DNA from: Microlunatus speluncae
GTDB lineage: Bacteria > Actinomycetota > Actinomycetes > Propionibacteriales > Propionibacteriaceae
Reading direction: 5' to 3'
Length of the DNA stretch: 64,000 nucleotides
Assembly: GCF_009299835.1 (NCBI RefSeq)
Contig: NZ_VKCZ01000021.1
Coordinates: 1 to 64,000, forward strand
Shown: one piece after another, positions 1 through 64,000 of the stretch
Position numbering within the stretch: position 1 is the first letter of the stretch
How the letters are laid out: each line of letters starts with the position of its first letter
Made by a program: the position numbers and the translations under genes
Notes under the pieces: model-generated
What the model was told of the DNA's origin: nothing
The model's database searches: none
Seen by the model: the letters and a program-made list of their open reading frames with translations, nothing else

Positions 1-1230
1 GGCCGCACCACCGAGGGCGGCATCAAAACCCTGATCGCCCGCGCCGAAGCCGGCGACGTGATCATGTTCACCGCCCTCTGCGACCGAATCGCACAAATCC
101 TCGGCTCCAACGGCGACAAAGACCCCCTCGACATCCGCCGATCCAAAGCCATCGGCATCATCGCCAACCCACTCCGGGCGATCGTGCTCCTCGCCGAACA
201 CGAAGGCCACGACCTCACCGCCCCACCCGAACCCACCCCCGACACCATCGATCACGAAACCCGTGTCCGACCGGACCAGAAAGACACCGAGGATGAGGAC
301 ACCTGGGAGGAGGACGCGGGGACCGGCGGGGTCCAGGAAGCAGAACTGATCGAGGATCGCGGATCCAACCCGATGGCGCGGCCGGAAGCACCCACGAATG
401 GCGGGTCGGACCCGGTCGCTGGCGCTGAGGTGGTCGGGGATCCCGAACTGGACCTGACTGAAGACCCGGACATCGTGGACCCGGTGCCGGTCGACGGCCC
501 GGTGATCACCGAGACCGATCTCCACCCCGCCCAGATCGACCCCTACCGTCCCGTCGACTACCCCGCTGAACTACAGGCGATCCTGGACCGCCACCGGATC
601 AGCCCGCGCGACCTACTCCCCAAAACCATCGTCTACCTGCATGTCGACCGCGACACCCTCCTCAACGACTCCGGAGTGGTCCGGGTCGAAGACGTCGGAC
701 CGATCACCGCCAACCAGTTCAAACACTGGCTCCGCGGCAAACAGGTGACGATCACGCCGGTGATCGATCCGGCAAACACGCCCGCAGTGGACAGCTACCA
801 AACCACGGCGCGGATCAAGAACGCGTTGCGGATGATCACCCCCGCAGAAGCATTCCCCTACGGCACCAACACCACCCGCCGGGTCGATCACGACCACGCC
901 ATCCCCTACCGGCCACCACCACAAGGGCCACCAGGACAAACCTCGACCGACGCAGTGATCCGGCTCGGCCGACCCGGCCACCGCCTCAAAACCCACGGCG
1001 GCTGGCAAGTCCGCACACCCGAACCCGGCACCCAAATCTGGCGCACCCCCCACGGCTGGTACTTCCTCGTCAACCCCGCCGGCACCCACCCCCTCGGCCA
1101 CGGCGACTACGCCCGCACGATCTGGAACACCATGATCAACGACTTCACCGCCACCCGCTACCCCAACGACCCCGACGAAGACGAAGAACCCGACGACGGC
1201 GGGTTCGATCTCGAAGGGCGCACCGGCTGA
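1..1230 (+). CDS. DUF222 / HNH-type protein, 5' end outside window
   Basis: The reading frame is open from base 1, so the start lies outside the window; 409 codons are present. The first ~65 residues match the end of a DUF222 (13E12-repeat) domain, including DPLDIRRSKAIGIIANP. A long acidic, poorly conserved linker follows (about residues 75-175). The C-terminus is the HNH-like segment usual in this family: VDHDHAIPY near residue 297 and GHRLKTHGGW near residue 328. The Cys residues and the Asn/His positions of the canonical HNH zinc core (family pattern CxxxxC ... N ... CRRHH) are replaced here by A/T, A and GRPGH, so nuclease activity is doubtful. DUF222/HNH genes occur in many near-copies in actinobacterial genomes; their role is not established. 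The family call is firm, the function unknown. Confidence 0.85.
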   Translation, partial: GRTTEGGIKTLIARAEAGDVIMFTALCDRIAQILGSNGDKDPLDIRRSKAIGIIANPLRAIVLLAEHEGHDLTAPPEPTPDTIDHETRVRPDQKDTEDEDTWEEDAGTGGVQEAELIEDRGSNPMARPEAPTNGGSDPVAGAEVVGDPELDLTEDPDIVDPVPVDGPVITETDLHPAQIDPYRPVDYPAELQAILDRHRISPRDLLPKTIVYLHVDRDTLLNDSGVVRVEDVGPITANQFKHWLRGKQVTITPVIDPANTPAVDSYQTTARIKNALRMITPAEAFPYGTNTTRRVDHDHAIPYRPPPQGPPGQTSTDAVIRLGRPGHRLKTHGGWQVRTPEPGTQIWRTPHGWYFLVNPAGTHPLGHGDYARTIWNTMINDFTATRYPNDPDEDEEPDDGGFDLEGRTG

Positions 1231-1254
1231 CCCCGCTCCGAACGAGCGGCCGGA

Positions 1255-4074
1255 TCAGGACAAGATCACGATGCCGTTCAGGTGCCAGTGTTGGCCGGGC
1301 ACGGTGCTGAGCTCCAGGTCGGCGGTGCGGCCGGAGCCGCCGCCGTCGACCTCGATCGTCAACCACTCGAAGGATCCGCCGAGCAGGAAGCCACTCTTCG
1401 CCGCGACCTGGCCGTCGATCTTGACCGTGGTCGGGAACGAATCGTGCACGTCGCCGACCAACAGATACAGGGTGTGCGCCCCGGCGGGGATCGCGAAGCG
1501 CAGCGTCCGGGCCGTGGTGTCGTTGACGAAGTCGCGCAGCAGCGGGTCGGGGATGTTGCGATCCCGGGACTGCGGCACCGAACCCACCCAGCCGTAGGCG
1601 GCGCCGTCGGCCCACCGATCGGCCGGGGACAACCGCCGGTAGCCGGCGAGCACCGGCGAGTTGGCCGTGCCGGCGTCGATGGCGATCAGACACTGATCGC
1701 CGGACGGCGCGGTGATCACCGGCTGTTCGGCGATCAAGGCGGTCAGCTGACCGGCTCGCAGGGTGGGGCGCAGGGTCGCGACCTGCGGAGCGAGCGACGG
1801 AGTGACCGGAACGTCGAGCGTCCCGTCGCCCCGGCTGGGCAGGACGATGCCGGCGGTCCCGCTGGTCCAGCCGTCGCGCGGGGTCTGGCCCGCCACCAGC
1901 TCGGCCTCGCCGGGTGAGGCGTTGGCGACGGACAGCCGGACCAGGTTCTCCTGGCCGCCGACCAGCCGGATGGCCGAGGTCGCGGTCGGCGTCACCTGCA
2001 CCCAGGAGCGCCGCTCGTCCAGGATCCGCGACGTCACGAAGTAGTGACCGGCGATCGCGTCCCGCCACAGGGTCGCCTGCTCGAGGTGTCGGTCGAACCG
2101 CTCGGCGGTGTCGGCCCAGCGCTTCGCGTCGATCCGGCGGCGCAGCCCCTGCCACGTCTCGCGCATCGCGCGCACCTCGACGGCGCCGTCGAAGTGACTG
2201 TCGTAGACGTGCTGGATCACGGTCTTGCCCGACCGCAGCCGATGCCCGTACGGCACATGGTGCAGGAACAGCAGCAACTCGTCCGGGCAGTCCTCGACGC
2301 TCTCGTACCGGGTCGACACCGGCCGGTGATAGAACCCGGTGTAACCGTTGCCCGTCGCCACGGTCCGGTCGAAACCGGTGCCCTCGGCGTCGGCCTGATG
2401 CCAGCCGGTGTTGGTCTGCGGGCTCGGCGTGAAGTGATCACCCTTGATCAGGAAGCTGACGCCGAGCGGATTCGTGTAGTCCAGGTAGGTCTGCCAGGAG
2501 CCGAGCAGCAGCTGGTTGATCTTGGTCACCAGCCGGGAGTCGTTGCCGTACGTCTGCCGGGTCCATTCGTCGGCGATGTCGCGCGCCTTCAGCCCGGGGT
2601 TCCAGGCCAGCCGGCCGTGGCCGTGGGTGTTGGCCGCCGCGAGCTGGTGCCGGGTCCAGTCGGCGTCGTCGCCGAAGTTCATCACGCCGGCGACGCCGCC
2701 GAGTTCACGGCCGTACGTCTCGCCGGAGATGATCTTGGACACGGTGGTGCCGGCCCCGTCCGCGTGCGTGTCGAAGCCGTACACTTCCTGCCACATCGGC
2801 ACCAGGTAACAGAGATGGGTCGACTGACCGGTGTATTCCTGGGTGATCTGCAGTTCCATCATCGCGTTGGTGTTCGGCAGGGCACCGAACAGCGGATGGG
2901 CCGGCTCGCGGACCTGGAAGTCGATCGGGCCGTTCTTGATCTGCACCACGGCGTTGTCGGCGAACTTCCCGTCCAGCGGCTTGAACGTCTCGTACGCCTT
3001 GTTCGACCACTCCAGCGCATTGAAGTCGTGCACGAAGGCACGCCACATCACGATCCCGCCGTGCGGCTTGACCGCATCGGCGATCAGATTGGCCCCGTCC
3101 GCATGGGTGCGCCCGTACGAGATCGGGCCCGGCTGCCCCTCCGAGTCGGCCTTGACCAGGAACCCGCCGAGGTCGGGGATCACGTCGTAGATCTCGGTGA
3201 TCTTGTCCCGCCACCAGTCCTTGACCCCGGTGTCGAACGGATCCGCGGTGGCCAGGCCGCCCAAGATCATCGGACTGGCGAAGTTGAGCGAGAAGTAGGT
3301 CGAGATGCCCCAGGCCCGCAGCACGCCCGCCAGTGGAGCGATCTTGGCCAGCATCGCCGGCGAGATGAACTGGGCGTTGGCGTTGACATTGTTGATCACG
3401 GTGCCGTTGATGCCCACCGACGCCAGGGCCCGGGCATAGACCTCATAGCTCGGCCGGGTCTGTGGCAACTCGTCCCAGTGGAACACCGAGTTGCCGGCAT
3501 AGCCGCGCTCCACGCTGCGGTCGAGGTTGTCCCAGTGATTGGCCAGCCGGAGCGGATTCCGCGGCCGGTCGGTGACGTCGACCCGGTCGACCGCCTTGTG
3601 CGACTGCAGCAGCCGGAGCAGGTGGAACGCCCCGTAGAGAGCGCCCCGCTCGTCGGACCCGGTGATGATCATCGCCGCCGCCCCGCCGGCCTCGCCCCGG
3701 CGGATGGTGAAGCCCTCCGGCCCGGCCACGGCCTCGTCGACGCGGACCACCACGGCCCCGTCCCCGTCGACCTCGCCGCGCAGCGGCACCTCCTGCCCGA
3801 GCAGTCCGGACAACCCGTCGGTCAGCTCGGCCGCCGCCGAACCCAGCACCACGGCATCGCCCGGATCGACCACGTACCGGAACAGCTCGCGATACGTCGT
3901 CCGCAACGCGGCGTCGTCGACCTCGGGGTAGCGCAGCCACAGCCGGGACCCGTCCTCGTCGGGCGGCAAGCCGGTTTCAGCCCAGGCGGACTGGGCGCCG
4001 GACCAGCCGAGCCAGCTCCCGGCCACCGCCACTCCGGCACCGGCGACGAATCCTCGTCGGGTCACTTCGGTCAC
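1255..4074 (-). CDS. Tat-exported GH67 alpha-glucuronidase
   Basis: The protein has 939 residues and probably removes (4-O-methyl)glucuronic acid from xylo-oligosaccharides, as GH67 enzymes do. It opens with a twin-arginine signal (TRRGFVAGAGVAVAG), so export is expected. The GH67 core contains GGFLVKADSEGQPGP near residue 311, with the proposed general-acid Glu, then IDFQVREP and MMELQITQEYTG, carrying the Asp and Glu of the proposed base pair. It is about 200 residues longer than typical GH67 enzymes. The extra C-terminus (about 760-939) looks like a malectin- or carbohydrate-binding-type beta-sandwich (DAGTANSPVLAGYR ... GDVHDSFPTTVKIDG). The start is GTG with a GAGGGGG ribosome site. A LacI-like half-palindrome lies just upstream. 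No other xylanolytic gene is adjacent. Confidence 0.9.
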   Translation of the reverse strand: MTEVTRRGFVAGAGVAVAGSWLGWSGAQSAWAETGLPPDEDGSRLWLRYPEVDDAALRTTYRELFRYVVDPGDAVVLGSAAAELTDGLSGLLGQEVPLRGEVDGDGAVVVRVDEAVAGPEGFTIRRGEAGGAAAMIITGSDERGALYGAFHLLRLLQSHKAVDRVDVTDRPRNPLRLANHWDNLDRSVERGYAGNSVFHWDELPQTRPSYEVYARALASVGINGTVINNVNANAQFISPAMLAKIAPLAGVLRAWGISTYFSLNFASPMILGGLATADPFDTGVKDWWRDKITEIYDVIPDLGGFLVKADSEGQPGPISYGRTHADGANLIADAVKPHGGIVMWRAFVHDFNALEWSNKAYETFKPLDGKFADNAVVQIKNGPIDFQVREPAHPLFGALPNTNAMMELQITQEYTGQSTHLCYLVPMWQEVYGFDTHADGAGTTVSKIISGETYGRELGGVAGVMNFGDDADWTRHQLAAANTHGHGRLAWNPGLKARDIADEWTRQTYGNDSRLVTKINQLLLGSWQTYLDYTNPLGVSFLIKGDHFTPSPQTNTGWHQADAEGTGFDRTVATGNGYTGFYHRPVSTRYESVEDCPDELLLFLHHVPYGHRLRSGKTVIQHVYDSHFDGAVEVRAMRETWQGLRRRIDAKRWADTAERFDRHLEQATLWRDAIAGHYFVTSRILDERRSWVQVTPTATSAIRLVGGQENLVRLSVANASPGEAELVAGQTPRDGWTSGTAGIVLPSRGDGTLDVPVTPSLAPQVATLRPTLRAGQLTALIAEQPVITAPSGDQCLIAIDAGTANSPVLAGYRRLSPADRWADGAAYGWVGSVPQSRDRNIPDPLLRDFVNDTTARTLRFAIPAGAHTLYLLVGDVHDSFPTTVKIDGQVAAKSGFLLGGSFEWLTIEVDGGGSGRTADLELSTVPGQHWHLNGIVILS

Positions 4075-4095
4075 GGCGGTCCCCCTCGATCGCGC

Positions 4096-4111
4096 TACGA
4101 AATCGTTTACA
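4096..4111 (-). promoter_or_regulatory. candidate LacI-type operator upstream of alpha-glucuronidase
   Basis: The 16-mer TACGAAATCGTTTACA lies 22-37 bases upstream of the GTG start of the GH67 gene. It is an imperfect inverted repeat centred on a CG step and resembles LacI/GalR-family operators (GAAA-CG-TTTC type). No LacI-family regulator is encoded in the window, so the assignment rests on sequence resemblance and position only. Confidence 0.3.
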
Positions 4112-4138
4112 GGACCGTATGAGAGGCGTCGGCGGGGG

Positions 4139-5083
4139 TCAACCCCCTGACCGCCGGGACAGCATCCGCTGCCACAGCCGGACCCCGTCCTCGACGGTCA
4201 TCGTCGGGCCGTCCTCGAGCAGGACGGCCTCGAGATCGGCCAGCATCCAGCTGACGTTCAGCGGCCCGGCGCCGTACCAGGCGTTGAAGTCGACCTCGGC
4301 GCCGACCAGGCCGGACGTGTCGAACATCGGATGGCCGAGCAGCGGCCGGCCGCCGCGGTTGACCGAGCCGACCAGCGACAGGTTCACCTCGCCGCGATGC
4401 TCGCTGACCAACTCGTACGAGACCTCCCGATACCCCCACTCGTTGCCCCGGTCCTGCTGCGGCGGCGGCCGGCGCAGGCCGAGCTCGGTGAGCAACCCGC
4501 CGAACGCCCGCACGTTGCCGTAGGCACAGACCTGCTGGCCGCAGGCCGAGAGCACCGAGACGACCGCGCCGGCGTGCGGCGTGGCCTCGAGCCGGGCCGC
4601 GAGGGAGCCGATGTCCGCGCGCAACCGGCCGATCAACGCCGCTGCCTGCTCCTCGTGGCCGGTGACCGCGGCCAGTGTGCCGAGCTGGTCGGCCCAGGCC
4701 GCGTTGTCGTCGATCAGCTGCACCGGGGCGATCTGCTCCAGCTGCGGCAGCAGCTCGACATGACCGGGGAAGCTGGTCCCGATGATCAACTCCGGCGCCG
4801 CCTCGGCGACCAGCTCGATCCGGCCGGGCTCGACCAGCGGGACGCCCGTCTGTCCCAGGATCTGGTAGGCGGCATCGACCAGCAGGTCTCCGGTGTACGG
4901 GTTCCGGGCCGCATGCGTCGGTGTCACCCCGATCGACAGCAACTGCAGTGCGGTCGACTCGTCCAGCGCCCAGACGCCCCGATCGGTGACCTGGCGGCCG
5001 GCGGGCGGCACCGTCGGATCGCCCGGAGCGCAGCCGGAGAGCATGATCATGATCATCGCCAGCACCCCGGCGGCCGCTCTCAT
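4139..5083 (-). CDS. iron-siderophore ABC transporter substrate-binding lipoprotein
   Basis: The 314-residue protein begins with a lipoprotein signal (MRAAAGVLAMIMIMLSGCAPG, lipobox Cys at residue 18), so it should be anchored outside the membrane. The rest has the class III periplasmic-binding fold used for siderophores and cobalamin (AAPELIIGTSFPGHVELLPQ, VSVLSACGQQVCAYG, and a C-terminal LNVSWMLADLEAVLLEDG segment). Its ATG overlaps the stop of the upstream ABC gene (ATGA at 5080-5083), so it is the third, translationally coupled gene of an operon that starts at 8588 under an iron box. The ligand cannot be read from sequence; a ferric siderophore is inferred from fold, neighbours and the iron box. 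Confidence 0.85.
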   Translation of the reverse strand: MRAAAGVLAMIMIMLSGCAPGDPTVPPAGRQVTDRGVWALDESTALQLLSIGVTPTHAARNPYTGDLLVDAAYQILGQTGVPLVEPGRIELVAEAAPELIIGTSFPGHVELLPQLEQIAPVQLIDDNAAWADQLGTLAAVTGHEEQAAALIGRLRADIGSLAARLEATPHAGAVVSVLSACGQQVCAYGNVRAFGGLLTELGLRRPPPQQDRGNEWGYREVSYELVSEHRGEVNLSLVGSVNRGGRPLLGHPMFDTSGLVGAEVDFNAWYGAGPLNVSWMLADLEAVLLEDGPTMTVEDGVRLWQRMLSRRSGG

Positions 5084-6828
5084 GCCGCACCCCCTCTGAT
5101 CCGCCAGGTGCGGGACTCCTCGTACTGCCGGAACAGGCGCGCGTAGCTGCCGCCGGTCAGCGCGAGCTCCGCGGGGGTGCCCTGCTCCACGATCCTGCCG
5201 CCGTCCAGGCAGATCACCTGATCGGCGGCCTCCAGCGTCGCCGGTCGGTGCGCGATCACGATCACCGTCCGCTCCGGGTCCCGGCTCAGCTCGCCGATGG
5301 CGGCACCGATCGCCGCCTCGTTCTCCGGATCCAGCGCCGAGGCTGCCTCGTCGATCAGCACGATCGCGGCGGGCTTCAGGAACGCCCGGGCGATCGACAC
5401 CCGCTGCCGCTCACCGCCGGACAGCTGCGCCCCACCTTCGCCGACGCGCGTCGCCCAACCGTCCGGCAACCGGTCGATCACCTCGTCCAGCCGGGCCTGC
5501 CGGGCTGCCCGCTCGAGCTCGGCCGGACCGGCCTCGGGCCACGCCATCCGTACGTTGTCCTCGATGGTGGTGTCGAACAGGTACACGTCCTGGAAGACGA
5601 TCGCGATCCGGTCCAGCAGCGCCGTCGGATCAAGATCACGGACGTCGCGCCCGCCGACCCGGACCGAACCCGAGGAGGCGTCGAAGAACCGGGCGATCAG
5701 CCTGGTCACCGTGGTCTTGCCCGAGCCGGACGGCCCGACCAGGGCCGTGCTGCTGCCCGGCGCACAGCGGAAGCTGACGTCGGCCAGTGCCGCCACCTCG
5801 GTCCCCGGATAGCGGAAACCGACCCGGTCGAACTCGATCTCCGCCCGATCGCCCGGCGCCCGCGGTGCGTCCGCCCGCGGCAGGCTCGGCGTCGCGAGGA
5901 ACTCCTCCATCGTCTTGATCAGGTGATCGATCGCGCCGATGCCGGAGACGTGGCCGCTCAGCGATCCCATCGGCTCCAGGAACCGGATCGCCAGCACCAG
6001 CGCCGCGACCGCGATCGGGAGGTCGATGGTGCCATCCACCAGGAACACCGCGACCAGCACCAGGATCAGCAGCAGACCGGCGGTGATCACCGCGGTGTAG
6101 CCGAGGTCCGGCCCGAGCAGCCGGTTCAATCCGCGGGCATAGCGGACCCGATGATCATCGAGATCGTGCCGCATCCGCTGCGTCCCGGTCGGCCCCTGCC
6201 CGGCAGCCCGGAGCACCGGCTGGGCCTGCCCGAACTCGATCGCGCGGCTGGTGATCTCGGTGCCCGCCTGCTCGATGTCGGCGACCACGACCTCGGTCAC
6301 CCGGCGCGCCCGGCGCAGGACGAGCAGCGCGACCGGCAGGGTGACCGCCAGCACCAGCCCGAGCCGCCAGTCCATGATCAACAGCAGCACGGTCACGGTG
6401 ATCGCCACACTCAGGCAGAGCACCGCCGGCCCGCCGACGACGACGGTGACCCGGGCCGCCCCGCCGGCGACGCTCGTTGCCGTACGGGCGAAGCGGCCCT
6501 TGTTCGCCGCGGTGAACCAGCCGAACGGCAGCGTGGTCAAGTGCCCCATCAGCGCGTGTCTGAGCTGGCTCGCGCTCTCGCCGCTGGCCACGAATCCGAC
6601 GGTGGTGGCCCGGTCGCAGAGCCAACAGAAGATGATCACTCCGACCGCGCCGACGGCCAGCCAGGGCACGGCGGCGGCCAGGTCCGGCTCCGGGCGCAGC
6701 ACCGCGCCGAGGATCGGCACCAGCAGGGCCAGCAGCAGCCCCTGACCGAGGCCGAGCAGCGCGTGCAGCACGGCCATGGTGATCATCGGACGAGGGTCGG
6801 TCAACATCCGACGGAGCCGGCGGATCAT
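5080..6828 (-). CDS. ABC half-transporter, permease-ATPase (siderophore uptake, IrtB/YbtQ-like)
   Basis: This 582-residue protein is a type I exporter-fold half-transporter: six membrane segments in about 300 residues, then an ATPase domain with Walker A GPSGSGKTT (about 363-371), signature LSGGERQRVS (about 468) and Walker B IVLIDEAAS. The ATG at 6828 is preferred because it overlaps the stop of the upstream gene (ATGA, 6825-6828). An in-frame start at 6858 would overlap that gene by 34 bases. The 3' end overlaps the lipoprotein gene in the same way. Paired exporter-fold proteins import ferric siderophores in IrtAB and YbtPQ. The iron box and binding protein make the same role likely here. 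Confidence 0.85.
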   Translation of the reverse strand: MIRRLRRMLTDPRPMITMAVLHALLGLGQGLLLALLVPILGAVLRPEPDLAAAVPWLAVGAVGVIIFCWLCDRATTVGFVASGESASQLRHALMGHLTTLPFGWFTAANKGRFARTATSVAGGAARVTVVVGGPAVLCLSVAITVTVLLLIMDWRLGLVLAVTLPVALLVLRRARRVTEVVVADIEQAGTEITSRAIEFGQAQPVLRAAGQGPTGTQRMRHDLDDHRVRYARGLNRLLGPDLGYTAVITAGLLLILVLVAVFLVDGTIDLPIAVAALVLAIRFLEPMGSLSGHVSGIGAIDHLIKTMEEFLATPSLPRADAPRAPGDRAEIEFDRVGFRYPGTEVAALADVSFRCAPGSSTALVGPSGSGKTTVTRLIARFFDASSGSVRVGGRDVRDLDPTALLDRIAIVFQDVYLFDTTIEDNVRMAWPEAGPAELERAARQARLDEVIDRLPDGWATRVGEGGAQLSGGERQRVSIARAFLKPAAIVLIDEAASALDPENEAAIGAAIGELSRDPERTVIVIAHRPATLEAADQVICLDGGRIVEQGTPAELALTGGSYARLFRQYEESRTWRIRGGAA

Positions 6829-8588
6829 GCCACGGCCTCGATCGCCTGCGCGGCCCACAGCCGGGCGTAACGGCCGTCGCGGTCCAACAGTTCGCGGTGT
6901 CGGCCTCGCTCGACGATCCGGCCGGCGTCCAGCACCAGGATCTGATCGGCCTCGGTGATCGTCTGCAGCCGATGGGCGATCACCAGCACCGTCTTGCCGG
7001 CCACCAGGGCTGACAGGGCGGTCTGCACTGCCGCCTCATGATCGGGATCCAGCGCAGCGGTGGCCTCATCCAAGATCACGATCGGCGCGTCGGCGATGAT
7101 CGCCCGGGCGATCGTCAATCGTTGCCGCTCGCCGCCGGAGAGGCCGCTCACGGTCTGGTCGAGCACCGTGTCGTAGCCGTCCGGCAGGGCCATGATCACG
7201 TCGTGCAGCTGGGCCGCCCGGGCGGCCGCTTCGATCTCGGCCAGGTCGGCGCCCGGCCGGGCGATCCGGATGTTCTCGGCGATCGTGTCGCGGACCGTCA
7301 CGACGTCCTGGAAGACGAGCGAGACGCTGCTCAGCAGCTCGGTGGAGGCGAGCTGCCGGAGATCGACGCCGCCGATCCGGATCGCGCCACCGGTGACGTC
7401 GTAGAACCGTGGCACCAGCGTGGCCAGGGTCGTCTTGCCGGCCCCGGACGGCCCGACCAGCGCGGTCAGCGTGCCCGGTCTCAGGGTCGCCGTCACGCCG
7501 CGCAGCACCGGAGTCGTGCCGTCGTAGCTGAACTCGACCTCGTCCAGCTCGACGCCGAAGCCCTCCGGTCGCCGCGGCTGCTCCGGCTCGGGCAACGCCG
7601 GCAGGGACAGCAGGCCGTCCAGGTGCGCACCGGCGAGCCGAGCGGTGCGCACGGCGATCGAGCCGTGGATCATCGGGATCAACGAGGTCGGCAGCCCCAC
7701 CCCGACCACCAGGAACGGCAGCAGCTCGATCGGCGTCAACCGACCGATGGCGATCATGATCATTCCGCCGGTCGTCACCACGGCCAGCACGGTGAGCTCC
7801 GAGCTCAGGATCCGACTCAGCGCCGAGCTGTAGCGGACCTCGCGGACCCAGACCCGGAACGCCGCCGCATGCTCGTCGGTCGCGGCGCGAAATCGTTCCA
7901 GCAGCCGGCCACCGCCGCCGTAGGTCCGGGCGACCGTGAAGCCGTCGGCATACTCCACCGCGGCCACGCTGATCCTCCGCTCGGCCGCGATCAGCCGCGC
8001 GGTGTGCTCCGGCATCGACCGCATCGAGAACCGATAGACCAGCAGCGCGAGCGCCGGCACCGCGGCCGTGATCGCCGCCATCGGCAGGTCGACGAAGCTC
8101 AGATAGCCGATCCCGACCAGCAGCCCGGCCAGCGCGCCGGTGAACCCGCCGATCGCGTGGGCGAACAGGTCGTGCATGTCCTCCAGGTCGCCGGTCATCG
8201 CCTTCTTCAACTCGCCCGACCCGGCCCGCCGGAACCAGCCGAGCGGCACCACGCCGAGGCGCTCCACCAGCCGGACCCGCAGCCGGTGCAGGATCTTCGC
8301 GTCGGCATGGTGACCGACGTGGCTGTCCAGGGCGACGAACACCAGCCGCGCCAGGGCCCCCGCGGCGCCGATCCCGACCCAGGCCCAGATCACCGCTCGG
8401 TCCGCGCTCGCCGCACCGAGGAACTGCCGCGCGATCTCCGTGATCGCGACATAGGGCGCCAGGCCGACCGCGGCGCCGATCGCGCCGAGACACGCACAAG
8501 CGATCACGTGGCCGTGCACCGGCCGGAGCATCCGCACCGCGTCGCGCCACGGGATCAACGGCGGGTGGTGACTGATCAAGGGACTCAC
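6825..8588 (-). CDS. ABC half-transporter, permease-ATPase (siderophore uptake, IrtA/YbtP-like)
   Basis: This is the first gene of the iron operon and encodes 587 residues. The membrane domain is followed by an ATPase with Walker A GPSGAGKTT (near residue 376), signature LSGGERQRLT (near 482), Walker B IVILDEATA and the H-loop VIAHR. It lacks the N-terminal siderophore-interaction domain of mycobacterial IrtA, so in layout it resembles YbtP more closely. It should form a heterodimer with the product of the next gene, to which it is translationally coupled. A DtxR/IdeR-type box begins 6 bases upstream of the start, so transcription should rise in iron starvation. Confidence 0.85.
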   Translation of the reverse strand: MSPLISHHPPLIPWRDAVRMLRPVHGHVIACACLGAIGAAVGLAPYVAITEIARQFLGAASADRAVIWAWVGIGAAGALARLVFVALDSHVGHHADAKILHRLRVRLVERLGVVPLGWFRRAGSGELKKAMTGDLEDMHDLFAHAIGGFTGALAGLLVGIGYLSFVDLPMAAITAAVPALALLVYRFSMRSMPEHTARLIAAERRISVAAVEYADGFTVARTYGGGGRLLERFRAATDEHAAAFRVWVREVRYSSALSRILSSELTVLAVVTTGGMIMIAIGRLTPIELLPFLVVGVGLPTSLIPMIHGSIAVRTARLAGAHLDGLLSLPALPEPEQPRRPEGFGVELDEVEFSYDGTTPVLRGVTATLRPGTLTALVGPSGAGKTTLATLVPRFYDVTGGAIRIGGVDLRQLASTELLSSVSLVFQDVVTVRDTIAENIRIARPGADLAEIEAAARAAQLHDVIMALPDGYDTVLDQTVSGLSGGERQRLTIARAIIADAPIVILDEATAALDPDHEAAVQTALSALVAGKTVLVIAHRLQTITEADQILVLDAGRIVERGRHRELLDRDGRYARLWAAQAIEAVA

Positions 8589-8593
8589 TCCTC

Positions 8594-8612
8594 AAGATAG
8601 GCTTGCCTAAGC
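8594..8612 (-). promoter_or_regulatory. IdeR/DtxR iron box
   Basis: The sequence AAGATAGGCTTGCCTAAGC (read on the plus strand) is a close match to the DtxR/IdeR consensus TTAGGTTAGSCTAACCTAA when read on the minus strand, with the central inverted repeat AGGC..GCCT intact. It sits immediately upstream of the ABC operon that runs left and 22 bases before the most likely start of the MerR gene that runs right, so one regulator site could serve both promoters. Confidence 0.75.
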
Positions 8613-8633
8613 TTGTTTCTTGAAGTCCGCGTG

Positions 8634-9281
8634 ATGTCAACTGATCCCATGAGCGAACGCACGGTGGGGATCGGCTTGGCGGCCGCGCTGTTCCGGTTGG
8701 CGCCCTCGGCACTGCGCTGGTGGGAGCGGCAGGGTGTGCTTCCGTCACCCCGCCGGACCGGAGCCCACCGGCGCTACGACGAGGCCGACCTGCGCCGGAT
8801 CGGCGTCGCCTATCTCTGCCACGTCACCGGTCGGATGCCCTTGGCCGAGGCCAGGATCGTGGCGAACGGCGGACTCCGGAATCACCGCTGGAAAAGGGCG
8901 GTTCGGGATCAGGTGCTCCGGCTGGAGGCCGAGCTGGACCAGCTGACCGCCGCCCGTGACTACCTGAGCCACCTGCTCGACTGCCACGACGGCGACATGG
9001 CCACCCAGTGCCCGTACCTGCCGGACGAGTTGATCAAGCACACCCCACGGGGCGAGATCGCCGAGCCGGATCTGATCAAGGCCGCACGACGGGCCCGCTC
9101 GATGCCGGGCCGGCGGCCCGTCCGTGACGAAACGGCAGCCGTCGATGACGAAACTCTGGCCTGCGAGGGTTGCGGCCAGATGATTCGAGCCGGGTTGCTC
9201 GGACGACCCCGCCGACACTGCTCGGCGGCCTGCCGGCAGCGGGCGTACCGGCGCCGCCGGATGGTCGTGCCGACGGACTGA
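8634..9281 (+). CDS. MerR-family regulator with C-terminal zinc-ribbon-like tail
   Basis: The protein has about 215 residues. It has a MerR-type helix-turn-helix (ALFRLAPSALRWWERQGVLP, then TGAHRRYDEADLRRI) followed by a predicted coiled coil (DQVLRLEAELDQLTAARDYLSHLLDCH). The C-terminus has a Cys-rich unit CEGCGQ ... RRHCSAACRQRAYRRRR, a four-Cys zinc-ribbon pattern ending in basic residues. The start is uncertain: ATG at 8634 or 8649 (MSERTVG); a TTG at 8613 would lie right beside the iron box and is less likely. The gene is divergent from the siderophore operon and may be iron-responsive or control it. Its effector is unknown. Confidence 0.8.
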   Translation: MSTDPMSERTVGIGLAAALFRLAPSALRWWERQGVLPSPRRTGAHRRYDEADLRRIGVAYLCHVTGRMPLAEARIVANGGLRNHRWKRAVRDQVLRLEAELDQLTAARDYLSHLLDCHDGDMATQCPYLPDELIKHTPRGEIAEPDLIKAARRARSMPGRRPVRDETAAVDDETLACEGCGQMIRAGLLGRPRRHCSAACRQRAYRRRRMVVPTD

Positions 9282-9307
9282 CGCCGACCGACGTGCCGTT
9301 GGTCACG

Positions 9308-9318
9308 TTGTGTCACAA
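9308..9318. promoter_or_regulatory. short palindrome upstream of redox operon
   Basis: TTGTGTCACAA is a perfect inverted repeat (5-base arms, 1-base spacer) about 50 bases before the ATG of the NDH-2-like gene. The half-site TTGTG resembles part of Rex and Crp/FNR operators, but the spacing fits neither consensus. It is a candidate regulatory site only. Confidence 0.3.
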
Positions 9319-9367
9319 AAGCCTCCTGCCGCTCGGTCTTATAAGTGAGACCCGATGGAGGCACGAG

Positions 9368-10738
9368 ATGCGAAGGATTCTGATTGTCGGTGGCGGTTAC
9401 GCCGGTTTCTACACAGCTTGGGGGCTCGAGAAGAAGCTCCACCGCGACGAGGCGGAAGTGGTGCTGGTCGACCCGCGCCCCTACATGACCTACCAGCCGT
9501 TCCTGCCGGAAGTCACGGCCGGCTCGGTGGAGGCCCGGCACGTCGCGGTGGCCCTACGTGGCCACCTGCATCGGACCAAGATCATCGCCGGATCGGTGGT
9601 CGAGATCGACCACGCCCGACGGACCGTCCGAGTCAAGCCCCTGGAGGGCTCGGAGCGGGAGCTGAGCTACGACACGATCGTCGTCACCGCCGGCGCGGTG
9701 ACCCGGACCTTCGCGATCCCGGGCATCGCCGACAACGCGATCGGCCTGAAGCACGTCGAGGAGGCCGTCGCCGTTCGTGATCGGCTGCTGACCGCCTTCG
9801 AGCGCGCGTCCACCCTCGAACCCGGGCCGCGACGCCGGGCCCTGCTCACCGTCACGATCGTCGGCGGCGGCTTCACCGGCGTCGAGACGACCGGCGAGTT
9901 GCTCTCGCTGGCCACGGCGCTGTTGAAGCGCTACCCGGAGTTGAGCTTTGACGAGCTCGCGTTCCACCTGGTCGAGGCGCAGGGCCGGATCCTGCCCGAA
10001 GTGACCGACCGCCCCGGCGCCTGGGTGGTGCGCCACCTCGAGCGGCGCGGCGCCCAGGTGCACCTGAACACCCAGTTGGTCTCGGCGGTCGACGGCCGGG
10101 TCCGGCTGTCCGACGGGACCGAGTACGACAACGAGCTGTTGATCTGGACCGCCGGCAACGCCGCCAACCGGGTGGTCGCCGCGCACACCGACCTGCCGAT
10201 CGACACCCGCGGCAGGCTCAAGGTCCGGGCCGATCTGCGCGCCGCCCTTCGACAGGCTCAGGACGAGGCGGAAGCGGTGGTGCCGGACGCCTGGGGCGCC
10301 GGCGACAACGCCGCGGTCCCCGACCTGGTCAGCCCCACGCCGGGGGCGCTGACCGTACCCAATGCGCAGCACGCGGTCCGCCAGGGCCGGCTGCTGGCGG
10401 CCAACCTGGTCGCCGTCCTGCGCGGCCGGAAGCCGAAGCCGTATCGGCACCACAGCCTCGGCGTGGTCGCCACCCTCGGCCTGGGCACCGGCATCTTCCA
10501 GTACCGGCGGTTGGTGATCAAGGGCTTCCCGGCCTGGGTGATGCACCGCGGCTACCACGTGCTCGCGGTGCCGACCTGGGAACGCAAGATCAGGGTCCTG
10601 CTGGTGTGGCTCGCGGCACTCTTCTTCGGCCGCGACACCGTGTCCCTGCTTGCCGTCCAGCACCCGCGGCAGGCGTTCACCGAGGCCGCGGCGCCGCGGG
10701 AGCCGGTGCGGACGAACGAGGTCGAACATGCCCACTGA
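9368..10738 (+). CDS. type II NADH dehydrogenase-like FAD oxidoreductase
   Basis: The protein has 456 residues. It has the two dinucleotide-binding motifs of the NDH-2 family: VGGGYAGFYTA (residues 7-17) for FAD and VTIVGGGFTGVETTGEL (about 160) for NAD(P)H, plus the FAD-closing motif AWGAGDNAAVP. Such enzymes pass electrons from NAD(P)H to quinone at the membrane; the C-terminal amphipathic stretch (KIRVLLVWLAALFFGRDTVSL) fits membrane attachment. The ATG at 9368 has a GGAGG site 6 bases upstream; a longer frame exists but has no ribosome site. Residues ~292-301 (AALRQAQDEAEAVV region) are encoded by a copy of a dispersed palindromic repeat. The 3' end overlaps the cytochrome b gene by 11 bases. 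Confidence 0.85.
   Translation: MRRILIVGGGYAGFYTAWGLEKKLHRDEAEVVLVDPRPYMTYQPFLPEVTAGSVEARHVAVALRGHLHRTKIIAGSVVEIDHARRTVRVKPLEGSERELSYDTIVVTAGAVTRTFAIPGIADNAIGLKHVEEAVAVRDRLLTAFERASTLEPGPRRRALLTVTIVGGGFTGVETTGELLSLATALLKRYPELSFDELAFHLVEAQGRILPEVTDRPGAWVVRHLERRGAQVHLNTQLVSAVDGRVRLSDGTEYDNELLIWTAGNAANRVVAAHTDLPIDTRGRLKVRADLRAALRQAQDEAEAVVPDAWGAGDNAAVPDLVSPTPGALTVPNAQHAVRQGRLLAANLVAVLRGRKPKPYRHHSLGVVATLGLGTGIFQYRRLVIKGFPAWVMHRGYHVLAVPTWERKIRVLLVWLAALFFGRDTVSLLAVQHPRQAFTEAAAPREPVRTNEVEHAH
10243..10271 (+). repeat. dispersed palindromic repeat copy inside the NDH-2-like gene
   Basis: The segment contains CCCTTCGACAGGCTCAGG followed by ACGAG. It matches copies at 13913 and, with small changes, at 57816 and 57883. 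Short repeats with this core are common in actinobacterial genomes. Here the copy is read in frame, giving the peptide LRQAQDE between the second nucleotide-binding domain and the AWGAGDNAA motif. Confidence 0.7.
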
Positions 10739-12149
10739 GCGGCTGTCGCGACGGATCCGGGCCCTCACCGGCGACCTCAGGCAACGGCCCTTCCACCTGC
10801 ACTGGACCAACATCTTCGGCGTGGTGGCCGCCGCCTGCCTGGTCGTGCTGATGATCACCGGGGTGATCCTGATGATCTTCTACAGCCCGTCCACCGAGAC
10901 GGTCGTCTATCACGGCGGTTACGGCCCGCTGAACGGTGTCGAGGTGTCCCGGGCGTTCCAGACCACGATGGCGATCTCGTTCGACCTGCCCGGCGGGATC
11001 CTGATCCGACAGGCGCATCACTGGTCGGCCCTGCTGTTGCCGGCGGCCCTGTCGGTGCAGTTGTTGATCATGTTCTTCCGCGGCGCGTTCCGGCGGCCGC
11101 GGCGGCTGCGCTGGCTGTTGGTCTTCGGCCTGCTGGTGACGGCGCTGCTCGGCGGCTGGAGTGGGTACGCCCTCCCGGACGACTCGCTGTCCGGCACCGG
11201 GCTGCGCATCTTCGAAGGGATCGTCCTCGGCATCCCGGTGATCGGCACCTGGGCCTCCGCGCTGCTCTTCGGCAACGAGTTCCCCGGCCGGGTGCTGGAG
11301 TTGCTGTACCCGATCCACATCTGGGTCGTCCTCGGGCTGCTGGTGATCTTGCTCGGCGGGCTGCTCCGGTCCTGGCTGCGGGACCGGCCGGCCCGGTTCT
11401 CCGATCGCCGGCGGATCGGCCCGGCACCGGTCACGGTTACCCTGTTCCCGACCGCCGCTGCCCGGCTGGCCGGTCTGTTCGCGGTGGTCGTCGCGGTGAT
11501 CATGGTGATGGCCAGCACGATGACGATCAGCCCGATCTGGCTCTACGGTCCGGCCGACGCCGGCTCGGCCTCGGCCGGCAGTCAGCCGGACTGGTACACC
11601 GGCTTCCTCGACGGCGCACTGCGGCTGGTCCCGCCCGGGTGGGAGGTCAGCTGGCTCGGCTACACCTGGACCCTGGCCGTGATCGCTCCGCTGGCCGTGA
11701 TCAGCGCCTTCATGTTGCTGGTTGCGATCTATCCGTTCGTCGAGGAGCGGTTCACGCGGGACCGACTCGATCATGACGTGCTGGACCGGCCACGGGACGC
11801 ACCGACCCGGACCGGGGTCGGAGTGGCCGGGATGATCTTCTACGGCATCCTCTGGGGTGCGGCCAGCGCCGACATCGCGGCCACGATGTTTCAGCTCAGC
11901 CTCAACGTCGTCCTGACCATCCTGCAGGTCGCGATCATCACCGGCCCGGTGATCGGCTTCCTGACCGCCCGTAGCATCTGTCGCTGGCTGCAGCGCCGTG
12001 ACGCCGAGATCGCCGCCCACGGGTACGAGACCGGCCGGATCGTCCGGCTGCCCAGTGGCGGCTATGTTGAAGATCATCTGCCCGCGCTGACCCCGAGCGG
12101 CCGGCCGATCCCGGTCGCCGTCGGCCATCAACCGAAGGAGCTCACATGA
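10728..12149 (+). CDS. QcrB-like cytochrome b, predicted to lack heme bH
   Basis: The 473-residue membrane protein aligns through its length with the cytochrome b (QcrB) of actinobacterial bcc complexes: YHGGYGPLNGVEVSRAFQTT, SFDLPGGILIRQAHHW, FFRGAFRRPR, GYALPDDSLSGTGLRI, PDWY (287-290) and YPFVEERFTRD. The first ligand of each heme helix is present (H97 in AHHW, H197 in YPIHIW). The second is not: position 111, 14 residues after H97, is Gln, and positions 211-212 are Gly-Leu with no His before residue 220. The two lost positions are the bH pair, so a single heme bL is predicted. The Qo-type PDWY motif remains. The start overlaps the upstream gene and the stop overlaps the next ATG, so the three genes are coupled. 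No Rieske or cytochrome c gene is nearby. Confidence 0.8.
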   Translation: MPTERLSRRIRALTGDLRQRPFHLHWTNIFGVVAAACLVVLMITGVILMIFYSPSTETVVYHGGYGPLNGVEVSRAFQTTMAISFDLPGGILIRQAHHWSALLLPAALSVQLLIMFFRGAFRRPRRLRWLLVFGLLVTALLGGWSGYALPDDSLSGTGLRIFEGIVLGIPVIGTWASALLFGNEFPGRVLELLYPIHIWVVLGLLVILLGGLLRSWLRDRPARFSDRRRIGPAPVTVTLFPTAAARLAGLFAVVVAVIMVMASTMTISPIWLYGPADAGSASAGSQPDWYTGFLDGALRLVPPGWEVSWLGYTWTLAVIAPLAVISAFMLLVAIYPFVEERFTRDRLDHDVLDRPRDAPTRTGVGVAGMIFYGILWGAASADIAATMFQLSLNVVLTILQVAIITGPVIGFLTARSICRWLQRRDAEIAAHGYETGRIVRLPSGGYVEDHLPALTPSGRPIPVAVGHQPKELT

Positions 12150-13876
12150 TCGACACCGAACACCGGTTGACCACCTCGGTGCTGGTGATCGGCAGCGGCG
12201 GCTCGGGCCTGCGGGCCGCGATCGAGCTGGCCGAGCAGCGGGTCGACGTGACCGTGCTGGGCAAGCGGCCGCGGCTCGACTCGCACACGTCGCTGGCCGC
12301 CGGCGGGATCAACGCCCCGCTCGGCACCATGGATCCGGAAGACTCCTGGCAGCAGCACGCCGCCGACACGATCAAGGAGAGCTACTTCCTGGCCGACCCG
12401 CACACGGTGGAGACCGTGACCCGCGGCGCCGAGCAGGGCATCCGCGATCTCGAGCGGTACGGAATGGCGTTCGCCCGCGAGTCCGACGGCCGGATCTCGC
12501 AGCGGTTCTTCGGCGCCCACACGTTCCGCCGCACCGCCTTCGCCGGCGACTACACCGGCCTGGAGATCCAGCGCAGCCTGGTGGCGCGGGCCGAGCAGCT
12601 CGAGATCCCGATCATGGACGGCATCTACGTGACCGCGATCCTGGTCGACGACAACACCGTCTTCGGTGCGTACGGCTTCGATCTGGCCGACGGCAGCCGC
12701 TATCTGATCCACGCCGACGCCGTCATCCTCGCCGCCGGTGGGCACACCCGGATCTGGCGGCGCACGTCGTCGCGGCGGGATGAGAACACCGGTGACGCGT
12801 TCCGGCTGGCGGTCGACGCGGGCGGCCGGCTCCGCGATGCCGAACTGGTGCAGTTTCACCCGTCGGGCATCATCGAGCCCGAGAACGCCGCCGGGACGCT
12901 GATCTCCGAGGCGGCCCGGGGCGAGGGCGGCATCCTCCGCAACGCTCTCGGCGAACGGTTCATGGAGCGCTACGACCCGGCCCGGATGGAGCTGTCCACC
13001 CGGGACCGGGTCGCCCTGGCCGCGTACACGGAGATCAAGGAGGGCCGCGGCACCGAGAAGGGTGGCGTCTGGCTCGACGTCTCCCATCTACCCCGGGAAA
13101 CGATCATGAACCGGCTGCCGCGGGTCTACCAGACGATGCTCGAACACCAGTTGCTGGACATCACCCAGCAGCCGATCGAGGTCGCCCCGACGGCCCACTA
13201 CTCGATGGGCGGCGTCTGGACCCGGTCCGCCGATCACGGCACCGACGTCGACGGCCTCTACGCGATCGGCGAGGCCTCCAGCGGCCTGCACGGCGCGAAC
13301 CGGCTCGGCGGCAATTCCTTGATCGAACTGCTGGTCTACGGCCGGATCGTCGGCCGGGCCGCGGCCGCCTTCGCCGCAGCCCGCTCGGTACACCGCCGCT
13401 CCGTCGGCGCGACCGCCACGGCCCGGGCCGAGGTGGACGGGCTGCTGGCCGCCGACGGCACCGAGAACGTCCGGGCGCTGCAGCGGGCCCTGCGCACCAC
13501 GATGACCGAGCATGCCGGCGTGGTCCGGGACGAGAACGGATTGGCCACCGGACTGGCCGAGCTGGACGCGATCGCCGACCGGGCCACCCGGATCGGGGTG
13601 CACCCCGACATCGCCGGCTTCGCCGATCTGGCCCACGCGTTCGACCTCAAGGCCTCGATCCTGGCCGCGCGGGCAACCCTGGAGTCGGCCCGGGAACGCC
13701 GGGAGACCCGCGGCTGCCACAACCGGTCCGACTTTCCCGACCTCGATCCGGCCCTGCAGGTCAATCTGGTCTGGTCGCCGACCGCCGGTGTCACGGCCGA
13801 GCCGATCGCCCCGGTGCCGGAGGAGATCGCGGTGTTGATCAAGGACGTGTCGTCGGCTGGCAAGCTGGTCGAGTAG
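12146..13876 (+). CDS. FrdA/SdhA-like flavoprotein
   Basis: The 576-residue protein belongs to the fumarate reductase / succinate dehydrogenase flavoprotein family. It has the FAD motif VIGSGGSGLRAAIELAE (residues 14-30) and SHTSLAAGGIN, with the His (47) that carries covalent FAD in SdhA/FrdA. The dicarboxylate-site residues are all visible: H238 in QFHPSG (Ser replaces the usual Thr), R258 in ARGEGG, H351 in PTAHYSMGG and R386 in ANRLGGNS. The C-terminal RGCHNRSDFPD is like that of L-aspartate oxidase as well. No iron-sulfur subunit or membrane anchor of Sdh/Frd type follows. Coupling to the cytochrome b gene (ATGA, 12146-12149) suggests it exchanges electrons with that protein. The substrate could be fumarate, succinate or a related acid. 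Confidence 0.8.
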   Translation: MIDTEHRLTTSVLVIGSGGSGLRAAIELAEQRVDVTVLGKRPRLDSHTSLAAGGINAPLGTMDPEDSWQQHAADTIKESYFLADPHTVETVTRGAEQGIRDLERYGMAFARESDGRISQRFFGAHTFRRTAFAGDYTGLEIQRSLVARAEQLEIPIMDGIYVTAILVDDNTVFGAYGFDLADGSRYLIHADAVILAAGGHTRIWRRTSSRRDENTGDAFRLAVDAGGRLRDAELVQFHPSGIIEPENAAGTLISEAARGEGGILRNALGERFMERYDPARMELSTRDRVALAAYTEIKEGRGTEKGGVWLDVSHLPRETIMNRLPRVYQTMLEHQLLDITQQPIEVAPTAHYSMGGVWTRSADHGTDVDGLYAIGEASSGLHGANRLGGNSLIELLVYGRIVGRAAAAFAAARSVHRRSVGATATARAEVDGLLAADGTENVRALQRALRTTMTEHAGVVRDENGLATGLAELDAIADRATRIGVHPDIAGFADLAHAFDLKASILAARATLESARERRETRGCHNRSDFPDLDPALQVNLVWSPTAGVTAEPIAPVPEEIAVLIKDVSSAGKLVE

Positions 13877-13902
13877 CGCTCCCCCAGCCGAAGAACACAA
13901 GA

Positions 13903-14985
13903 TCAGCTGGCCTGCCCTTCGACAAGCTCAGGGGACGAAGGGCGAGGCGCCTTCTTGGCCAGTCGGGACAGCAGCCAAACCGTGACGAGAATGACGAGCG
14001 GGCCGGTGGTCACCGCGACGATCGTGCTGAGTTGGTCCGTCGGATGCAGCAGCGCCATCGCGATCGGGAAGGTCGTGTGCCCGACCAGCGCGCCGCCCGC
14101 CAGCCAGATCCGATGCAGGTCGGACATCCCGGCGTGGTGCCAACGGATGATCAGCACCGCGGTGATCACCGCGACCGCCGCGGCCACCGTCATCGGCAGG
14201 AACACGAAGTTTCCTTCGCCGATCACCGGCCCCTGCGGCGGGTTGCCCGGAGGCATCAGCAGGCCGAGAAAGATCAGCGTGGCCGCGGCCGTGATCAGTC
14301 CGGCGACGACCGGACGCGGCACCGGCGGACGGACCTCCTGCAGGACCGCCGGCGGCGCGGTGACCGGGAACCGCTTCGGGATCACCCGCAGCGCGACGAA
14401 GGAGATGATGATCATGACGATCACCAGCCCGATCAGGTACGGCAGCGGCGCCAGATAGCCGGGATCCGTCGTCGAGGTGAAGACGATCTTGAGCATCGCG
14501 ATGCCGAGCACGGCCGCCACCCCGGAGATGATCAGGCCGCGCCGGCGCAGATAGGGCTCGGCCCGCAGCTCCGGGAAGACCAGGTTGGTGATCATCACCG
14601 GGATCAGCACGCTGAACGCGAGGTGATAGCCGATCTGGGACTCCCAGTAGGTCAGGTTGACGCCGAGCACCCGCGGACCCCACTCGGCGGCGTTGTACAG
14701 CACCGGACTGGTCAGCGCCTGCAGCCCGAGGCCGTCCTCGGCCAGCTCGTACACCAGACCCATCAGCAACAGGCTCGGCCAGCCGCCGCCGGCCCGGGCG
14801 ACGAGCTCGCGGATCACCAGCACGCCGAGCCCGTACATCGGGATCAGGAACGGGAACGCCAGCCACATGATCGGCATCCCCACCGCCGAGAAGGCCAACT
14901 CGGCACACAGTGGCGCGAGCAGGACCAGCAGCCACGCCGCCTTGCCCCGCCTCCGCGTCGGCCTGTTCGTCACCGGATCCGTCAC
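13903..14985 (-). CDS. polytopic membrane protein of unknown function
   Basis: The 360-residue protein is almost entirely hydrophobic, with about ten predicted membrane segments (for example WLLVLLAPLCAELAF, LIGLVIVMIIISFVAL and VVAGLITAAATLIFLGLL). I do not recognise a family. The last residues (SSPELVEGQAS) are encoded by a copy of the dispersed repeat at 13913, so the original C-terminus may have been different. The gene is divergent from a TetR regulator with a perfect palindrome between them, so it is probably the repressor's target. A permease or exporter role is possible but not shown. Confidence 0.75.
   Translation of the reverse strand: MTDPVTNRPTRRRGKAAWLLVLLAPLCAELAFSAVGMPIMWLAFPFLIPMYGLGVLVIRELVARAGGGWPSLLLMGLVYELAEDGLGLQALTSPVLYNAAEWGPRVLGVNLTYWESQIGYHLAFSVLIPVMITNLVFPELRAEPYLRRRGLIISGVAAVLGIAMLKIVFTSTTDPGYLAPLPYLIGLVIVMIIISFVALRVIPKRFPVTAPPAVLQEVRPPVPRPVVAGLITAAATLIFLGLLMPPGNPPQGPVIGEGNFVFLPMTVAAAVAVITAVLIIRWHHAGMSDLHRIWLAGGALVGHTTFPIAMALLHPTDQLSTIVAVTTGPLVILVTVWLLSRLAKKAPRPSSPELVEGQAS
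13913..13948 (+). repeat. dispersed palindromic repeat copy at a gene end
   Basis: This copy contains CCCTTCGACAAGCTCAGG followed by GGACGAAGGG, so the outer bases form an imperfect hairpin (CCCTTCG ... CGAAGGG). It supplies the last codons of the membrane protein read on the minus strand and lies downstream of the FrdA-like gene, where it could also act as a transcript end. Confidence 0.75.
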
Positions 14986-15004
14986 CGCAGCACCTCCGCT
15001 ATGA

Positions 15005-15022
15005 TTTACTCAGCTGAGTAAA
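15005..15022. promoter_or_regulatory. TetR operator, perfect 18-bp palindrome
   Basis: TTTACTCAGCTGAGTAAA is a perfect palindrome (9-base arms, no spacer) in the 71-base gap between the divergent membrane-protein and TetR genes. Size and position are those of a TetR-family operator that controls both directions. Confidence 0.8.
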
Positions 15023-15056
15023 ACTGTAGATCGTCGAACGGGGAAGGCGCAAACCC

Positions 15057-15782
15057 ATGAGCGAATCCGCGGCGTCGGCGGCGCGACGAGCCCAGATCAT
15101 CGAGGCGACGATCGAGACCATCGCCGAGGTCGGCTATGCCCGCACCACGTTCGCGCGGATCGCCACCCGCGGCGGGCTGAGCAGCACCCGGCTGATCTCG
15201 TACCACTTCGCCGGCAAGACCGCCCTGATGCAGGCCGTGATCACCGACGTCTATGCCTCGATCAACGAGTTCCTGATCACCCGGGCCGGGGGCGATCCGG
15301 CCACCCGGCCGATCCGGTATCCCGCCGACCGCCCGGTCGATGATCACCCGGGATCGGCGGCTGCGGAGCTGAACGCCTACATCACCGGGATCGTCGCGTA
15401 CGTCGATGATCATCGAACCCGGATGCGAGCCCTGCAGTCGATCTTCGCCGCCCTGCACGACGATCCGGACAACCCCGCGACCCAGCAGGCCGACCCGCAG
15501 CGGACCGTGATGGCCCACCTGCAGGACCTGCTCCGGCGCGGTCAGGATCGGGGCGAGTTCCGCGACTTCGACCCTCTGGTGATCGCGGCGCTCGTCCAAC
15601 GATCACTCGAAGGCCTGATCCGCCTCCTGGACAGCACCCCGGACACCGACCTGACCCGCTACGCCGACGAACTGGTGATCGCGATCGACCTCGCCACCCG
15701 GCGCGGGACCGGGCGATCGTCGCGAGCCCGCCGACCCGTTCATCCCTCCGCCCCACCTCCTCGCGCCTCGCCCCAGCTGTAA
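15057..15782 (+). CDS. TetR-family transcriptional regulator
   Basis: The 241-residue protein has an N-terminal TetR DNA-binding domain (RRAQIIEATIETIAEVGY, then RIATRGGLSSTRLISYHFAG). A variable alpha-helical ligand domain follows, with an acidic insertion around residues 75-105. It most likely represses the divergent membrane protein gene and itself through the palindrome at 15005-15022. The last ~20 residues (RRPVHPSAPPPRASPQL) are proline-rich and coincide with the left arm of a hairpin that extends past the stop codon. The ligand is unknown. Confidence 0.85.
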   Translation: MSESAASAARRAQIIEATIETIAEVGYARTTFARIATRGGLSSTRLISYHFAGKTALMQAVITDVYASINEFLITRAGGDPATRPIRYPADRPVDDHPGSAAAELNAYITGIVAYVDDHRTRMRALQSIFAALHDDPDNPATQQADPQRTVMAHLQDLLRRGQDRGEFRDFDPLVIAALVQRSLEGLIRLLDSTPDTDLTRYADELVIAIDLATRRGTGRSSRARRPVHPSAPPPRASPQL

Positions 15783-15810
15783 CGGGAGCGAAGACCAAGG
15801 AGGTGGGGCG
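15749..15810. terminator. inverted repeat between convergent genes, probable bidirectional terminator
   Basis: CGCCCCACCTCCT (15749-15761) pairs perfectly with AGGAGGTGGGGCG (15798-15810), a 13-bp stem with a 36-base loop. The left arm is inside the end of the TetR coding sequence. It separates the TetR gene from the convergent GH92 gene. There is no U-run, as is usual for high-GC organisms. Confidence 0.5.
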
Positions 15811-15880
15811 AAGGAGACGGTGTGGCTGTCAGGCTCGGCTTCGCGGTGAGGTCGGGCCTGCGGCGTCGAGTGGCAGCCGG

Positions 15881-18800
15881 CTAGGCCAACAGTTCCCATT
15901 GGTGCAGGGTCGCCGGACCATGATCATCACCGAGCCGCAGTCGGTAGCGCCGGAAGGCGGCCGGCCGGGACGGGAGGAAGGGGCGGGTCTGGCGTTGCCA
16001 GCGGAACTCCTCACCGGTCCGCTCGTCGACCGTCACCCACCGCTCACCGTCGTCGGTGCCCTCCACGATCCAGCCGCCGACCTCGCCGGGAGAAGCGGTG
16101 ATCGTGTAGAGCTCGACTCGGGCTGACTCGACCAGCGCGATCTCGGCCCAGCCGCCCGGCGGCAGGGTGAGTGCCGTCGTGGAGTTGTCGTCGATCAGCG
16201 GGGTGCCGTCGATCAGGCCGGAGTCGTCGATCAGCGCCGCACTCCCGTCGCTGGCGGTGATCGCGCCGGCCGCGGTCAGATCGATCAGCGGACGGGGGCG
16301 CTCTCCGGTCGCGGTCAGGGAGACCGGCGCCGTGCCGGCACCCCAGTCCGAGGGCTCCGGGCCGAGGAAGAACTCGATCTTGGTGCCGGCGACCAGCTTC
16401 CGGAACGGGATCGTCACCGCGGACCACGGCTCGCCGTCGATCAGCACCGACTGGATGTAGTGGTGATCGGGATGTTGATCATGGGCGACGATCTCGACCG
16501 TAGGACCATGATCGAGTTCGATCCGGACCCGGTCGAAGGTGGGCGCGGTCAGGGCCAGCTCGCCGCTGGCCAGCGACAGCGGATAGATCCCGAAGGCGGA
16601 GAACAGATACCAGGCCGACATCTCGCCGTTGTCCTCGTCGCCCGGATAGCCCTGCCCGATCTCGGAGCCCAGGAACAGCCGGCGGACGCACTCCCGGACC
16701 AGCTCCTGGGTCCGGTGCGGAGCCCCGGCGTGCAGATAGAAGTACGGGATGTGGTGGGCCGGCTGGTTGGACAGGCCGAGCATGCCGAGCCGGACGTTGC
16801 GGGCCTCGGTCATCTCGTGGATCACGTGTCGGTAGCTGCCCTTGACGGCGTCGACGGCCGTCTCGTCGGTGCCGAAGAACTCGTCCAGCTTGGTCCGCAG
16901 CCCCGCCTCACCGCCGTGCAGCGCGGCCAGGCCGGCGCCGTCCTGCGGCACGGTGAACGCCATCCCCCAGCCGTTGGTCTCGGTGTAGTCGCCGCCCCAC
17001 TGCCGTGGGTCGAAATCGTCCGGCTCGACCCGCCAGGCACCATGATCATCGCGACCGACGAAGAAGCCGACCCGGTCGTCGAACAGGTTGGCGTACCAGG
17101 CCGCCCGGGAGGCGAAGTAGCGCGCGTTGGCCCGATACTCCTCCGCCCGCACGTCTTCGGCCCCCGCGTCGGCGGCCAGCCGCTCCGACCAGACCGCCAG
17201 ACCGTAGTCGTTGATCGCGCCCTCCAGGGTCCAGGACAGACCCTCCTCGACCGCCGTCGAGGTGTAGCCGGCGAAGATCGACCCGGTCAGCCCGTAGCGG
17301 CCGACCACCGGCGCGTCTGCCGGCACGGTGGCGTTGCGCAGCGCCGAGTCGTAGCCGGCGGCGTAGTCCACGCCGGGGATGCCGTTCACGTACGCGTCGG
17401 CGAGCACGATGTCGGAGCTGGTGCCGACCATGCAGTCGGCATAGCCCGGCGCCGACCAGCGAGCCGTCCAGCCGCCGTCGCGGTAGTGCTGCACGAACCC
17501 GTCCAGCAGCGTGCCACAGCGTTCCGGCTCGAACAGCCCGAGCGCGGTCCAGCAGGTGCGGTAGGTGTCCCAGAACCCGTTGTTGGCCGAGCATTCGCCA
17601 TCGACGACGGCCCGGCCGGTGTGCTCGTCGGTGTCCTCCCCGGTCCGGGTGAACGGGCTCGCGTACGCCCGCCGTCGCGCTGCCGCGCGCCCTGAGTCGA
17701 TGGGCTCGGCGGCGGTGCCGACCTCCTCGCTGATCGTGTTCGGGTAGAGGAACAGCCGGTAGAGGTTGGAGTAGACGGTGATCAACTCGTCCTCGCTGGC
17801 ACCATCGACGGTGATCTTGCCGAGCCGGTCGAGCCAGGCCTGTTCGGCCCGGTCGGCGATCGACTCCAGGGTCTCCCCGCCCCGGATCTCCGCGCCGAGG
17901 TTGCGCCGCGCCTGATCGGTGCCGATGAACGAGCTGGCCAGCCGCAGCACCACAGTGCCGTCCGCGGCCGGCCGGACCCGGAGATAGCCGCCGACGCCGG
18001 TGTGATCGGGCTGGTCGAGTGGTTCGTGCGCGGTGACCACGGCGTCGACCTCGCCGTAGACGAACATTCGCGGCGTCGCGCCGGCCCGGCCGGAGCCGCC
18101 GTCGGCCCAACCGGTGACGATGCCGTGGCCGGACTCCCGGTCCACGTCGAGCCGCAGCGCGCCATGATCATCAGCCTGGTCGAAGATCAACGCCGCATCG
18201 GGGCCGGGGAAGGTGAAGCGCATGATCACGGCGTGATCGGTCGGCGCCGTCTCGACCTTGACCCCGGACGCCGTGGTCACGCCGTAGTAGTGGGCCCGGT
18301 CGGTCTCGTCGGCATGATCGAATTCCAGCGCCCGGACCCGCGGATCGAGCGTCGGAGTCTCGGCACCGGCCCACGGGCAGACCTGGAAGGTGGTTCGGTC
18401 GCCGATCCACGGGCTCGGGATGTGGGAGAACGCGAGGCCCTGCAGGGCCGGCCGGTTGGCGTCGGTGTTGTGCTGGTGCCAGGAGTAGATCCAGCGAAAC
18501 GTCCGGGCGTCGGTGATCGGGGTGATGAAGTTGAAGCCGTGCGGCACCGCAGTCAGGGGCGCGTTGTTGCCGCGGGAGAACCCGCCGCTGGCATGGGTCC
18601 CGCGAGTGGTGCGGACGTAGTCGGTCGGCCGCCGGTCCGCGGCGACGACCGGCGCGGCCTCGATGCCGGCCAGGTCGATCCAGCCCCGGACGGTCCGGGT
18701 GCCCCCGCCCGGCAGCCCGGTGACATCGACCAGCAGCGCGATCGCCGTCAGCCGGCGACCAGCGACCGGGGTCAGATCGACGCTCTTGTGGTTCCACTGG

Positions 18801-19189
18801 TCGGGCTGCGAGGTCCGGGCCGCATACTGCGCGACCGGGTCGACTGCCACCCCATGATCATCACGGAGCAGCTCGCCGCCGACCACGGAGCCGTCGCCCA
18901 TGATCAACTCGACGCCGACCGCGGTCACGGCGCAGCCGTCCTCGACCGACGGAGCGGCGGCCGCCGGATCGTACGGACTGTAGACGGCGTAGCGCAGCCG
19001 CTCGCCGGCCACGACCACTCGGTCGGGCTCGGCGATGATCACCCGGGCCCGACCGGCGGTGACGGCCTCGAACCCCAGCGCGGTCGGCGCGAACAGGCCC
19101 GCCCCGGGCTTGGAGCTGGGCGGATCCGCGGGTCCGGTGCCCGGGGTCAGGGTGATCGGATCGGGCGTGGTCGACGAAGCGGTCGGCAT
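15881..19189 (-). CDS. GH92 alpha-mannosidase family protein
   Basis: The 1102-residue protein contains the GH92 (exo-alpha-1,2-mannosidase family) core. The diagnostic stretch YPGDEDNGEMSAWYLFSAFG lies near residues 845-865, and ECSANNGFWDTYRT and a beta-sandwich N-terminal domain (THASGGFSRGNNAP ... VPHGFNFITP) are also present. GH92 enzymes are calcium-dependent and use acidic catalytic residues in this region. There is no signal peptide: the N-terminus (MPTASSTTPDPITLTPGTGP) is polar, so the enzyme is probably cytoplasmic and acts on imported glycans. The C-terminal ~150 residues (VESARVELYTITASPGEVG) look like a discoidin/F5-8-type module. The region around residues 30-170 is an additional N-terminal segment. 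The family is clear, the linkage specificity is not. Confidence 0.9.
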   Translation of the reverse strand: MPTASSTTPDPITLTPGTGPADPPSSKPGAGLFAPTALGFEAVTAGRARVIIAEPDRVVVAGERLRYAVYSPYDPAAAAPSVEDGCAVTAVGVELIMGDGSVVGGELLRDDHGVAVDPVAQYAARTSQPDQWNHKSVDLTPVAGRRLTAIALLVDVTGLPGGGTRTVRGWIDLAGIEAAPVVAADRRPTDYVRTTRGTHASGGFSRGNNAPLTAVPHGFNFITPITDARTFRWIYSWHQHNTDANRPALQGLAFSHIPSPWIGDRTTFQVCPWAGAETPTLDPRVRALEFDHADETDRAHYYGVTTASGVKVETAPTDHAVIMRFTFPGPDAALIFDQADDHGALRLDVDRESGHGIVTGWADGGSGRAGATPRMFVYGEVDAVVTAHEPLDQPDHTGVGGYLRVRPAADGTVVLRLASSFIGTDQARRNLGAEIRGGETLESIADRAEQAWLDRLGKITVDGASEDELITVYSNLYRLFLYPNTISEEVGTAAEPIDSGRAAARRRAYASPFTRTGEDTDEHTGRAVVDGECSANNGFWDTYRTCWTALGLFEPERCGTLLDGFVQHYRDGGWTARWSAPGYADCMVGTSSDIVLADAYVNGIPGVDYAAGYDSALRNATVPADAPVVGRYGLTGSIFAGYTSTAVEEGLSWTLEGAINDYGLAVWSERLAADAGAEDVRAEEYRANARYFASRAAWYANLFDDRVGFFVGRDDHGAWRVEPDDFDPRQWGGDYTETNGWGMAFTVPQDGAGLAALHGGEAGLRTKLDEFFGTDETAVDAVKGSYRHVIHEMTEARNVRLGMLGLSNQPAHHIPYFYLHAGAPHRTQELVRECVRRLFLGSEIGQGYPGDEDNGEMSAWYLFSAFGIYPLSLASGELALTAPTFDRVRIELDHGPTVEIVAHDQHPDHHYIQSVLIDGEPWSAVTIPFRKLVAGTKIEFFLGPEPSDWGAGTAPVSLTATGERPRPLIDLTAAGAITASDGSAALIDDSGLIDGTPLIDDNSTTALTLPPGGWAEIALVESARVELYTITASPGEVGGWIVEGTDDGERWVTVDERTGEEFRWQRQTRPFLPSRPAAFRRYRLRLGDDHGPATLHQWELLA

Positions 19190-19212
19190 CCCGCCAGCCT
19201 AAGCGGCCCGGA

Positions 19213-19941
19213 TCAGCGGGTTGCCGGACGGGTCAGCCGGAACTGGGCCACGATGTCACGGCCGAAGGAGAAGACGACGGCCGCGGCGGCGACGGCCAGC
19301 ACTCCGATCGCGACCGGATCGGAGGTCACCTCCGCGGCGGCAAAGATCAACGCGATGCCGCCCAGCAGTCCGATCACCTTGCGCGACTGCCGGCTGGGCA
19401 GCGGGATGTTCAGCCACGGCCAGATCCGCGCCCCGGCCAGATAGAGATAGCGGGCCAGTCCGATCACCAACGCCAGCGGGCTGAGGGTCCAGGCCAGACC
19501 GATCGCCAGCGCGAGCGCCAGCACCGAGTCGATCTCGATGTCGAATCTCGCCCCGAAGGCCGAGCTGGTCCTGGTCCAGCGGGCGACCCGGCCGTCCACC
19601 CCGTCCAAGATCACCGCGACCACGGCCAGCACCACGGTGAGCAGCCGTTGGGTCGGCGTCGCGTCGTTCGGCACCGTCGTCGCGACCAGGGCGATCACCC
19701 CACCGACCAGCAGCGCCCGCGCCAGCGTGATCAGATTGGCCGGCCCGATCGAGGCCTCGGTCCGGCCGTGCCCGGCGGCCACCGCGACGCAGAGCAGCAC
19801 CAGGTAGCCGACGGCCAGCACCCAGCCGAGCACGGTCATGCCGGCGATCTGCTGGATCGCCAGCAGGACACAGAACTGCAGGCCGACCGCGGCGAAGACC
19901 TCCAGCCGCCACCGGACGGCTCCGGCCGCGACGCCACTCAT
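19213..19941 (-). CDS. CDP-alcohol phosphatidyltransferase family protein
   Basis: The 242-residue membrane protein has the CDP-alcohol phosphotransferase signature DxxDGxxARx(n)GxxxDxxxD, seen as ILDGVDGRVARWT then FGARFDIEIDS (about residues 111-138). These residues bind two metal ions and transfer a CDP-linked phosphoalcohol, usually in phospholipid synthesis. Six or seven hydrophobic segments surround the motif. The start overlaps the stop of the TetR gene (ATGA, 19938-19941), so both are co-expressed under that repressor. The acceptor alcohol cannot be determined. Confidence 0.85.
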   Translation of the reverse strand: MSGVAAGAVRWRLEVFAAVGLQFCVLLAIQQIAGMTVLGWVLAVGYLVLLCVAVAAGHGRTEASIGPANLITLARALLVGGVIALVATTVPNDATPTQRLLTVVLAVVAVILDGVDGRVARWTRTSSAFGARFDIEIDSVLALALAIGLAWTLSPLALVIGLARYLYLAGARIWPWLNIPLPSRQSRKVIGLLGGIALIFAAAEVTSDPVAIGVLAVAAAAVVFSFGRDIVAQFRLTRPATR

Positions 19942-20507
19942 CGCTCGACCCCGGTCAGCCAGCGCAACTGCTGCCTGATCGCCGCCCGCAGCTCGGCGGC
20001 CCGGGACGGCAGCAGGGTCGGCATGCAGACGCCCTTGAGCAGCGCCACCATGGTGACCGCGAACGCCGCCGGGTCGACCCGGACCGCCCAGGACTCCTCC
20101 CGCACTCCGCGCCGGACCAGCGACCGGATCGACTTCAGCCAGGCCTCCTCGGCCGCGGCGATCTGCTCGGCCAGGACGGGATCGCGAGCCGCCCGGAGCG
20201 CGAGCTCGGCCAGCGCCCGGCGCAGCTCGCCGTCGGTGATCAACAACTCACCCACGGCGGTCAGGTGCCCGCTCAGCCGTTCGGCCGGCGTTCCCTCGCC
20301 CGGCATCGCCGCCTGGAACCGCTGCTGCAGCACGCGGTACGCGGCCGCGATCAACTCCTCCTTGGAGGAGAAGTAGTAGTGCACGGTCGCGATGTTGACG
20401 CCGGCCCGCGCCGCCACGTCGCGCATCCGCAGGCCCTCGAACCCGAGCTCGGCGATCCCGGCAAAGGCGGCCGCGGAGATCTCTGCCCGACGATCAACTC
20501 TGGGCAT
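19938..20507 (-). CDS. TetR-family transcriptional regulator
   Basis: The 189-residue regulator has the TetR helix-turn-helix (RRAEISAAAFAGIAELGFEG, RDVAARAGVNIATVHYYFSSKEEL) and a C-terminal helical domain of the kind in AcrR-like repressors. The ATG at 20507 is chosen because the homologous DNA-binding domain begins at once after it; longer frames are not coding. It is first in an operon with the CDP-alcohol transferase and divergent from the Ddn-like oxidoreductase. Two related inverted repeats in the intergenic region are its likely operators. Confidence 0.85.
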   Translation of the reverse strand: MPRVDRRAEISAAAFAGIAELGFEGLRMRDVAARAGVNIATVHYYFSSKEELIAAAYRVLQQRFQAAMPGEGTPAERLSGHLTAVGELLITDGELRRALAELALRAARDPVLAEQIAAAEEAWLKSIRSLVRRGVREESWAVRVDPAAFAVTMVALLKGVCMPTLLPSRAAELRAAIRQQLRWLTGVER

Positions 20508-20526
20508 GGTGGCGTCCTCCTCGATC

Positions 20527-20543
20527 CAATCAATCGCTTGAGG
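20527..20543. promoter_or_regulatory. candidate TetR operator, TetR-proximal
   Basis: AATCAATCGCTTGAGGC contains TCAATCGCTTGA (TCAA-tcgc-TTGA), an imperfect version of the palindrome at 20662. It lies 20 bases upstream of the TetR start and could mediate autoregulation. Confidence 0.45.
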
Positions 20544-20661
20544 CAACTGTACGAGGACCGGGTGGCACCGAACTCTTCGCCAGGACCCGACCAGCACCGA
20601 AGGGTCCGACATCACAGTCCGCCGATCTTGTTCTGCCCACAGCCACCACCTATCGTCAGAG

Positions 20662-20677
20662 TCAATCAAGTGATTGA
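20662..20677. promoter_or_regulatory. TetR operator, oxidoreductase-proximal
   Basis: TCAATCAAGTGATTGA is a near-perfect palindrome (TCAATCA-AG-TGATTGA, 7-base arms) 22 bases upstream of the Ddn-like gene. It shares its half-site with 20527-20543, so one TetR dimer type probably binds both. Confidence 0.65.
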
Positions 20678-20699
20678 TTAATGACTTCGAGGAGTGATC

Positions 20700-21188
20700 G
20701 TGTCCCGTACCGACTCGCCCAGCACCCGGCCCGCCCCGGTCCGGGACAACAGTTCCCGCGGCCAGCGCCGGTTCAACCGCATCGTCCGGGTCCTGCTGCA
20801 TTCGCCGCTGCACGGCCTGATGAGCCGCAAGCTGACCCTGCTCTACGTCACCGGCCGGAAGACCGGCACCCGGTACGCGGTGCCCACGGCCTTCACCGAT
20901 CACGCCGGTCAGGTGCTGGTCGCCTCGGCCGGCAGCTGGACCCGCAACCTCTCCGGCCCGGAGCCGGTGGAGCTGCGTCACCACGGCCGCCGGCTGCTGG
21001 CCACGGCCGAGGTCGCGGCCGACCGGGACCGGGCGTACGAGATCGCCCTCGCCCTGCTGCCGCCGAACCCGATCCTGCGCAACTTCGTCAAGGTCGACCT
21101 GGACGGAGACGGACGGCCCAAGCAGGACGAGTTCGACGCCGCCCGCGACCGCGGCGTCAAGTTCATCGCCCTGCACCCGCGGGGCTGA
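20700..21188 (+). CDS. nitroreductase/deazaflavin-dependent (Ddn-like) oxidoreductase
   Basis: The 162-residue protein matches the F420-binding Ddn/FDOR split-barrel family: LLYVTGRKTGTRYAVP, then DHAGQVLVASAGSWTRNLSG, and a C-terminal LLPPNPILRNFVKVDLDGDG. Members reduce quinones, fatty acids or xenobiotics with F420H2, and many are membrane-associated. The GTG at 20700 is placed six bases after a GAGGAG ribosome site; a GTG two codons earlier is possible. Divergent TetR control suggests induction by a toxic or lipophilic compound. Cofactor use is inferred from family only. Confidence 0.8.
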   Translation: MSRTDSPSTRPAPVRDNSSRGQRRFNRIVRVLLHSPLHGLMSRKLTLLYVTGRKTGTRYAVPTAFTDHAGQVLVASAGSWTRNLSGPEPVELRHHGRRLLATAEVAADRDRAYEIALALLPPNPILRNFVKVDLDGDGRPKQDEFDAARDRGVKFIALHPRG

Positions 21189-21196
21189 GCTGGGCC

Positions 21197-21240
21197 GGTT
21201 CACCTCACCGAATACGGATCCGGCGGCCGCCGGGTTCAAA
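21197..21240 (-). repeat. 44-bp promoter-like element, copy A
   Basis: Read on the minus strand this contains TTGAACCCG, 13 bases, CCGTAT, then GAGGTGAACC. The same three blocks with identical spacing occur at 21803-21846 (34 of 44 bases identical). The two copies lie on either side of the lipoprotein gene in the same orientation. The blocks could be the -35, -10 and start region of an ECF-sigma promoter. If so, this copy would point into the 3' end of the oxidoreductase gene as antisense. Confidence 0.5.
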
Positions 21241-21292
21241 CCGCTGCCCGACTATCGCAGCGCGCTGACTCGGCTTCCTGGGGCGACCGAGC

Positions 21293-21748
21293 TCAGTAGC
21301 CATAGCCGCTGTTCGGATCCGACGGCGGGACGGATTCGGAGCCGTCGCTCACGGTCACGGTGAGCTCGGCCTCGGCTCCGGTCGGCGAGTGGTCGGCGTG
21401 CCGCAGGGTCACCTTGATCGTGTGCGGGCCGGGGCTCAGCTGATCAATCGTCATCGTGCCGTCCGGCTCCACCGTGTAGTCGTCCTCCCGCCCGTCGAAG
21501 GTCAGGTGGACATGGTGCTTCCCGGACTCCGGCGGGCCGAGCTCGACACTGGTCTCGACCCTCAGGGTGAAGGGTTGGGTCACCATCGCAGCTTCGGCCG
21601 GCTCGGTGATCGAGATCGTCGCCGGTCCGACACCGGGGTCGCCGCCGGGGGCTGAGTTGATCAAGCCACAGGCGACCAGGAGGACCGCGTAGCTTGCCCC
21701 GACTGCACCGATGATCAACCGCCGGCCGACTCTCAGGATCTGGGTCAT
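21293..21748 (-). CDS. small secreted lipoprotein with Ig-like domain
   Basis: The 151-residue protein has a lipoprotein signal ending in SYAVLLVACG. One beta-rich domain follows: ITEPAEAAMVTQPFTLRVE, then GKHHVHLTFDGREDDYTVE and SPGPHTIKVTLRHADHSPTG. The pattern (HHVHL ... L.PG.HTI.V.L..ADHSP) is that of small Ig-like/DUF4399-type domains of unknown function. ATG 21748 has a GGAGGAG site; an in-frame ATG at 21778 lies upstream of that site. The His-rich strand could bind metal. A promoter-like element overlaps the end of the upstream peptidase gene, so it may be transcribed on its own. Confidence 0.75.
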   Translation of the reverse strand: MTQILRVGRRLIIGAVGASYAVLLVACGLINSAPGGDPGVGPATISITEPAEAAMVTQPFTLRVETSVELGPPESGKHHVHLTFDGREDDYTVEPDGTMTIDQLSPGPHTIKVTLRHADHSPTGAEAELTVTVSDGSESVPPSDPNSGYGY

Positions 21749-21802
21749 GGCTGCTCCTCCGAGTGGCGGCGGCACCATGCCGCCGTCTCGGCGACGGTGG
21801 CA

Positions 21803-21846
21803 GGTTCACCTCCCTGCATACGGCGCGGACGACCGGCGGGTTCAAT
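21803..21846 (-). promoter_or_regulatory. 44-bp promoter-like element, copy B, upstream of lipoprotein gene
   Basis: The minus-strand order TTGAACCCG - 13 bases - CCGTAT - GAGGTGAACC is the same as in copy A at 21197-21240. This copy lies 55-98 bases upstream of the lipoprotein start and touches the stop codon of the peptidase gene. That position suits an ECF-type promoter for the lipoprotein. Confidence 0.5.
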
Positions 21847-22571
21847 CAGGCGCTGTAGCCCTTCGGCGGGATCAGCGTGGCCAGCTGGTTGAAGGTCAGC
21901 CAGTAGGTCGCGGTCGGCGCGAAGCCGGCGGAGTCGGCGATCAGGACGTCGGAGTTGTCGGGGTTGTAGCCGATCACCGTGAAGTAGTGCCAGATCGTGT
22001 AGTTCGGGTAGCCCGGCGGGTGGTTGCTGGCCGGTGCGACGATGTTGGTCACCAGCGCGTAGCCGCGGTCGAGGTCGTAGGTGACATCGCGCCAGAGCAG
22101 GTCGCGCTGGGCCTGGGTCGGCGGATCGTTCGGCATTTCCTTGGTCTCGTACCAACCGACGTGGTTGCTCAGGACCCGGGTGACCTGGCCGATCCAGTCG
22201 GTTCCGTTGGTGGACGTCGGCAGCTCGTTCGCCATCTGCTGCTGCGACACGTTGACGCCGCGGGCCGACAGGGCGTGCCGGGTGGCGGCCGGGCCGCACC
22301 AATAGCCGGTCTCCTGATACTGGAAGTCGATCTCAACGGTGACGTTGCCAGCCGCGGCGGCTTCCGCGATCTCGGCCGAGGCGGCCCGCCGGGCGCCATC
22401 CGGATCCTTGCGCCGGGCGCTGACCGGGATGGCCTGCCTGGCCCCGGCCGGTTCCCGCGGTGCCGCGGTGGCGACGGCCGGGGCGCCGAGCACGACGGCG
22501 GGAGTGAGCCCGGCGGCCAGCCCGAGCACGTGACGGCGATCGATGAATGTTTCTTGATTCCGCAGTGACAT
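21846..22571 (-). CDS. secreted C39-like cysteine peptidase
   Basis: The 241-residue protein has an N-terminal export signal with a twin-arginine-like start (DRRHVLGLAAGLTPAVVLGA). The mature part carries the papain-like C39 triad: Cys92 in QETGYWCGPAATRHAL, His195 in YTIWHYFTVIGYN and Asp213 in VLIADSAG. This is the C39_2-type domain of extracellular peptidases and not the N-terminal domain of a bacteriocin transporter, since no ABC domain is present. No precursor peptide with a GG leader is visible nearby. Substrate unknown. A GAGGAGG ribosome site precedes the ATG. Confidence 0.85.
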   Translation of the reverse strand: MSLRNQETFIDRRHVLGLAAGLTPAVVLGAPAVATAAPREPAGARQAIPVSARRKDPDGARRAASAEIAEAAAAGNVTVEIDFQYQETGYWCGPAATRHALSARGVNVSQQQMANELPTSTNGTDWIGQVTRVLSNHVGWYETKEMPNDPPTQAQRDLLWRDVTYDLDRGYALVTNIVAPASNHPPGYPNYTIWHYFTVIGYNPDNSDVLIADSAGFAPTATYWLTFNQLATLIPPKGYSA

Positions 22572-22657
22572 GAGGTCCTCCTCGACCAGGCGGTATCGGA
22601 CTTGTTCGACATTAACCCGATAGCCGCTGTTCGCGGAAGATGTTCACCCAGGCGGGA

Positions 22658-24013
22658 TCAGCGATCGCGCAGCTCGAAATGTGGCCGCGGCCGGAGCATC
22701 GGCACGATCTGCACCCGCTGCCGCCGGGCCAACACCAGGGCCGAGGCGAGCACGCCGAGCACGGTCAGCCCGCCGCCGGCCAGCAGCGTCCACCGCGCGC
22801 CGAACAGCTCGCCCAGCCAGCCGAGGATCGGGGCGCCGATGGGGGTGCCGCCCATCATCACCATCGCGTAGAGGGCCATCACCCGGCCGCGCAGGTGCGG
22901 CGCGACGTTGAGTTGGATCGCCGCGTTGGAGGCGGTCATGGTCAGCAGCGCGACGAAGCCGGTGATCGGCAGGATCAGCGCGTACGTGAGGTAGCTCGGC
23001 ATCAGGCCGGTGATGATCAGGATGAATCCGTACAGGATGGCCATCTTGACGATGAACCGGCCGCGCGGCGCCTCCCGCCGGCGGGCCGCGAGCAGCGCGC
23101 CGGTGAGCGAGCCGACCGCCATGATCGTGCCGAGGATGCCGTACTCCTGCGCACCCTTGTGGAACTCCTGCTGGGCCATCAGCGCCGAGGTCATCTGGAA
23201 ATTCATCCCGAAGGTGCCGACGAAGAACGCGACGCACAGCACCAGCAGGATCTCCGGATTGCCGAAGACGTAGCTGACCCCTTCGCGGATCTGTCGCTTC
23301 GCCCGCGGCGGCCGCTGGCTGACCTGCAGCAACTTCCCGTCGATCAGGCCCAGCGCGGCGATGAAGGCGGCGTAGGTGACCGCGTTGGACAGGATCGCCC
23401 AACCGCTGCCGAACACGGCGATGACCAGGCCGGCCAGGGCCGGGCCGATGATCCGGCTGGCATGGAAGGTGGCCGAGTTGAGACCGATCGCGTTGGCCAG
23501 ATGCTTGGAGCCGACCACCTCGTTGACGAACGACTGCCGCGACGGGTTGTCGATCGCAGTGCCGAGGCCGAACAGGAACGCGATCAGGTAGACGTGCCAG
23601 GTGACCGCGGTGTGGGTGACCGCCAGCAGGCCGAGCGCCGCCGCGGCCAGCGCCATCCAGGCCTGGGTGATCCGCAGGATGGTCCGCTTGTCGAACCGGT
23701 CGGCCAGCAGGCCGCCGTACGGGGAGAGCAGCAGCATCGGCAGGAACTGCAGCGCGGTGGTGATGCCGACCGCGAGTCCGGAGCCGCCGGACAGCTCCAG
23801 CACCAGCCAGTCCTGGGCCACCCGCTGCATCCAGGTGCCGATGTTGGAGATGAACGAGCCGCCGAGGAAGATCCGGTAGTTCGGCAGCTGCAACGCCGAG
23901 AACATGCCGGTGCGCTCGGGCTTGGCCGAGGTGTCGGGTACGGAAACGGGTACGGGCTGCTCTTCGGTGTCGACCGGCTGGCCCGTTCGCTTCGTCTCCG
24001 TATCCAGACTCAA
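22658..24013 (-). CDS. MFS transporter, EntS/DHA3-like
   Basis: The 451-residue protein has twelve predicted membrane segments. Family sequences include GTWMQRVAQDWLVLELSG, GGLLADRFDKRTIL, DNPSRQSFVNEVVG and RGRVMALYAMVMMGGTPIG, which place it with DHA3/EntS-like drug or siderophore exporters. The start is TTG, with GAGGTGG about eight bases upstream. A paralogue with the same motifs is encoded at 40118-41452. The AT-rich upstream region has small inverted repeats that may be operators. The substrate is unknown. Confidence 0.8.
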   Translation of the reverse strand: MSLDTETKRTGQPVDTEEQPVPVSVPDTSAKPERTGMFSALQLPNYRIFLGGSFISNIGTWMQRVAQDWLVLELSGGSGLAVGITTALQFLPMLLLSPYGGLLADRFDKRTILRITQAWMALAAAALGLLAVTHTAVTWHVYLIAFLFGLGTAIDNPSRQSFVNEVVGSKHLANAIGLNSATFHASRIIGPALAGLVIAVFGSGWAILSNAVTYAAFIAALGLIDGKLLQVSQRPPRAKRQIREGVSYVFGNPEILLVLCVAFFVGTFGMNFQMTSALMAQQEFHKGAQEYGILGTIMAVGSLTGALLAARRREAPRGRFIVKMAILYGFILIITGLMPSYLTYALILPITGFVALLTMTASNAAIQLNVAPHLRGRVMALYAMVMMGGTPIGAPILGWLGELFGARWTLLAGGGLTVLGVLASALVLARRQRVQIVPMLRPRPHFELRDR

Positions 24014-24073
24014 GCCCTAGCCACCTCTGTTCATGATCGACTTCCGACGACCCGCGCACCTCCAAGAATATTC

Positions 24074-24088
24074 GTTAGCAACACTAAT
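24074..24088. promoter_or_regulatory. inverted repeat in promoter region of MFS gene
   Basis: GTTAGCAACACTAAT contains TTAG and CTAA half-sites five bases apart, in an AT-rich island of about 60 bases. Half-sites of this kind are typical of MarR-family operators. A MarR gene lies upstream at 25708-26214 and could act here. Confidence 0.35.
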
Positions 24089-24108
24089 TACAAACGCGAA
24101 CTAACCCC

Positions 24109-24123
24109 ATAAGCAGCGCTTAT
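24109..24123. promoter_or_regulatory. perfect 6-base-arm palindrome between permease and MFS genes
   Basis: ATAAGCAGCGCTTAT has arms ATAAGC/GCTTAT around three bases. It sits just after the end of the purine permease gene and before the MFS gene, so it could be an operator of the MFS promoter or a weak terminator. Confidence 0.35.
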
Positions 24124-24143
24124 GACCGCGCCCGGGGCCGGGA

Positions 24144-25682
24144 TCAGCCGCCGAGGAGTCCGGCGATCAGTCCCTGGACGAAGTAGATGACGAAGGCGCC
24201 GGAGACGACGTACATCACCGGGTGCAGCTTGCGGACCTTGCCGCGGACCAGTTTCAGCACGGTGTAGGTGATGAAGCCGGCGCCGATGCCGATCGTGATC
24301 GAGAAGGTGAACGGCATCAACACCAGGGTGAGGAAGGCCGGCAGCCCCTCCTCGATGTCGGTCCAGTCGACCTTGGCCACCTGGCTGATCATCAGGAAGC
24401 CGACGAACACCAGGGCCGGCGTCGCCGCCTCGGACGGCACCAAGTTGATCAAGGGCGCGAAGAACATCGCCAGCAGGAAGCCGGCTCCGGTGATCACCGA
24501 CGCCAGGCCGGTCCGGGCGCCCTCACCGACGCCGGCGGCCGACTCGATGTAGGACGTGTTGGAGGAGACCGATCCGACGCCACCGGCTGCCGCCGCCACC
24601 GAATCCACCATCAGGATCCGGGTCAGATAGGGCGGGTTGCCCCGCTGGTCGAGCAGATTGCCCTCCGAGCCGACCGCGACCACGGTGCCCATCGTGTCGA
24701 AGAAGTCGGCCAGCAGCAGCGCGAACACCAACAGCAGCAGGCCGACCATGATGTTGATCTTGAAGCCGCCGTCGAAGGCGGCCCCGAACGCGCCGAACGG
24801 ATCCACCTGGCCGATCAGCCCGAGATTGGGCAGGGACAAGGCCCCGGTGAACTCGGGCACGTTGAGCACCCAGCCGGTCGGATTGGCATCGGTCTTGCCG
24901 CCGATCCGGCCGGCCAACTCGATCAGCACCGAGATCACGGTCGCGCCGAGGATCGAGATCAACATCGCGCCCTTGATCCGGCGCGCGTACAGGATCGCGA
25001 CGCCGAACAGGCCGATCACGAAGACCAGCATCGGCCAGCCGACGAGCGAGCCGTTGATGCCGAGCTCGACCGGCGGCGCGCCCTCCGGCTTGCGGACGAT
25101 GCCGCCGTCGACCAGGCCGACGAAGCAGATGAACAGGCCGATGCCGACCGAGATCCCGGTCCGCAGCGACCGCGGCACGGCCCGGAACACGGCGGCCCGG
25201 AAGCCGGTCAGCACCAGGATCGCGATCACGATGCCCTCGATCAGGATCAGCCCCATCGCCTGCGGCCAGGTCATCTGCGGCGCGATCACCACGGCCAGCA
25301 ATGCGTTCAGCCCGAGGCCGGTGGCGATGCCGATCGGGAACCGGCCGAAGACGCCCATCGCGATCGTCATCAGCCCGGCGATCAGCGCGGTCGCCGCGGC
25401 GACCATCGTGGTCGCGGTGTTGACATTCGCGCCGATGACCGCGCCGGCCTGATCCTGGTAGGGCAGCCCGCCGAGCAGGTTGCCGGCCCCGTCCGGCTTG
25501 GTGCCGATGATCAACGGGTTCAGCGCCAGGATGTACGACATCGTGAAGAACGTGACGATGCCGCCCCGGATCTCCCGACCCACCGTCGATCCCCGCGCAC
25601 TGATCTGGAAGTAGGCATCGATCGGACCGATCGTGCGCTCGACCCTGCGACCCGGCGCAGCTTTGGGCGACTTCGTAACCAT
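24144..25682 (-). CDS. AzgA-type NCS2 purine permease
   Basis: The 512-residue protein is an NCS2 transporter of the AzgA (adenine/guanine/hypoxanthine) branch. Typical sequences are GGIVTFFTMSYILALNP, TALIAGLMTIAMGVFGRFPI, GLGLNALLA, DFFDTMGTVVAVG, SSNTSYIESAAGVGEGARTG and DIEEGLPAFLTLVLMPFTFS. It should import purine bases with protons. The ATG at 25682 fits the family N-terminus; a longer frame would run into the MarR gene. The MarR gene ends 25 bases upstream on the same strand, so both are probably co-transcribed. Confidence 0.9.
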   Translation of the reverse strand: MVTKSPKAAPGRRVERTIGPIDAYFQISARGSTVGREIRGGIVTFFTMSYILALNPLIIGTKPDGAGNLLGGLPYQDQAGAVIGANVNTATTMVAAATALIAGLMTIAMGVFGRFPIGIATGLGLNALLAVVIAPQMTWPQAMGLILIEGIVIAILVLTGFRAAVFRAVPRSLRTGISVGIGLFICFVGLVDGGIVRKPEGAPPVELGINGSLVGWPMLVFVIGLFGVAILYARRIKGAMLISILGATVISVLIELAGRIGGKTDANPTGWVLNVPEFTGALSLPNLGLIGQVDPFGAFGAAFDGGFKINIMVGLLLLVFALLLADFFDTMGTVVAVGSEGNLLDQRGNPPYLTRILMVDSVAAAAGGVGSVSSNTSYIESAAGVGEGARTGLASVITGAGFLLAMFFAPLINLVPSEAATPALVFVGFLMISQVAKVDWTDIEEGLPAFLTLVLMPFTFSITIGIGAGFITYTVLKLVRGKVRKLHPVMYVVSGAFVIYFVQGLIAGLLGG

Positions 25683-25707
25683 GCCCGCATTCTTGCCGAC
25701 TCTCTCC

Positions 25708-26214
25708 CTACAGGGGGTCGAGGTTGCTGAGAACACGCTCCAGGAGCTGGGCGAGGGTGCGTTGCTGGGTCTCGGTGAGGCCGGACAGGACCTCGGACTC
25801 GACGATGTTGGCCTGCTGGATCGAGGTCGCGAACAGCTGCCAGCCGGGGTCGGCCAGCCGGACCAGGACCCGGGTCCGGTTGTCCGGGTCGGCCTCCCGG
25901 GTCACCATCCCCCGCTGCACCATGCCGTCCAGCCGGTGCGTCATCGACGACGGCGCGACGCCGGCGGCCTCGGCCAGCCGGCTCGGGGTCAGCGCCTCGC
26001 CGCCGGCCCGGGCCAACTCGTCCAGCACGGCCCACTCGCCGGTCGACACGTCCAGATCGGCCAGCTGGCGGTCGTACCACTGGTTGAGCCGGCGGGACAC
26101 CCGGTGCACGGCGGTGACGACCTGCTGCACCCGTTCGTCACCGCCGGCGGCGACGTAGGACTCGACGATCTGCTTGTATTTGTCGGTCTCACTGGCTGCG
26201 CGGCGGGGCGGCAT
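25708..26214 (-). CDS. MarR-family transcriptional regulator
   Basis: The ~168-residue protein has a MarR winged helix: VSTGEWAVLDELARAGG, LTPSRLAEAAGVAPSSMTHR, MVQRGMVTREADPDNRTRV. The start may be 26214 (MPPRRAASETD) or 26232; neither has a strong ribosome site. It is the upstream partner of the purine permease and may respond to a purine or urate, as some MarR proteins do. That link is inferred from neighbourhood only. Confidence 0.8.
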   Translation of the reverse strand: MPPRRAASETDKYKQIVESYVAAGGDERVQQVVTAVHRVSRRLNQWYDRQLADLDVSTGEWAVLDELARAGGEALTPSRLAEAAGVAPSSMTHRLDGMVQRGMVTREADPDNRTRVLVRLADPGWQLFATSIQQANIVESEVLSGLTETQQRTLAQLLERVLSNLDPL

Positions 26215-26261
26215 AGCCGACCATCCTGCCATCGCCGCTTCGTACGCCCAGTGGGTGGGGA

Positions 26262-26305
26262 GTTCATCTTCTGGTCGGCCGACGTAGGCGAGGCGTTCAT
26301 CGCCG
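26262..26305 (+). promoter_or_regulatory. candidate PHO box (direct repeats) upstream of phoX
   Basis: GTTCATC occurs at 26262 and again at 26295, exactly 33 bases (three 11-base steps) apart. The second 11-mer (GGTCGGCCGAC) keeps part of the GnTC start. PhoP in actinobacteria binds 11-base direct repeats of the type GTTCACC. The position before a phosphatase gene supports the idea, but the middle repeats are weak. Confidence 0.35.
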
Positions 26306-26373
26306 AGGGAGAGGCTCGCGCTGTCCAGACCCCCGACCGGCCTCACACCGGTCAGACATCTCGGGAGAGTGCG

Positions 26374-28410
26374 ATGAAACTGTCCACATCGGGGAACCTG
26401 CCCATGCTGGGCCAAACCCATGGCAACCGGAGTGCCGTCACCTGTCACCTGAAGTGCGACAGCGCCTGCGCCTCCCCACCACCGAACACGAGCAGCGAGC
26501 CGACCTTCGCCGAGATCGCGGCGGGCCAGCTGAGCCGCCGCGCGCTGCTGATCGGCGGTGGCGCCCTGGCCGCGACCGCCGTCGCGCCGGCCCTGATGCC
26601 GGAGTTCGCCGCCGCCACCGAGGGCCGCCGGGCCCCCGGCGAACGGAAGGTCAGCGGCCGATTCCCGTTCGACCCGATCGCGCCGGTCGAGGCGACCAAG
26701 GACGCGCTGACCGTACCGCCCGGCTTCGAGTGGACCTCGATCCTGCGCTGGGGCGACCCGCTGTTCCACAACTCGCCGGCCTTCGACCCGGAGCACCCGA
26801 ACGCCGAGGCCCAGGAGCTGCAGTTCGGCTACAACAACGACTACCTGGACATCATCGTCACCGACAAGGCGGGCCGCCAGGCGCTGCTGGTCTGCAACCA
26901 CGAGTACACCAACCGGGCGATCATGTTCCCCCCGACCGGCAGCCAGGCGGCTGAGGCCGAGGTGTTGCGGACGCTGATGGCCGCACACGGGCTGAGCGTG
27001 GTCGAGCTGCGGCGCGGCGGCAAGGGCAAGCCGTGGAAGTACGTCCGCGGCGGCGAGAAGAACAACCGGATCACCGCCTACTCGCTGTTCGCCGCGACCG
27101 GCCCGGCCGCCGGATCGGAGCTGCTGAAGACGGCCGCCGACCCGACCGGCAAGCGGATCTCCGGCACCTTCGGCAACTGCGCCGGCGGCACCACGCCGTG
27201 GGGCACGGTGCTCTCCGGCGAGGAGAACTTCAACGGCTACTTCAAGGCCGATCCGGCCGCGCCGGGCAGTGCGCGCTACGGCCTGAAGAACACCCCGAGC
27301 ACGTACGGCTGGGAGAAGATCGACCCGCGCTTCGACGCGACGACGCCGGACTACGCGAACGAGCCGCACCGGTTCGGCTGGATCGTCGAGGTCGACCCGC
27401 AGGACCCGACCGCAACCCCGCGCAAGCACACCGCGATGGGCCGGATGAAGCACGAAGGTGCCAACGTCCGGGTCGACGACGACGGCACCGTGGTCGCCTA
27501 CATGGGGGACGACGAGCAGTTCGACTACCTCTACAAGTTCGTCGCGAAGAAGAAGTACAAGAAGGGCGACTCGGCCGCGGCCCGGCGGCACAACCTGACC
27601 CTGCTGACCGAGGGCGACCTCTATGTGGCCCGGTTCAGCGGTCAGCAGAAGCCGGGCAACGACAACCTCGGTCGCGGCACCTGGGTGCCGCTGACCCAGA
27701 ACGGCAAGTCGGCCGTGCCCGGCATGAGCATCGACGAGGTGCTGGTCTTCACCCGGCTCGCCGCCGACAAGATGAAGGCCACGCCGATGGACCGGTGCGA
27801 GGACGTCGAGCCCAACCCGCGGACCGGCAAGGTGTACGTCGCGTGCACCAACAACTCCAACCGCGGCGTCGAGGGCAAGCCCGGCACCGACGCGCCGAAC
27901 CCGCGGCCGAAGAACAAGGACGGCCACATCATCGAGCTCACCGAACACAAGAACGCGGCCGACGCGACCACGTTCGACTGGAACCTGTTCCTGGTCTGCG
28001 GCAATCCGGATGACGCCGGCACCTACTTCGGCGGCTGGGACGGCCCGGTGTCGCCGATCTCCTGCCCGGACAACGTCGCGTTCGACACGACCGGCAATCT
28101 GTGGATCTCCACCGACGGCGCGCCGAGCGGCATCGGCAAGGCCGACGGCCTGTTCCGGGTGCCGGTCACCGGGCGGGAGCGTGGCCACCTGGTCCAGTTC
28201 CTCGCGGTGCCGAACGAGGCGGAGACCTGTGGTCCGGTGATCCATGATCTCGACGGGTCGGTGTTCGTGGCGGTGCAACACCCGGGTGAGGACGGTGCCT
28301 GGGGCGATCAGCACTCGTACTTCCCGGACTACGTGCCCGAGGGCTCCCGCCCCGACCGCGGCGACTGGCGCGGCCCCCGCCCCTCCGTCATCCAGGTGAC
28401 CTACAAGTAA
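26374..28410 (+). CDS. phoX: PhoX-type alkaline phosphatase, Tat-exported
   Basis: The 678-residue protein belongs to the PhoX (DUF839) family of calcium/iron-dependent phosphatases that release phosphate from organic esters outside the cell. A Tat motif SRRALLIGGGALAATAVAP lies at about residues 55-73 after a long polar leader, as is common in PhoX. Family motifs include LLVCNHEYTNRAIMFPP, GNCAGGTTPWGTVLSGEENF, GRMKHEGANV, YMGDDEQFDYLYKF, MDRCEDVEPNPRTGKVYVACTNN and CPDNVAFDTTGNLWISTDG. ATG 26374 follows GGGAGAG. Expression under phosphate limitation is likely. A large inverted repeat follows the stop codon. Confidence 0.9.
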   Translation: MKLSTSGNLPMLGQTHGNRSAVTCHLKCDSACASPPPNTSSEPTFAEIAAGQLSRRALLIGGGALAATAVAPALMPEFAAATEGRRAPGERKVSGRFPFDPIAPVEATKDALTVPPGFEWTSILRWGDPLFHNSPAFDPEHPNAEAQELQFGYNNDYLDIIVTDKAGRQALLVCNHEYTNRAIMFPPTGSQAAEAEVLRTLMAAHGLSVVELRRGGKGKPWKYVRGGEKNNRITAYSLFAATGPAAGSELLKTAADPTGKRISGTFGNCAGGTTPWGTVLSGEENFNGYFKADPAAPGSARYGLKNTPSTYGWEKIDPRFDATTPDYANEPHRFGWIVEVDPQDPTATPRKHTAMGRMKHEGANVRVDDDGTVVAYMGDDEQFDYLYKFVAKKKYKKGDSAAARRHNLTLLTEGDLYVARFSGQQKPGNDNLGRGTWVPLTQNGKSAVPGMSIDEVLVFTRLAADKMKATPMDRCEDVEPNPRTGKVYVACTNNSNRGVEGKPGTDAPNPRPKNKDGHIIELTEHKNAADATTFDWNLFLVCGNPDDAGTYFGGWDGPVSPISCPDNVAFDTTGNLWISTDGAPSGIGKADGLFRVPVTGRERGHLVQFLAVPNEAETCGPVIHDLDGSVFVAVQHPGEDGAWGDQHSYFPDYVPEGSRPDRGDWRGPRPSVIQVTYK

Positions 28411-28416
28411 ACCCCC

Positions 28417-28477
28417 GCCGAGACGTCACCAAGACACCGGTTTTCGCGGCGTGTCGGTGCACAAGTGACGTCTCGGC
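28417..28477. terminator. long inverted repeat after phoX
   Basis: GCCGAGACGTCAC (28417-28429) pairs perfectly with GTGACGTCTCGGC (28465-28477). The loop holds a second partial stem (GACACCG with CGGTG). The 13-bp stem starts six bases after the phoX stop, so it can end transcription. The size and composition also suit a dispersed palindromic element. Confidence 0.6.
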
Positions 28478-28886
28478 AGCGGGTCGGCGCCGGGCTCGCT
28501 CGGCCCGAGCAGTTACCCCTTCCAGCCGGTCGCGACCTCGACGCCGTGGTCGTCGCGAGACGAGGCCGCCGTCCAGACGGTTCACCGTCACAAATCGGGG
28601 GCGCAACGCGGACCCACCGGGCGATTTCGGTCCCCACGGGGCGTTGCACCCCCGATTCGTGCCAGTGCGCCCGCTCGCCCCGCTGACCACTCCGCCGCAG
28701 TCCCGCACGTCCGATCTCGCGGATCGTTGGCAGCGACTTCTCATGCCGCTGACCTCGACACCTCAGTCCAACGGCCGAGCAGCCAATCCCCGTTGGTATC
28801 CAGGCCGCTGTCGGGCCGGCCCCGTGAACCCGGAACCCATTCGAACAAGGGGTTTCCGGCAACCGCTGGGCAAGGTCAATCGAAGA
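28478..28886. other. non-coding stretch with a second inverted repeat
   Basis: No convincing coding sequence is visible on either strand in these 409 bases; the open frames show no family motif or ribosome site. The only structure is the inverted repeat listed at 28591-28659. Base composition is less GC-biased towards the right end. Confidence 0.6.
28591..28659. repeat. imperfect inverted repeat, MITE- or hairpin-like
   Basis: AATCGGGGGCGCAACGC (28593-28609) pairs with GCGTTGCACCCCCGATT (28641-28657) with one mismatch in 17. One or two more bases can pair outside. The 31-base centre also contains short complementary runs. It may be a transcribed hairpin or a small palindromic element. Confidence 0.6.
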
Positions 28887-29393
28887 TCAGGAAGGATAGG
28901 TGGAGCCGTCCCACCATTGGATTCGATCACAGGTGGCGCGGTTGTTCGTGTTGCCAGGAATCCGGTGGTGGGCGTTATCCATTCGGCCCCACGAGTCGGT
29001 CGCCTTGCGCCAGGTCGCGAAGGATCCGGTCGCCAGATACCAGTCGCCGATCACAGCCAGGTGGCGCCGACCCTGGCTCACCCAGCCGATCTTCCACACG
29101 AACGGATCGCCGTTGATGGCACACAGACCGTAGTCATCGACGTTGTAGGAGGCGAGCACGACGCTGTCTCCGTTGTGGAGCGTATAGATGTAACCGGAGT
29201 TCCGGTCCTTCACCTGCACGCCGTGTGCCGGTGCGCTGGTGATCCGGGTGCACAGGTAGGTGTAGGGAGAATTGTACGGATCACAGGGAAAGAGCGTCGC
29301 CGCCGACGCCGGTGTGGCTGTCGCGAAGGTGAATCCGGTCATCACGCAGGCGGACAGCGCGATGGCCAGCAGAACATGCCGTAGAACCTTCAT
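28887..29393 (-). CDS. small secreted protein, unknown
   Basis: The 168-residue protein begins with a clear Sec signal (MKVLRHVLLAIALSACVMTG ... ATPASA). The mature part has four Cys (FPCDP, YLCTR, GLCAI, ATCDR), enough for two disulfides, and is rich in aromatic residues (DNAHHRIPGNTNNRATCDR, WKIGWVSQGRRHLAV). I recognise no family. ATG 29393 is preferred over ATG 29399 because GAGGAAG lies six bases before it. Codon use is less GC-biased than in neighbours, which hints at recent acquisition. Confidence 0.65.
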   Translation of the reverse strand: MKVLRHVLLAIALSACVMTGFTFATATPASAATLFPCDPYNSPYTYLCTRITSAPAHGVQVKDRNSGYIYTLHNGDSVVLASYNVDDYGLCAINGDPFVWKIGWVSQGRRHLAVIGDWYLATGSFATWRKATDSWGRMDNAHHRIPGNTNNRATCDRIQWWDGSTYPS

Positions 29394-29551
29394 GATCATC
29401 TTCCTCAATGGTCGGAACGGTAGGTGGCGGTCCAGATCTCCACGCAGCTTGCCCGGGTTCGGTGCCGGCTAACGGTCGCCCGTCGGGCCATGTCCACATT
29501 CCTGGGGAGTAGGTCCAAACCAGACAGGTCGGCCTCGTAGGATCGGGGCCC

Positions 29552-30544
29552 ATGGGGCCGCGCTTGATCTTGGTTGTCGGCTACGACGGTGCCGAGTTGC
29601 TCGACATCGCGTGCGTGACGTCCACCCTGACGACCGGGTTGACGACCGCCGCGATGATCATCGGACGGGACCGGTCCGAGACGCCGTACCAGGTGCGCCT
29701 GCTGACCCCCGGAGGCCGGCCGATCACCTGCGCATCGGGGTTGGAACTACGCGCGCACGGTGCGCTCGAGCGGCACCGCGGTCCGGCGGACACGCTCGTG
29801 ATCTCCGGCGGATTCGGCTCCGGTGCCGCCGCGTCCGATCCGCGACTCGTCGGCCACGTCCGCCGACTTGCCGCGACGGTTCGCCGGGTTGCCTCGATCT
29901 GCACCGGCGTCGGCATCCTCGCCGAGGCCGGGCTGCTCGACGGCCGCCGGGCCACCACCCATTGGGGATTCACGGACCTCTACGCTCGTCAGTATCCGGC
30001 CGTGACGTTCGACCCGGATCCCATCTACATCCGGGATGGATCCGTCTACACCTCGGCCGGCGTGACCGCGGCCCTCGACCTGACCCTCGCCCTTGTCGCC
30101 GAGGATCTGGGCGAGGCCCGAGCCCGCGAGGTCGCGCGGGCACTCGTGACCTACTTGCACCGGCCCGCCAACCAGGCCCAGATCAGTCTGCACACCGGTG
30201 CCCCGGCGCCCGCGGACCCCATCGTGGCGAAGATCGTCGAGCACATCACCCGCCGACTGAGCGGCGACCTGGCCACCCCCACGCTCGCCAGCAAGGCCGG
30301 GATCAGTGCCAGGCACCTGTCCCGGCTCTTTCAACGCGATCTCGGACAGACCCCCGCCCGCTTCGTGCGGCAGGCTCGGGCCGAGGCCGCCGCCCAACTG
30401 ATGTCGACGACCTCGCTGCCGCTGTCCCGGGTCGCGAAACGCTGTGGCTTCGCCACCACCGAAACCTTCCGAGTCGCCTTCCTCGCGACCTACGGCGTCC
30501 CGCCCTCCCGATTCAGAATGATCACTGCCGGGGCGGACGGATAA
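29552..30544 (+). CDS. GlxA-type transcriptional regulator (DJ-1/PfpI domain + AraC helix-turn-helix)
   Basis: The 330-residue protein has an N-terminal DJ-1/PfpI-like amidotransferase domain (ILVVGYDGAELLDIACV, DTLVISGGFGSG, VRRVASICTGVGILAEAG, ATTHWGFTDLYARQYP) with the Cys of SICTG in the nucleophile-elbow position. An AraC-type DNA-binding domain follows (LASKAGISARHLSRLFQRDL, RVAKRCGFATTETFRVAF). This is the GlxA architecture. Its 3' end overlaps the convergent DHFR-like gene by 23 bases. Effector and targets are unknown. Confidence 0.9.
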   Translation: MGPRLILVVGYDGAELLDIACVTSTLTTGLTTAAMIIGRDRSETPYQVRLLTPGGRPITCASGLELRAHGALERHRGPADTLVISGGFGSGAAASDPRLVGHVRRLAATVRRVASICTGVGILAEAGLLDGRRATTHWGFTDLYARQYPAVTFDPDPIYIRDGSVYTSAGVTAALDLTLALVAEDLGEARAREVARALVTYLHRPANQAQISLHTGAPAPADPIVAKIVEHITRRLSGDLATPTLASKAGISARHLSRLFQRDLGQTPARFVRQARAEAAAQLMSTTSLPLSRVAKRCGFATTETFRVAFLATYGVPPSRFRMITAGADG

Positions 30545-31097
30545 CGCGATAGGTCAGGTGGGTCACGCCCTGGTTGACGGCAACCGACGTGCATTCGAGT
30601 TCGATCGCTTCCGGCAGCTCGTGGAAGTACGGACGCCCGCCGCCCAACAGGGTCGGGACCAGGTCGATGACGAGCTCGTCGAGCAAGCCCAGCTTGAGCG
30701 CCTCGGTCGCGGTCGCGCCGGACGTGATCTTCACGTCCTTCCCGACGGCTTCGGCGACCTCTCGGGCTTGGCGGATCGCCGATTCGAGCCCGTCGGTCAC
30801 GATCGTCTGCCCCGGCGCGGCGTCCGGGATCGGGTCGCGGCTGACGACGAACAACGGAACGCCGGGCACCATGCTGTCGCCGCCCCACCGGGCCGCGTGT
30901 TCGTAGGTGTTACGCCCCGACACGACGGCCCCGGTCCGGCGGCCGTCGTATTCGGCGATCGCCCGGTTGGCGGCGCTGTCATCGGACAACCAGTCGAAGA
31001 TGCGGAAGCCGTCGCCGAGTCCGCGGCCGGCTCGGGCCCCGCGGCCGGAGACGAATCCGTCGACCGAGGAAGCCAAGGTGATGAATACGAGCGTCAT
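30522..31097 (-). CDS. dihydrofolate reductase-like (RibD C-terminal domain) protein
   Basis: The 191-residue protein is a stand-alone RibD_C/DHFR-fold oxidoreductase: LVFITLASSVDGFVSG at the N-terminus, TGAVVSGRNTYEHAARWGG, and the C-terminal ELVIDLVPTLLGGGRPYF typical of the family. Such proteins bind NADPH; most have no known substrate. It converges on the GlxA-type gene and shares 23 bases with it. The 148 bases upstream (31098-31245) contain no recognisable site. Confidence 0.85.
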   Translation of the reverse strand: MTLVFITLASSVDGFVSGRGARAGRGLGDGFRIFDWLSDDSAANRAIAEYDGRRTGAVVSGRNTYEHAARWGGDSMVPGVPLFVVSRDPIPDAAPGQTIVTDGLESAIRQAREVAEAVGKDVKITSGATATEALKLGLLDELVIDLVPTLLGGGRPYFHELPEAIELECTSVAVNQGVTHLTYRVIRPPRQ

Positions 31098-31245
31098 AAG
31101 CGAAACCTTTCGAATCGTCCGGCACCGGTTCGCCGGGGCCGCGACGCGATCCTGGCCAACGGCCCGACGCCGCGACAGCGACTCCGCCCTGATGGTCCGA
31201 AATCCTGCGAACCTTGTCCTGACCCCTCTCCCGGCATCAACTTCC

Positions 31246-31803
31246 TCAGCTCCCCATCATCCGTCGTCGGACATAGGCCACGGTGACGGCGCCGAGTAGC
31301 GGACCCCAGAGCACCAGCGGCAGGTACGCGCTCGCCATCAGGATCTGCCAGCCACCGTCAGGTTCCAGCGGATCGTGGAAGAGGTCGGTGAACAGCAGCG
31401 GGTTGGCGCCCCAGAGCAGGGTCAGGGCCACCGCGCCCAGGCCGGCCGGCACCGCGGCGGCGAGCGGCGGCACCCGCCGGCCGCCGACCAGGGGCAGCCA
31501 GGACGGCAGCACCTCGCCCCAGGGCCGGACCAGGCCGAGCGTCAGCAGCGCCAGGCCTTCGGTGACCAGGCTCAGCGCGACCAGGTAGACCCGGTCCAGC
31601 ACGGTGGCGGCGTTGTGGGCCATCCAGTCCGGGTGATAGCCCAGGCTGAATCCGGCGGCGAGGCAGAGTCGCCAGAGCCCCGACGGGACGGTGGTCAGGG
31701 CGGCCAGGTGGGCGGCCCGGACGGCCCAGCGGGCCGGTGGCCGGCCGTCCCGCGGGTGCACGGCGGCAGCCGGCGTGGTGGCTGTCGTTGCACGGTTGAT
31801 CAT
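31246..31803 (-). CDS. four-helix membrane protein, unknown
   Basis: The 185-residue protein has four hydrophobic segments (AALTTVPSGLWRLCLAAGFS, VYLVALSLVTEGLALLTLGL, LAAAVPAGLGAVALTLLWG, LPLVLWGPLLGAVTVAYV) and a basic C-terminus. Similar small proteins are common in actinobacteria without known function. ATG 31803 is preceded by GAGGAG. Nothing in the context points to a role. Confidence 0.65.
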   Translation of the reverse strand: MINRATTATTPAAAVHPRDGRPPARWAVRAAHLAALTTVPSGLWRLCLAAGFSLGYHPDWMAHNAATVLDRVYLVALSLVTEGLALLTLGLVRPWGEVLPSWLPLVGGRRVPPLAAAVPAGLGAVALTLLWGANPLLFTDLFHDPLEPDGGWQILMASAYLPLVLWGPLLGAVTVAYVRRRMMGS

Positions 31804-31884
31804 GTCGGTCGCTCCTCGATCGATGCCGTCACCGACTCTGCCGGTTCACCCAGCCGGCGCCATCCCCCGGCCGGGTGACCTGGC

Positions 31885-32055
31885 TTCACCCGCCGATCGA
31901 TTCGGGCCGCCGCAAGGCGTAGTCGGCCGTGCCCTGCACCGGATCGGAGCGGACGCGCCGGAAGCCGGCCCGTTCGAGCCCGACTCGGGCGGCCAGAAGC
32001 GCAGGGCCAGGCGGTCCGTGATCAGCGCAGGATGGTGGGAAGCGGAAGCGTGCAT
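31885..32055 (-). pseudogene. GNAT acetyltransferase remnant with internal deletion
   Basis: An intact ribosome site (AGGAG) and ATG at 32055 begin a typical GNAT N-terminus (ALITDRLALRFWPPE). After about 24 codons the match jumps to a different frame that reads VGLERAGFRRV then VQGTADYALRRPES and a stop at 31885. That is the C-terminus of the same family. About 340 bases of coding sequence expected in between are missing and the frames do not agree. The rest of the 369-base gap (31804-31884, 32056-32172) holds no other gene. Confidence 0.7.
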
Positions 32056-32172
32056 GGGTAACTCCTGATCATTCGAAGGAAAGCGGGTCGCTGAAGACGG
32101 CCGGCGGCAGCCATATTCATCGACCTCCCTCGTCCCGCTAATGATCACGGCGCGTCGCGCGCCACACCGACT

Positions 32173-33399
32173 CTAGTCGACCCGGGCGTGGGTGTGCCGA
32201 TTGCGGCCGGCCAGATACCCGGCCGTCCCGTGCCCGGCGGCGAGCACGATGATCAAGATCAACACGGCCTGCCAGTCACCGGTCACGGTGTGCAGCCAGC
32301 CGCCGGCGATCGGGCCGCCGGCCGCCATCAGATAGCCGACCGACTGGGCCATGCCGGACAGCCTGGTCGTCTGGGCCGCGGTCCGGGTGCGCAGCCCGAT
32401 CACGGTCAGCGCGAGCATGATCGACGAGCCGGAGCACATCCCGGCGATGATCACCCAGAGCAGGATCACGGCCGGCGCAACCAGGATGCCGATCATGGCG
32501 ATGATCATGCCGGCCCCGAGCAGCACGCCGACCGCTCGCTGGTCCCGCCATCGGGACAAGGTGCTGCCGATCGTCCAGCCGGCGACCATCCCCGCCACCT
32601 GCATGATCAACAGATGCAGCCCGGCCAGCGCCGGCGGCAGGCCGCGGTCGACCTCGATGGTCGGCAGCCAGGTGACCAAGATGTAGAAGATCGTCGACTG
32701 CAGTCCCATCGTCAGCGTCACCTGCCAGGCCAGGGCCGAGCGCCACATGGTTCGCTCCGGATCGACCGGTCGCGGCGCAACAACCGGCACCCCCGGCCCG
32801 GCGGAGGCCCGGTGACGCAGCACCCGGATCCGTAGCAGCCAAGCGATTGCGGCGATCAAGGCCGGGCCCGACCAGACCACCAGCGCGCCGCGCCAGTCGG
32901 CCGGCAACAGGTCGGCCAGCGGCACGCTGAGCCCGGAGGCGACCGCCGCGGAGCCGTTCATCACCGCCGAGTAGCTCGCGGTCATCCGCGGCACCTGGCC
33001 GGGGAAGTCCCGCTTCACCACGGCCGGCAGCAGCACGTTGATCACCGCGATCGCCGTGCCGATGATCATGGTGCCGGCCCAGAGCCAGACCGGCCCGGCG
33101 ATCGAGCGCGTACCGACGCCGACGGCGAGCAGCAGCAGGGCGAACAGCAGCGTCCGGTCGATCCCCCAGCGGACGGCGACCTGGTGCACCAGCGGCGAGA
33201 TCGCCGCGAACGCGAGCAGCGGCACCGCGGCCAGCAGGCCGAGACCGGTCGCCGGCAGCCCGGTGTCCAGGCCGATCCGATCCAGCACCGGGCCGACCGA
33301 GGTCAGCGCCGGTCGCATGCTGGTCGCGATCAGGACCACGCCGAGCACGATGATCACCCGGGCCAGCCGTGACTCGCTCCGGGTCAACGTCGGCGTCAC
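32173..33399 (-). CDS. MFS transporter, CynX/NimT-like
   Basis: The 408-residue carrier has twelve membrane segments and belongs to the cyanate/2-nitroimidazole (CynX/NimT/YycB) branch: VLGVVLIATSMRPALTSVGP near the N-terminus, INVLLPAVVKRDFPG, TASYSAVMNGSAA and FYILVTWLPTIEVDRG. GTG 33399 is the likely start, 14 bases after the DUF3027 stop, so the two may be co-transcribed. The substrate is probably a small anion or drug, but cannot be stated. Confidence 0.8.
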   Translation of the reverse strand: MTPTLTRSESRLARVIIVLGVVLIATSMRPALTSVGPVLDRIGLDTGLPATGLGLLAAVPLLAFAAISPLVHQVAVRWGIDRTLLFALLLLAVGVGTRSIAGPVWLWAGTMIIGTAIAVINVLLPAVVKRDFPGQVPRMTASYSAVMNGSAAVASGLSVPLADLLPADWRGALVVWSGPALIAAIAWLLRIRVLRHRASAGPGVPVVAPRPVDPERTMWRSALAWQVTLTMGLQSTIFYILVTWLPTIEVDRGLPPALAGLHLLIMQVAGMVAGWTIGSTLSRWRDQRAVGVLLGAGMIIAMIGILVAPAVILLWVIIAGMCSGSSIMLALTVIGLRTRTAAQTTRLSGMAQSVGYLMAAGGPIAGGWLHTVTGDWQAVLILIIVLAAGHGTAGYLAGRNRHTHARVD

Positions 33400-33413
33400 C
33401 GGATGCCGGCGGT

Positions 33414-34190
33414 TCAGTCGAACAGGGTGGCGGGCTCGTCCCAGACGATCGTGTCCCAGACCGGCGGCGGCAGCTCGGTCGCCCGGTCGTCGGAGACGAC
33501 ACTGGAGTGCGCGCCGCAGCCGTGGTCGACGGTGACGACCTGCGCGTCGTTGGCCGAGAAGGCGTTGGTGCAGACCCCGAACCCGCGCCCGAGCCGACCG
33601 CTCAGCCGGACGAAGAAGCCGCAGCTCAGGCAGTGGCCGGGAGCCAGCCGGGTGGTCTCGTTGTCCGGGCCGCCGGCGCCGGTCAGCCATCGCTCGGCGG
33701 CCTCGTCCCGGCCCTGCGGCGACAGCACCCGCTCCCGGCCGAGGCCGAGCTCGGCCACGATCGCCCGGGTCTGGCTCGCCTCGGCCGGATCGGCGTCGGC
33801 CGCCTGCTCCCCGCCGGTGTAGCCGGGCTCCAGCCGCGGATCGTTGTCGGCGGTCGGCAGCACGATCCCGGCGGTCACGTCGCCGGGCTGGATCCGTTCC
33901 GCCCACGGCACCCAGGACGACGCCAGCAGCGCGCCGTCACCGGGCAGCAGCACGACCTCGTTCACGGTCGGCACCTTGGCCCGGGACGCGCGCGAGACGG
34001 TCACCGACCAGCGCCAACCGCGGTAACCCGGGTGCGGGCAGCCGAAGAAGTGACTGACCAGCCGGTCGCCTTCGGACTCGTAGCCGAGATGATCACCGAC
34101 GCCGAGCTGGTCGGCGGTCTCCTCCGCCGCCGACCGGGCGAGGTCGACGGCGTCGACACAGATCTGGTCGGCCTTCACGGTCCGCGGCAT
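33414..34190 (-). CDS. DUF3027 protein
   Basis: The 258-residue protein matches DUF3027, a conserved actinobacterial family with no known activity: VSHFFGCPHPGYRGWRWSVT, VNEVVLLPG, LLASSWVPWAERIQPGD. Near the C-terminus are a CLSCGFF pair and later Cys (GVCTNAF, DHGCGAHS) that may bind zinc. It follows the cold-shock-domain gene by three bases, a pairing that is common in actinobacteria. Function in RNA or stress metabolism is a guess from that neighbour. Confidence 0.85.
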   Translation of the reverse strand: MPRTVKADQICVDAVDLARSAAEETADQLGVGDHLGYESEGDRLVSHFFGCPHPGYRGWRWSVTVSRASRAKVPTVNEVVLLPGDGALLASSWVPWAERIQPGDVTAGIVLPTADNDPRLEPGYTGGEQAADADPAEASQTRAIVAELGLGRERVLSPQGRDEAAERWLTGAGGPDNETTRLAPGHCLSCGFFVRLSGRLGRGFGVCTNAFSANDAQVVTVDHGCGAHSSVVSDDRATELPPPVWDTIVWDEPATLFD

Positions 34191-34193
34191 GCC

Positions 34194-34577
34194 TCAGAGC
34201 TCCAGTTCGTCGGCCACCGCGCGGAGCACGCTGGCCACCTTGGCGCCGGTCTTGGCATCCGGGCGCTTGTCGCGACGGTACGTGTTACCGATGCCGTCCA
34301 GCATCTTGATCAGGTCCTCGACGATGATCCCCATCTGCTCCGTGGACTTCCGGTTGGCCTTCGCCAGGCTCGGCGGTGCCTCCATCAGCCGGAGCGCCCA
34401 GGCCTGTTCGCCACGACGCCCCTCGATCAGGTCGAACTCGACCTTCTGACCGGGTTTCAGGGCGGTCACCCCAGCCGGCAGCGCGTTGGCGCGCACGTAG
34501 ACGTCGCCACCGCCATCCTTGGTCAAGAAGCCGAAACCCTTCTCGGCGTCGAAGAACCGTACCTTGCCTACCGGCAC
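34194..34577 (-). CDS. cold-shock domain protein with C-terminal extension
   Basis: The 127-residue protein starts with a cold-shock nucleic-acid-binding domain (MPVGKVRFFDAEKGFGFLTK, residues 1-65, with the RNP1-like KGFGFL motif). It continues with a basic/helical tail of 60 residues (RDKRPDAKTGAKVASVLRAV). This longer form is typical for actinobacteria. The start is GTG with GGAGGG upstream. It leads the cold-shock/DUF3027/MFS group. Confidence 0.9.
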   Translation of the reverse strand: MPVGKVRFFDAEKGFGFLTKDGGGDVYVRANALPAGVTALKPGQKVEFDLIEGRRGEQAWALRLMEAPPSLAKANRKSTEQMGIIVEDLIKMLDGIGNTYRRDKRPDAKTGAKVASVLRAVADELEL

Positions 34578-34694
34578 GTCAATTTCCCTCCGGGCATGCG
34601 TGAATCACCTGTTTTCAGGCTCGCCCAGCCTAGCTGGGGCGCCCAGGCCCGGCCAACCCGATATCCCCTGGCCGAGACCGGGTCGGGTAACCGG

Positions 34695-35051
34695 TCACTC
34701 GATCCCGGCGGCCTGGTCGAGCTCCTGCAGCAGTGCGTGGGCGGCCAGCTCGACCTGCTTGTGCCGCCACTCCGCGGCCCGGTAGACGCAGGCGATCAGG
34801 CCGGTCCGGTGGATCCGCCGGAAGTCGCCGTAGACGAACGCGAAGCGCGCCTTGGTCTCGTCGTTCGCGCCGTCGGTCAGCCCGAGATGCCAGCCGGCGT
34901 ACTCATCCCAGCCGTGCCGGTCGAGGTAGCCGTTCTGCACCTCGGCCGACGGCTGGACGTCGCCCCAGTCGCTGTCCAGCACGTACTGGCGGGCGGCGAT
35001 CAGCTTCCGCGCACGGGCCACACCGGCGTCGTTGACCAGGTATCGAGCCAT
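34695..35051 (-). CDS. conserved small protein, unknown
   Basis: The 118-residue soluble protein (MARYLVNDAGVARARKLIAA ... LDRHGWDEYAGWHLGL, RFAFVYGDFRRIHRTGL) is a recognisable actinobacterial hypothetical with no assigned fold that I know. It is divergent from the acyl-CoA oxidase gene with 29 bases between starts. Confidence 0.75.
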   Translation of the reverse strand: MARYLVNDAGVARARKLIAARQYVLDSDWGDVQPSAEVQNGYLDRHGWDEYAGWHLGLTDGANDETKARFAFVYGDFRRIHRTGLIACVYRAAEWRHKQVELAAHALLQELDQAAGIE

Positions 35052-35080
35052 TTCACCAGTCTGCCCCTACGATCCGGGTC

Positions 35081-37018
35081 ATGGACAGCACTGCGACGGA
35101 GAGTACGGAGACGAACAGCACGGGGACGACGGGATCGCTGACCCGGCTGCTGGACGGCCGGTGGGCCGAGGTCCGGGACCGCGCCCGCGGGTTCGAACTG
35201 CGCCACTTCGACCCGCCGTCGTACGAGCTCGGCACCGAGGAGCACCGGGCCCGGGTGCTGGACCGGCTGCGCGAATTCGCCGCCTCGGGCCTGCCGCAGG
35301 TGGGGTTCGATCCGGCGTACGGCGGCACTGGTGACGTCGGCGGCGGCATGGTCGCGATGGAGATGCTCGGCTTCCGCGATCTGTCGCTGATGGTCAAGTC
35401 CGGCGTGCAGTGGGGCCTGTTCGCCGGGGCGATCGCGGCGCTCGGCACCGAACGGCACCGCCAGGCCTATCTGCGGGACGCGATCGACCTCGACCTGCTC
35501 GGCTGCTTCGCGATGACCGAGTCCGGGCACGGCTCCGACGTCCAGTCGCTGGAGACCACCGCGACCTATCGGCCGGAGACCGAGGAGTTCGAGATCCACT
35601 CCCCGACCGCGTCCGCGCGCAAGGAATACATCGGCAACGCCGCCCGGGACGGCCGGGTCGCCGTGGTCTTCGCGCAGTTGATCACCGGTGCGGAGTCCCA
35701 CGGCGTGCATGCCCTGCTGGTGCCGATCCGGGACGAGTTGGGCCAGCCGCTGCCCGGTGTGACGATCGGCGACTGCGGCCGGAAGGCGGGCCTGAACGGC
35801 GTCGACAACGGCCGGATCAGCTTCGACCGGGTCCGGGTGCCGCGGGACGCGCTGCTCGACCGGTACGGCCAGGTCGCCGCCGACGGGACGTACACGAGCT
35901 CGATCAAGAGCTCCGGCCGGCGCTTCTTCACTATGATCGGCACCCTGGTCCGGGGCCGGGTCAGCGTCGCCGGCGCGGCCCAGAACGCGGCCAAGCTGGC
36001 GCTGACCATCGCCGGCCGGCACGGCCTGGCCCGGCGGCAGTTCCCGCGGCCGGGCCGCGAGGAGGAAGAGGTGGTGCTGCTCGACTACCGGGCGCATCAG
36101 CGACGGCTGCTGCCGGCCCTGGCGCGGACGTACGCACTGTCGCTGGCGCAGAACGCGTTGCTGGAGGACCTGCACGAGCATCTCACCGCGCCGGCCGCCG
36201 ACCCGGCCGACCAAGATCAACGCCAGCGCGAGCTCGAGTCGCGGGCCGCCGGGCTGAAGGCGGCGTCGACCTGGCACGCGACCCGGACCATCCAGGTCTG
36301 CCGCGAGGCCTGCGGCGGTGCCGGCTACCTGGCCGAGAACGTACTGCCGCAGCTGCGCGCCGACATCGACGTGTTCGCCACCTTCGAGGGCGACAACACG
36401 GTGCTGCTGCAACTGGTCGGCAAGGGGCTGCTGACCGACTACTCGACCCAGTTCGAGGATCTCGACATCCGCGGCGTGGCCCGCTTCGTCGCCGACCAGT
36501 TCGTCGGCTTCGCCACCGAGCGGACGGTCAACCGCGGGGTGCTCGAACGCCTGCGCCGGCGGCGCGGGGAGCAGCCGGAGATCCGCGACCGGGCCTGGCA
36601 GCTGGCCCAGCTGGAGGACCGGGAGAAGCACCTGATCGAGACCGCGGCGCTACGACTGCGGGGGCGGATGGCCGGTGACGCCGACCCGTTCGACGCCTTC
36701 AACGCGGTCCAGCCGCATCTGCTGACCGCCGCGTCGGCGCATGTCGAGCGGCAGGTGACGGAGGCGTTCCTGGCCGGCATCGACACCTGCCCGGAGCAGG
36801 CCGACCTGCTCGACCTGCTCTGCGACCTGCACGTCCTCTCCGGGATGGAGGCCGACCGGGCCTGGTATCTGGAGCACAACCGGATCAGCGACCGCCGGGC
36901 GAAGGAGATCGTCAAGGCCGTCGACGACCTGTGCGAACAGCTGCGCCCGCACGTCCCGGAACTGCTCGCCGGCTTCGGCATCCCCGACCCCTGGATCACC
37001 GCCCCCATCGCCCAGTAG
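35081..37018 (+). CDS. acyl-CoA oxidase/dehydrogenase
   Basis: The 645-residue flavoprotein matches acyl-CoA oxidases, which are longer than acyl-CoA dehydrogenases. Motifs include CFAMTESGHGSDVQSLET (flavin and acyl contact), KEYIGNAARDG, RRFFTMIGTLVRGRVSVAGA, CREACGGAGYLAENVLPQLR and FATFEGDNTVLLQLVGKGLL with the catalytic Glu near residue 436. It introduces the trans-2 double bond into acyl-CoA in beta-oxidation, passing electrons to O2 or to an electron-transfer protein. No other beta-oxidation gene is adjacent. Confidence 0.9.
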   Translation: MDSTATESTETNSTGTTGSLTRLLDGRWAEVRDRARGFELRHFDPPSYELGTEEHRARVLDRLREFAASGLPQVGFDPAYGGTGDVGGGMVAMEMLGFRDLSLMVKSGVQWGLFAGAIAALGTERHRQAYLRDAIDLDLLGCFAMTESGHGSDVQSLETTATYRPETEEFEIHSPTASARKEYIGNAARDGRVAVVFAQLITGAESHGVHALLVPIRDELGQPLPGVTIGDCGRKAGLNGVDNGRISFDRVRVPRDALLDRYGQVAADGTYTSSIKSSGRRFFTMIGTLVRGRVSVAGAAQNAAKLALTIAGRHGLARRQFPRPGREEEEVVLLDYRAHQRRLLPALARTYALSLAQNALLEDLHEHLTAPAADPADQDQRQRELESRAAGLKAASTWHATRTIQVCREACGGAGYLAENVLPQLRADIDVFATFEGDNTVLLQLVGKGLLTDYSTQFEDLDIRGVARFVADQFVGFATERTVNRGVLERLRRRRGEQPEIRDRAWQLAQLEDREKHLIETAALRLRGRMAGDADPFDAFNAVQPHLLTAASAHVERQVTEAFLAGIDTCPEQADLLDLLCDLHVLSGMEADRAWYLEHNRISDRRAKEIVKAVDDLCEQLRPHVPELLAGFGIPDPWITAPIAQ

Positions 37019-37042
37019 GTCACGTGGCACTTTCACCATCGA

Positions 37043-37057
37043 CGACGCCGGGCGTCG
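37043..37057. terminator. small GC hairpin between convergent genes
   Basis: CGACGCCGGGCGTCG forms a compact self-complementary stem 24 bases after the acyl-CoA oxidase stop and 31 bases before the end of the convergent toxin gene. It is a weak candidate terminator. Confidence 0.35.
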
Positions 37058-37088
37058 CCGTACGCCCTGAGCTAGCTGCGACGCGCTA

Positions 37089-37931
37089 CTAGCTGCCGGC
37101 GACGATCTCGCAGAACTCCGTGACCGCCAGCACCGCATCGGCCGCAGCCTGGTCCAAGTCGGCGTCGGGATGATCGATGTAGAACTGCGACACGTATGCC
37201 TGAGGGCCCGGGGCATCGAGGTCGGCAAAGTTGGCGCGAAGGTTCACCAACCAGGTGTGCATACGGGTCCCTGGTGACGTCCCGAATGTCTCGACAACCC
37301 GGTTTGCAGCTACGCGGTGGCCGCCCTCGTCGTTGTGGAGAAGCACGAACGCGATGTCGTACCAGTCCTTGGCTTTATTACGGCCGTGCGCCGCGGCGGC
37401 CTTCGCGATCAGGTACCCGGGCAGTCCGGCAACGTTGAGCCGAACGACCCGGAGCTCGCCGTCGACCTCGGCGTTGAACTCTCGCTCGACGGCACCCTTG
37501 GTGGCGTACCTGGTACCGCGCAGATTAACGGCGCCCAGATTCTCGGCGCCGTTGAAGTTGACGATGGCCTCTGCTCGCTGGTCATCGAGGTCTGCCAGGA
37601 GCTCGAATTTCACGACAGTCTTATTGCCGTTCTCATCGACCTGGTTCCAGCGCCAGACCTTGTCCTCGGACGGCTTGAAGTGCGCATCCTTGAGCGCCTG
37701 CTCGAGCCGGGCCGCGTTGTCGGCGCCAGCCGCGATCTCCAGGTTCACCTGGACGTCAATGTCAGTCGTTCCGGCGTGCAACCACTCCGAGTCCGAGCAC
37801 AGCAACTCCGGAACAAGGCCGCCGAGAAGAACGAAGCCCGGCTTCGTCCCATAGTGGTGGGCGACGCATACCAAGGCGAGCTCGGCGGCAGCTCGCGCTC
37901 TACGAGTGCGTTCCGGCTCCATTTCACTCAT
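37089..37931 (-). CDS. AbiEii-like nucleotidyltransferase toxin
   Basis: The 280-residue protein has a nucleotidyltransferase core: GFVLLGGLVPELLCSD (the G-G motif) followed by AGTTDIDVQVNL with the paired acidic residues that bind metal. A helical C-terminus includes KAKDWYDIAFVLLHN, typical of AbiEii/MNT proteins (K..D.YDI...L). Such proteins act as toxins in type IV toxin-antitoxin or abortive-infection systems by modifying tRNA or protein. It overlaps the upstream antitoxin gene by eight bases. Base composition is lower in GC than in the flanks, which suggests horizontal transfer. Confidence 0.8.
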   Translation of the reverse strand: MSEMEPERTRRARAAAELALVCVAHHYGTKPGFVLLGGLVPELLCSDSEWLHAGTTDIDVQVNLEIAAGADNAARLEQALKDAHFKPSEDKVWRWNQVDENGNKTVVKFELLADLDDQRAEAIVNFNGAENLGAVNLRGTRYATKGAVEREFNAEVDGELRVVRLNVAGLPGYLIAKAAAAHGRNKAKDWYDIAFVLLHNDEGGHRVAANRVVETFGTSPGTRMHTWLVNLRANFADLDAPGPQAYVSQFYIDHPDADLDQAAADAVLAVTEFCEIVAGS

Positions 37932-38943
37932 TGAGCATCAGCTCTCGCAGGTTGGTAGCGATGTCTTCTCCCCGCACGCCGGTGGTCATGAGGTCCGCGT
38001 AGCACCTAGCCCACGGCACGATAGCGAGCCCGTCACGCCATTCGCTGAGCTTTGCAGTCGCCTTCGTGGGGAAGGGTCGCAGGGCTAGCCGTCCGCCACG
38101 AATGGGAGACAGGTTGACCAGTTCGGCACCGGCAACCAGCTGCGGGTGAGTGTCGGCATCGATGTAGACGAGTAGTGGCGCAACCTGGGTAGCGAACGGG
38201 GCAAGAGCGGCGGCAGCGACCGCCGAGGTAGCCGCCCATGTGACCTTCTGCTTGCGCCAGCTTTCGCCGATCTCAGCGATGGCGGCCAATGGGTCTCGGG
38301 CGAGTAGGCCCACGTGGATCTCGGCCTTCGGAGCGAAGGCGCCAGCGGCGGACGCATAACTGTCCAGAAGGGCGCCTGGGTCGCTCAGGCTGCGCGCCGA
38401 CTTCCGTCCGCGAGCCGCATCAGCTTCCAGCTGTCCCTCGGCAGCGAGGAACGCTAGCGATGCCGTCACCGTACTGGACGACATACCAGTCGCCTTGGTC
38501 ACTTCGTCAACTGTCGGTCGTACACCTTCAAGGAGTGCTTCCGCGACTCCGAGGTCGCTAGCCCGCCATCGCACTTGTTTCGATGCGAGCTGCGGCGGCG
38601 CGGTTCGGCTGACAATCAGGAACGGGAGACTGATTTCGGCGGCCCCGGTTTCCTCGACCCAGCCGACTCCCGCTTTGGCCGCGGCTGCCCGAGCCCCCTC
38701 GGACATCTTGGGCGCGACGATGACGGTGACATAGGGGCGTGGGGACCGGTTGAGGACGTTCGTGACGGCCGGGAGGGTGCCGGCCCGCAGCCACTCGACG
38801 GCAATCGTTTGACCGGCGACGCTGACAAGGGCGTCGGGGCGCCAGTCGCGAGCTGACCCAGGTGAGGGCTCGGTAACGGTCGAGAACGAGGCCGTCCGAG
38901 GCAGCACAGCACGCAGGCCTTTGACGGCTCGTTCGGCGCTCAT
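37924..38943 (-). CDS. AbiEi-like antitoxin with nuclease-like N-terminal domain
   Basis: The 339-residue protein has three parts. Residues ~30-110 resemble a PD-(D/E)xK fold (RPDALVSVAGQTIAVEWLRAG, then KAGVGWVEETGAAEISLPFL), but the usual Lys after the Glu is Trp here. Residues ~140-195 form a winged helix (TVDEVTKATGMSSSTVTASL, LAAEGQLEADAARGRKSARS). The C-terminal ~150 residues look like the AbiEi antitoxin fold. It precedes and overlaps the toxin gene, the normal order in AbiE systems, and probably represses its own promoter. ATG 38943 is preceded by AAGGAG. The nuclease-like assignment is by pattern and is less certain than the antitoxin role. Confidence 0.65.
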   Translation of the reverse strand: MSAERAVKGLRAVLPRTASFSTVTEPSPGSARDWRPDALVSVAGQTIAVEWLRAGTLPAVTNVLNRSPRPYVTVIVAPKMSEGARAAAAKAGVGWVEETGAAEISLPFLIVSRTAPPQLASKQVRWRASDLGVAEALLEGVRPTVDEVTKATGMSSSTVTASLAFLAAEGQLEADAARGRKSARSLSDPGALLDSYASAAGAFAPKAEIHVGLLARDPLAAIAEIGESWRKQKVTWAATSAVAAAALAPFATQVAPLLVYIDADTHPQLVAGAELVNLSPIRGGRLALRPFPTKATAKLSEWRDGLAIVPWARCYADLMTTGVRGEDIATNLRELMLNE

Positions 38944-38945
38944 AG

Positions 38946-39068
38946 CTACTCCTTAACCTCGGCGAAAACGAAAATACCATTGTGTTCCGAGTTTTCATGG
39001 ATTCCCGAGTTTTTGATGATCCGTAGCAGCCATGCAGCGAAGTCTTCGCCCTTCGATAGCCCGGAGTT
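38946..39068 (-). pseudogene. 3' remnant of a gene upstream of the AbiE-like pair
   Basis: The minus strand carries an open frame of 40 codons ending at TAG 38946, two bases before the antitoxin ATG. The peptide includes GEDFAAWLLRIIKNSGIH and GIFVFAEVKE, which reads like the end of a normal protein. It has no start codon and its 5' side runs into the end of the LysR gene, so an upstream gene of the same operon has been cut off there. The fragment's codons share the lower GC of the toxin-antitoxin pair. Confidence 0.5.
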
Positions 39069-39939
39069 AGGGGCGGAGGGGGGTTAGGGGGAGGTTGGTG
39101 ATGGCTTTGGCGAGGGCGTCTACGGGGCCGCGGGCGGAGCGGGGGTTGGCGACGAGAGCCATTTCGATGTCCGGGAGCGGGGGGAGGTCGAAGCGGCCGG
39201 AGAGGTTGCGCAGGTCGGGCGGGACCCGGCTCTGGGCCAGGATCGAGATGCCGAGGCCGGCCCGGGTGGCGGCCAGGATGCCGTTGATCTCGCGGGTGTT
39301 GCAGGTGATCCGCCAGGTCCGGTGCGCGTTCTCCAGGGCCGACAGCGCCGCGTCCCGGCTCCAGCTCGGCGCCGGATAGGTGACCAGTGGCACCGGGTGC
39401 GCGGGCTCGATCTGGGTCCGGTCGAGCCCGACCCAGACGAGCCGGTCGCGGCGGACCAGCTGGCCGCGGTGCGAGTCGGCCTCCTGGTTGATGAAGATCA
39501 GGTCGAGGTGATTCGAGGCCAGCCGGCGCAGCAGGGTGCCGCTCTGGGTCACGGTCAGCTCCAGGTTGATCCGCGGATAGAGCTGCCGGAACTCGCGCAG
39601 GATCGTCGGCAGTTCGCTCACCGCCAGCTCGTCGGCCGCGCCGAACCGAAGCCGGCCGCGCATGGCCGATCCGGTGAAGTACGACACCGCCTCGTCGATC
39701 GAGGCCAGGATGGTCCGGGCGAACCCGGCCATCGCCTCACCGTTGTCGGTCAGCGACACCGACCGGGTGTCCCGCTGGATCAGCTGCCGCCCGGCGGCGT
39801 CCTCGAGCCGGCGGACGTGCTGCGACACGGTGGGCTGGCTGAGCCCGAGCTGCTCGGCCGCCCGGGTGAAGCTGAGGCCGTTGGCCACCGCGAGGAAGGT
39901 ACGGAGCAGCGTCGGATCGAACGTCTTGTCATCGGCCAC
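39067..39939 (-). CDS. LysR-family transcriptional regulator
   Basis: The 290-residue protein has a LysR helix-turn-helix (LLRTFLAVANGLSFTRAAEQ, LGLSQPTVSQHVRRLED) and a substrate-binding effector domain (GRLRFGAADELAVSELPTIL, ATRAGLGISILAQSRVP). It is divergent from an MFS exporter gene with a 178-base AT-rich gap, the usual layout for a LysR activator and its target. The inducer is unknown. Confidence 0.9.
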   Translation of the reverse strand: MADDKTFDPTLLRTFLAVANGLSFTRAAEQLGLSQPTVSQHVRRLEDAAGRQLIQRDTRSVSLTDNGEAMAGFARTILASIDEAVSYFTGSAMRGRLRFGAADELAVSELPTILREFRQLYPRINLELTVTQSGTLLRRLASNHLDLIFINQEADSHRGQLVRRDRLVWVGLDRTQIEPAHPVPLVTYPAPSWSRDAALSALENAHRTWRITCNTREINGILAATRAGLGISILAQSRVPPDLRNLSGRFDLPPLPDIEMALVANPRSARGPVDALAKAITNLPLTPLRP

Positions 39940-39957
39940 GACAATCTCCGTCCCGCT

Positions 39958-40015
39958 GTCTTATAACTCCAGCCAATACAATATATAGGCCTTATGTCTT
40001 TGCTGAATATCAGCG
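39958..40015. promoter_or_regulatory. AT-rich divergent promoter region, LysR sites likely
   Basis: The stretch includes CTTATAACTCCAGCC, CAATATATAGGCCTTATG and GAATATCAGC. ATATAGGCCTTAT is near-palindromic, and several T-N11-A arrangements, the LysR consensus, are present. It is the only AT-rich part of the gap between the LysR and MFS genes and should contain both promoters. Confidence 0.5.
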
Positions 40016-40117
40016 CCACGCCTTAGGGTTGGTGTCGGGCGACCTCAGAGACGAGCTCTTCGCTCGCCGGCCGATCCGGCGATGTCTGTCCAGCCAATCT
40101 GAGTTAGGTGTTTCGCC

Positions 40118-41452
40118 TTGTCCACGGCGCCCGCCGAGCGGTCCCGCTCGGCCTCGTTCGGTCTCGATCTCCTCACCCGGCCCATCCGGCAGCGCCAATG
40201 GCCGCGCACCTTGGCCGCCCTGCAGGTCCGGAACTACCGGCTGTTCCTGTCCTCCCAGGTGGTCGCCACGACCGGGCTGTGGATGCAGCGCATCGCGCAG
40301 GACTGGCTGGTCCTCGAGCTGACCGGGAGCGTCGCCGCGGTCGGCGTCGCGGTCGCCCTGCAGTTCACCCCGGTGCTGCTGTTCGGCCTGTTCGGCGGGG
40401 TGCTGGCCGACCGCTACAACAAGCGGCTGCTGTTGATCATCACCCAGTCGGTCGCAACCCTGATGGCATTGACGCTGGGCCTGCTGGCGCTCACCGGCAC
40501 GGTGCAGGTCTGGCACGTGTATGCAGTCGCCGCGGTGCTCGGCTTCGTCACCGTGGTCGACAACCCGACCCGCCAGGTCTATGTCTCCGAGCTGGTCGGT
40601 GATCAACACATCCGCAACGCGGTCAGCCTGAACTCCTCGGTGTTCCAGTTCGGCGCCCTGCTCGGCCCGGCCCTGTCCGGGATGTTGATCAGCGCGGTCG
40701 GCCAGGGCTGGTCGTTCCTGATCAACGCCGCCTCGTGCCTGGTCGTGGTCGGGATGTTGATCATCATCCGGCCGGCGCCCAGCAACAGCACGATCGTTCA
40801 GAAGGCCAAGGGCCAACTGCGGGAGGGGCTGCGCTACATCCAGAACACCTCCGAGGTGGCCTGGACCATCGTGCTGGTCGCGACCATCGGCCTGTTCGGG
40901 CTCAATATGCCGGTGATCCTGGCCGCCTTCGCCGATCACGAGTTCGGGACCGGGGTCAGCGGCTATTCGCTGTTCAACTCGCTGACCGCGATCGGCGCCC
41001 TGGCCGGGGCGCTGATCTCGGCCCGGCGGCAGGGGCAGGTCCGGCTCCGGGTGCTGGTCAGCCTGCTCACCCTGCTCGGCTTCACCCTGGCCATCGCCGC
41101 GATCGCGCCCAGCGTCTGGACCTTCGGCATGGTGTTGATCTTGATCGGCCTGCTCACCCTGCAGTTCCTGACCGGGGCCAACTCGCTGGTCCAGCTGACC
41201 ACCGCGCCGGCGGTGCGCGGCCGGGTGATGAGCGTCTATCTGCTGGTGCTGCTCGGCGGCCAGGCCCTGGGCAGCCCGGCGGTCGGCTGGCTGATCGACC
41301 ACTTCGGTGCCCGGCCGAGCATGCTGCTCTGCGGCGGCCTGGTCGCCTTCGTGGCCCTGCTCTCCGGCCTGGCCATGGCCCACCGCTCCAACCTCCGGCT
41401 CGGTCTCGACCGGAGCACGTACCGCCGCTGGGTCCACATCCGCGCCCGCTGA
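40118..41452 (+). CDS. MFS transporter, EntS/DHA3-like (paralogue of 22658-24013)
   Basis: The 444-residue protein has the same signatures as the carrier at 22658: GLWMQRIAQDWLVLELTG, GGVLADRYNKRLLL, DNPTRQVYVSELVG, AVRGRVMSVYLLVLLGGQALG. Twelve membrane segments are visible. The start is TTG 40118 after the weak ribosome site AGGTG. It is probably activated by the divergent LysR protein. Drug or siderophore export is the usual role of this branch. Confidence 0.8.
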   Translation: MSTAPAERSRSASFGLDLLTRPIRQRQWPRTLAALQVRNYRLFLSSQVVATTGLWMQRIAQDWLVLELTGSVAAVGVAVALQFTPVLLFGLFGGVLADRYNKRLLLIITQSVATLMALTLGLLALTGTVQVWHVYAVAAVLGFVTVVDNPTRQVYVSELVGDQHIRNAVSLNSSVFQFGALLGPALSGMLISAVGQGWSFLINAASCLVVVGMLIIIRPAPSNSTIVQKAKGQLREGLRYIQNTSEVAWTIVLVATIGLFGLNMPVILAAFADHEFGTGVSGYSLFNSLTAIGALAGALISARRQGQVRLRVLVSLLTLLGFTLAIAAIAPSVWTFGMVLILIGLLTLQFLTGANSLVQLTTAPAVRGRVMSVYLLVLLGGQALGSPAVGWLIDHFGARPSMLLCGGLVAFVALLSGLAMAHRSNLRLGLDRSTYRRWVHIRAR

Positions 41453-41506
41453 CCGGCTGCTTGGGAGAACCACCACTGGGCCCGTCCGTCGGTAAGCTGG
41501 CCGGCC

Positions 41507-41953
41507 GTGACTGCTGGAATCGGCAAGGACGGAACGGTCCCGGCCTGGCTTGCCGTGATCATTTTTGGCTCGCTGTTCGCCGTCAGCCTGGCGGCAACAG
41601 TGATCCTGAGCGTCCTGGTCTGGCCGGCCGAACGGGTCCCGAGCGGTCTGTTCTTCGGATTTCTCGGCAGCTACGCACTGGGCGCCCTGTCCGCGTCATT
41701 GACGGGAGCGATCCTGGGGAGTGTCCACACGGCTCGGCGGGCCAACACCGGCCGCTACGACTTCGACAGAGCGGCCGTCGCCGACTCGCGAGTGCAGGCA
41801 GCTGTGCTCGGCACGGCTGCCGTGGCACTCGCCCTCGTGGTGCGGACGCTCTGGGATCGCTTGCCGCTCGAGGCGGCGGGGAGCGGCGTGTTCGTGATCG
41901 TGGTGATGTGCCTGTGGACCTTCCGCGTGATCAGTCGGCTCCGCCGAAAGTGA
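41507..41953 (+). CDS. small membrane protein, unknown
   Basis: The 148-residue protein begins at GTG 41507 and has four hydrophobic segments (WLAVIIFGSLFAVSLAATVI, FFGFLGSYALGALSASLTGA, VQAAVLGTAAVALALVV, GSGVFVIVVMCLWTFRVI). I recognise no family. Codon use is less extreme than in neighbours. The following 41954-42130 shows nothing else. Confidence 0.6.
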   Translation: MTAGIGKDGTVPAWLAVIIFGSLFAVSLAATVILSVLVWPAERVPSGLFFGFLGSYALGALSASLTGAILGSVHTARRANTGRYDFDRAAVADSRVQAAVLGTAAVALALVVRTLWDRLPLEAAGSGVFVIVVMCLWTFRVISRLRRK

Positions 41954-42130
41954 TCACCCCGGAGCTTCTCCTGTCCCGCGCCGGGCTCAGAAGAAGCGCC
42001 GGGCCCAGCGGCGGTCGGTCTCAGTCATCGTCGGGCTGCCCCACTTCCACGGCCACCAGGTTCCTTGCGACGACGCTTCGATCGCCGCCACCTCTTGACG
42101 ATGCGGGGTGCCGAGGACCATGCTGCATCT

Positions 42131-42149
42131 GTCTGGAAACTTTCCAGAC
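42131..42149. promoter_or_regulatory. ROK-type operator, perfect inverted repeat
   Basis: GTCTGGAAACTTTCCAGAC has 9-base arms around one C. It lies 27 bases upstream of the ROK regulator start. Length and symmetry suit a NagC/XylR-type repressor operator and suggest autoregulation together with the transport operon that follows. Confidence 0.75.
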
Positions 42150-42175
42150 GATTAGCCGCAGGGAAGGGGCTGAGC

Positions 42176-43327
42176 GTGCGGATCCGGGGGCCGGGGGCAC
42201 TGCGGGCGATGAACGATCGCGCCGCGTTGCAGGCCCTGGCACTGCACGGGCCGCTGTCCCGGACCGAGCTCGAGCACGAGATCGGGCTGTCCAAGCCGGC
42301 CGCCGCCGAGCTGTTGCGCCGGCTGGCCGAGATCGGGCTGGTCCGCCAGGACGGGCACCGGACCAGCGCCGGGCCGGGCCCCAACGCCAAGCTCTGGACG
42401 ATCGACGAACGGGCCGGCTACGCGGTCGGCGTCGACGTGATCTCGGCCAGCTTCGACGTCGGCGTGGTCGATCTGACCGGGACGCTGGTGGCGGACCGCA
42501 AGATCAATCTTCGCGGTAGCGGGCCTGACCCGGTTCCGGTGCTGCGGCGCGCGGTGCTGGACCTGCTTCGTGATCATGACCTGCCGGCCGACGTGCCGCG
42601 CCGGGCCGTGGTCGGCATCTCCGGCTCTATCGATCCGGTGACCGGCTTCCTCGGCTACGCCCCACATCTCCCCCGCTGGTACGACTTCGACGTGCCCGGC
42701 CGGCTGGCCGAGGCACTGGAGATGCCGGTGACGGTGGAGAACGACGTCAATCTGGTCGCCACCGACGAATTGCGGCACGGTTGCGCCCGCGGCTATCGCG
42801 ACGTGGTGCTGCTCTGGATGAGTCGGGGCGTCGCCGCGGCGGTGCTGGTCGACGGCAAGCTGCACCGCGGCTCCCGCGGCGCGGCCGGTGAGGTCGACTT
42901 CGCCCCGATCTCGCCCGAGGGGCAGCGGATGTCGGAGTTGATCGACGCCAAGGCGGTGCTCGAGCTGGCCGGGCGCTACGGCCTCGGCGCCAGCCGGGCC
43001 GCCACCGCGGTCCGGCGCGCGGTCGCCGCGATCAACGACGGCAAGCCAGGTGCCGGCGACCCGGACGGGTTTCTGGCCGAGCTGGCCGGGCGCATCGCCC
43101 ACGCGACGGTGATCGCGGTCAGCCTGATCGACCCGCAGCTGGTCGTGCTGACCGGTGACATCGGGGTGGCCGGCGGTGACCGGCTGGCCGACCGGGTCGC
43201 CGACCGTTTGCATCGACTGGTCGCCCACCGACCCGAGGTCCGGCCCGGCACGGGGCGTGATCATGCCGTCCGGCACGGAGCCCTGGCGGCCGCCATTCAA
43301 CAGGTACAGGAAGAGATCTTCGGATGA
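42176..43327 (+). CDS. ROK-family transcriptional regulator
   Basis: The 383-residue protein has an N-terminal winged helix (ALQALALHGPLSRTELEHEI, GLSKPAAAELLRRLAEIGLV) and a ROK sugar-kinase-like domain (GYAVGVDVISASFDVGVVDL, VTVENDVNLVATDELRHG, GSRGAAGEVDFAPIS). The usual zinc site of ROK proteins (CxCGxxGC) is missing; EGQRMSELIDAKAV stands in its place. GTG 42176 follows the ribosome site AAGGGG. It is 37 bases upstream of the Dpp/Opp-type operon and is the likely repressor of it, with a sugar or sugar derivative as inducer. Confidence 0.85.
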   Translation: MRIRGPGALRAMNDRAALQALALHGPLSRTELEHEIGLSKPAAAELLRRLAEIGLVRQDGHRTSAGPGPNAKLWTIDERAGYAVGVDVISASFDVGVVDLTGTLVADRKINLRGSGPDPVPVLRRAVLDLLRDHDLPADVPRRAVVGISGSIDPVTGFLGYAPHLPRWYDFDVPGRLAEALEMPVTVENDVNLVATDELRHGCARGYRDVVLLWMSRGVAAAVLVDGKLHRGSRGAAGEVDFAPISPEGQRMSELIDAKAVLELAGRYGLGASRAATAVRRAVAAINDGKPGAGDPDGFLAELAGRIAHATVIAVSLIDPQLVVLTGDIGVAGGDRLADRVADRLHRLVAHRPEVRPGTGRDHAVRHGALAAAIQQVQEEIFG

Positions 43328-43364
43328 CCGGCACGCCGGCCGCCGTCAACGGGAGGAAATGATC

Positions 43365-45008
43365 ATGAAGCGAAAGTCGCTGATCGTCGCACTGATCGCG
43401 GTGCTCGGCCTGGTCGCCGGGTGTGCCGGCGGTGGCGGCGGCACCGGTGGCACCGGTCCGAACAAGTCCAATGCCGCGCTCACCATCGCCAACGTCGCCG
43501 GCACCACCTGGACCTGCGGCTTCAATCCGTTCAACCCCTCGGTCAATCAGCAGTCGGTCGGCTTCGTGTACGAGACGCTGATGCACGTCAACCCACTGCA
43601 GAACGCGAAGCAGACGCCGATGATCGCCGAGAGCGCGGAGTGGAGCACGGACAAGAAGACGCTCACCTTCACCGTCCGCGACGGCATCACCTGGAACGAC
43701 GGCAAGCCGCTGACCGCTGCCGACGTCGCGTTCACCTTCAACCTGATGAAGAAGAACAAGGGCCTGGATCTGAACGCGCTCTGGTCGTCCGGGCTGCAGT
43801 CGGTCACGGCCAGCGACAAGTCGGTGATCATGAAGTTCGCCGCGCCGTCCGAGCCGTACTTCTATTACATCGCCGGCCAGACCGCGATCGTGCCGGAGCA
43901 CATCTGGAGCACCGGTGAGGCGGGCCAGGATCCGGTGCAGTTCGCCGACCCGAAGCCGGTCGGCAGCGGGCCGTACACGGTCTCGGACTGCAAGCCGCAG
44001 AACATCCGCTACGAGGCCAACCCGAACTTCTGGCAGCAGGGCAAGCCAGCGGTGAAGACGGTCAACTACCCGGCCTACACCGACAACAGCCCGGCCAACC
44101 TCGACCTGGCCACCGGTAAGGCGCAGTGGGGCGGTCAGTACATCCCGAGCATCGATCGCTACTACGTGGAGAAGGATCCGGAGAACCACAAGTACTGGTT
44201 CCCGCCGACGGCCAACGTCTCGATCTACTTCAACCTCAAGCACGAGGTGACCAAGGAGAAGGCGGTCCGCCAGGCCATTGCGTACGCGATCGACAAGGAG
44301 AAGGTCTCCAAGATCGGCGTCGGCGGCTATCTGCCGGCCTCCAACCAGGGCGGCATCGTGCTGCCGACCTTCCAGGACTGGTACAACCAGGCCGCGGCCG
44401 ACAAGTACAACTACAAGCCCGATCCGGCCAAGGTGACCTCGTTGCTGGCCGAGGCCGGCTACTCCCCGAGCAAGCCGCTGAAGCTGAGCATCATCACGGT
44501 CAGCGGCTACACCGACTGGGAGGCCGAACTGCAGGAGATCAAGAACCAACTGCAGCCGCTCGGCATCGAGCTGACCGTGCAGGCGATCGCCGGCCAGACC
44601 TACAACACCAAGCTCTACAAGGGTGACTTCGATCTGGCCTACGGGTCGCAGACCGGCGGCCCGGAGCCGTACTACGAGCTGCGGCAGATGCTGTTCAGCG
44701 GCAACACCGCGCCGCTGGGAGAGAACGCGTCCAGCAACTACGGCCGGTTCACCGACCCGAAGGTGGACAAGCTGCTCGCCGAGTACGCCGGGGCCGACGA
44801 CGCCCGGCAGAAGGAGATCGTCTTCGCCCTGCAGGAGGTGATGCTGGAGGAGGTGCCGGTGGTTCCGGTGCTGGAGTCGGTGAGCTGGTTCCAGTACAAC
44901 ACCAAGGACTTCACCGGCTGGCCGACCGCCGACGACCCGTACGCGCTGCCGGCGCCGTACGCGACGCCGGACAACGAGCAGGTGCTGCTCCACCTGCAGC
45001 CGAAGTGA
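43365..45008 (+). CDS. family 5 extracellular solute-binding lipoprotein (Dpp/Opp type)
   Basis: The 547-residue protein has a lipoprotein signal (LIVALIAVLGLVAGCAGG) and the family 5 binding-protein fold: TLTFTVRDGITWNDGKPLTA near residue 100, GSGPYTV, FNLKHEVTKEKAVRQAIAYA, and the C-terminal ALQEVMLEEVPVVPV. Family 5 proteins bind peptides or, in many actinobacteria, oligosaccharides. The ROK regulator next door favours a sugar ligand. ATG 43365 is eight bases after GGGAGG; ATG 43359 would be too close. Confidence 0.9.
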   Translation: MKRKSLIVALIAVLGLVAGCAGGGGGTGGTGPNKSNAALTIANVAGTTWTCGFNPFNPSVNQQSVGFVYETLMHVNPLQNAKQTPMIAESAEWSTDKKTLTFTVRDGITWNDGKPLTAADVAFTFNLMKKNKGLDLNALWSSGLQSVTASDKSVIMKFAAPSEPYFYYIAGQTAIVPEHIWSTGEAGQDPVQFADPKPVGSGPYTVSDCKPQNIRYEANPNFWQQGKPAVKTVNYPAYTDNSPANLDLATGKAQWGGQYIPSIDRYYVEKDPENHKYWFPPTANVSIYFNLKHEVTKEKAVRQAIAYAIDKEKVSKIGVGGYLPASNQGGIVLPTFQDWYNQAAADKYNYKPDPAKVTSLLAEAGYSPSKPLKLSIITVSGYTDWEAELQEIKNQLQPLGIELTVQAIAGQTYNTKLYKGDFDLAYGSQTGGPEPYYELRQMLFSGNTAPLGENASSNYGRFTDPKVDKLLAEYAGADDARQKEIVFALQEVMLEEVPVVPVLESVSWFQYNTKDFTGWPTADDPYALPAPYATPDNEQVLLHLQPK

Positions 45009-45042
45009 TCATGGCCGAAACCCTTGAGCACAAGGAGGTCTG

Positions 45043-46026
45043 ATGCGGTTCATCCTGCGCCGGATCGGCTTCTTCGTGATCACGCTCTGGGTGGCGCTGA
45101 CCGTCAACTTCTTCGTGCCGCGGTTGATGCCCGGCAACCCGGCCGAGGCGATGATGGCCAGGTTCCGGGGCCGGGTCAATCCGGACGCGTTGAAGGCGCT
45201 GGAGGTGGCCTTCGGGATCGACACCCAGAAGCCGCTGCCCGAGCAATACGTGGAGTATCTCGGCAATACGCTGACCGGCCGCTTCGGCACCTCGCTGACC
45301 TTCTTCCCGCAACCGGTCAGCGAGGTGCTGGCCCAGGCGCTGCCCTGGACCCTGGGACTGGTCGGGGTGACCACGGTGATCGCGTTCCTGCTCGGCACCG
45401 GGATCGGGATGGTCGGCGGCTGGCGCCGGGGCGGGGTGCTGGACAGCGTCCTGCCGCCGGTGTTCGTGATCACCGCCGCACTGCCGTACTTCTGGGTCGG
45501 GCTGGTGTTGATCATGGTGTTCTCGGTCGGCACCAACGGGCTGTTGCCCAACGACGGCGGCTACGACCCGATCCTCGATCCCGGCTGGAACGCCGAATTC
45601 GTCGGCGACGTGCTGAAACACGCGCTGTTGCCGGCGCTGACCATCCTGATCATCTCGATCGGCGGCTGGATCCTGACCATGCGCAACAACGTGGTGACGA
45701 CCCTGGCCGAGGACTACATCCGGATGGCCCGGGCCAAGGGCATCCCGAACCGGCGGATCATGATCAACTACGCCGCACGGAACGCGATCCTGCCCAACCT
45801 GTCCGGGTTCGCCATGTCCCTCGGCTTCGTGGTCAGCGGCTCGATCCTGGTCGAGTTCACCTTCAACTACCCCGGGGTGGGCTACATGCTGCTCAGCGCG
45901 GTCAACAACCAGGACTATCCGCTGATGCAGGCGCTGTTCGTGATGATCACGATCACCGTGCTGGTCGCGGTGCTGATCAGCGACTTCCTGACCGCGTGGC
46001 TCGATCCGCGCGCCCGGACCGCATGA
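45043..46026 (+). CDS. Dpp/Opp-type ABC permease (B subunit)
   Basis: The 327-residue permease starts MRFILRRIGFFVITLWVALT with the amphipathic N-terminus typical of DppB. It carries the EAA loop near residue 225 (EDYIRMARAKGIPNRRIMI) that contacts the ATPases, and six membrane segments. A good ribosome site, AGGAGG, precedes the ATG. It is the second gene of the five-gene importer. Confidence 0.9.
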   Translation: MRFILRRIGFFVITLWVALTVNFFVPRLMPGNPAEAMMARFRGRVNPDALKALEVAFGIDTQKPLPEQYVEYLGNTLTGRFGTSLTFFPQPVSEVLAQALPWTLGLVGVTTVIAFLLGTGIGMVGGWRRGGVLDSVLPPVFVITAALPYFWVGLVLIMVFSVGTNGLLPNDGGYDPILDPGWNAEFVGDVLKHALLPALTILIISIGGWILTMRNNVVTTLAEDYIRMARAKGIPNRRIMINYAARNAILPNLSGFAMSLGFVVSGSILVEFTFNYPGVGYMLLSAVNNQDYPLMQALFVMITITVLVAVLISDFLTAWLDPRARTA

Positions 46027-46039
46027 TGAGGAGCCAGGC

Positions 46040-46960
46040 ATGAGTGCCATTGCGGCCGGAACCGACGCGGCCGTCACCCCCGCCGCCCGGCCCCGAACCG
46101 GCCGGGGCATCGTCCGGGCCGTGCTCGGCAACCGGAAGGCGCTGGTCGGCGCGATCATGCTGGCGATCTTCGTGCTGGCGGCGGTGGTGCCGCAGCTGTT
46201 CACGCCGGTCGCCGACGCCAACAACGGCCAGTTCGAGCTGATGCTGCCGCCGTCGGCCGAGCACCTGCTCGGCACCACCGCATTCGGCCAGGACATCTGG
46301 GCGCAATTGGTCTGGAGCACTCGGCAGTCGCTGCTGATCGCGGTGATCGCCGGCGCTCTGGCCAGCGTGTTGTCGATCATCGTCGGGGTCTCGGCCGCCT
46401 ATCTGGGTGGCATCGGCGACGACCTGCTGTCGCTGCTGACCGACGTCTTCCTGGTCATCCCCGCCTTCCCGTTGATCATCGTGATCGCGGCCTACGCCGG
46501 CGGCGGCAACCTGATCGTGGTGATCGGCGTGCTGGTGGTCACCGGCTGGTCCTACGGTGCCCGGCAGCTCCGAGCCCAGGCGATGTCGCTGCGCAACCGG
46601 GACTTCCTCGAGGCGGCCCGGGTCCGCGGCGAGCGGCGGTCGTACGTGATCATCTTCGAGATCCTGCCGACGATGATCTCCCTGATCGCCGCCAACTTCC
46701 TCGGCGCGGCCCTCTATGCCCTGCTCACTTCCGCCGGGTTGCAGTTCATCGGCCTGGGAGATCCGTCCTCGCTCAGCTGGGGCACCATGCTGCACTGGGC
46801 CCAGAGCAACGAGGCGCTGCAGACCGGCCAGCAGTGGTGGGTGATCGCCCCGGGCCTGTGCATCGCCCTGCTCGGTGCCGCCTTCGCGCTGCTCAACTAC
46901 GCGTTCGACGAGATCAGTAATCCGGCCCTGCGCCCGGTCAGGAGGCGACGCGCTCGATGA
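46040..46960 (+). CDS. Dpp/Opp-type ABC permease (C subunit)
   Basis: The 306-residue permease has the DppC pattern: a leading membrane segment (ALVGAIMLAIFVLAAVVPQL), HLLGTTAFGQDIWAQLVWST, and an EAA loop (RNRDFLEAARVRGERRSYVI is the equivalent region near residue 190). It pairs with the preceding permease. The ATG follows GAGGAG. The stop overlaps the next start (ATGA, 46957-46960). Confidence 0.9.
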   Translation: MSAIAAGTDAAVTPAARPRTGRGIVRAVLGNRKALVGAIMLAIFVLAAVVPQLFTPVADANNGQFELMLPPSAEHLLGTTAFGQDIWAQLVWSTRQSLLIAVIAGALASVLSIIVGVSAAYLGGIGDDLLSLLTDVFLVIPAFPLIIVIAAYAGGGNLIVVIGVLVVTGWSYGARQLRAQAMSLRNRDFLEAARVRGERRSYVIIFEILPTMISLIAANFLGAALYALLTSAGLQFIGLGDPSSLSWGTMLHWAQSNEALQTGQQWWVIAPGLCIALLGAAFALLNYAFDEISNPALRPVRRRRAR

Positions 46961-47958
46961 TCACCGATCAGATGATCACAGGCACCGACACGCTGCTCGA
47001 GGTCAGCGGGCTGTCGGTCGCCTACGACACCGACAGCGGCCCGGTGACCGCGGTCGACCGGGTGGATCTCCAGGTCCGGCCGGGCGAGTTCGTCGCCGTG
47101 GTCGGCGAGTCCGGCTGTGGCAAGTCGACGATGGTCTTCGCCATCGCGCAACTGCTCAGCTCACCGGCCCGGATCACCGGCGGCGAGGTCACCTTCCGCG
47201 GCCAGAACCTGGTCACCATGACCGAGCGCGCGCTGGCCCCGGTCCGCTGGCGCAATCTCTCGGTGGTGATGCAGAGTGCGATGAACGCGCTCAACCCGGT
47301 GCTGCGGATCAGCGCCCAGTTCGCCGACGCGCTGCGGGCCCACGGCGTCACCGACAAGGCCGAGATCCGGCAGCGATCGGAGGCGGTGCTGCAGCTGGTC
47401 GGCATCGACCGGGCGCATCTGGCCAGCTATCCGCACCAGCTGTCCGGTGGGATGCGGCAGCGGGCCATGATCGCGATGGCCCAGCTGTTCACGCCGGAGT
47501 TGGTGATCATGGACGAGCCGACCTCGGCGCTGGACGTGGTGGCGCAGCGCTCGCTGATGCTGCAGATCAAGGAACTGCAACAGGAGTTGGGCTTCGCGGT
47601 GATCTTCGTGACCCACGACATGAGCCTGGTCAGTCACTTCTCCGACCGGCTGATGGTGATGTATGCCGGCCAGGCGATGGAGTTCGGCCCGACCCGGCAG
47701 GTGTTCGACGCCCCCGCGCATCCGTACAGCCGCGGATTGTTGGACGCCTTCCCGTCGATCACCGGGCCGCGGGTGCCGCTGCAGGGGATCCCCGGCAGCC
47801 CGCCGAGCCTGCAGGCGCTGCCGCCCGGCTGCCGCTTCCAACCGCGCTGTCCGGTCGCCTTCGCCGATTGCGAGACCGTCGAGCCGCCGCTCTATGACGT
47901 GGCCCCCAGCGGTGCAGCCCGCTGCCTGCTGCACGATCCGAAGCGGGCCGACCGATGA
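46957..47958 (+). CDS. Dpp/Opp-type ABC ATPase (D subunit)
   Basis: The 333-residue ATPase has Walker A GESGCGKST (near residue 49), signature LSGGMRQRAM (near 161), Walker B LVIMDEPTSALD and the H-loop VIFVTHD. The C-terminal oligopeptide/dipeptide-transporter extension carries four Cys (CRFQPRCPVAFADCETVEPP and a later CLLH) that usually hold an iron-sulfur cluster. It is coupled to both neighbours by ATGA overlaps. Confidence 0.9.
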   Translation: MITDQMITGTDTLLEVSGLSVAYDTDSGPVTAVDRVDLQVRPGEFVAVVGESGCGKSTMVFAIAQLLSSPARITGGEVTFRGQNLVTMTERALAPVRWRNLSVVMQSAMNALNPVLRISAQFADALRAHGVTDKAEIRQRSEAVLQLVGIDRAHLASYPHQLSGGMRQRAMIAMAQLFTPELVIMDEPTSALDVVAQRSLMLQIKELQQELGFAVIFVTHDMSLVSHFSDRLMVMYAGQAMEFGPTRQVFDAPAHPYSRGLLDAFPSITGPRVPLQGIPGSPPSLQALPPGCRFQPRCPVAFADCETVEPPLYDVAPSGAARCLLHDPKRADR

Positions 47959-48968
47959 CCGCGCCGTTGCTCGAGGCCAGGAACCTGTCCCGGACGTTCC
48001 GGGTCGGCGGCCTGCGATCCCGCGGCACCCTGCACGCGGTCGACGACGCCGACTTCGCCATCGGCGCCGGGGAGATCGTCGCGCTGGTCGGTGAGAGCGG
48101 CAGTGGCAAGAGCACCATCGCCCGGCTGCTGGCCCAGGTCTATCGGCCGACCGGCGGCGAGATCCGGTTCGAGGGGACGTCGCTGGCCGACCTGCGGTCC
48201 CGGCGGGACGTGCTGCGCTACCGGGCGGCGGTGCCGATGGTGTTCCAGGACCCGTTCAGCTCGCTCAACCCGGCCTATCCGGTGTCGCACGGCATCCTCC
48301 GCGGGCTGAAGCTGCACCGGCCCGACATCGCGCCGGGCGACCGGCGGGCCGAGGCGATCCGGGTGCTCACCGCGGTCGGCCTGGCGCCGGCCGACCAGGT
48401 GCTGCACCGCTATCCGTACGAGCTCTCCGGCGGCCAACGGCAGCGGGTCGGCTTCGCCCAGGCGCTGGCGTACCGGCCGAAGGTGATCCTGGCCGACGAG
48501 CCGGTGTCGATGCTGGACATCTCGATCCGGATCGGGCTGCTCAACGTGATGACCTCGCTCCGCGACGAGCGCGGCGTCTCGCTGCTCTACATCACCCACG
48601 ACATCGCCAGTGCCCGCTATGTCGCGGACCGGATGATGGTGATGTACGCGGGCCGGATCGTCGAGGCGGGCCCGGTCGATCAGGTGCTCGGCGACCCGCT
48701 GCATCCGTACACCCAGCTGTTGGTGGCGGCCGTCCCCGATCCGCGGGCCGAGCTCGCGGTGACCGCCGAGATGACCAAGGGCGAACCGCCGAAGGTGATC
48801 GATCCCGGCCCCGGCTGCCGGTTCGCCGACCGCTGCCCGCTGGTCCGCGACGTCTGCCGGACCACGACTCCACCGCTGCTCGAACTGCGACCGGGCGTCG
48901 AGGTCGCCTGTCATGTCGCCGCCGACAACGCCGGGCGCGCCGAGGATTCGATCGCCGCCGCGGGCTGA
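47955..48968 (+). CDS. Dpp/Opp-type ABC ATPase (F subunit)
   Basis: The 337-residue ATPase is the second nucleotide-binding subunit: Walker A GESGSGKST (near residue 45), signature LSGGQRQRVG, Walker B VILADEPVSMLD and H-loop LLYITHD. The C-terminal Cys motif is CRFADRCPLVRDVC. It ends the five-gene importer; the next gene starts 20 bases later with its own GTG. Confidence 0.9.
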   Translation: MTAPLLEARNLSRTFRVGGLRSRGTLHAVDDADFAIGAGEIVALVGESGSGKSTIARLLAQVYRPTGGEIRFEGTSLADLRSRRDVLRYRAAVPMVFQDPFSSLNPAYPVSHGILRGLKLHRPDIAPGDRRAEAIRVLTAVGLAPADQVLHRYPYELSGGQRQRVGFAQALAYRPKVILADEPVSMLDISIRIGLLNVMTSLRDERGVSLLYITHDIASARYVADRMMVMYAGRIVEAGPVDQVLGDPLHPYTQLLVAAVPDPRAELAVTAEMTKGEPPKVIDPGPGCRFADRCPLVRDVCRTTTPPLLELRPGVEVACHVAADNAGRAEDSIAAAG

Positions 48969-48987
48969 GCTTGGTATAACGGCCTCC

Positions 48988-49551
48988 GTGACCGAGCTGA
49001 GGTTGGCGCTGCCGGTGGACCTGCCGGCGTACGACGGCGTGCTGCTGCGCGGCTTCGACGAGCGTGATGTCGACATGGTGATGAATCTCGCGACCGACCC
49101 GTACCTGCCGCAGATCGGGTCGCTGCCCGGCAACGCCGACGCCGACCAGGCCCGGGAATACATCGCCCGGCAGTGGAGCCGGCTGAGCCAGGGCGCCGGC
49201 TACTCGTTCTGCGTCGCCGACGCCCGGACCGGCACGGCCCTCGGCACGGCGGGCCTGTGGCTCGTCGGCGGGCTGGACACCGGCCGGGCCCACGTCGGCT
49301 ACTCCGTGGCCCCGCGATCTCGCGGCCAGGGTGTCGCCGGCCGGGCGCTGACCGCGCTGGTCGGGTTCGCCTGGACGATCCCCGAACTGCACCGGCTCGA
49401 GGCCTACATCGAGCCCTGGAACATCGGCTCGATCGGGACCGCCGAGATCGGCGGTTTCCAACGCGAGGGTCTGCTCCGCAGCCATCAGCCGATCGGCGGC
49501 CGTCGGGTCGACATGGTGCTGTACGCGAAGCTCCGGCCCGAGCCGAGCTGA
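48988..49551 (+). CDS. GNAT-family acetyltransferase (RimJ/RimL-like)
   Basis: The 187-residue protein has the GNAT fold: VLLRGFDERDVDMVMNLATD at the N-terminus, the acetyl-CoA-binding motif A (VGYSVAPRSRGQGVAGRAL, containing RGQGVA) and the RimJ/L-type HRLEAYIEPWNIGSIGTAE. It probably acetylates the N-terminus or a side chain of a protein, or a small amine. GTG 48988 is the first start after the importer operon. The substrate is unknown. Confidence 0.85.
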   Translation: MTELRLALPVDLPAYDGVLLRGFDERDVDMVMNLATDPYLPQIGSLPGNADADQAREYIARQWSRLSQGAGYSFCVADARTGTALGTAGLWLVGGLDTGRAHVGYSVAPRSRGQGVAGRALTALVGFAWTIPELHRLEAYIEPWNIGSIGTAEIGGFQREGLLRSHQPIGGRRVDMVLYAKLRPEPS

Positions 49552-49617
49552 TCGAACCGGCGTTGTCCTCGTTCGGTCCTGGATCGACTGTGACCGGCGC
49601 GCCCCGGCGAGACTACG

Positions 49618-50514
49618 ATGACCCTCATGGCGACCTGGGAGGACGGACCGGAGTATGCCCCGATCCAGCGACCGGAGGGCTTCACCGTGCCCGAGGTCCC
49701 GCCACTGAGCGTCGCCCCGCCCGTCGAGCACCCGGCCGCCGGCGCCCCGGTGGTCCGGCCGCAGTTCGCTGATCCCGGCCAGCCGGTGGCGGCCCTGGAG
49801 AGCCTGGTCCCACGGGTGACCGATCAGCGTGACCCGGCCGAGCCGTTCGCGGTGGTCTCCAGCGCGGCCACCGCCGCCGATTCCGCCTGGGGCGCGGCCC
49901 ACTGGAGCAAGCCCGACGGTGGCTGGGGGCCGCCGAACGCGGCGCTGGCGCCGCTCGCCTACGACCCGACCTCGCCCCTGGAGCAGCACCACCCGCCCGC
50001 CCCGACGAGCGGCTTCCCGGCCGTCGCCGGCGGACCGCTGCCCTCCAGCCACGCGCCGTACGGAGCGCCGAGCCCGTCGGGCTTCCCCGGCCCCGGCAGC
50101 ACCGAATGGTTCGCGCCGCCGCCGTCGGCGATGGCCCGGCAGGCGCCGCAGGCCGACGCGGGCACCGTGCTCAAGTCGGTCACCCCCGCGGTGTTGATCA
50201 CGCTCGTGCTGGGCGGGATCATCGCGCTGATCGCACCGATCACCCTGCTGATCGCGTTCGGTTTGGCCACCCGGATCAGGGTCGCCCAGTCGGCGGTCCG
50301 CAAGGTGTTCCTGACCGGCCTCGGCGTGCTGGCCTTCTTCGCCCTGGTCGGCGCGCTGACCAACGGCGACTCGTTCGGCGACTGGTGGGAGTTCGTCGGC
50401 CTCTGGGCGCTGCTCATCTCCTGGGTGGTCGGCCTGGTCGTGATCTTCGTGGTCTACCGCGGGCTGAAGAACCCCGACCAGAACAGCGGCGGCTACCAGC
50501 GACCGTGGGCCTGA
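49618..50514 (+). CDS. proline-rich membrane protein, unknown
   Basis: The 298-residue protein has about 180 residues of low-complexity sequence rich in Pro, Ala and Gly (APPVEHPAAGAPVVRP, SSHAPYGAPSPSGFPGPGST). Three or so membrane segments follow (TPAVLITLVLGGIIALIAPI, VFLTGLGVLAFFALVGALT, FVGLWALLISWVVGLVVIFV). ATG 49627 (MATWEDG) is an alternative start. It overlaps the next gene by 10 bases, so both are co-translated. No function is known. Confidence 0.65.
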   Translation: MTLMATWEDGPEYAPIQRPEGFTVPEVPPLSVAPPVEHPAAGAPVVRPQFADPGQPVAALESLVPRVTDQRDPAEPFAVVSSAATAADSAWGAAHWSKPDGGWGPPNAALAPLAYDPTSPLEQHHPPAPTSGFPAVAGGPLPSSHAPYGAPSPSGFPGPGSTEWFAPPPSAMARQAPQADAGTVLKSVTPAVLITLVLGGIIALIAPITLLIAFGLATRIRVAQSAVRKVFLTGLGVLAFFALVGALTNGDSFGDWWEFVGLWALLISWVVGLVVIFVVYRGLKNPDQNSGGYQRPWA

Positions 50515-52757
50515 CCCAGCCGTCGGCCGGCCCGACCGCGGCGACCCCGACCGACCGTCCCCGTACCCTCGCCGAAGCCGTCCGGGCCGCCGGCCGCGAC
50601 TTCCTCGTCGAACTGATCCGGCTCCGCCCCGATCTCGGCTATCCGCTGCCGGCCGACGTCGCCGAACTGGTCAGTCGCGCGGCCACCACCACCTCGACGG
50701 TCCGGGCGCTGGACCGGCTCGATGCCTGGACCCGACTGATCGCCGAGATGCTGGCCGCGCTGCGCGACCCGGCGACCCCGGCCCAGTTGCTGGAGCTGGC
50801 GGCGGGCAGCGTTGCCGACGACCTCGATCGGCCGGGTCTGGCCGCCGCCGTCGACCGGGCGCTGGACCTGCTGCGGGCCCGGGCGCTGCTCTGGGGTGAG
50901 GACGAACTGCATCTGACCCGCACCGTCCGGGAGTATTTCGGCCCGTATCCGGGCGGCCTGGCCCCGCCGTCGCCGCAGGAGCTGTCGGCGGACCGGATCA
51001 CCGAGCTGCTGGCAGCGGCCGGAACCGACGAGCACGACGTGCTGGCCCGGCTGGCCCACTCCCCGGCCGGCGCCGTCCGCAACGCCGATCGGCCGGTCAG
51101 CCTGGAGCAGGCGGCGACGCCGATCGACCGACTGCTGGCCCGCGGCCTGATCCGGCCGCTGTCGGCCGACACCGTGGTGCTCCCCCGGGAGGTCGCCTGG
51201 CGGCTCCGCGACGGACGCTTCAGCGCCGCGCCGGTGCCGTCCGCAGCACCGCCGGTCGGCGGCCGGCACCGGGAGCGGTCGGTCGTCGACCGGGCCGCGG
51301 CGGGCGCCGGCTACGGGCTGCTGGAAGACGTCGCCGGGGTCGCCGCGGCGCTGGAGGACGTGCCGCACCGGCTGGTCCGCGACGGCGGACTGGCCAGCCG
51401 GGACCTGACCCAGCTGGCCCGGTCGCTCGGCACCGACCTGGCTCAGACCGCGTTCGTGGTCGAGCTCGGTGCCGCCGCCGAGCTGTACGGGACGGGCCAG
51501 GGCAATCGTTTGCTGCCGACGACGGGCTACGACCGCTGGGTGGCCGAGCCGCTACCGGACCGGTGGCTCCGGCTGGTGCGCGCGTGGCTGATCATGGAAC
51601 GCTATCCCGGCCGCGACCTGGCCCCCGGCGAGCACGCCCTCGGCCCCGAGCTGGCCGCACCGGCCGCCCCGGCCGCCCGCTCGTTGATCATGGAACTGAT
51701 GCGCGCCGCCGATCCGGGCACGGTGCTGGACCATGATCAACTGGCCGCCGCCGTCGGCTGGCACCGGCCGCGGCTGACCGCCGCCGGGCAGCCCTCGACC
51801 GACGAGTTGAGCCGCTGGCTCTGGCGCGAGGCGGGCTATCTCGGCCTGACCGGGCTGGGCGCCGTGTCCGGTTTCGCCGCCGAGTCGCACCGGCCCGAGG
51901 AGCCGCTGTCGGCCGAGCTGGCCGGGCTGTTTCCCGCCTTGGTCGATTCGATCATCGTGCAGGCCGACCTGACCGCGGTGGCCGCCGGACCGCTGCCGTA
52001 CCGGATCGCCGAGGAGCTGCGACTGCTCGCCGTGCAGGAGTCGCGGGGCGGTGCCGGGGTTTACCGGTTCAGTGCGGAATCGCTGCGGCACGCCTTCGAT
52101 GCCGGCTGGACCGCGGACCGGGTTCACGAGTGGCTGTCTCACCATTCGACCACGACAATTCCGCAGCCGCTGAGCTATCTGGTCGACGATGTCGCCCGGC
52201 AGTACGGCAGCATCCGGATCGGCCCGGCGCTGAGCTATCTGCGGGTCGACGACGAGGCGCGCGCGCAGGCGATCGTCAACCATCCGGAGGCACCGTCCCT
52301 CGGCCTGCGCCGGCTCGGGCCGGGGGTGTTGATCGCCGCCGTGGAGGCGTACCAACTGGTCGCGTTCGTCCGCCAGATCGGCTTCGCGCCCGCGGCCGAG
52401 GACGAGTTCGGCCGCAGCCTGGCCCCGCCGGATCGCTTGCGGGCAACGGTTTCCGAGCGCACCCGGACGGCCGGGACGGCCCGCCCGACGGAGGTCGCCG
52501 ACGCGATCCTGGCCGGCGACCGGGGCCGCCGCCAGGATCAGTTCGACACGACCGAACTGCTGGCCAAGCTGGAGCAGGCGACGCGCGACTCCGGGCCGGT
52601 CCGGCTGGGCTATGTCGGGCCGGACGGCGCGCCGGTGGAGCGCCGGCTCACGCTCGTTGATCTTGACGACGGAGTGCTCCGCGCGGTCGCCGACAGCGAT
52701 TCCGCGGTGCTGCGCATTCCGCTGTCGCGCGTATCCTCCGTCAGCCCCCTACAATGA
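50505..52757 (+). CDS. helicase-associated domain protein (Helicase_C_3 / XPB partner)
   Basis: The 750-residue protein matches the large actinobacterial family with a C-terminal Helicase_C_3 (XPB-Ssl2-like) domain: VYRFSAESLRHAFDAGWTAD, VHEWLSHHSTTTIPQPLSYL, YGSIRIGPALSYLRVDD and PSLGLRRLGPGVLIA lie in the last third. The N-terminal two thirds is helical with winged-helix-like segments. It has no helicase motor motifs. The gene for XPB helicase lies one gene downstream, the usual association, which suggests a DNA-repair partner. GTG 50505 overlaps the preceding gene. Confidence 0.8.
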   Translation: MGLTQPSAGPTAATPTDRPRTLAEAVRAAGRDFLVELIRLRPDLGYPLPADVAELVSRAATTTSTVRALDRLDAWTRLIAEMLAALRDPATPAQLLELAAGSVADDLDRPGLAAAVDRALDLLRARALLWGEDELHLTRTVREYFGPYPGGLAPPSPQELSADRITELLAAAGTDEHDVLARLAHSPAGAVRNADRPVSLEQAATPIDRLLARGLIRPLSADTVVLPREVAWRLRDGRFSAAPVPSAAPPVGGRHRERSVVDRAAAGAGYGLLEDVAGVAAALEDVPHRLVRDGGLASRDLTQLARSLGTDLAQTAFVVELGAAAELYGTGQGNRLLPTTGYDRWVAEPLPDRWLRLVRAWLIMERYPGRDLAPGEHALGPELAAPAAPAARSLIMELMRAADPGTVLDHDQLAAAVGWHRPRLTAAGQPSTDELSRWLWREAGYLGLTGLGAVSGFAAESHRPEEPLSAELAGLFPALVDSIIVQADLTAVAAGPLPYRIAEELRLLAVQESRGGAGVYRFSAESLRHAFDAGWTADRVHEWLSHHSTTTIPQPLSYLVDDVARQYGSIRIGPALSYLRVDDEARAQAIVNHPEAPSLGLRRLGPGVLIAAVEAYQLVAFVRQIGFAPAAEDEFGRSLAPPDRLRATVSERTRTAGTARPTEVADAILAGDRGRRQDQFDTTELLAKLEQATRDSGPVRLGYVGPDGAPVERRLTLVDLDDGVLRAVADSDSAVLRIPLSRVSSVSPLQ

Positions 52758-52761
52758 GCCA

Positions 52762-54252
52762 ATGCGGCCCCAGACAATCCGGAGATTCCTGGTTGTCTTG
52801 GTGTGCTCATCCGGAATCGGGACCCTCTATTGGGTCCCCGCGGTGACCGGTTCCCCGTTGCTGCTCGACTCCGGTCCGCGCCCCGTGGTCAAGGTCGAGC
52901 CCGCCGCAGACAACCCCGAGGATTCGACCCGGAACGGGCGCCAGCGCAACTCCGAGGATGTCGAGTCCGACCGCAGCGTCGACTCCGCCCCCGACGCCTC
53001 CCTCGCACCGAAGCCGCAGGCGGGCCCGGTCGCCGGTTCGCCGAGCACGGTGACCGGTCTGCGGGCCGGCCTGATCACCAGCAGCTGGGCGCAGATCTCC
53101 TGGGATGCCGTGCCGACCGGTGCCAGCGTCAGCTACGAGGTGCGGCTGAACGGCTTCGACGTGCTGGAGACCGGCAACGTCGTGGCGTCGGTGCGCTGGT
53201 TCAACGACGACATGTCGGTCCAGGTGATCCAGGTCCGGGCGACCGACAACGGGAAGTCCGGGCCGTGGTCGAACGCGCTGACCGTCGATCCGAACCGGCC
53301 CGCGGAGACCCGGCCGGGCTCGCCCTCGAAGGACGAGCAGGAACGGGCCGACAAGGATCGAGCGCCGGCGCGGCCGACGCCGTCCCGGCCGACCCAGGCC
53401 CCGCCGCCTCCGCCGGACGGCGCCGCCAACCCGCCGAACGATCCCGCCACGCCGCCGTCGAGCCAGGCCCCGAGCCGGCCGGCCACCAGCGATCCGGGCA
53501 ACCCGCCGCCGAGCGAGCCCGGCACCCCGCCGCCCGGCCCCGGCGATGACGACTCCAATCCGCCGGTCTGGCCGCCGTGGGCACCGCCGCCGAGCGCGCC
53601 GCCCCCGAGTGCGCCGCCGCCGTCGTCCCCGCCACCGGGCGGCGAGGCCGAGGCACCGGACGGCGTGCTCCCCCGCCTCGGCCGCCTGCTGGAACGTCTG
53701 TTCCCGCCGCCGAGCACCCCGCCGTCGGAGTCCCCGACGCCGTCACCCGACGGCTCCACGCCGCCGGTCCCGCCGCGCGGCGAGCCGTCCGACGGGGACC
53801 CGAGCCCGGCACCGGAGTCGTCCGAGCCGGGCCGGAACGAGCAGTCGCCGTCCGAGCAGGCGCCGGGATCCGAGCAGCCGCCGGCGACCCCGCCCGGTTC
53901 GGAGCGGCCGTCGTCGGAGCCGCCCTCGTCCGAGCCGCCCGCGTCGAAGCCGCCGTCGTCCGAACCGCCGGCCGCCGAACGGCCGTCCTCGGAGCCCCCG
54001 TTCTCGGAGCCCCCGGACTCCGAGCCACCAGCTTCGGAACCGCCGGCTTCGCACCCGCCGGCCTCCGAACCGCCGTCCGGGCCCCCGGCCTCGGATTCGC
54101 ACGCACCACTGCCGTCGACCCCACCGGGGTCGACACCGCCGGACTCGGAGGCACCCAGCTCCGAGCCGCCTACGTCGCCCCCGGCATCCTCGGGGTCGTC
54201 CCAGTCACCTCCCGCATCGTCGGGCCCGCCATCTCCGGGACCGACCCGCTAG
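52762..54252 (+). CDS. fibronectin-III-like protein with long Pro/Ser/Glu repeat tail
   Basis: The 496-residue protein has a hydrophobic N-terminus (FLVVLVCSSGIGTLYWVPAV) that may be a signal or anchor. One fibronectin-III-like domain follows at about residues 95-175 (VTGLRAGLITSSWAQISWDA, SYEVRLNGFDVLETGN, IQVRATDNGKSGPWSN). About 310 residues of Pro/Ser/Glu repeats complete the protein (SSEPPASEPP, PSAPPPSAPPPSS). There is no C-terminal sorting signal. It sits between the helicase-associated gene and XPB, with starts 4 and 12 bases from its neighbours, so it is likely in the same transcript. The tail probably spans or binds the cell wall. Function unknown. Confidence 0.75.
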   Translation: MRPQTIRRFLVVLVCSSGIGTLYWVPAVTGSPLLLDSGPRPVVKVEPAADNPEDSTRNGRQRNSEDVESDRSVDSAPDASLAPKPQAGPVAGSPSTVTGLRAGLITSSWAQISWDAVPTGASVSYEVRLNGFDVLETGNVVASVRWFNDDMSVQVIQVRATDNGKSGPWSNALTVDPNRPAETRPGSPSKDEQERADKDRAPARPTPSRPTQAPPPPPDGAANPPNDPATPPSSQAPSRPATSDPGNPPPSEPGTPPPGPGDDDSNPPVWPPWAPPPSAPPPSAPPPSSPPPGGEAEAPDGVLPRLGRLLERLFPPPSTPPSESPTPSPDGSTPPVPPRGEPSDGDPSPAPESSEPGRNEQSPSEQAPGSEQPPATPPGSERPSSEPPSSEPPASKPPSSEPPAAERPSSEPPFSEPPDSEPPASEPPASHPPASEPPSGPPASDSHAPLPSTPPGSTPPDSEAPSSEPPTSPPASSGSSQSPPASSGPPSPGPTR

Positions 54253-54264
54253 AACAGTTCGTCG

Positions 54265-55926
54265 ATGACACAACCCTCACCGGGGCTGGGACCGTTGGTC
54301 GTCCAGTCCGACCGCACTCTGCTACTGGAAGTCGATCATCCTGACGCAGAGGCCTGCCGCATCGCGATCGCCCCGTTCGCCGAACTGGAGCGCGCGCCCG
54401 AGCACATCCACACCTATCGGCTGACGCCGCTGGGGCTGTGGAACGCGCGCGCCGCCGGGCACGACGCCGAGCAGATCGTGGACGTGCTGCTCAACTACAG
54501 CCGCTATCCGGTGCCGTCCGGCCTGCTGGTCGACGTCGCCGACACGATGGACCGCTACGGCCGGCTGCGGATCGAGAAGCATCCGACCCACGGCCTGGTG
54601 CTGATCACCACCGACCGCCCGGTGCTGACCGAGGTGCTGCGCAGCCCGCGGGTCAAGGGCCTGATGGGCAACCGGATCGACGACGACTCCGTGGCCGTGC
54701 ACCCGTCCGAGCGGGGACGGCTGAAGCAGGTGCTGCTGAAGCTCGGCTGGCCGGCCGAGGATCTGGCCGGCTACGTCGACGGCGAGGCGCACCCGATCGA
54801 GCTGGAGCAGAACGGCTGGCGGTTGCGGCCGTACCAGTCGCTGGCCACGAAATCGTTCTGGCACGGCGGATCCGGGGTGGTCGTGTTGCCCTGCGGCGCC
54901 GGCAAGACGATCGTCGGTGCGGCCGCGATGTCGAAGGCGAAGGCGACCACGCTGATCTTGGTCACCAACACGGTGTCGGCCCGCCAGTGGCGGGACGAGT
55001 TGATCAAGCGGACGTCCCTGACCGCCGACGAGATCGGCGAGTATTCCGGGGCCCGCAAGGAGATCCGGCCGGTCACCATCGCCACGTACCAGGTGATCAC
55101 GACGAAGCGGCAGGGGCTGCATCCGCACCTGGAACTGTTCAGTGCCCGGGACTGGGGGCTGGTGATCTACGACGAGGTGCACCTGCTGCCGGCGCCCGTG
55201 TTTCGGATGACCGCCGACCTGCAGGCCCGCCGCCGGCTCGGCCTGACCGCCACCCTGATCCGCGAGGACGGCCGGGAGGGCGACGTCTTCTCGCTGATCG
55301 GCCCGAAGCGCTACGACGCGCCCTGGAAGGACATCGAGAACCAGGGCTACATCGCGCCGGCCGACTGCGTCGAGGTCCGGGTCACGCTGAGCGACACCGA
55401 GCGGATGACGTACGCGGTCGCGGAGCCGGACGTGAAATACCGGCTGGCCTCGACCGCCGACTCCAAGACCGAGGTGGCGATCGACCTGGTCGCCAAGCAC
55501 CGCGGCCAGCCGACCCTGGTGATCGGCCAGTACGTCGAGCAACTGGAGGACCTGTCCGAGCGGCTCGGCGCCCCGCTGATCAAGGGCGACACCACCGTGC
55601 GGCAGCGGGAGAAGCTCTACGAGCAGTTCCGGTCCGGCGAGATCGACCTGCTGGTGGTCAGCAAGGTGGCCAACTTCTCGGTCGACCTGCCCACCGCCCA
55701 GGTGGCGATCCAGGTCTCCGGCGCCTTCGGCTCACGGCAGGAGGAGGCCCAGCGACTGGGCCGGCTGCTGCGCCCGAAGAACAGCGGCATCACCGCCCGC
55801 TTCTACGCCGTCGTCTCCCGCGACACCGTCGACTCCGAGTTCGCCCAGCACCGCCAGCGCTTCCTCGCCGAACAGGGCTACGCCTACCGGATCATGGACG
55901 CCTCGGAGGCCATCTCCGCCGACTGA
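54265..55926 (+). CDS. DNA repair helicase, XPB family
   Basis: The 553-residue protein is a bacterial XPB helicase (SF2, 3'-5'). It has an N-terminal damage-recognition-like region (LERAPEHIHTYRLTPLGLWN, YPVPSGLLVDVADTMDRYG) and Walker A PCGAGKT near residue 210. The DEVH box (LVIYDEVHLLPA) is near 302. Motif III LTATLIREDG, which also holds the RED sequence of XPB, and motif VI QEEAQRLGRLLRPK complete the set. A role in nucleotide excision repair or transcription-coupled repair is inferred from the family. Downstream of the proline-rich gene by 12 bases. Confidence 0.93.
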   Translation: MTQPSPGLGPLVVQSDRTLLLEVDHPDAEACRIAIAPFAELERAPEHIHTYRLTPLGLWNARAAGHDAEQIVDVLLNYSRYPVPSGLLVDVADTMDRYGRLRIEKHPTHGLVLITTDRPVLTEVLRSPRVKGLMGNRIDDDSVAVHPSERGRLKQVLLKLGWPAEDLAGYVDGEAHPIELEQNGWRLRPYQSLATKSFWHGGSGVVVLPCGAGKTIVGAAAMSKAKATTLILVTNTVSARQWRDELIKRTSLTADEIGEYSGARKEIRPVTIATYQVITTKRQGLHPHLELFSARDWGLVIYDEVHLLPAPVFRMTADLQARRRLGLTATLIREDGREGDVFSLIGPKRYDAPWKDIENQGYIAPADCVEVRVTLSDTERMTYAVAEPDVKYRLASTADSKTEVAIDLVAKHRGQPTLVIGQYVEQLEDLSERLGAPLIKGDTTVRQREKLYEQFRSGEIDLLVVSKVANFSVDLPTAQVAIQVSGAFGSRQEEAQRLGRLLRPKNSGITARFYAVVSRDTVDSEFAQHRQRFLAEQGYAYRIMDASEAISAD

Positions 55927-55943
55927 TCGGGCGCGCCCCGGGA

Positions 55944-57464
55944 ATGGCCGGTGACCGTTCGTGGTTGAGTCGGCTCGTGACGAACGGCATGCTGCGGTTG
56001 TCGTCGGCGAGCGGCCGATGGGTGATGCTGGCGACGGTGCTCGGCTCGAGCGTGGCGATGCTGGACAGCACGGTGGTCAACATCGCGCTGCCGGCGATCG
56101 CCGAGGAGCTCGGCGGCGGCATGGCCGGGCTGCAGTGGACGGTGAACGGCTACACGCTGACCCTGGCCGGCCTGATCCTGCTCGGCGGCGCGCTGGGTGA
56201 CCGGTTCGGCCGGCGGCGGATCTTCGTGATCGGCGTGATCTGGTTCGCGCTCGCCTCGGCCCTCTGCGCCGCGGCCCTGAACGTCGAGATGCTGATCGCC
56301 GCCCGGGCCCTGCAGGGCATCGGCGGCGCGCTGCTGACCCCCGGATCGCTGGCGATCATCCAGGCCTCCTTCGTGGCGTACGACCGGCCGCGCGCGGTCG
56401 GCGCCTGGGCCGGACTCGGCGGCGTCGCCGGGGCCCTCGGCCCGTTCCTCGGCGGCTGGCTGGTCGGCTTCGCCGGCTGGCGCTGGGTGTTCCTGATCAA
56501 CCTGCCGCTGGCCGCGATCACCGTGGCGGTGGCATGGCGGCACGTGCCGGAAAGCACCGGCGGCGAGCCCACGGACGGTCGCCCGGTGGGTCGGTTCGAC
56601 GTGCTCGGCGCGGTCCTGGCGGCCGTGGGGCTGACCGGGATCACGTACGCGCTGACCGAGCTGCCCGCCGGCCGGGTCGACCCGTTGATCATCGCCAGCG
56701 CCGTGGTCGGCGTCGGCGCCGCGGTCTGGTTCGTGCTGGTCGAGCGGCGGCGCACCCACCGCACCAGCGGGCCGCGAGCCATGCTGCCGGTGGACGTCTT
56801 CGGCTCCGGCCAATTCACCGCGATCAACCTGGTCACCCTCGTGGTGTACGGCGGGCTGTCGCTGATGATGTTCCTGCTCGTCGTGCACCTGCAACTGGTC
56901 GGCCAGTTCTCGCCGATCGCCGCCGGCGCCGCCCTGCTGCCGGTGACCGTGCTGATGCTGCTGCTGTCGGCCCGGGCCGGGGCGCTGGCCCAGCGGGTCG
57001 GCCCGAAGCCGATGATGGCGATCGGTCTGGTCGTCGGAGCCGTCGGGACCGTGCTGCTGGCCCGGATCGGCCCCGGTGCCTCCTATCTGCTCGACGTCCT
57101 GTTGCCGGTGACGATCTTCGGGATCGGCCTGACCGCCGTCGTCGCCCCGCTGACCGCGACCGTGCTGGCGACGGCCGAGGTCCGGCACGCCGGGATCGCC
57201 AGCGGGGTCAACAACGCCGTCGCCCGGGCTGCGGGGCTGCTCGCCGTCGCGGCCGTGCCGCCGGCCGTCGGGCTGACCGGCGACGCGGTGAACGACCCGG
57301 CCGTCTTCGCCGCCGGCTTCCGGCTGGCCATGATCGTCAGCGCCGCCCTGCTGCTCGCCGGCGCCGTGATCACTCTGGTCGCGATCCGCGGCAACGTGCT
57401 CCGCGACGACCAGCCCGCGGACCGACCGCCCCTGGACTCCCCGATCCCGGACAACCTCCGCTGA
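55944..57464 (+). CDS. MFS drug exporter, DHA2 (14-segment) family
   Basis: The 506-residue protein is a DHA2/EmrB-like carrier with fourteen predicted membrane segments. Motifs are LDSTVVNIALPAIAEEL (motif D1), GGALGDRFGRRRIFVIGV (motif A), ARALQGIGGALLTPGSLAII (motif B) and GPFLGGWLVGFAGWRWVFLI (motif C). It probably expels drugs or dyes by proton antiport. ATG 55944 lies 17 bases after the XPB stop. No regulator is adjacent. Confidence 0.88.
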   Translation: MAGDRSWLSRLVTNGMLRLSSASGRWVMLATVLGSSVAMLDSTVVNIALPAIAEELGGGMAGLQWTVNGYTLTLAGLILLGGALGDRFGRRRIFVIGVIWFALASALCAAALNVEMLIAARALQGIGGALLTPGSLAIIQASFVAYDRPRAVGAWAGLGGVAGALGPFLGGWLVGFAGWRWVFLINLPLAAITVAVAWRHVPESTGGEPTDGRPVGRFDVLGAVLAAVGLTGITYALTELPAGRVDPLIIASAVVGVGAAVWFVLVERRRTHRTSGPRAMLPVDVFGSGQFTAINLVTLVVYGGLSLMMFLLVVHLQLVGQFSPIAAGAALLPVTVLMLLLSARAGALAQRVGPKPMMAIGLVVGAVGTVLLARIGPGASYLLDVLLPVTIFGIGLTAVVAPLTATVLATAEVRHAGIASGVNNAVARAAGLLAVAAVPPAVGLTGDAVNDPAVFAAGFRLAMIVSAALLLAGAVITLVAIRGNVLRDDQPADRPPLDSPIPDNLR

Positions 57465-57955
57465 CCGCCTACTGCCCCGACCCGGTCCGATCGCCAACGC
57501 GACCGTTCGAACGACGTTCACAGCCTGGATCCACCTATTAGGCGCACCAGCTTTGGACAGGGACGCAACACCACAGGCCCAAGATCGTCGCCGGTTTGGG
57601 TGTTGTTGCTCGGCCGGGCTCAAGGAGGATCGAGATCTCCCGCCGGCGTGCGTCGAGTGGACTGTTCGGCCAGCTTCCAGGCACAGATCCGCGGCCAAAG
57701 CGTCCACTCGAAGAGTGCCATCGAAACCCAGCGCATAGCCGGTCGTCGGCTGCGAAAGCCGGCCGACCGCGCCACCCCGCCCGCCCTTGGCGCGACCACC
57801 TTGCCCGCCGAGCCGGAGCCTGTCGAAGGGCAGGCCGAGTGGACCGAATGATCTTGCCGAATGAGCCGGAGCGTGAACTGGCTTGCCCTTCGACCGGCTC
57901 AGGGAACGAACGGCTCGCGTTTGGAATGGTCGCGTCTGTCGTCCGACGGGGACGG
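57465..57955. other. non-coding stretch with several inverted repeats
   Basis: No convincing gene is seen in these 491 bases on either strand. CGAGTGGAC (57654-57662) is inverted as GTCCACTCG (57702-57710), and the dispersed repeat occurs as an inverted pair further right. The region separates two convergent transcription units, the MFS gene and the NUDIX gene. Confidence 0.6.
57816..57904. repeat. inverted pair of the dispersed palindromic repeat
   Basis: GAGCCTGTCGAAGGGCAGGC (57816) and TTGCCCTTCGACCGGCTCAG (57883) are two copies of the element found at 10243 and 13913, in opposite orientation 48 bases apart. Such pairs fold into a strong hairpin and may terminate the convergent MFS and NUDIX transcripts. 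Confidence 0.65.
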
Positions 57956-58516
57956 TCAGTTCGCCAGCGGGACCGTCGATTCCTCCTGGACGCCGAGATC
58001 GCGCGGCCCGGCGGAGGGGGAGTCGGCCAGGGCGACCAGCTCCGACAGCTCGGCCGGCCAGAGCCAGCCGTCCGGGTCGGCGAGGTCGGCCGAAGGCCAC
58101 CAGCGGTGGCCGGCGATGGTGAGCTGCTCGTCCTCGGTGTGACCGGAGATGTCGATCTCGAACGGCCGGACCCGGAGCGCGTAGAACGTCTCGTCCTGGA
58201 CCAGGATCTGGTCGGAATAGCCGTGCACCGCGCGCCGCACGGCGAGCGGACCGATCAACTCGTCCGGCCGGCTCCGGTAGCCGGTCTCCTCGACCAGTTC
58301 CCGCACCGCGGCGTCGGTCTCGGACTCGCCCGGGTCGATCCCGCCGCCGGGGGTCACCCACCAGCTGATGCCGGGGCAACCGGGATCGGTATCCTGGAAC
58401 AACAGCACCCGGCGATGATCATCGATCATGATCACCCGGACCGCACGCCGCTCCTTGCGCGGCCGCTGGTCCGGATCCGTTGCCTGGAAGCGATCCCGCT
58501 CTCCGTCAATACCCAT
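57956..58516 (-). CDS. NUDIX hydrolase
   Basis: The 186-residue protein has a full NUDIX box near residues 57-79 (GGGIDPGESETDAAVRELVE then ETG), matching GX5EX7REUXEEXGU. Upstream is WWVTPGGG, the usual entry strand. NUDIX enzymes hydrolyse nucleoside diphosphate derivatives with Mg2+. The extra aromatic C-terminus (GHRWWPSADLADPDGWLWPA) resembles ADP-ribose/dNTP-type members but specificity is not shown. The start overlaps the end of the upstream GNAT gene by 11 bases. Confidence 0.85.
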   Translation of the reverse strand: MGIDGERDRFQATDPDQRPRKERRAVRVIMIDDHRRVLLFQDTDPGCPGISWWVTPGGGIDPGESETDAAVRELVEETGYRSRPDELIGPLAVRRAVHGYSDQILVQDETFYALRVRPFEIDISGHTEDEQLTIAGHRWWPSADLADPDGWLWPAELSELVALADSPSAGPRDLGVQEESTVPLAN

Positions 58517-59168
58517 GAGTCTCCGAACGCTCCCCTTCGCTCCCGGCGCCGCCGGTCTCCCCCGCCTCGTCGCCGGCCTCGGCCCGGGGCCACCACTCCT
58601 GTTCCAGAATGCCCATGATCACCTCGTCGCCGTACTGCCCGTTGTGGAAGGTGACGTCGCGACGGCGGCCCTCCTCGACGAAGCCGGCACGCAGGTAGGC
58701 CCCGATGGCGCGGGTGTTGAAGCCCCAGGCCCGCAGCTCGATCCGGTGCAGGCCGAGTTCGGCGAACCCGAAGCGCAGCATCAGCCGGACGGTCTCGGTG
58801 CCGTAGCCGCGGCTGGTGAACTCCGGGCCGAGGACGATCACGAACTCGGCGGAGCGGCCGTTCGGTGACCCCTTCAGCCCGGTCTGGCCGATCACCGTGT
58901 CGTCGTCGATCCGGACCACGGCGAACCCGGTGTCGTGCGGTGACGTGTTCGCCGTCCAGAGCCGGAACCGGTCGGCCATCGTCTGCCCCGGAATCGGCCG
59001 CACGGTGGACTGCTGCAGCGACAGTGTCGCCGGATCGTTCCACCAGCGGGTCAGCTGGACAAGATCATCTTCGCGGACTTCGCGCAGGTAGACCCGGTCG
59101 CCTCGCAGCAGCCCGGTGCTGTAGGCGATCGCCGCGTCCGTGTCGGTCAGGCGTCGCATGGGCGCCAT
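58506..59168 (-). CDS. GNAT-family acetyltransferase
   Basis: The ~220-residue protein has a RimJ/RimL-type GNAT domain: VYLREVREDDLVQLTRWWND, VIVLGPEFTSRGYGTETVRL (acetyl-CoA loop SRGYGT) and HRIELRAWGFNTRAIGAYLR. An acidic, low-complexity tail ends it (AEAGDEAGETGGAGSEGER). Start 59168 or 59159 are both possible. It is the first of two coupled genes with the NUDIX hydrolase and is divergent from the HelD-type helicase gene. Substrate unknown. Confidence 0.82.
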   Translation of the reverse strand: MAPMRRLTDTDAAIAYSTGLLRGDRVYLREVREDDLVQLTRWWNDPATLSLQQSTVRPIPGQTMADRFRLWTANTSPHDTGFAVVRIDDDTVIGQTGLKGSPNGRSAEFVIVLGPEFTSRGYGTETVRLMLRFGFAELGLHRIELRAWGFNTRAIGAYLRAGFVEEGRRRDVTFHNGQYGDEVIMGILEQEWWPRAEAGDEAGETGGAGSEGERSETHGY

Positions 59169-59256
59169 CCTGTCACGGCCGGTTATTGGATTCGCCGTGA
59201 CGCGACCGCGCGAGTACAGTGGCTCCTCCCCCACGAGCAGCATCGGAGATCTCTGC

Positions 59257-61314
59257 ATGCCCGGATCGGAGCCCGATACCCTCCCGCAGGACGATCCTCT
59301 TCGACACGAACAACGACATCTGAGTGAATCCCGCGCCGCGCTGCGCCGGATGCGCGATCATGCGGCGAGCCTGGAAGGCCACGGCGCCGGCGCCGATCAC
59401 GTCTCCACTCAACACCTCAGGCAGGTGCTGTTTCGCCGGATGAAGTCGCTGGAGGACGACCCGACGGTGCCGCTGTTCTTCGGCCGGTTGGACTATGACG
59501 CCGAGCTCGGCGCCGACCACGACGAACGGCTCTACATCGGCCGCCGGCACGTCACCGGCGAGACCGGCGGCGATCCGTTGGTCGTCGACTGGCGGGCGCC
59601 GATGTCGCTCCCGTTCTATCGCGCCAAGCCGGGCGATCCGATGCGGGTCCGGCTGCGCCGCCGCTTCGGCTTCTCCTCCGGCCAACTGACCGCGTACGAG
59701 GACGAGGAGCTGGCCAAGCCGCAGACCGAGCTGCACTCGCGGATCCTCGAAGCCGAGATCGAACGGCCGCGGACCGGCCCGATGCGCGACATCGTGGCCA
59801 CCATCCAGCCCGACCAGGACGTGATCGTCCGCGCCGACCTGTCGCACTCGCTCTGCATCCAGGGAGCGCCGGGCACCGGGAAGACCGCCGTCGGCCTGCA
59901 CCGGGCCGCCTACCTGATGTACGCGCACCGCGACCAGCTGTCCCGCTCCGGCGTCCAGGTGATCGGGCCCAACGACAACTTCCTCTCCTACATCGGCGAC
60001 GTGCTGCCCGCCCTGGGTGAGATCGACGCGACCCAGGCCACCTTCTCCACCCTGGTCAGCAAGTCGACCGGGTTCATGATCACCGGCGACGACCCGGTGC
60101 CGGCGGCGTTGATCAAGGGCGACCCGCGGATGGCCGAGGTGATCGCCCGGGCCGTGTGGGGACATCTGGGCACCGCGACCAGCCCGCTGGTCGTCCCCCG
60201 CGGGGCGCACCAGTGGCGGGTCGCGGCCTATCTGGCCAACGAGATGCTCGACGAGCTGCGCCGGCGCGGCGTCCGCTACACCGCCGGCCGGACGATGTTG
60301 CCGCAGCGGCTGGCCCACCAGGTCTTGATCAAGATGGAGGCGGCGGGCGACTCGCCGGACGACCGGGTGCAGAACTCGGTGGCGAAGAGCAAACCGGTCA
60401 AGGCCTACGCCGACGAGCTGTGGCCGGCCGTCGACCCGGCCAAGTTGATCTTGCGCCTGCTGACCGACGCCGCCTTCCTGGCCGAAGCCGCCCGGGACAT
60501 CCTGGACGACGTCGAGCAGAAGACGATCTTGCTGGACAAGCCGCCCCGGACCCCGAAGAGCGCCAAGTGGACGCTGGCCGATCTCGCCCTGATCGACGAG
60601 GCGGCCGACCAGCTGAACCGCACCCCGAGCCTCGGCCACGTGATCATCGACGAGGCGCAGGATCTGTCGGCGATGCAGCTCCGGGCGATCGGCCGACGGG
60701 CCAGCACCGGGTCGGTGACCGTGCTCGGCGACCTGGCCCAGGCGACGACGCCGTGGGCGACCCGCTCCTGGCAGGACTCGCTGCGCCACCTGGGCCAGCC
60801 CGACGCGGAGATCTCCGAACTGGTCGAAGGGTTCCGGGTGCCGGGCTCGGTGATCGACTTCGCCGCCCGGCTGCTACCGGTGATCGCCCCCGCCCTGACC
60901 AAGCCTCGCTCGGTCCGGCGCAGTCGCGGTGACCTGGAGCTACGACAGACCGACGATCTTGACGCCGCCCTGGCCGCGGCCGTCGTCGATGCCGCGGAGC
61001 GCGAGGGCACCGTCGGCGTGATCGTCCCGGACGCGGCGATCCCCCGGCTGCGGGCCCTGCTGGAGCAGCACGCCATCCGCTACGACCTGCTCGGCGACGT
61101 CCCGCCGGCCTTCGAGACCCGGGTCGACCTGGTGCCCGCCGCCCTGGCCAAGGGCCTCGAGTTCGACCACGTCGTGCTGGTCGAACCGGCCGCGATCGTC
61201 ACGGGCGAACCCGACGAGATCACCGGCCTCCGCCGCCTCTACGTCTGCCTGACCCGAGCCGTGACCTCCCTGGCGATCCTCCACACCGACCCCCTCCCGG
61301 CCCTCCTCCGCTGA
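59257..61314 (+). CDS. HelD-type (UvrD-like) helicase, RNA polymerase-associated
   Basis: The 685-residue protein matches the HelD/HelR branch of SF1 helicases. It starts with a coiled-coil arm (RHEQRHLSESRAALRRMRDH), and PLVVDWRAPMSLPFY is the family signature. Walker A QGAPGTGKTAVGLHRAAYL is near residue 203, motif II VIIDEAQDLSAMQL near 465, and motif VI YVCLTRAV near the end. HelD proteins bind RNA polymerase and release it from DNA; actinobacterial HelR members confer rifamycin tolerance. ATG 59257 has GGAG upstream. No clear rifamycin-associated element is seen in the 88-base upstream gap. Confidence 0.87.
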   Translation: MPGSEPDTLPQDDPLRHEQRHLSESRAALRRMRDHAASLEGHGAGADHVSTQHLRQVLFRRMKSLEDDPTVPLFFGRLDYDAELGADHDERLYIGRRHVTGETGGDPLVVDWRAPMSLPFYRAKPGDPMRVRLRRRFGFSSGQLTAYEDEELAKPQTELHSRILEAEIERPRTGPMRDIVATIQPDQDVIVRADLSHSLCIQGAPGTGKTAVGLHRAAYLMYAHRDQLSRSGVQVIGPNDNFLSYIGDVLPALGEIDATQATFSTLVSKSTGFMITGDDPVPAALIKGDPRMAEVIARAVWGHLGTATSPLVVPRGAHQWRVAAYLANEMLDELRRRGVRYTAGRTMLPQRLAHQVLIKMEAAGDSPDDRVQNSVAKSKPVKAYADELWPAVDPAKLILRLLTDAAFLAEAARDILDDVEQKTILLDKPPRTPKSAKWTLADLALIDEAADQLNRTPSLGHVIIDEAQDLSAMQLRAIGRRASTGSVTVLGDLAQATTPWATRSWQDSLRHLGQPDAEISELVEGFRVPGSVIDFAARLLPVIAPALTKPRSVRRSRGDLELRQTDDLDAALAAAVVDAAEREGTVGVIVPDAAIPRLRALLEQHAIRYDLLGDVPPAFETRVDLVPAALAKGLEFDHVVLVEPAAIVTGEPDEITGLRRLYVCLTRAVTSLAILHTDPLPALLR

Positions 61315-61354
61315 CCGCGGGCAACGAGCGCAGGCCGCCACTAGGCTGCACCAC

Positions 61355-64000
61355 GTGCTGACCGCCCATGGGTTCTGGTCTCCGGGTGCCGGCCTGTGCC
61401 TCTGGGCCGAGGATTCCGAGCGTACGGTCACCAGCTCGAGCCGGGCCGTCCGCTCGGCCCGACCACATCCGTTCGCGGCCGGTCCGGTGGAGTTGGCCGA
61501 GCTGATACCCGGGCACGCGCCTGCCGGACCGGCGGAGGCGGTCACATTGCTCCTTCCGTCGCTGCCGACGTCGCCGCTCGACTCGCCCGCACTGATCCGG
61601 ACCACGCCCCGACCCGCCGCCCGATCCGCGCCGTCCCTGCTCGCCTGGTCCGTGCCCGTCGTTCGCCTCTCGGCCCGCGCTGCCCTGTCCTGGCTGGACC
61701 GGCCGCGGGACGAAGAGGCCACGCCGGTGCGTCTCGGCGACTCGATCGGTTATCTGGCCGACCTGGCGCAGTTCGCGACCGAGCTGGTGCTGCGCGGCCG
61801 GGTGCTGCCGAGCCTCGACCGTGACGGCGGCGGCGGCGCGATGGCTCGCTGGCGACCCGTGCTGCAGGGCACCGACGTGATCGCGTTGCACGCGTTGATC
61901 ACGGCGACACCGCCGGTCTGCCGGGCTCAACCGGGTCTGGACAACCCACGGACCCTGGCCGTCGATGCGCTGCAGGGCCTGGTCGATGCCGCGGTTCGGG
62001 GCAGCCAGCCCGCCGGCCTGGACCTGTTGCCCGCCCGACGCGGTCGCCCGCCCAAGCGACCCCCGGCCCACGAGAGCTGGCTGGCCGCGCTGACCAGCGC
62101 GGACGGCCGCTTCGATGCCGACGACCACGAGCTGGATGATCTTGACCAGGTGCTGCGGCCCTGGTCCGAGATCGGCACCGAACAGGTCAGTCCGGCCCAC
62201 GCGACGTTCCGGCTCACCGAGCTCGACACCGAAGAACTCGGGCCGGATGCCGAGCCCGGGTGGCGGCTCGAGTTCCTGTTGCAGTCGACCGCGGACCCGA
62301 GCCTGCTCGTGCCCGCGGAACAGGCCTGGCAGGACGAGGGTGCGCTCCGACGCTGGCTCGACCGGCCGCAGGAGTTGCTGCTGGCCGAGCTCGGCCGGGC
62401 GAGCCGCGTCTATCCCGATCTGGGACCCGGGATGCGGCAGGCACGGCCGAGCGCGCTCGACCTCGATGCAACCGGCGCCTTTCACTTTCTCTCGGTCGCG
62501 GCGCCGGCGCTGACCGAGGCCGGCTTCGGGGTGCTGCTACCGAGCTGGTGGGGCCGCCGATCCAAGGTCGGGCTGTCGCTGGCGGCCAGCACGCCGCGTG
62601 ACCCGGCCGCCGACGACGGCTCGCGATTCGGGCGCGATCAGTTGGCCGGATTCCAGTGGTCGCTGGCGGTCGGTGATCAGACGCTGACCGAGGAGGAGAT
62701 CGAGGCCCTGGTCGCGGCCAAGGCTCCTCTGGTGCGGCTCCGCGGTCAGTGGTTCGCCGTCGATCCCGATCAGCTGCGACGTGGCCTCGAATTCCTGTCC
62801 GGCCGGCCTCCGGGCCGGATGAACGCGGTCGAACTGCTGGCCCTGGCGGCGGCACACCCCGACGACAACGAGCTGCCTCTCGAAGTCACGTCCATCCAGG
62901 CCGACGGTTGGCTCGGGGACCTGCTGTCCGGCACCGCAGCCCAATCGCTGACCGAGGTCACTCCGCCGGCGGAGTTCACCGCTGAGCTCCGGCCGTATCA
63001 GCAGCGCGGACTGTCCTGGCTCAGCTTCCTGTCCGCGATCGGGGTCGGCGCGGTGCTGGCCGACGACATGGGACTGGGCAAGACGATCCAGCTGCTCGCC
63101 CTGGAGGCGACCCGGCGGGACCAGGTGCCGGACGCGGGACCGACGCTACTGCTCTGCCCGATGTCGTTGGTCAGCAACTGGGAAGCCGAGGCGGCCAAGT
63201 TCGCGCCCGCGCTGCGGGTCCATGCCCATCACGGCCGGGAACGGCTGCACGGCCAGGAGCTCGCCGACCGGATCGGGGAGGTGGACCTGATCGTGACGAC
63301 GTACGGCACGGCCACCATCGACATCGAGGAGCTGGCCGAGATCGACTGGCAGCGGCTGGTCCTGGACGAGGCACAGGTGATCAAGAACCGGCTGTCCAAG
63401 ACGTCCAAGGCGGCCCGCCGACTGCGGGCCGGGCAACGGGTGGCGTTGACCGGAACGCCGGTGGAGAACGCACTGTCCGAGCTGTGGTCGATCATGGACT
63501 TCGTCAATCCCGGCCTGCTCGCGTCACCCGACAAATTCCGTACCAGGTATGCGATCCCGATCGAGCGGCACCGCGACGCCGACGCGGCGGAACGGCTGCG
63601 CAAGATCACCCGCCCCTACATCCTGCGCCGACTGAAGACCGATCCGACGATCATCGATGATCTTCCGGACAAGATCGAGATCAATCAGTACTGCCAGCTC
63701 ACCGTCGAACAGGCCTCGCTCTATCGGACCGTGGTCGACGACATGATGGAGAAGATCGACGACTCGTCCGGCATCGAGCGGCGCGGCTACGTGCTGGCGA
63801 CGATGGCAAAGCTGAAGCAGGTCTGCAATCACCCGGCCCAGCTGCTGCAGGACAGGTCTCCGATCGGGCGCCGCTCGGGCAAGGTGATCCGGCTGGAGGA
63901 GCTGCTGGAGGAGATCCTGGCCGAGGGCGATCGGGTGCTGTGCTTCACCCAGTACACGGCGTTTGCCGAGCTGCTGAGACCGCATCTCGCGGCCCGGTTC
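61355..64000 (+). CDS. SNF2-family helicase, 3' end outside window
   Basis: An open frame from GTG 61355 runs to the window end without a stop (882 codons seen). The first ~540 residues are the SNF2-associated N-terminal region of actinobacterial DEAD/SNF2 proteins (FWSPGAGLCLWAEDSE at the start). The motor begins with ELRPYQQRGLSWLSFL and Walker A LADDMGLGKTIQLLA near residue 570. Motif II is LVLDEAQVIKN, motif III LTGTPVENALSELWSIMDF, and the second lobe starts with CFTQYTAFAELL. It probably remodels protein-DNA complexes. The C-terminal lobe is incomplete here. Confidence 0.88.
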   Translation, partial: MLTAHGFWSPGAGLCLWAEDSERTVTSSSRAVRSARPHPFAAGPVELAELIPGHAPAGPAEAVTLLLPSLPTSPLDSPALIRTTPRPAARSAPSLLAWSVPVVRLSARAALSWLDRPRDEEATPVRLGDSIGYLADLAQFATELVLRGRVLPSLDRDGGGGAMARWRPVLQGTDVIALHALITATPPVCRAQPGLDNPRTLAVDALQGLVDAAVRGSQPAGLDLLPARRGRPPKRPPAHESWLAALTSADGRFDADDHELDDLDQVLRPWSEIGTEQVSPAHATFRLTELDTEELGPDAEPGWRLEFLLQSTADPSLLVPAEQAWQDEGALRRWLDRPQELLLAELGRASRVYPDLGPGMRQARPSALDLDATGAFHFLSVAAPALTEAGFGVLLPSWWGRRSKVGLSLAASTPRDPAADDGSRFGRDQLAGFQWSLAVGDQTLTEEEIEALVAAKAPLVRLRGQWFAVDPDQLRRGLEFLSGRPPGRMNAVELLALAAAHPDDNELPLEVTSIQADGWLGDLLSGTAAQSLTEVTPPAEFTAELRPYQQRGLSWLSFLSAIGVGAVLADDMGLGKTIQLLALEATRRDQVPDAGPTLLLCPMSLVSNWEAEAAKFAPALRVHAHHGRERLHGQELADRIGEVDLIVTTYGTATIDIEELAEIDWQRLVLDEAQVIKNRLSKTSKAARRLRAGQRVALTGTPVENALSELWSIMDFVNPGLLASPDKFRTRYAIPIERHRDADAAERLRKITRPYILRRLKTDPTIIDDLPDKIEINQYCQLTVEQASLYRTVVDDMMEKIDDSSGIERRGYVLATMAKLKQVCNHPAQLLQDRSPIGRRSGKVIRLEELLEEILAEGDRVLCFTQYTAFAELLRPHLAARF

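Follow-up and report, generated by a model that had tools for sequence, protein, structure and literature searches.

A predicted ECF41/SigJ-type operon of Microlunatus speluncae couples an NDH-2-like gene to a QcrB-like cytochrome b without heme-bH ligands, next to a separable FrdA-like flavoprotein

What might an NDH-2-like enzyme, a QcrB-type cytochrome b and a fumarate/succinate-type flavoprotein be doing in one operon of overlapping genes (Table 1)? The original prediction for this 64-kb window (the whole stretch of DNA that was analysed) was of one membrane module moving electrons among NAD(P)H, quinone and a dicarboxylate. The reading frames, starts and overlaps (11 bases, then ATGA) on which it was built are confirmed by the gene coordinates, and the three gene types are borne out by profiles and solved relatives. 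The first protein matches Pyr_redox_2 and is, as expected of an NDH-2, a two-dinucleotide-binding flavoprotein, most of which can be matched to NDH-2 enzymes, its closest solved structures, while the third combines FAD_binding_2 and Succ_DH_flav_C and has SdhA, FrdA and NadB as solved relatives. The overlap of the first two genes is likely to bring about translational coupling. No RNA element between 8500 and 14200 reached its gathering score, and the upstream MerR-type gene was rejected as a member of the unit, tblastn giving no match to it in the stretches fetched around the operons of Microlunatus parietis and genome G005. Open reading frames were picked by third-position GC and families named by sequence clustering, both of which are heuristic, and gene counts depend on the picker.

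Table 1. Features of the operon and its surroundings in the 64-kb window.
Feature	Position	Strand	Remarks
MerR-type gene, upstream of operon	8637-9281		
Predicted ECF41/SigJ-type promoter, TGTCACA-N16-CGGT	9311..9337	+	Ends 30 bases before NDH start
NDH-2-like FAD/NAD(P)H:quinone oxidoreductase	9368..10738	+	456 aa; profile and solved relatives; orthologues
NDH/cytochrome b overlap, 11 bases	10728..10738	+	Gene coordinates
QcrB-like cytochrome b without heme-bH ligands	10728..12149	+	473 aa; alignment, profile, tree
H97 codon, first heme-bL ligand	11016..11018	+	Kept 12/12
Q111 codon, first heme-bH ligand position	11058..11060	+	His 32/32 canonical; Gln 12/12 in clade
V132 codon, helix-C glycine position, bH side	11121..11123	+	Gly 32/32 canonical; L11 V1 in clade
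H197 codon, second heme-bL ligand	11316..11318	+	Kept 12/12
L212 codon, second heme-bH ligand position	11361..11363	+	His 32/32 canonical; R9 W2 L1 in clade
PDWY motif, quinol-oxidation (Qo) site	11586..11597	+	Kept 12/12
Cytochrome b/FrdA overlap, ATGA, 4 bases	12146..12149	+	Gene coordinates
FrdA/SdhA-like flavoprotein without iron-sulfur partner	12146..13876	+	576 aa; profiles, alignment

The closest solved structures of the cytochrome b are those of actinobacterial QcrB (of the bcc-aa3 supercomplex), to which it aligns over nearly its full length; it shares 43% identity with the QcrB of the host and scores 481.3 bits against the QcrB_actin profile NF050120 (NCBIfam), just below the cut-off of 500. 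That it is a mono-heme protein, as had been proposed, is upheld by the alignment, in which the ligands of heme bL (H97 and H197) are retained and those of heme bH are replaced by Q111 and L212. Cytochromes b of this bL-only kind form a separate clade (support 1.0, 12 members found) in which both bH ligands are invariably gone, whereas all four His are present in 32/32 canonical QcrB. Also lost throughout the clade are the bH-side glycine and E32, R114, N128, K220, H221 and T222, all of these positions being fixed in at least 95% of the 32 canonical sequences. Of the four His ligands expected of a functional bc-complex cytochrome b, all 12 members have the bL pair only; the PDWY/PEWY motif of the Qo site is in place, and no QcrA and QcrC are encoded alongside in the window or 84 other loci. 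We take the retained bL site to be on the outer side and the lost bH site on the inner side. By its sequence, the protein thus looks like a natural 'half' enzyme that has kept one heme site and the quinol site and lost the other heme site. An AlphaFold model made from a ten-row alignment was weak (mean pLDDT 63.9) and was not used.

Extra QcrB paralogues have been described in Streptomyces coelicolor, where QcrB3 is encoded away from the qcr-cta genes (QcrB2/QcrB3; accessible part of PMC7931247), and the operon's cytochrome b resembles them in being such a paralogue. Streptomyces cytochrome b genes near FrdA were considered as further mono-heme candidates and rejected, the seven complete and fully aligned copies (Streptomyces-type paralogues, not equated with QcrB2/QcrB3) keeping all four His; L115 (partial) and L110 (fragmented) were left out of this check.

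How firmly are the three genes tied to each other? Their linkage, anticipated by the original prediction, is seen in six loci and three arrangements. The order NDH-cytochrome b-FrdA of the window recurs identically in M. parietis (L053) and in genome G005 (L041), FrdA precedes the pair in L058 and L085, and in L054 the cytochrome b and NDH genes are divergent and followed by sigJ and FrdA. The recurrence of the window's exact order, together with an 11-base NDH/cytochrome b overlap that is also found in L053, L058 and L085, indicates a linkage beyond chance. The NDH and cytochrome b genes are adjacent and overlap in 8/12 loci with a bL-only cytochrome b, by 11 bases in four and by 14 in the other four (for L041 and L045, taking the candidate cytochrome b start nearest to the NDH stop). 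This overlap sets the gene apart from those of type II NADH dehydrogenases. NDH orthologues adjoining this cytochrome b are 68-83% identical, making them better conserved than the cytochrome itself (49-71%); in a survey of the class, NDH matches fell in identity bands of ~71-78%, 56-61% and 47-54%. Nevertheless, NDH is not an obligate partner of the cytochrome b, since three of the 12 loci (L043, L203 and L204) have no NDH nearby and none was found within the flanks read at the seven loci of a sister group in f47.

The third gene is more loosely attached. No FrdA orthologue was found in 4/7 other genomes with a bL-only cytochrome b (G018, G059 and G098 gave no match at E<=1e-60, and G107 only a 40% relative), three of which retain the NDH-cytochrome b pair. 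Conversely, among 79 FrdA loci, drawn from the best 80 of 591 stretches and not a census, the mono-heme cytochrome b and NDH occur in the fetched flanks of four; these flanks were of 8 kb or less, 14 loci were shorter than 17 kb and the fragmented cytochrome b of L110 was not ligand-checked. FrdA elsewhere is mostly without the pair, with a LysR gene in 35/81 loci. On this comparison of gene neighbourhoods, FrdA is separable from the pair and mostly an orphan gene elsewhere. Its enzymatic equipment is intact, the covalent-FAD His47 and the dicarboxylate residues H238, S254, E255, R258, R286, H351 and R386, shared with SdhA and expected of a fumarate reductase/succinate dehydrogenase, being identical in 81/81 aligned genes (from 80 of 81 loci). 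In all of these genes, unlike in SdhA/FrdA, an Ala occupies what we take to be the position of SdhA Gln50/FrdA Glu49. The protein falls under the cut-offs of the 25 listed of 46 matched NCBIfam models, including nadB (348.7 bits vs 452.75), and it is not linked to quinolinate genes; in the host, a further two NadB-like copies lie next to genes resembling those of the quinolinate pathway (names assigned by eye).

The partners with which such proteins usually work were not found nearby. In tblastn searches (E <= 1e-5), two SdhB, one SdhC, QcrA and QcrC of the host had no match in either the 64-kb window or 84 further loci, in agreement with the original statement that genes for a Rieske protein, cytochrome c, iron-sulfur subunit or Sdh-type anchor are missing from the neighbourhood. 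Both a bc complex with its Rieske and cytochrome c genes at hand and a classical FrdAB/SdhAB with its FrdB/SdhB and anchor were rejected on this basis for the window and the 84 loci. A QcrCAB set apart from the operon is encoded by the host, as are two Sdh sets and further NDH-2-like genes. The proposed single module, that is, one membrane complex of all three proteins in which NAD(P)H would reduce fumarate by way of heme/quinone, or succinate would feed electrons the other way, does not survive this comparison well. The overlapping genes, their joint presence in six loci and the intact FrdA active site and covalent-FAD His speak for it, but no FrdA orthologue was found in 4/7 other genomes with this cytochrome b, FrdA mostly stands apart from the pair, no FrdB was found in the loci, and, with bL kept on the outer side and bH lost on the inner side, the heme is unable to connect two flavoproteins that are both cytoplasmic. 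We consider such a complex highly improbable.

If not a complex, what brings the genes together? The original prediction did not include a promoter, and one of ECF41/SigJ type is predicted directly upstream of NDH (Table 1). The published ECF41 promoter has a TGTCACA -35 box, a spacer of 16+/-1 and a CGTC -10 box, and its regulons target the COE genes encoding carboxymuconolactone decarboxylase (CMD), oxidoreductase and epimerase (accessible part of PMC3426412). The window has this -35 box with a spacer of 16, and its -10 box reads CGGT instead of CGTC; M. parietis has both boxes of the window at the same place, with a spacer of 15 and a different spacer sequence. Among other bL-only loci the -10 box is CGTC (L203) or TGTC (L045, L046 and before the cytochrome b of L054). 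In 7/12 loci (window, L042, L045, L046, L053, L054 and L203), NDH or cytochrome b is preceded at a distance of 30-44 bases by an intact TGTCACA whose spacer is 15-16 and whose -10 box has no more than one mismatch; sites of this quality arose in at most 4 of 200 shuffles. The promoter is weak or missing in the other five, the best site having 1-2 mismatches in L041, L058, L085 and L043, and no site being present in L204.

The wider distribution of the motif points to a regulon. In the host genome (6.79 Mb), TGTCACA-N15/16-CGGT occurs at seven sites and the reversed pattern at one; four of the seven stand immediately before a gene or operon of interest, namely two NmrA/epimerase genes, one AhpD/CMD gene and the three-gene operon, so that the -35 box, the spacing and all three target classes of ECF41 regulons are represented, although a cytochrome b is outside the COE classes as given in the accessible part of PMC3426412, the main text of which does not contain the words fumarate or flavoprotein. 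In the 79 FrdA loci (from the best 80 of 591 stretches) the motif was counted 111 times, against a mean of 0.7 and a maximum of 6 for 299 permuted motifs, counts that are non-independent as many loci are from related Streptomyces. All 111 CGGT sites have a spacer of 15, vs 16 in the window, and CGTC sites number only four. In Streptomyces-type loci the motif precedes genes for AhpD/CMD, OsmC, WhiB, cupin, ferredoxin, ferredoxin reductase and PDH E1. A candidate sigma factor is at hand: the SigJ-like protein of L054 exceeds the NCBIfam SigJ cut-offs and has 12 matches in the host genome, eight of them near full length, the best being 57% identical to a SigJ-family protein and just under both cut-offs (322.4/323.25 and 265/271). 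Operon anatomy and regulon are supported by these comparisons. The operon is a putative target, of the 'oxidoreductase' class, for a sigma factor of ECF41/SigJ type, and apparently a stress-type sigma factor would switch it on.

The explanation that we favour, tentatively and with somewhat less than even confidence, is an ECF41/SigJ-controlled, uncoupled overflow branch from NADH to menaquinol, formed by NDH-2 and the bL-only cytochrome b, accompanied by a separate fumarate/succinate flavoprotein rather than joined with it in one three-protein complex. The promoter, its small genome-wide set, the close pairing of NDH with the cytochrome b and the loss of the bH half alone argue for it from sequence; for the stress response mechanism and the electron flow we infer the following. 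Under stress, the non-pumping NDH-2 would pass electrons from NADH to menaquinone, and the cytochrome b would take up menaquinol for oxidation at its outer Qo site; having lost bH and the Qi side, it would presumably have no way of returning an electron through the membrane. NDH-2 and cytochrome b would then constitute an uncoupled route for NADH overflow, probably ending in trans in the resident QcrA/QcrC-aa3 chain. The FrdA-type flavoprotein, belonging to the same stress response, would function on its own in the cytoplasm as a flavoenzyme for fumarate/succinate (or one reoxidised by O2).

The pairing might also mean that the cytochrome b serves NDH-2 mainly by docking it to the membrane and channelling quinone, with a single, structural heme and with FrdA as a passenger of the regulon. 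The adjacency and overlaps in 8/12 loci and the better conservation of NDH agree with this, but an invariant Qo motif and bL ligands exceed the needs of a dock, 3/12 cytochromes have no adjacent NDH and, to our knowledge, NDH-2 enzymes require no integral partner. We regard this as unlikely. A further idea, slightly less probable still, is that under stress the cytochrome b, without being catalytic itself, takes the place of QcrB in the resident bcc-aa3 supercomplex or blocks it there. Being paralogous to QcrB and having kept the outer half, it would be suited to this, spore QcrB3 of S. coelicolor co-purifies with Nar1 and bcc-aa3 components (accessible part of PMC7931247), and three of 14 cytochrome b genes counted in FrdA loci, all three listed as four-His Streptomyces copies, have an ECF41-type site directly upstream; the overlap with NDH would nonetheless be left unexplained. 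Finally, the three might be independent redox proteins of one stress regulon with no shared pathway, as the broad gene set behind the motif in Streptomyces-type loci and the varying gene order could suggest. That the overlap is kept in eight loci while the cytochromes have drifted to 49-71% identity, and that the three genes were repeatedly joined in different orders, makes this very unlikely.

A cytochrome b with only heme bL is known mainly as a laboratory mutant for studying Qo short-circuits and superoxide. In searches of open-licence PMC text, neither a natural bL-only QcrB nor this operon came up, and the accessible parts of PMC2631018, PMC9205884 and PMC8999054 do not mention its genes. 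A natural, conserved clade without bH ligands and with an invariant Qo site allows a direct test of what Qo can do when the other half is missing. It is possible, if rather doubtful, that the clade represents a family of Qi-less cytochromes b oxidising menaquinol at Qo without a Q cycle and serving, with a dedicated NDH-2 and under ECF41-type control, as an uncoupled respiratory branch for overflow. The little-understood ECF41 regulons would gain a concrete respiratory target, made up of NDH-2, cytochrome b and an orphan FrdA, beside CMD and epimerase.

The three genes, predicted to overlap by 11 bases and then by ATGA, were confirmed as such in the window sequence. The NDH protein has a Pyr_redox_2 domain and NDH-2 enzymes as its best solved relatives, the cytochrome b reaches 481 bits with the QcrB model for actinobacteria, whose cut-off is 500, and matches solved QcrB with an E of about 1e-100, while the FrdA protein belongs to the SdhA/FrdA/NadB superfamily, falling under the cut-offs of 25 listed models among the 46 matched. 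The window is the start of a 391-kb contig in a 6.79-Mb genome (completeness 97.4, contamination 7.8) that encodes elsewhere a separate QcrC-QcrA-QcrB set, two Sdh sets including iron-sulfur subunits, further genes of NDH-2 type and a pair of NadB-like genes (some named by eye). The operon is therefore an addition to the respiratory chain.

Coordinates of the operon, its promoter and other features (in the window unless a locus is named)
Feature	Position	Strand	Remark
ECF41-type promoter	9311-9337	+	TGTCACA-N16-CGGT
NDH-2-like gene	9368-10738	+	
QcrB-like cytochrome b gene	10728-12149	+	
FrdA-like gene	12146-13876	+	
REP-like repeat	10247-10263		inside NDH coding sequence
REP-like repeat	13917-13933		
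Periplasmic binding protein (perhaps for uptake of metal or siderophores) and two successive ABC exporter-type genes	4139-8588	-	
Pyruvate dehydrogenase E1-type gene	L062:4988-7819		ECF41-type site near start

In cytochrome b, heme bL lies towards the outer side of the membrane and heme bH towards the inner side. Compared with 32 canonical QcrB, which all have four His, the 12 members of the bL-only clade carry Gln in place of the first bH ligand (12/12) and no His at the second (Arg in nine, Trp in two, Leu in one), Leu or Val in place of a helix-C glycine present in 32/32 canonical QcrB, and have lost additional residues fixed in the latter; the bL ligands, glycines 45 and 143 and PDWY are kept in all 12. 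These sequences form a single clade (support 1.0). A second degenerate group (seven sequences of genus g142, loci L164-L170) keeps the bL ligands and has lost the second bH ligand, the first being His in six and Gln in one, with PAWY in place of PDWY; no NDH was found near these genes in the flanks read. Both groups are jointly separate from 39 others (support 0.999) in a midpoint-rooted tree, the root of which is arbitrary. Four-His QcrB paralogues also lie near FrdA in seven Streptomyces loci (L067, L088, L091, L102, L114, L116 and L121).

Six of the 12 distinct members came from a family survey (6/147 genomes, window included, encode an additional QcrB-like protein of at least 51%), four from FrdA loci (L053, L054, L058 and L085) and two from a class survey, in which at least 778 bits was reached in 4/216 genomes (own included) and the remaining matches among those listed had at most 630. 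An order survey found the bL-only protein in 3/57 genomes (own included).

Gene order supports a pairing of NDH with the cytochrome b. NDH is directly upstream of and overlaps the cytochrome b gene in 8/12 loci (by 11 bases in four, 14 in four), is divergent from it in L054 and was not found near it in L043, L203 and L204. Among the eight members found via the cytochrome b itself (window included), NDH is adjacent in five and FrdA in two. FrdA orthologues (at least 79%) occur in genomes G005, G240 and G358; there was no match at E<=1e-60 in G018, G059 and G098, and only a 40% relative in G107. All seven genomes have NDH relatives (58-73%), not in every case beside the cytochrome b. The named-genome FrdA scan yielded at least 79 loci (78-88% identity among the matches listed) from Microbacterium, Streptomyces, Arthrobacter and others, four of the 79 among those listed having a bL-only cytochrome b with NDH nearby. 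Among the matches listed, the closest named relative of the FrdA protein is from Microlunatus parietis (88%), whose genes 3' of the operon also match those of the window (membrane protein 80%, TetR 71%). Across 81 FrdA loci (the 79 listed, the window and L041), NmrA-like genes are found in 28 and SigJ-like genes in 24. All 81 genes aligned (82 rows, the window entered twice) share FAD-His47 and are identical at the positions that correspond to the dicarboxylate site of SdhA; Ala52 occupies the Gln/Glu position of SdhA/FrdA.

ECF41 sigma factors were considered because neighbouring genes pointed to them. Published work gives carboxymuconolactone decarboxylases (CMD), oxidoreductases and epimerases as ECF41 targets and TGTCACA-n16-CGTC as the promoter (PMC3426412). 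The window site ends 30 bases 5' of the NDH start, and in M. parietis both boxes occupy the corresponding position around a 15-base spacer of different sequence. Seven of the 12 bL-only loci (window, L042, L045, L046, L053, L054 before cytochrome b, and L203) carry an intact TGTCACA, with a 15-16-base spacer and no more than one mismatch in the -10 box, 30-44 bases upstream of NDH or cytochrome b. For each of these seven at most 4 of 200 shuffles were equally good, and the spacer is 16 in five; the best site is weaker in L041, L058, L085 and L043, and no better than chance in L204. TGTCACA-N15-CGGT occurs 111 times in the 79 FrdA loci listed (mean 0.7, maximum 6 for 299 permuted motifs), where no CGGT was found at other spacers across 12-21 and only four CGTC sites were. 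A site of either kind precedes FrdA (17/81), NmrA (15/32), SigJ (7/40), CMD (7/14), NDH (6/13), WhiB (6/6), OsmC (6/12) and cytochrome b (3/14) genes. The host genome has seven sites, versus one for the reversed pattern: four precede two NmrA/epimerase genes (each preceded by a SigJ-like gene), an AhpD/CMD gene and this operon, and the other three have no such target in their 1.5-kb flanks. Regulation of the operon by an ECF41-type sigma factor is supported at the level of sequence. Orphan FrdA genes whose locus includes a LysR gene (35/81, e.g. L055) have no such site before FrdA (0/35), apparently representing another mode of control for this enzyme. Streptomyces-type loci also contain genes for WhiB, OsmC, ferredoxin, ferredoxin reductase and AhpD/CMD, of which many follow an ECF41-type site. 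Two of eight pyruvate dehydrogenase E1-type genes counted have such a site.

The original prediction joined all three products in one NAD(P)H/quinone/dicarboxylate membrane module. A search of the window and 84 other loci for SdhB, SdhC, QcrA and QcrC found none of them. FrdA is probably cytoplasmic, no leader being seen by inspection; as it has no iron-sulfur partner in these loci and is often absent, the most suitable view of it is as an independent component of the response. Quinone reduction by NDH-2 enzymes involves no proton pumping, and a Q cycle is impossible for a cytochrome b that retains Qo and bL but has neither bH nor Qi. For the electron path through the operon products we infer, as the simplest joint reading, an energy-dissipating route from NADH to menaquinol to the outer side, perhaps via the resident QcrA/QcrC. 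Work on Streptomyces QcrB3 shows an extra QcrB able to associate with other respiratory complexes (PMC7931247). The open-licence PMC text searched holds no recognisable description of this operon or of a natural bL-only QcrB.

The REP-like repeat CTTCGACARGCTCAGGR has four matches with at most two mismatches, versus 0.07 expected. At the repeat site inside NDH, the proteins of the window and of M. parietis contain some six additional residues, which are absent from the eight other NDH in the alignment.
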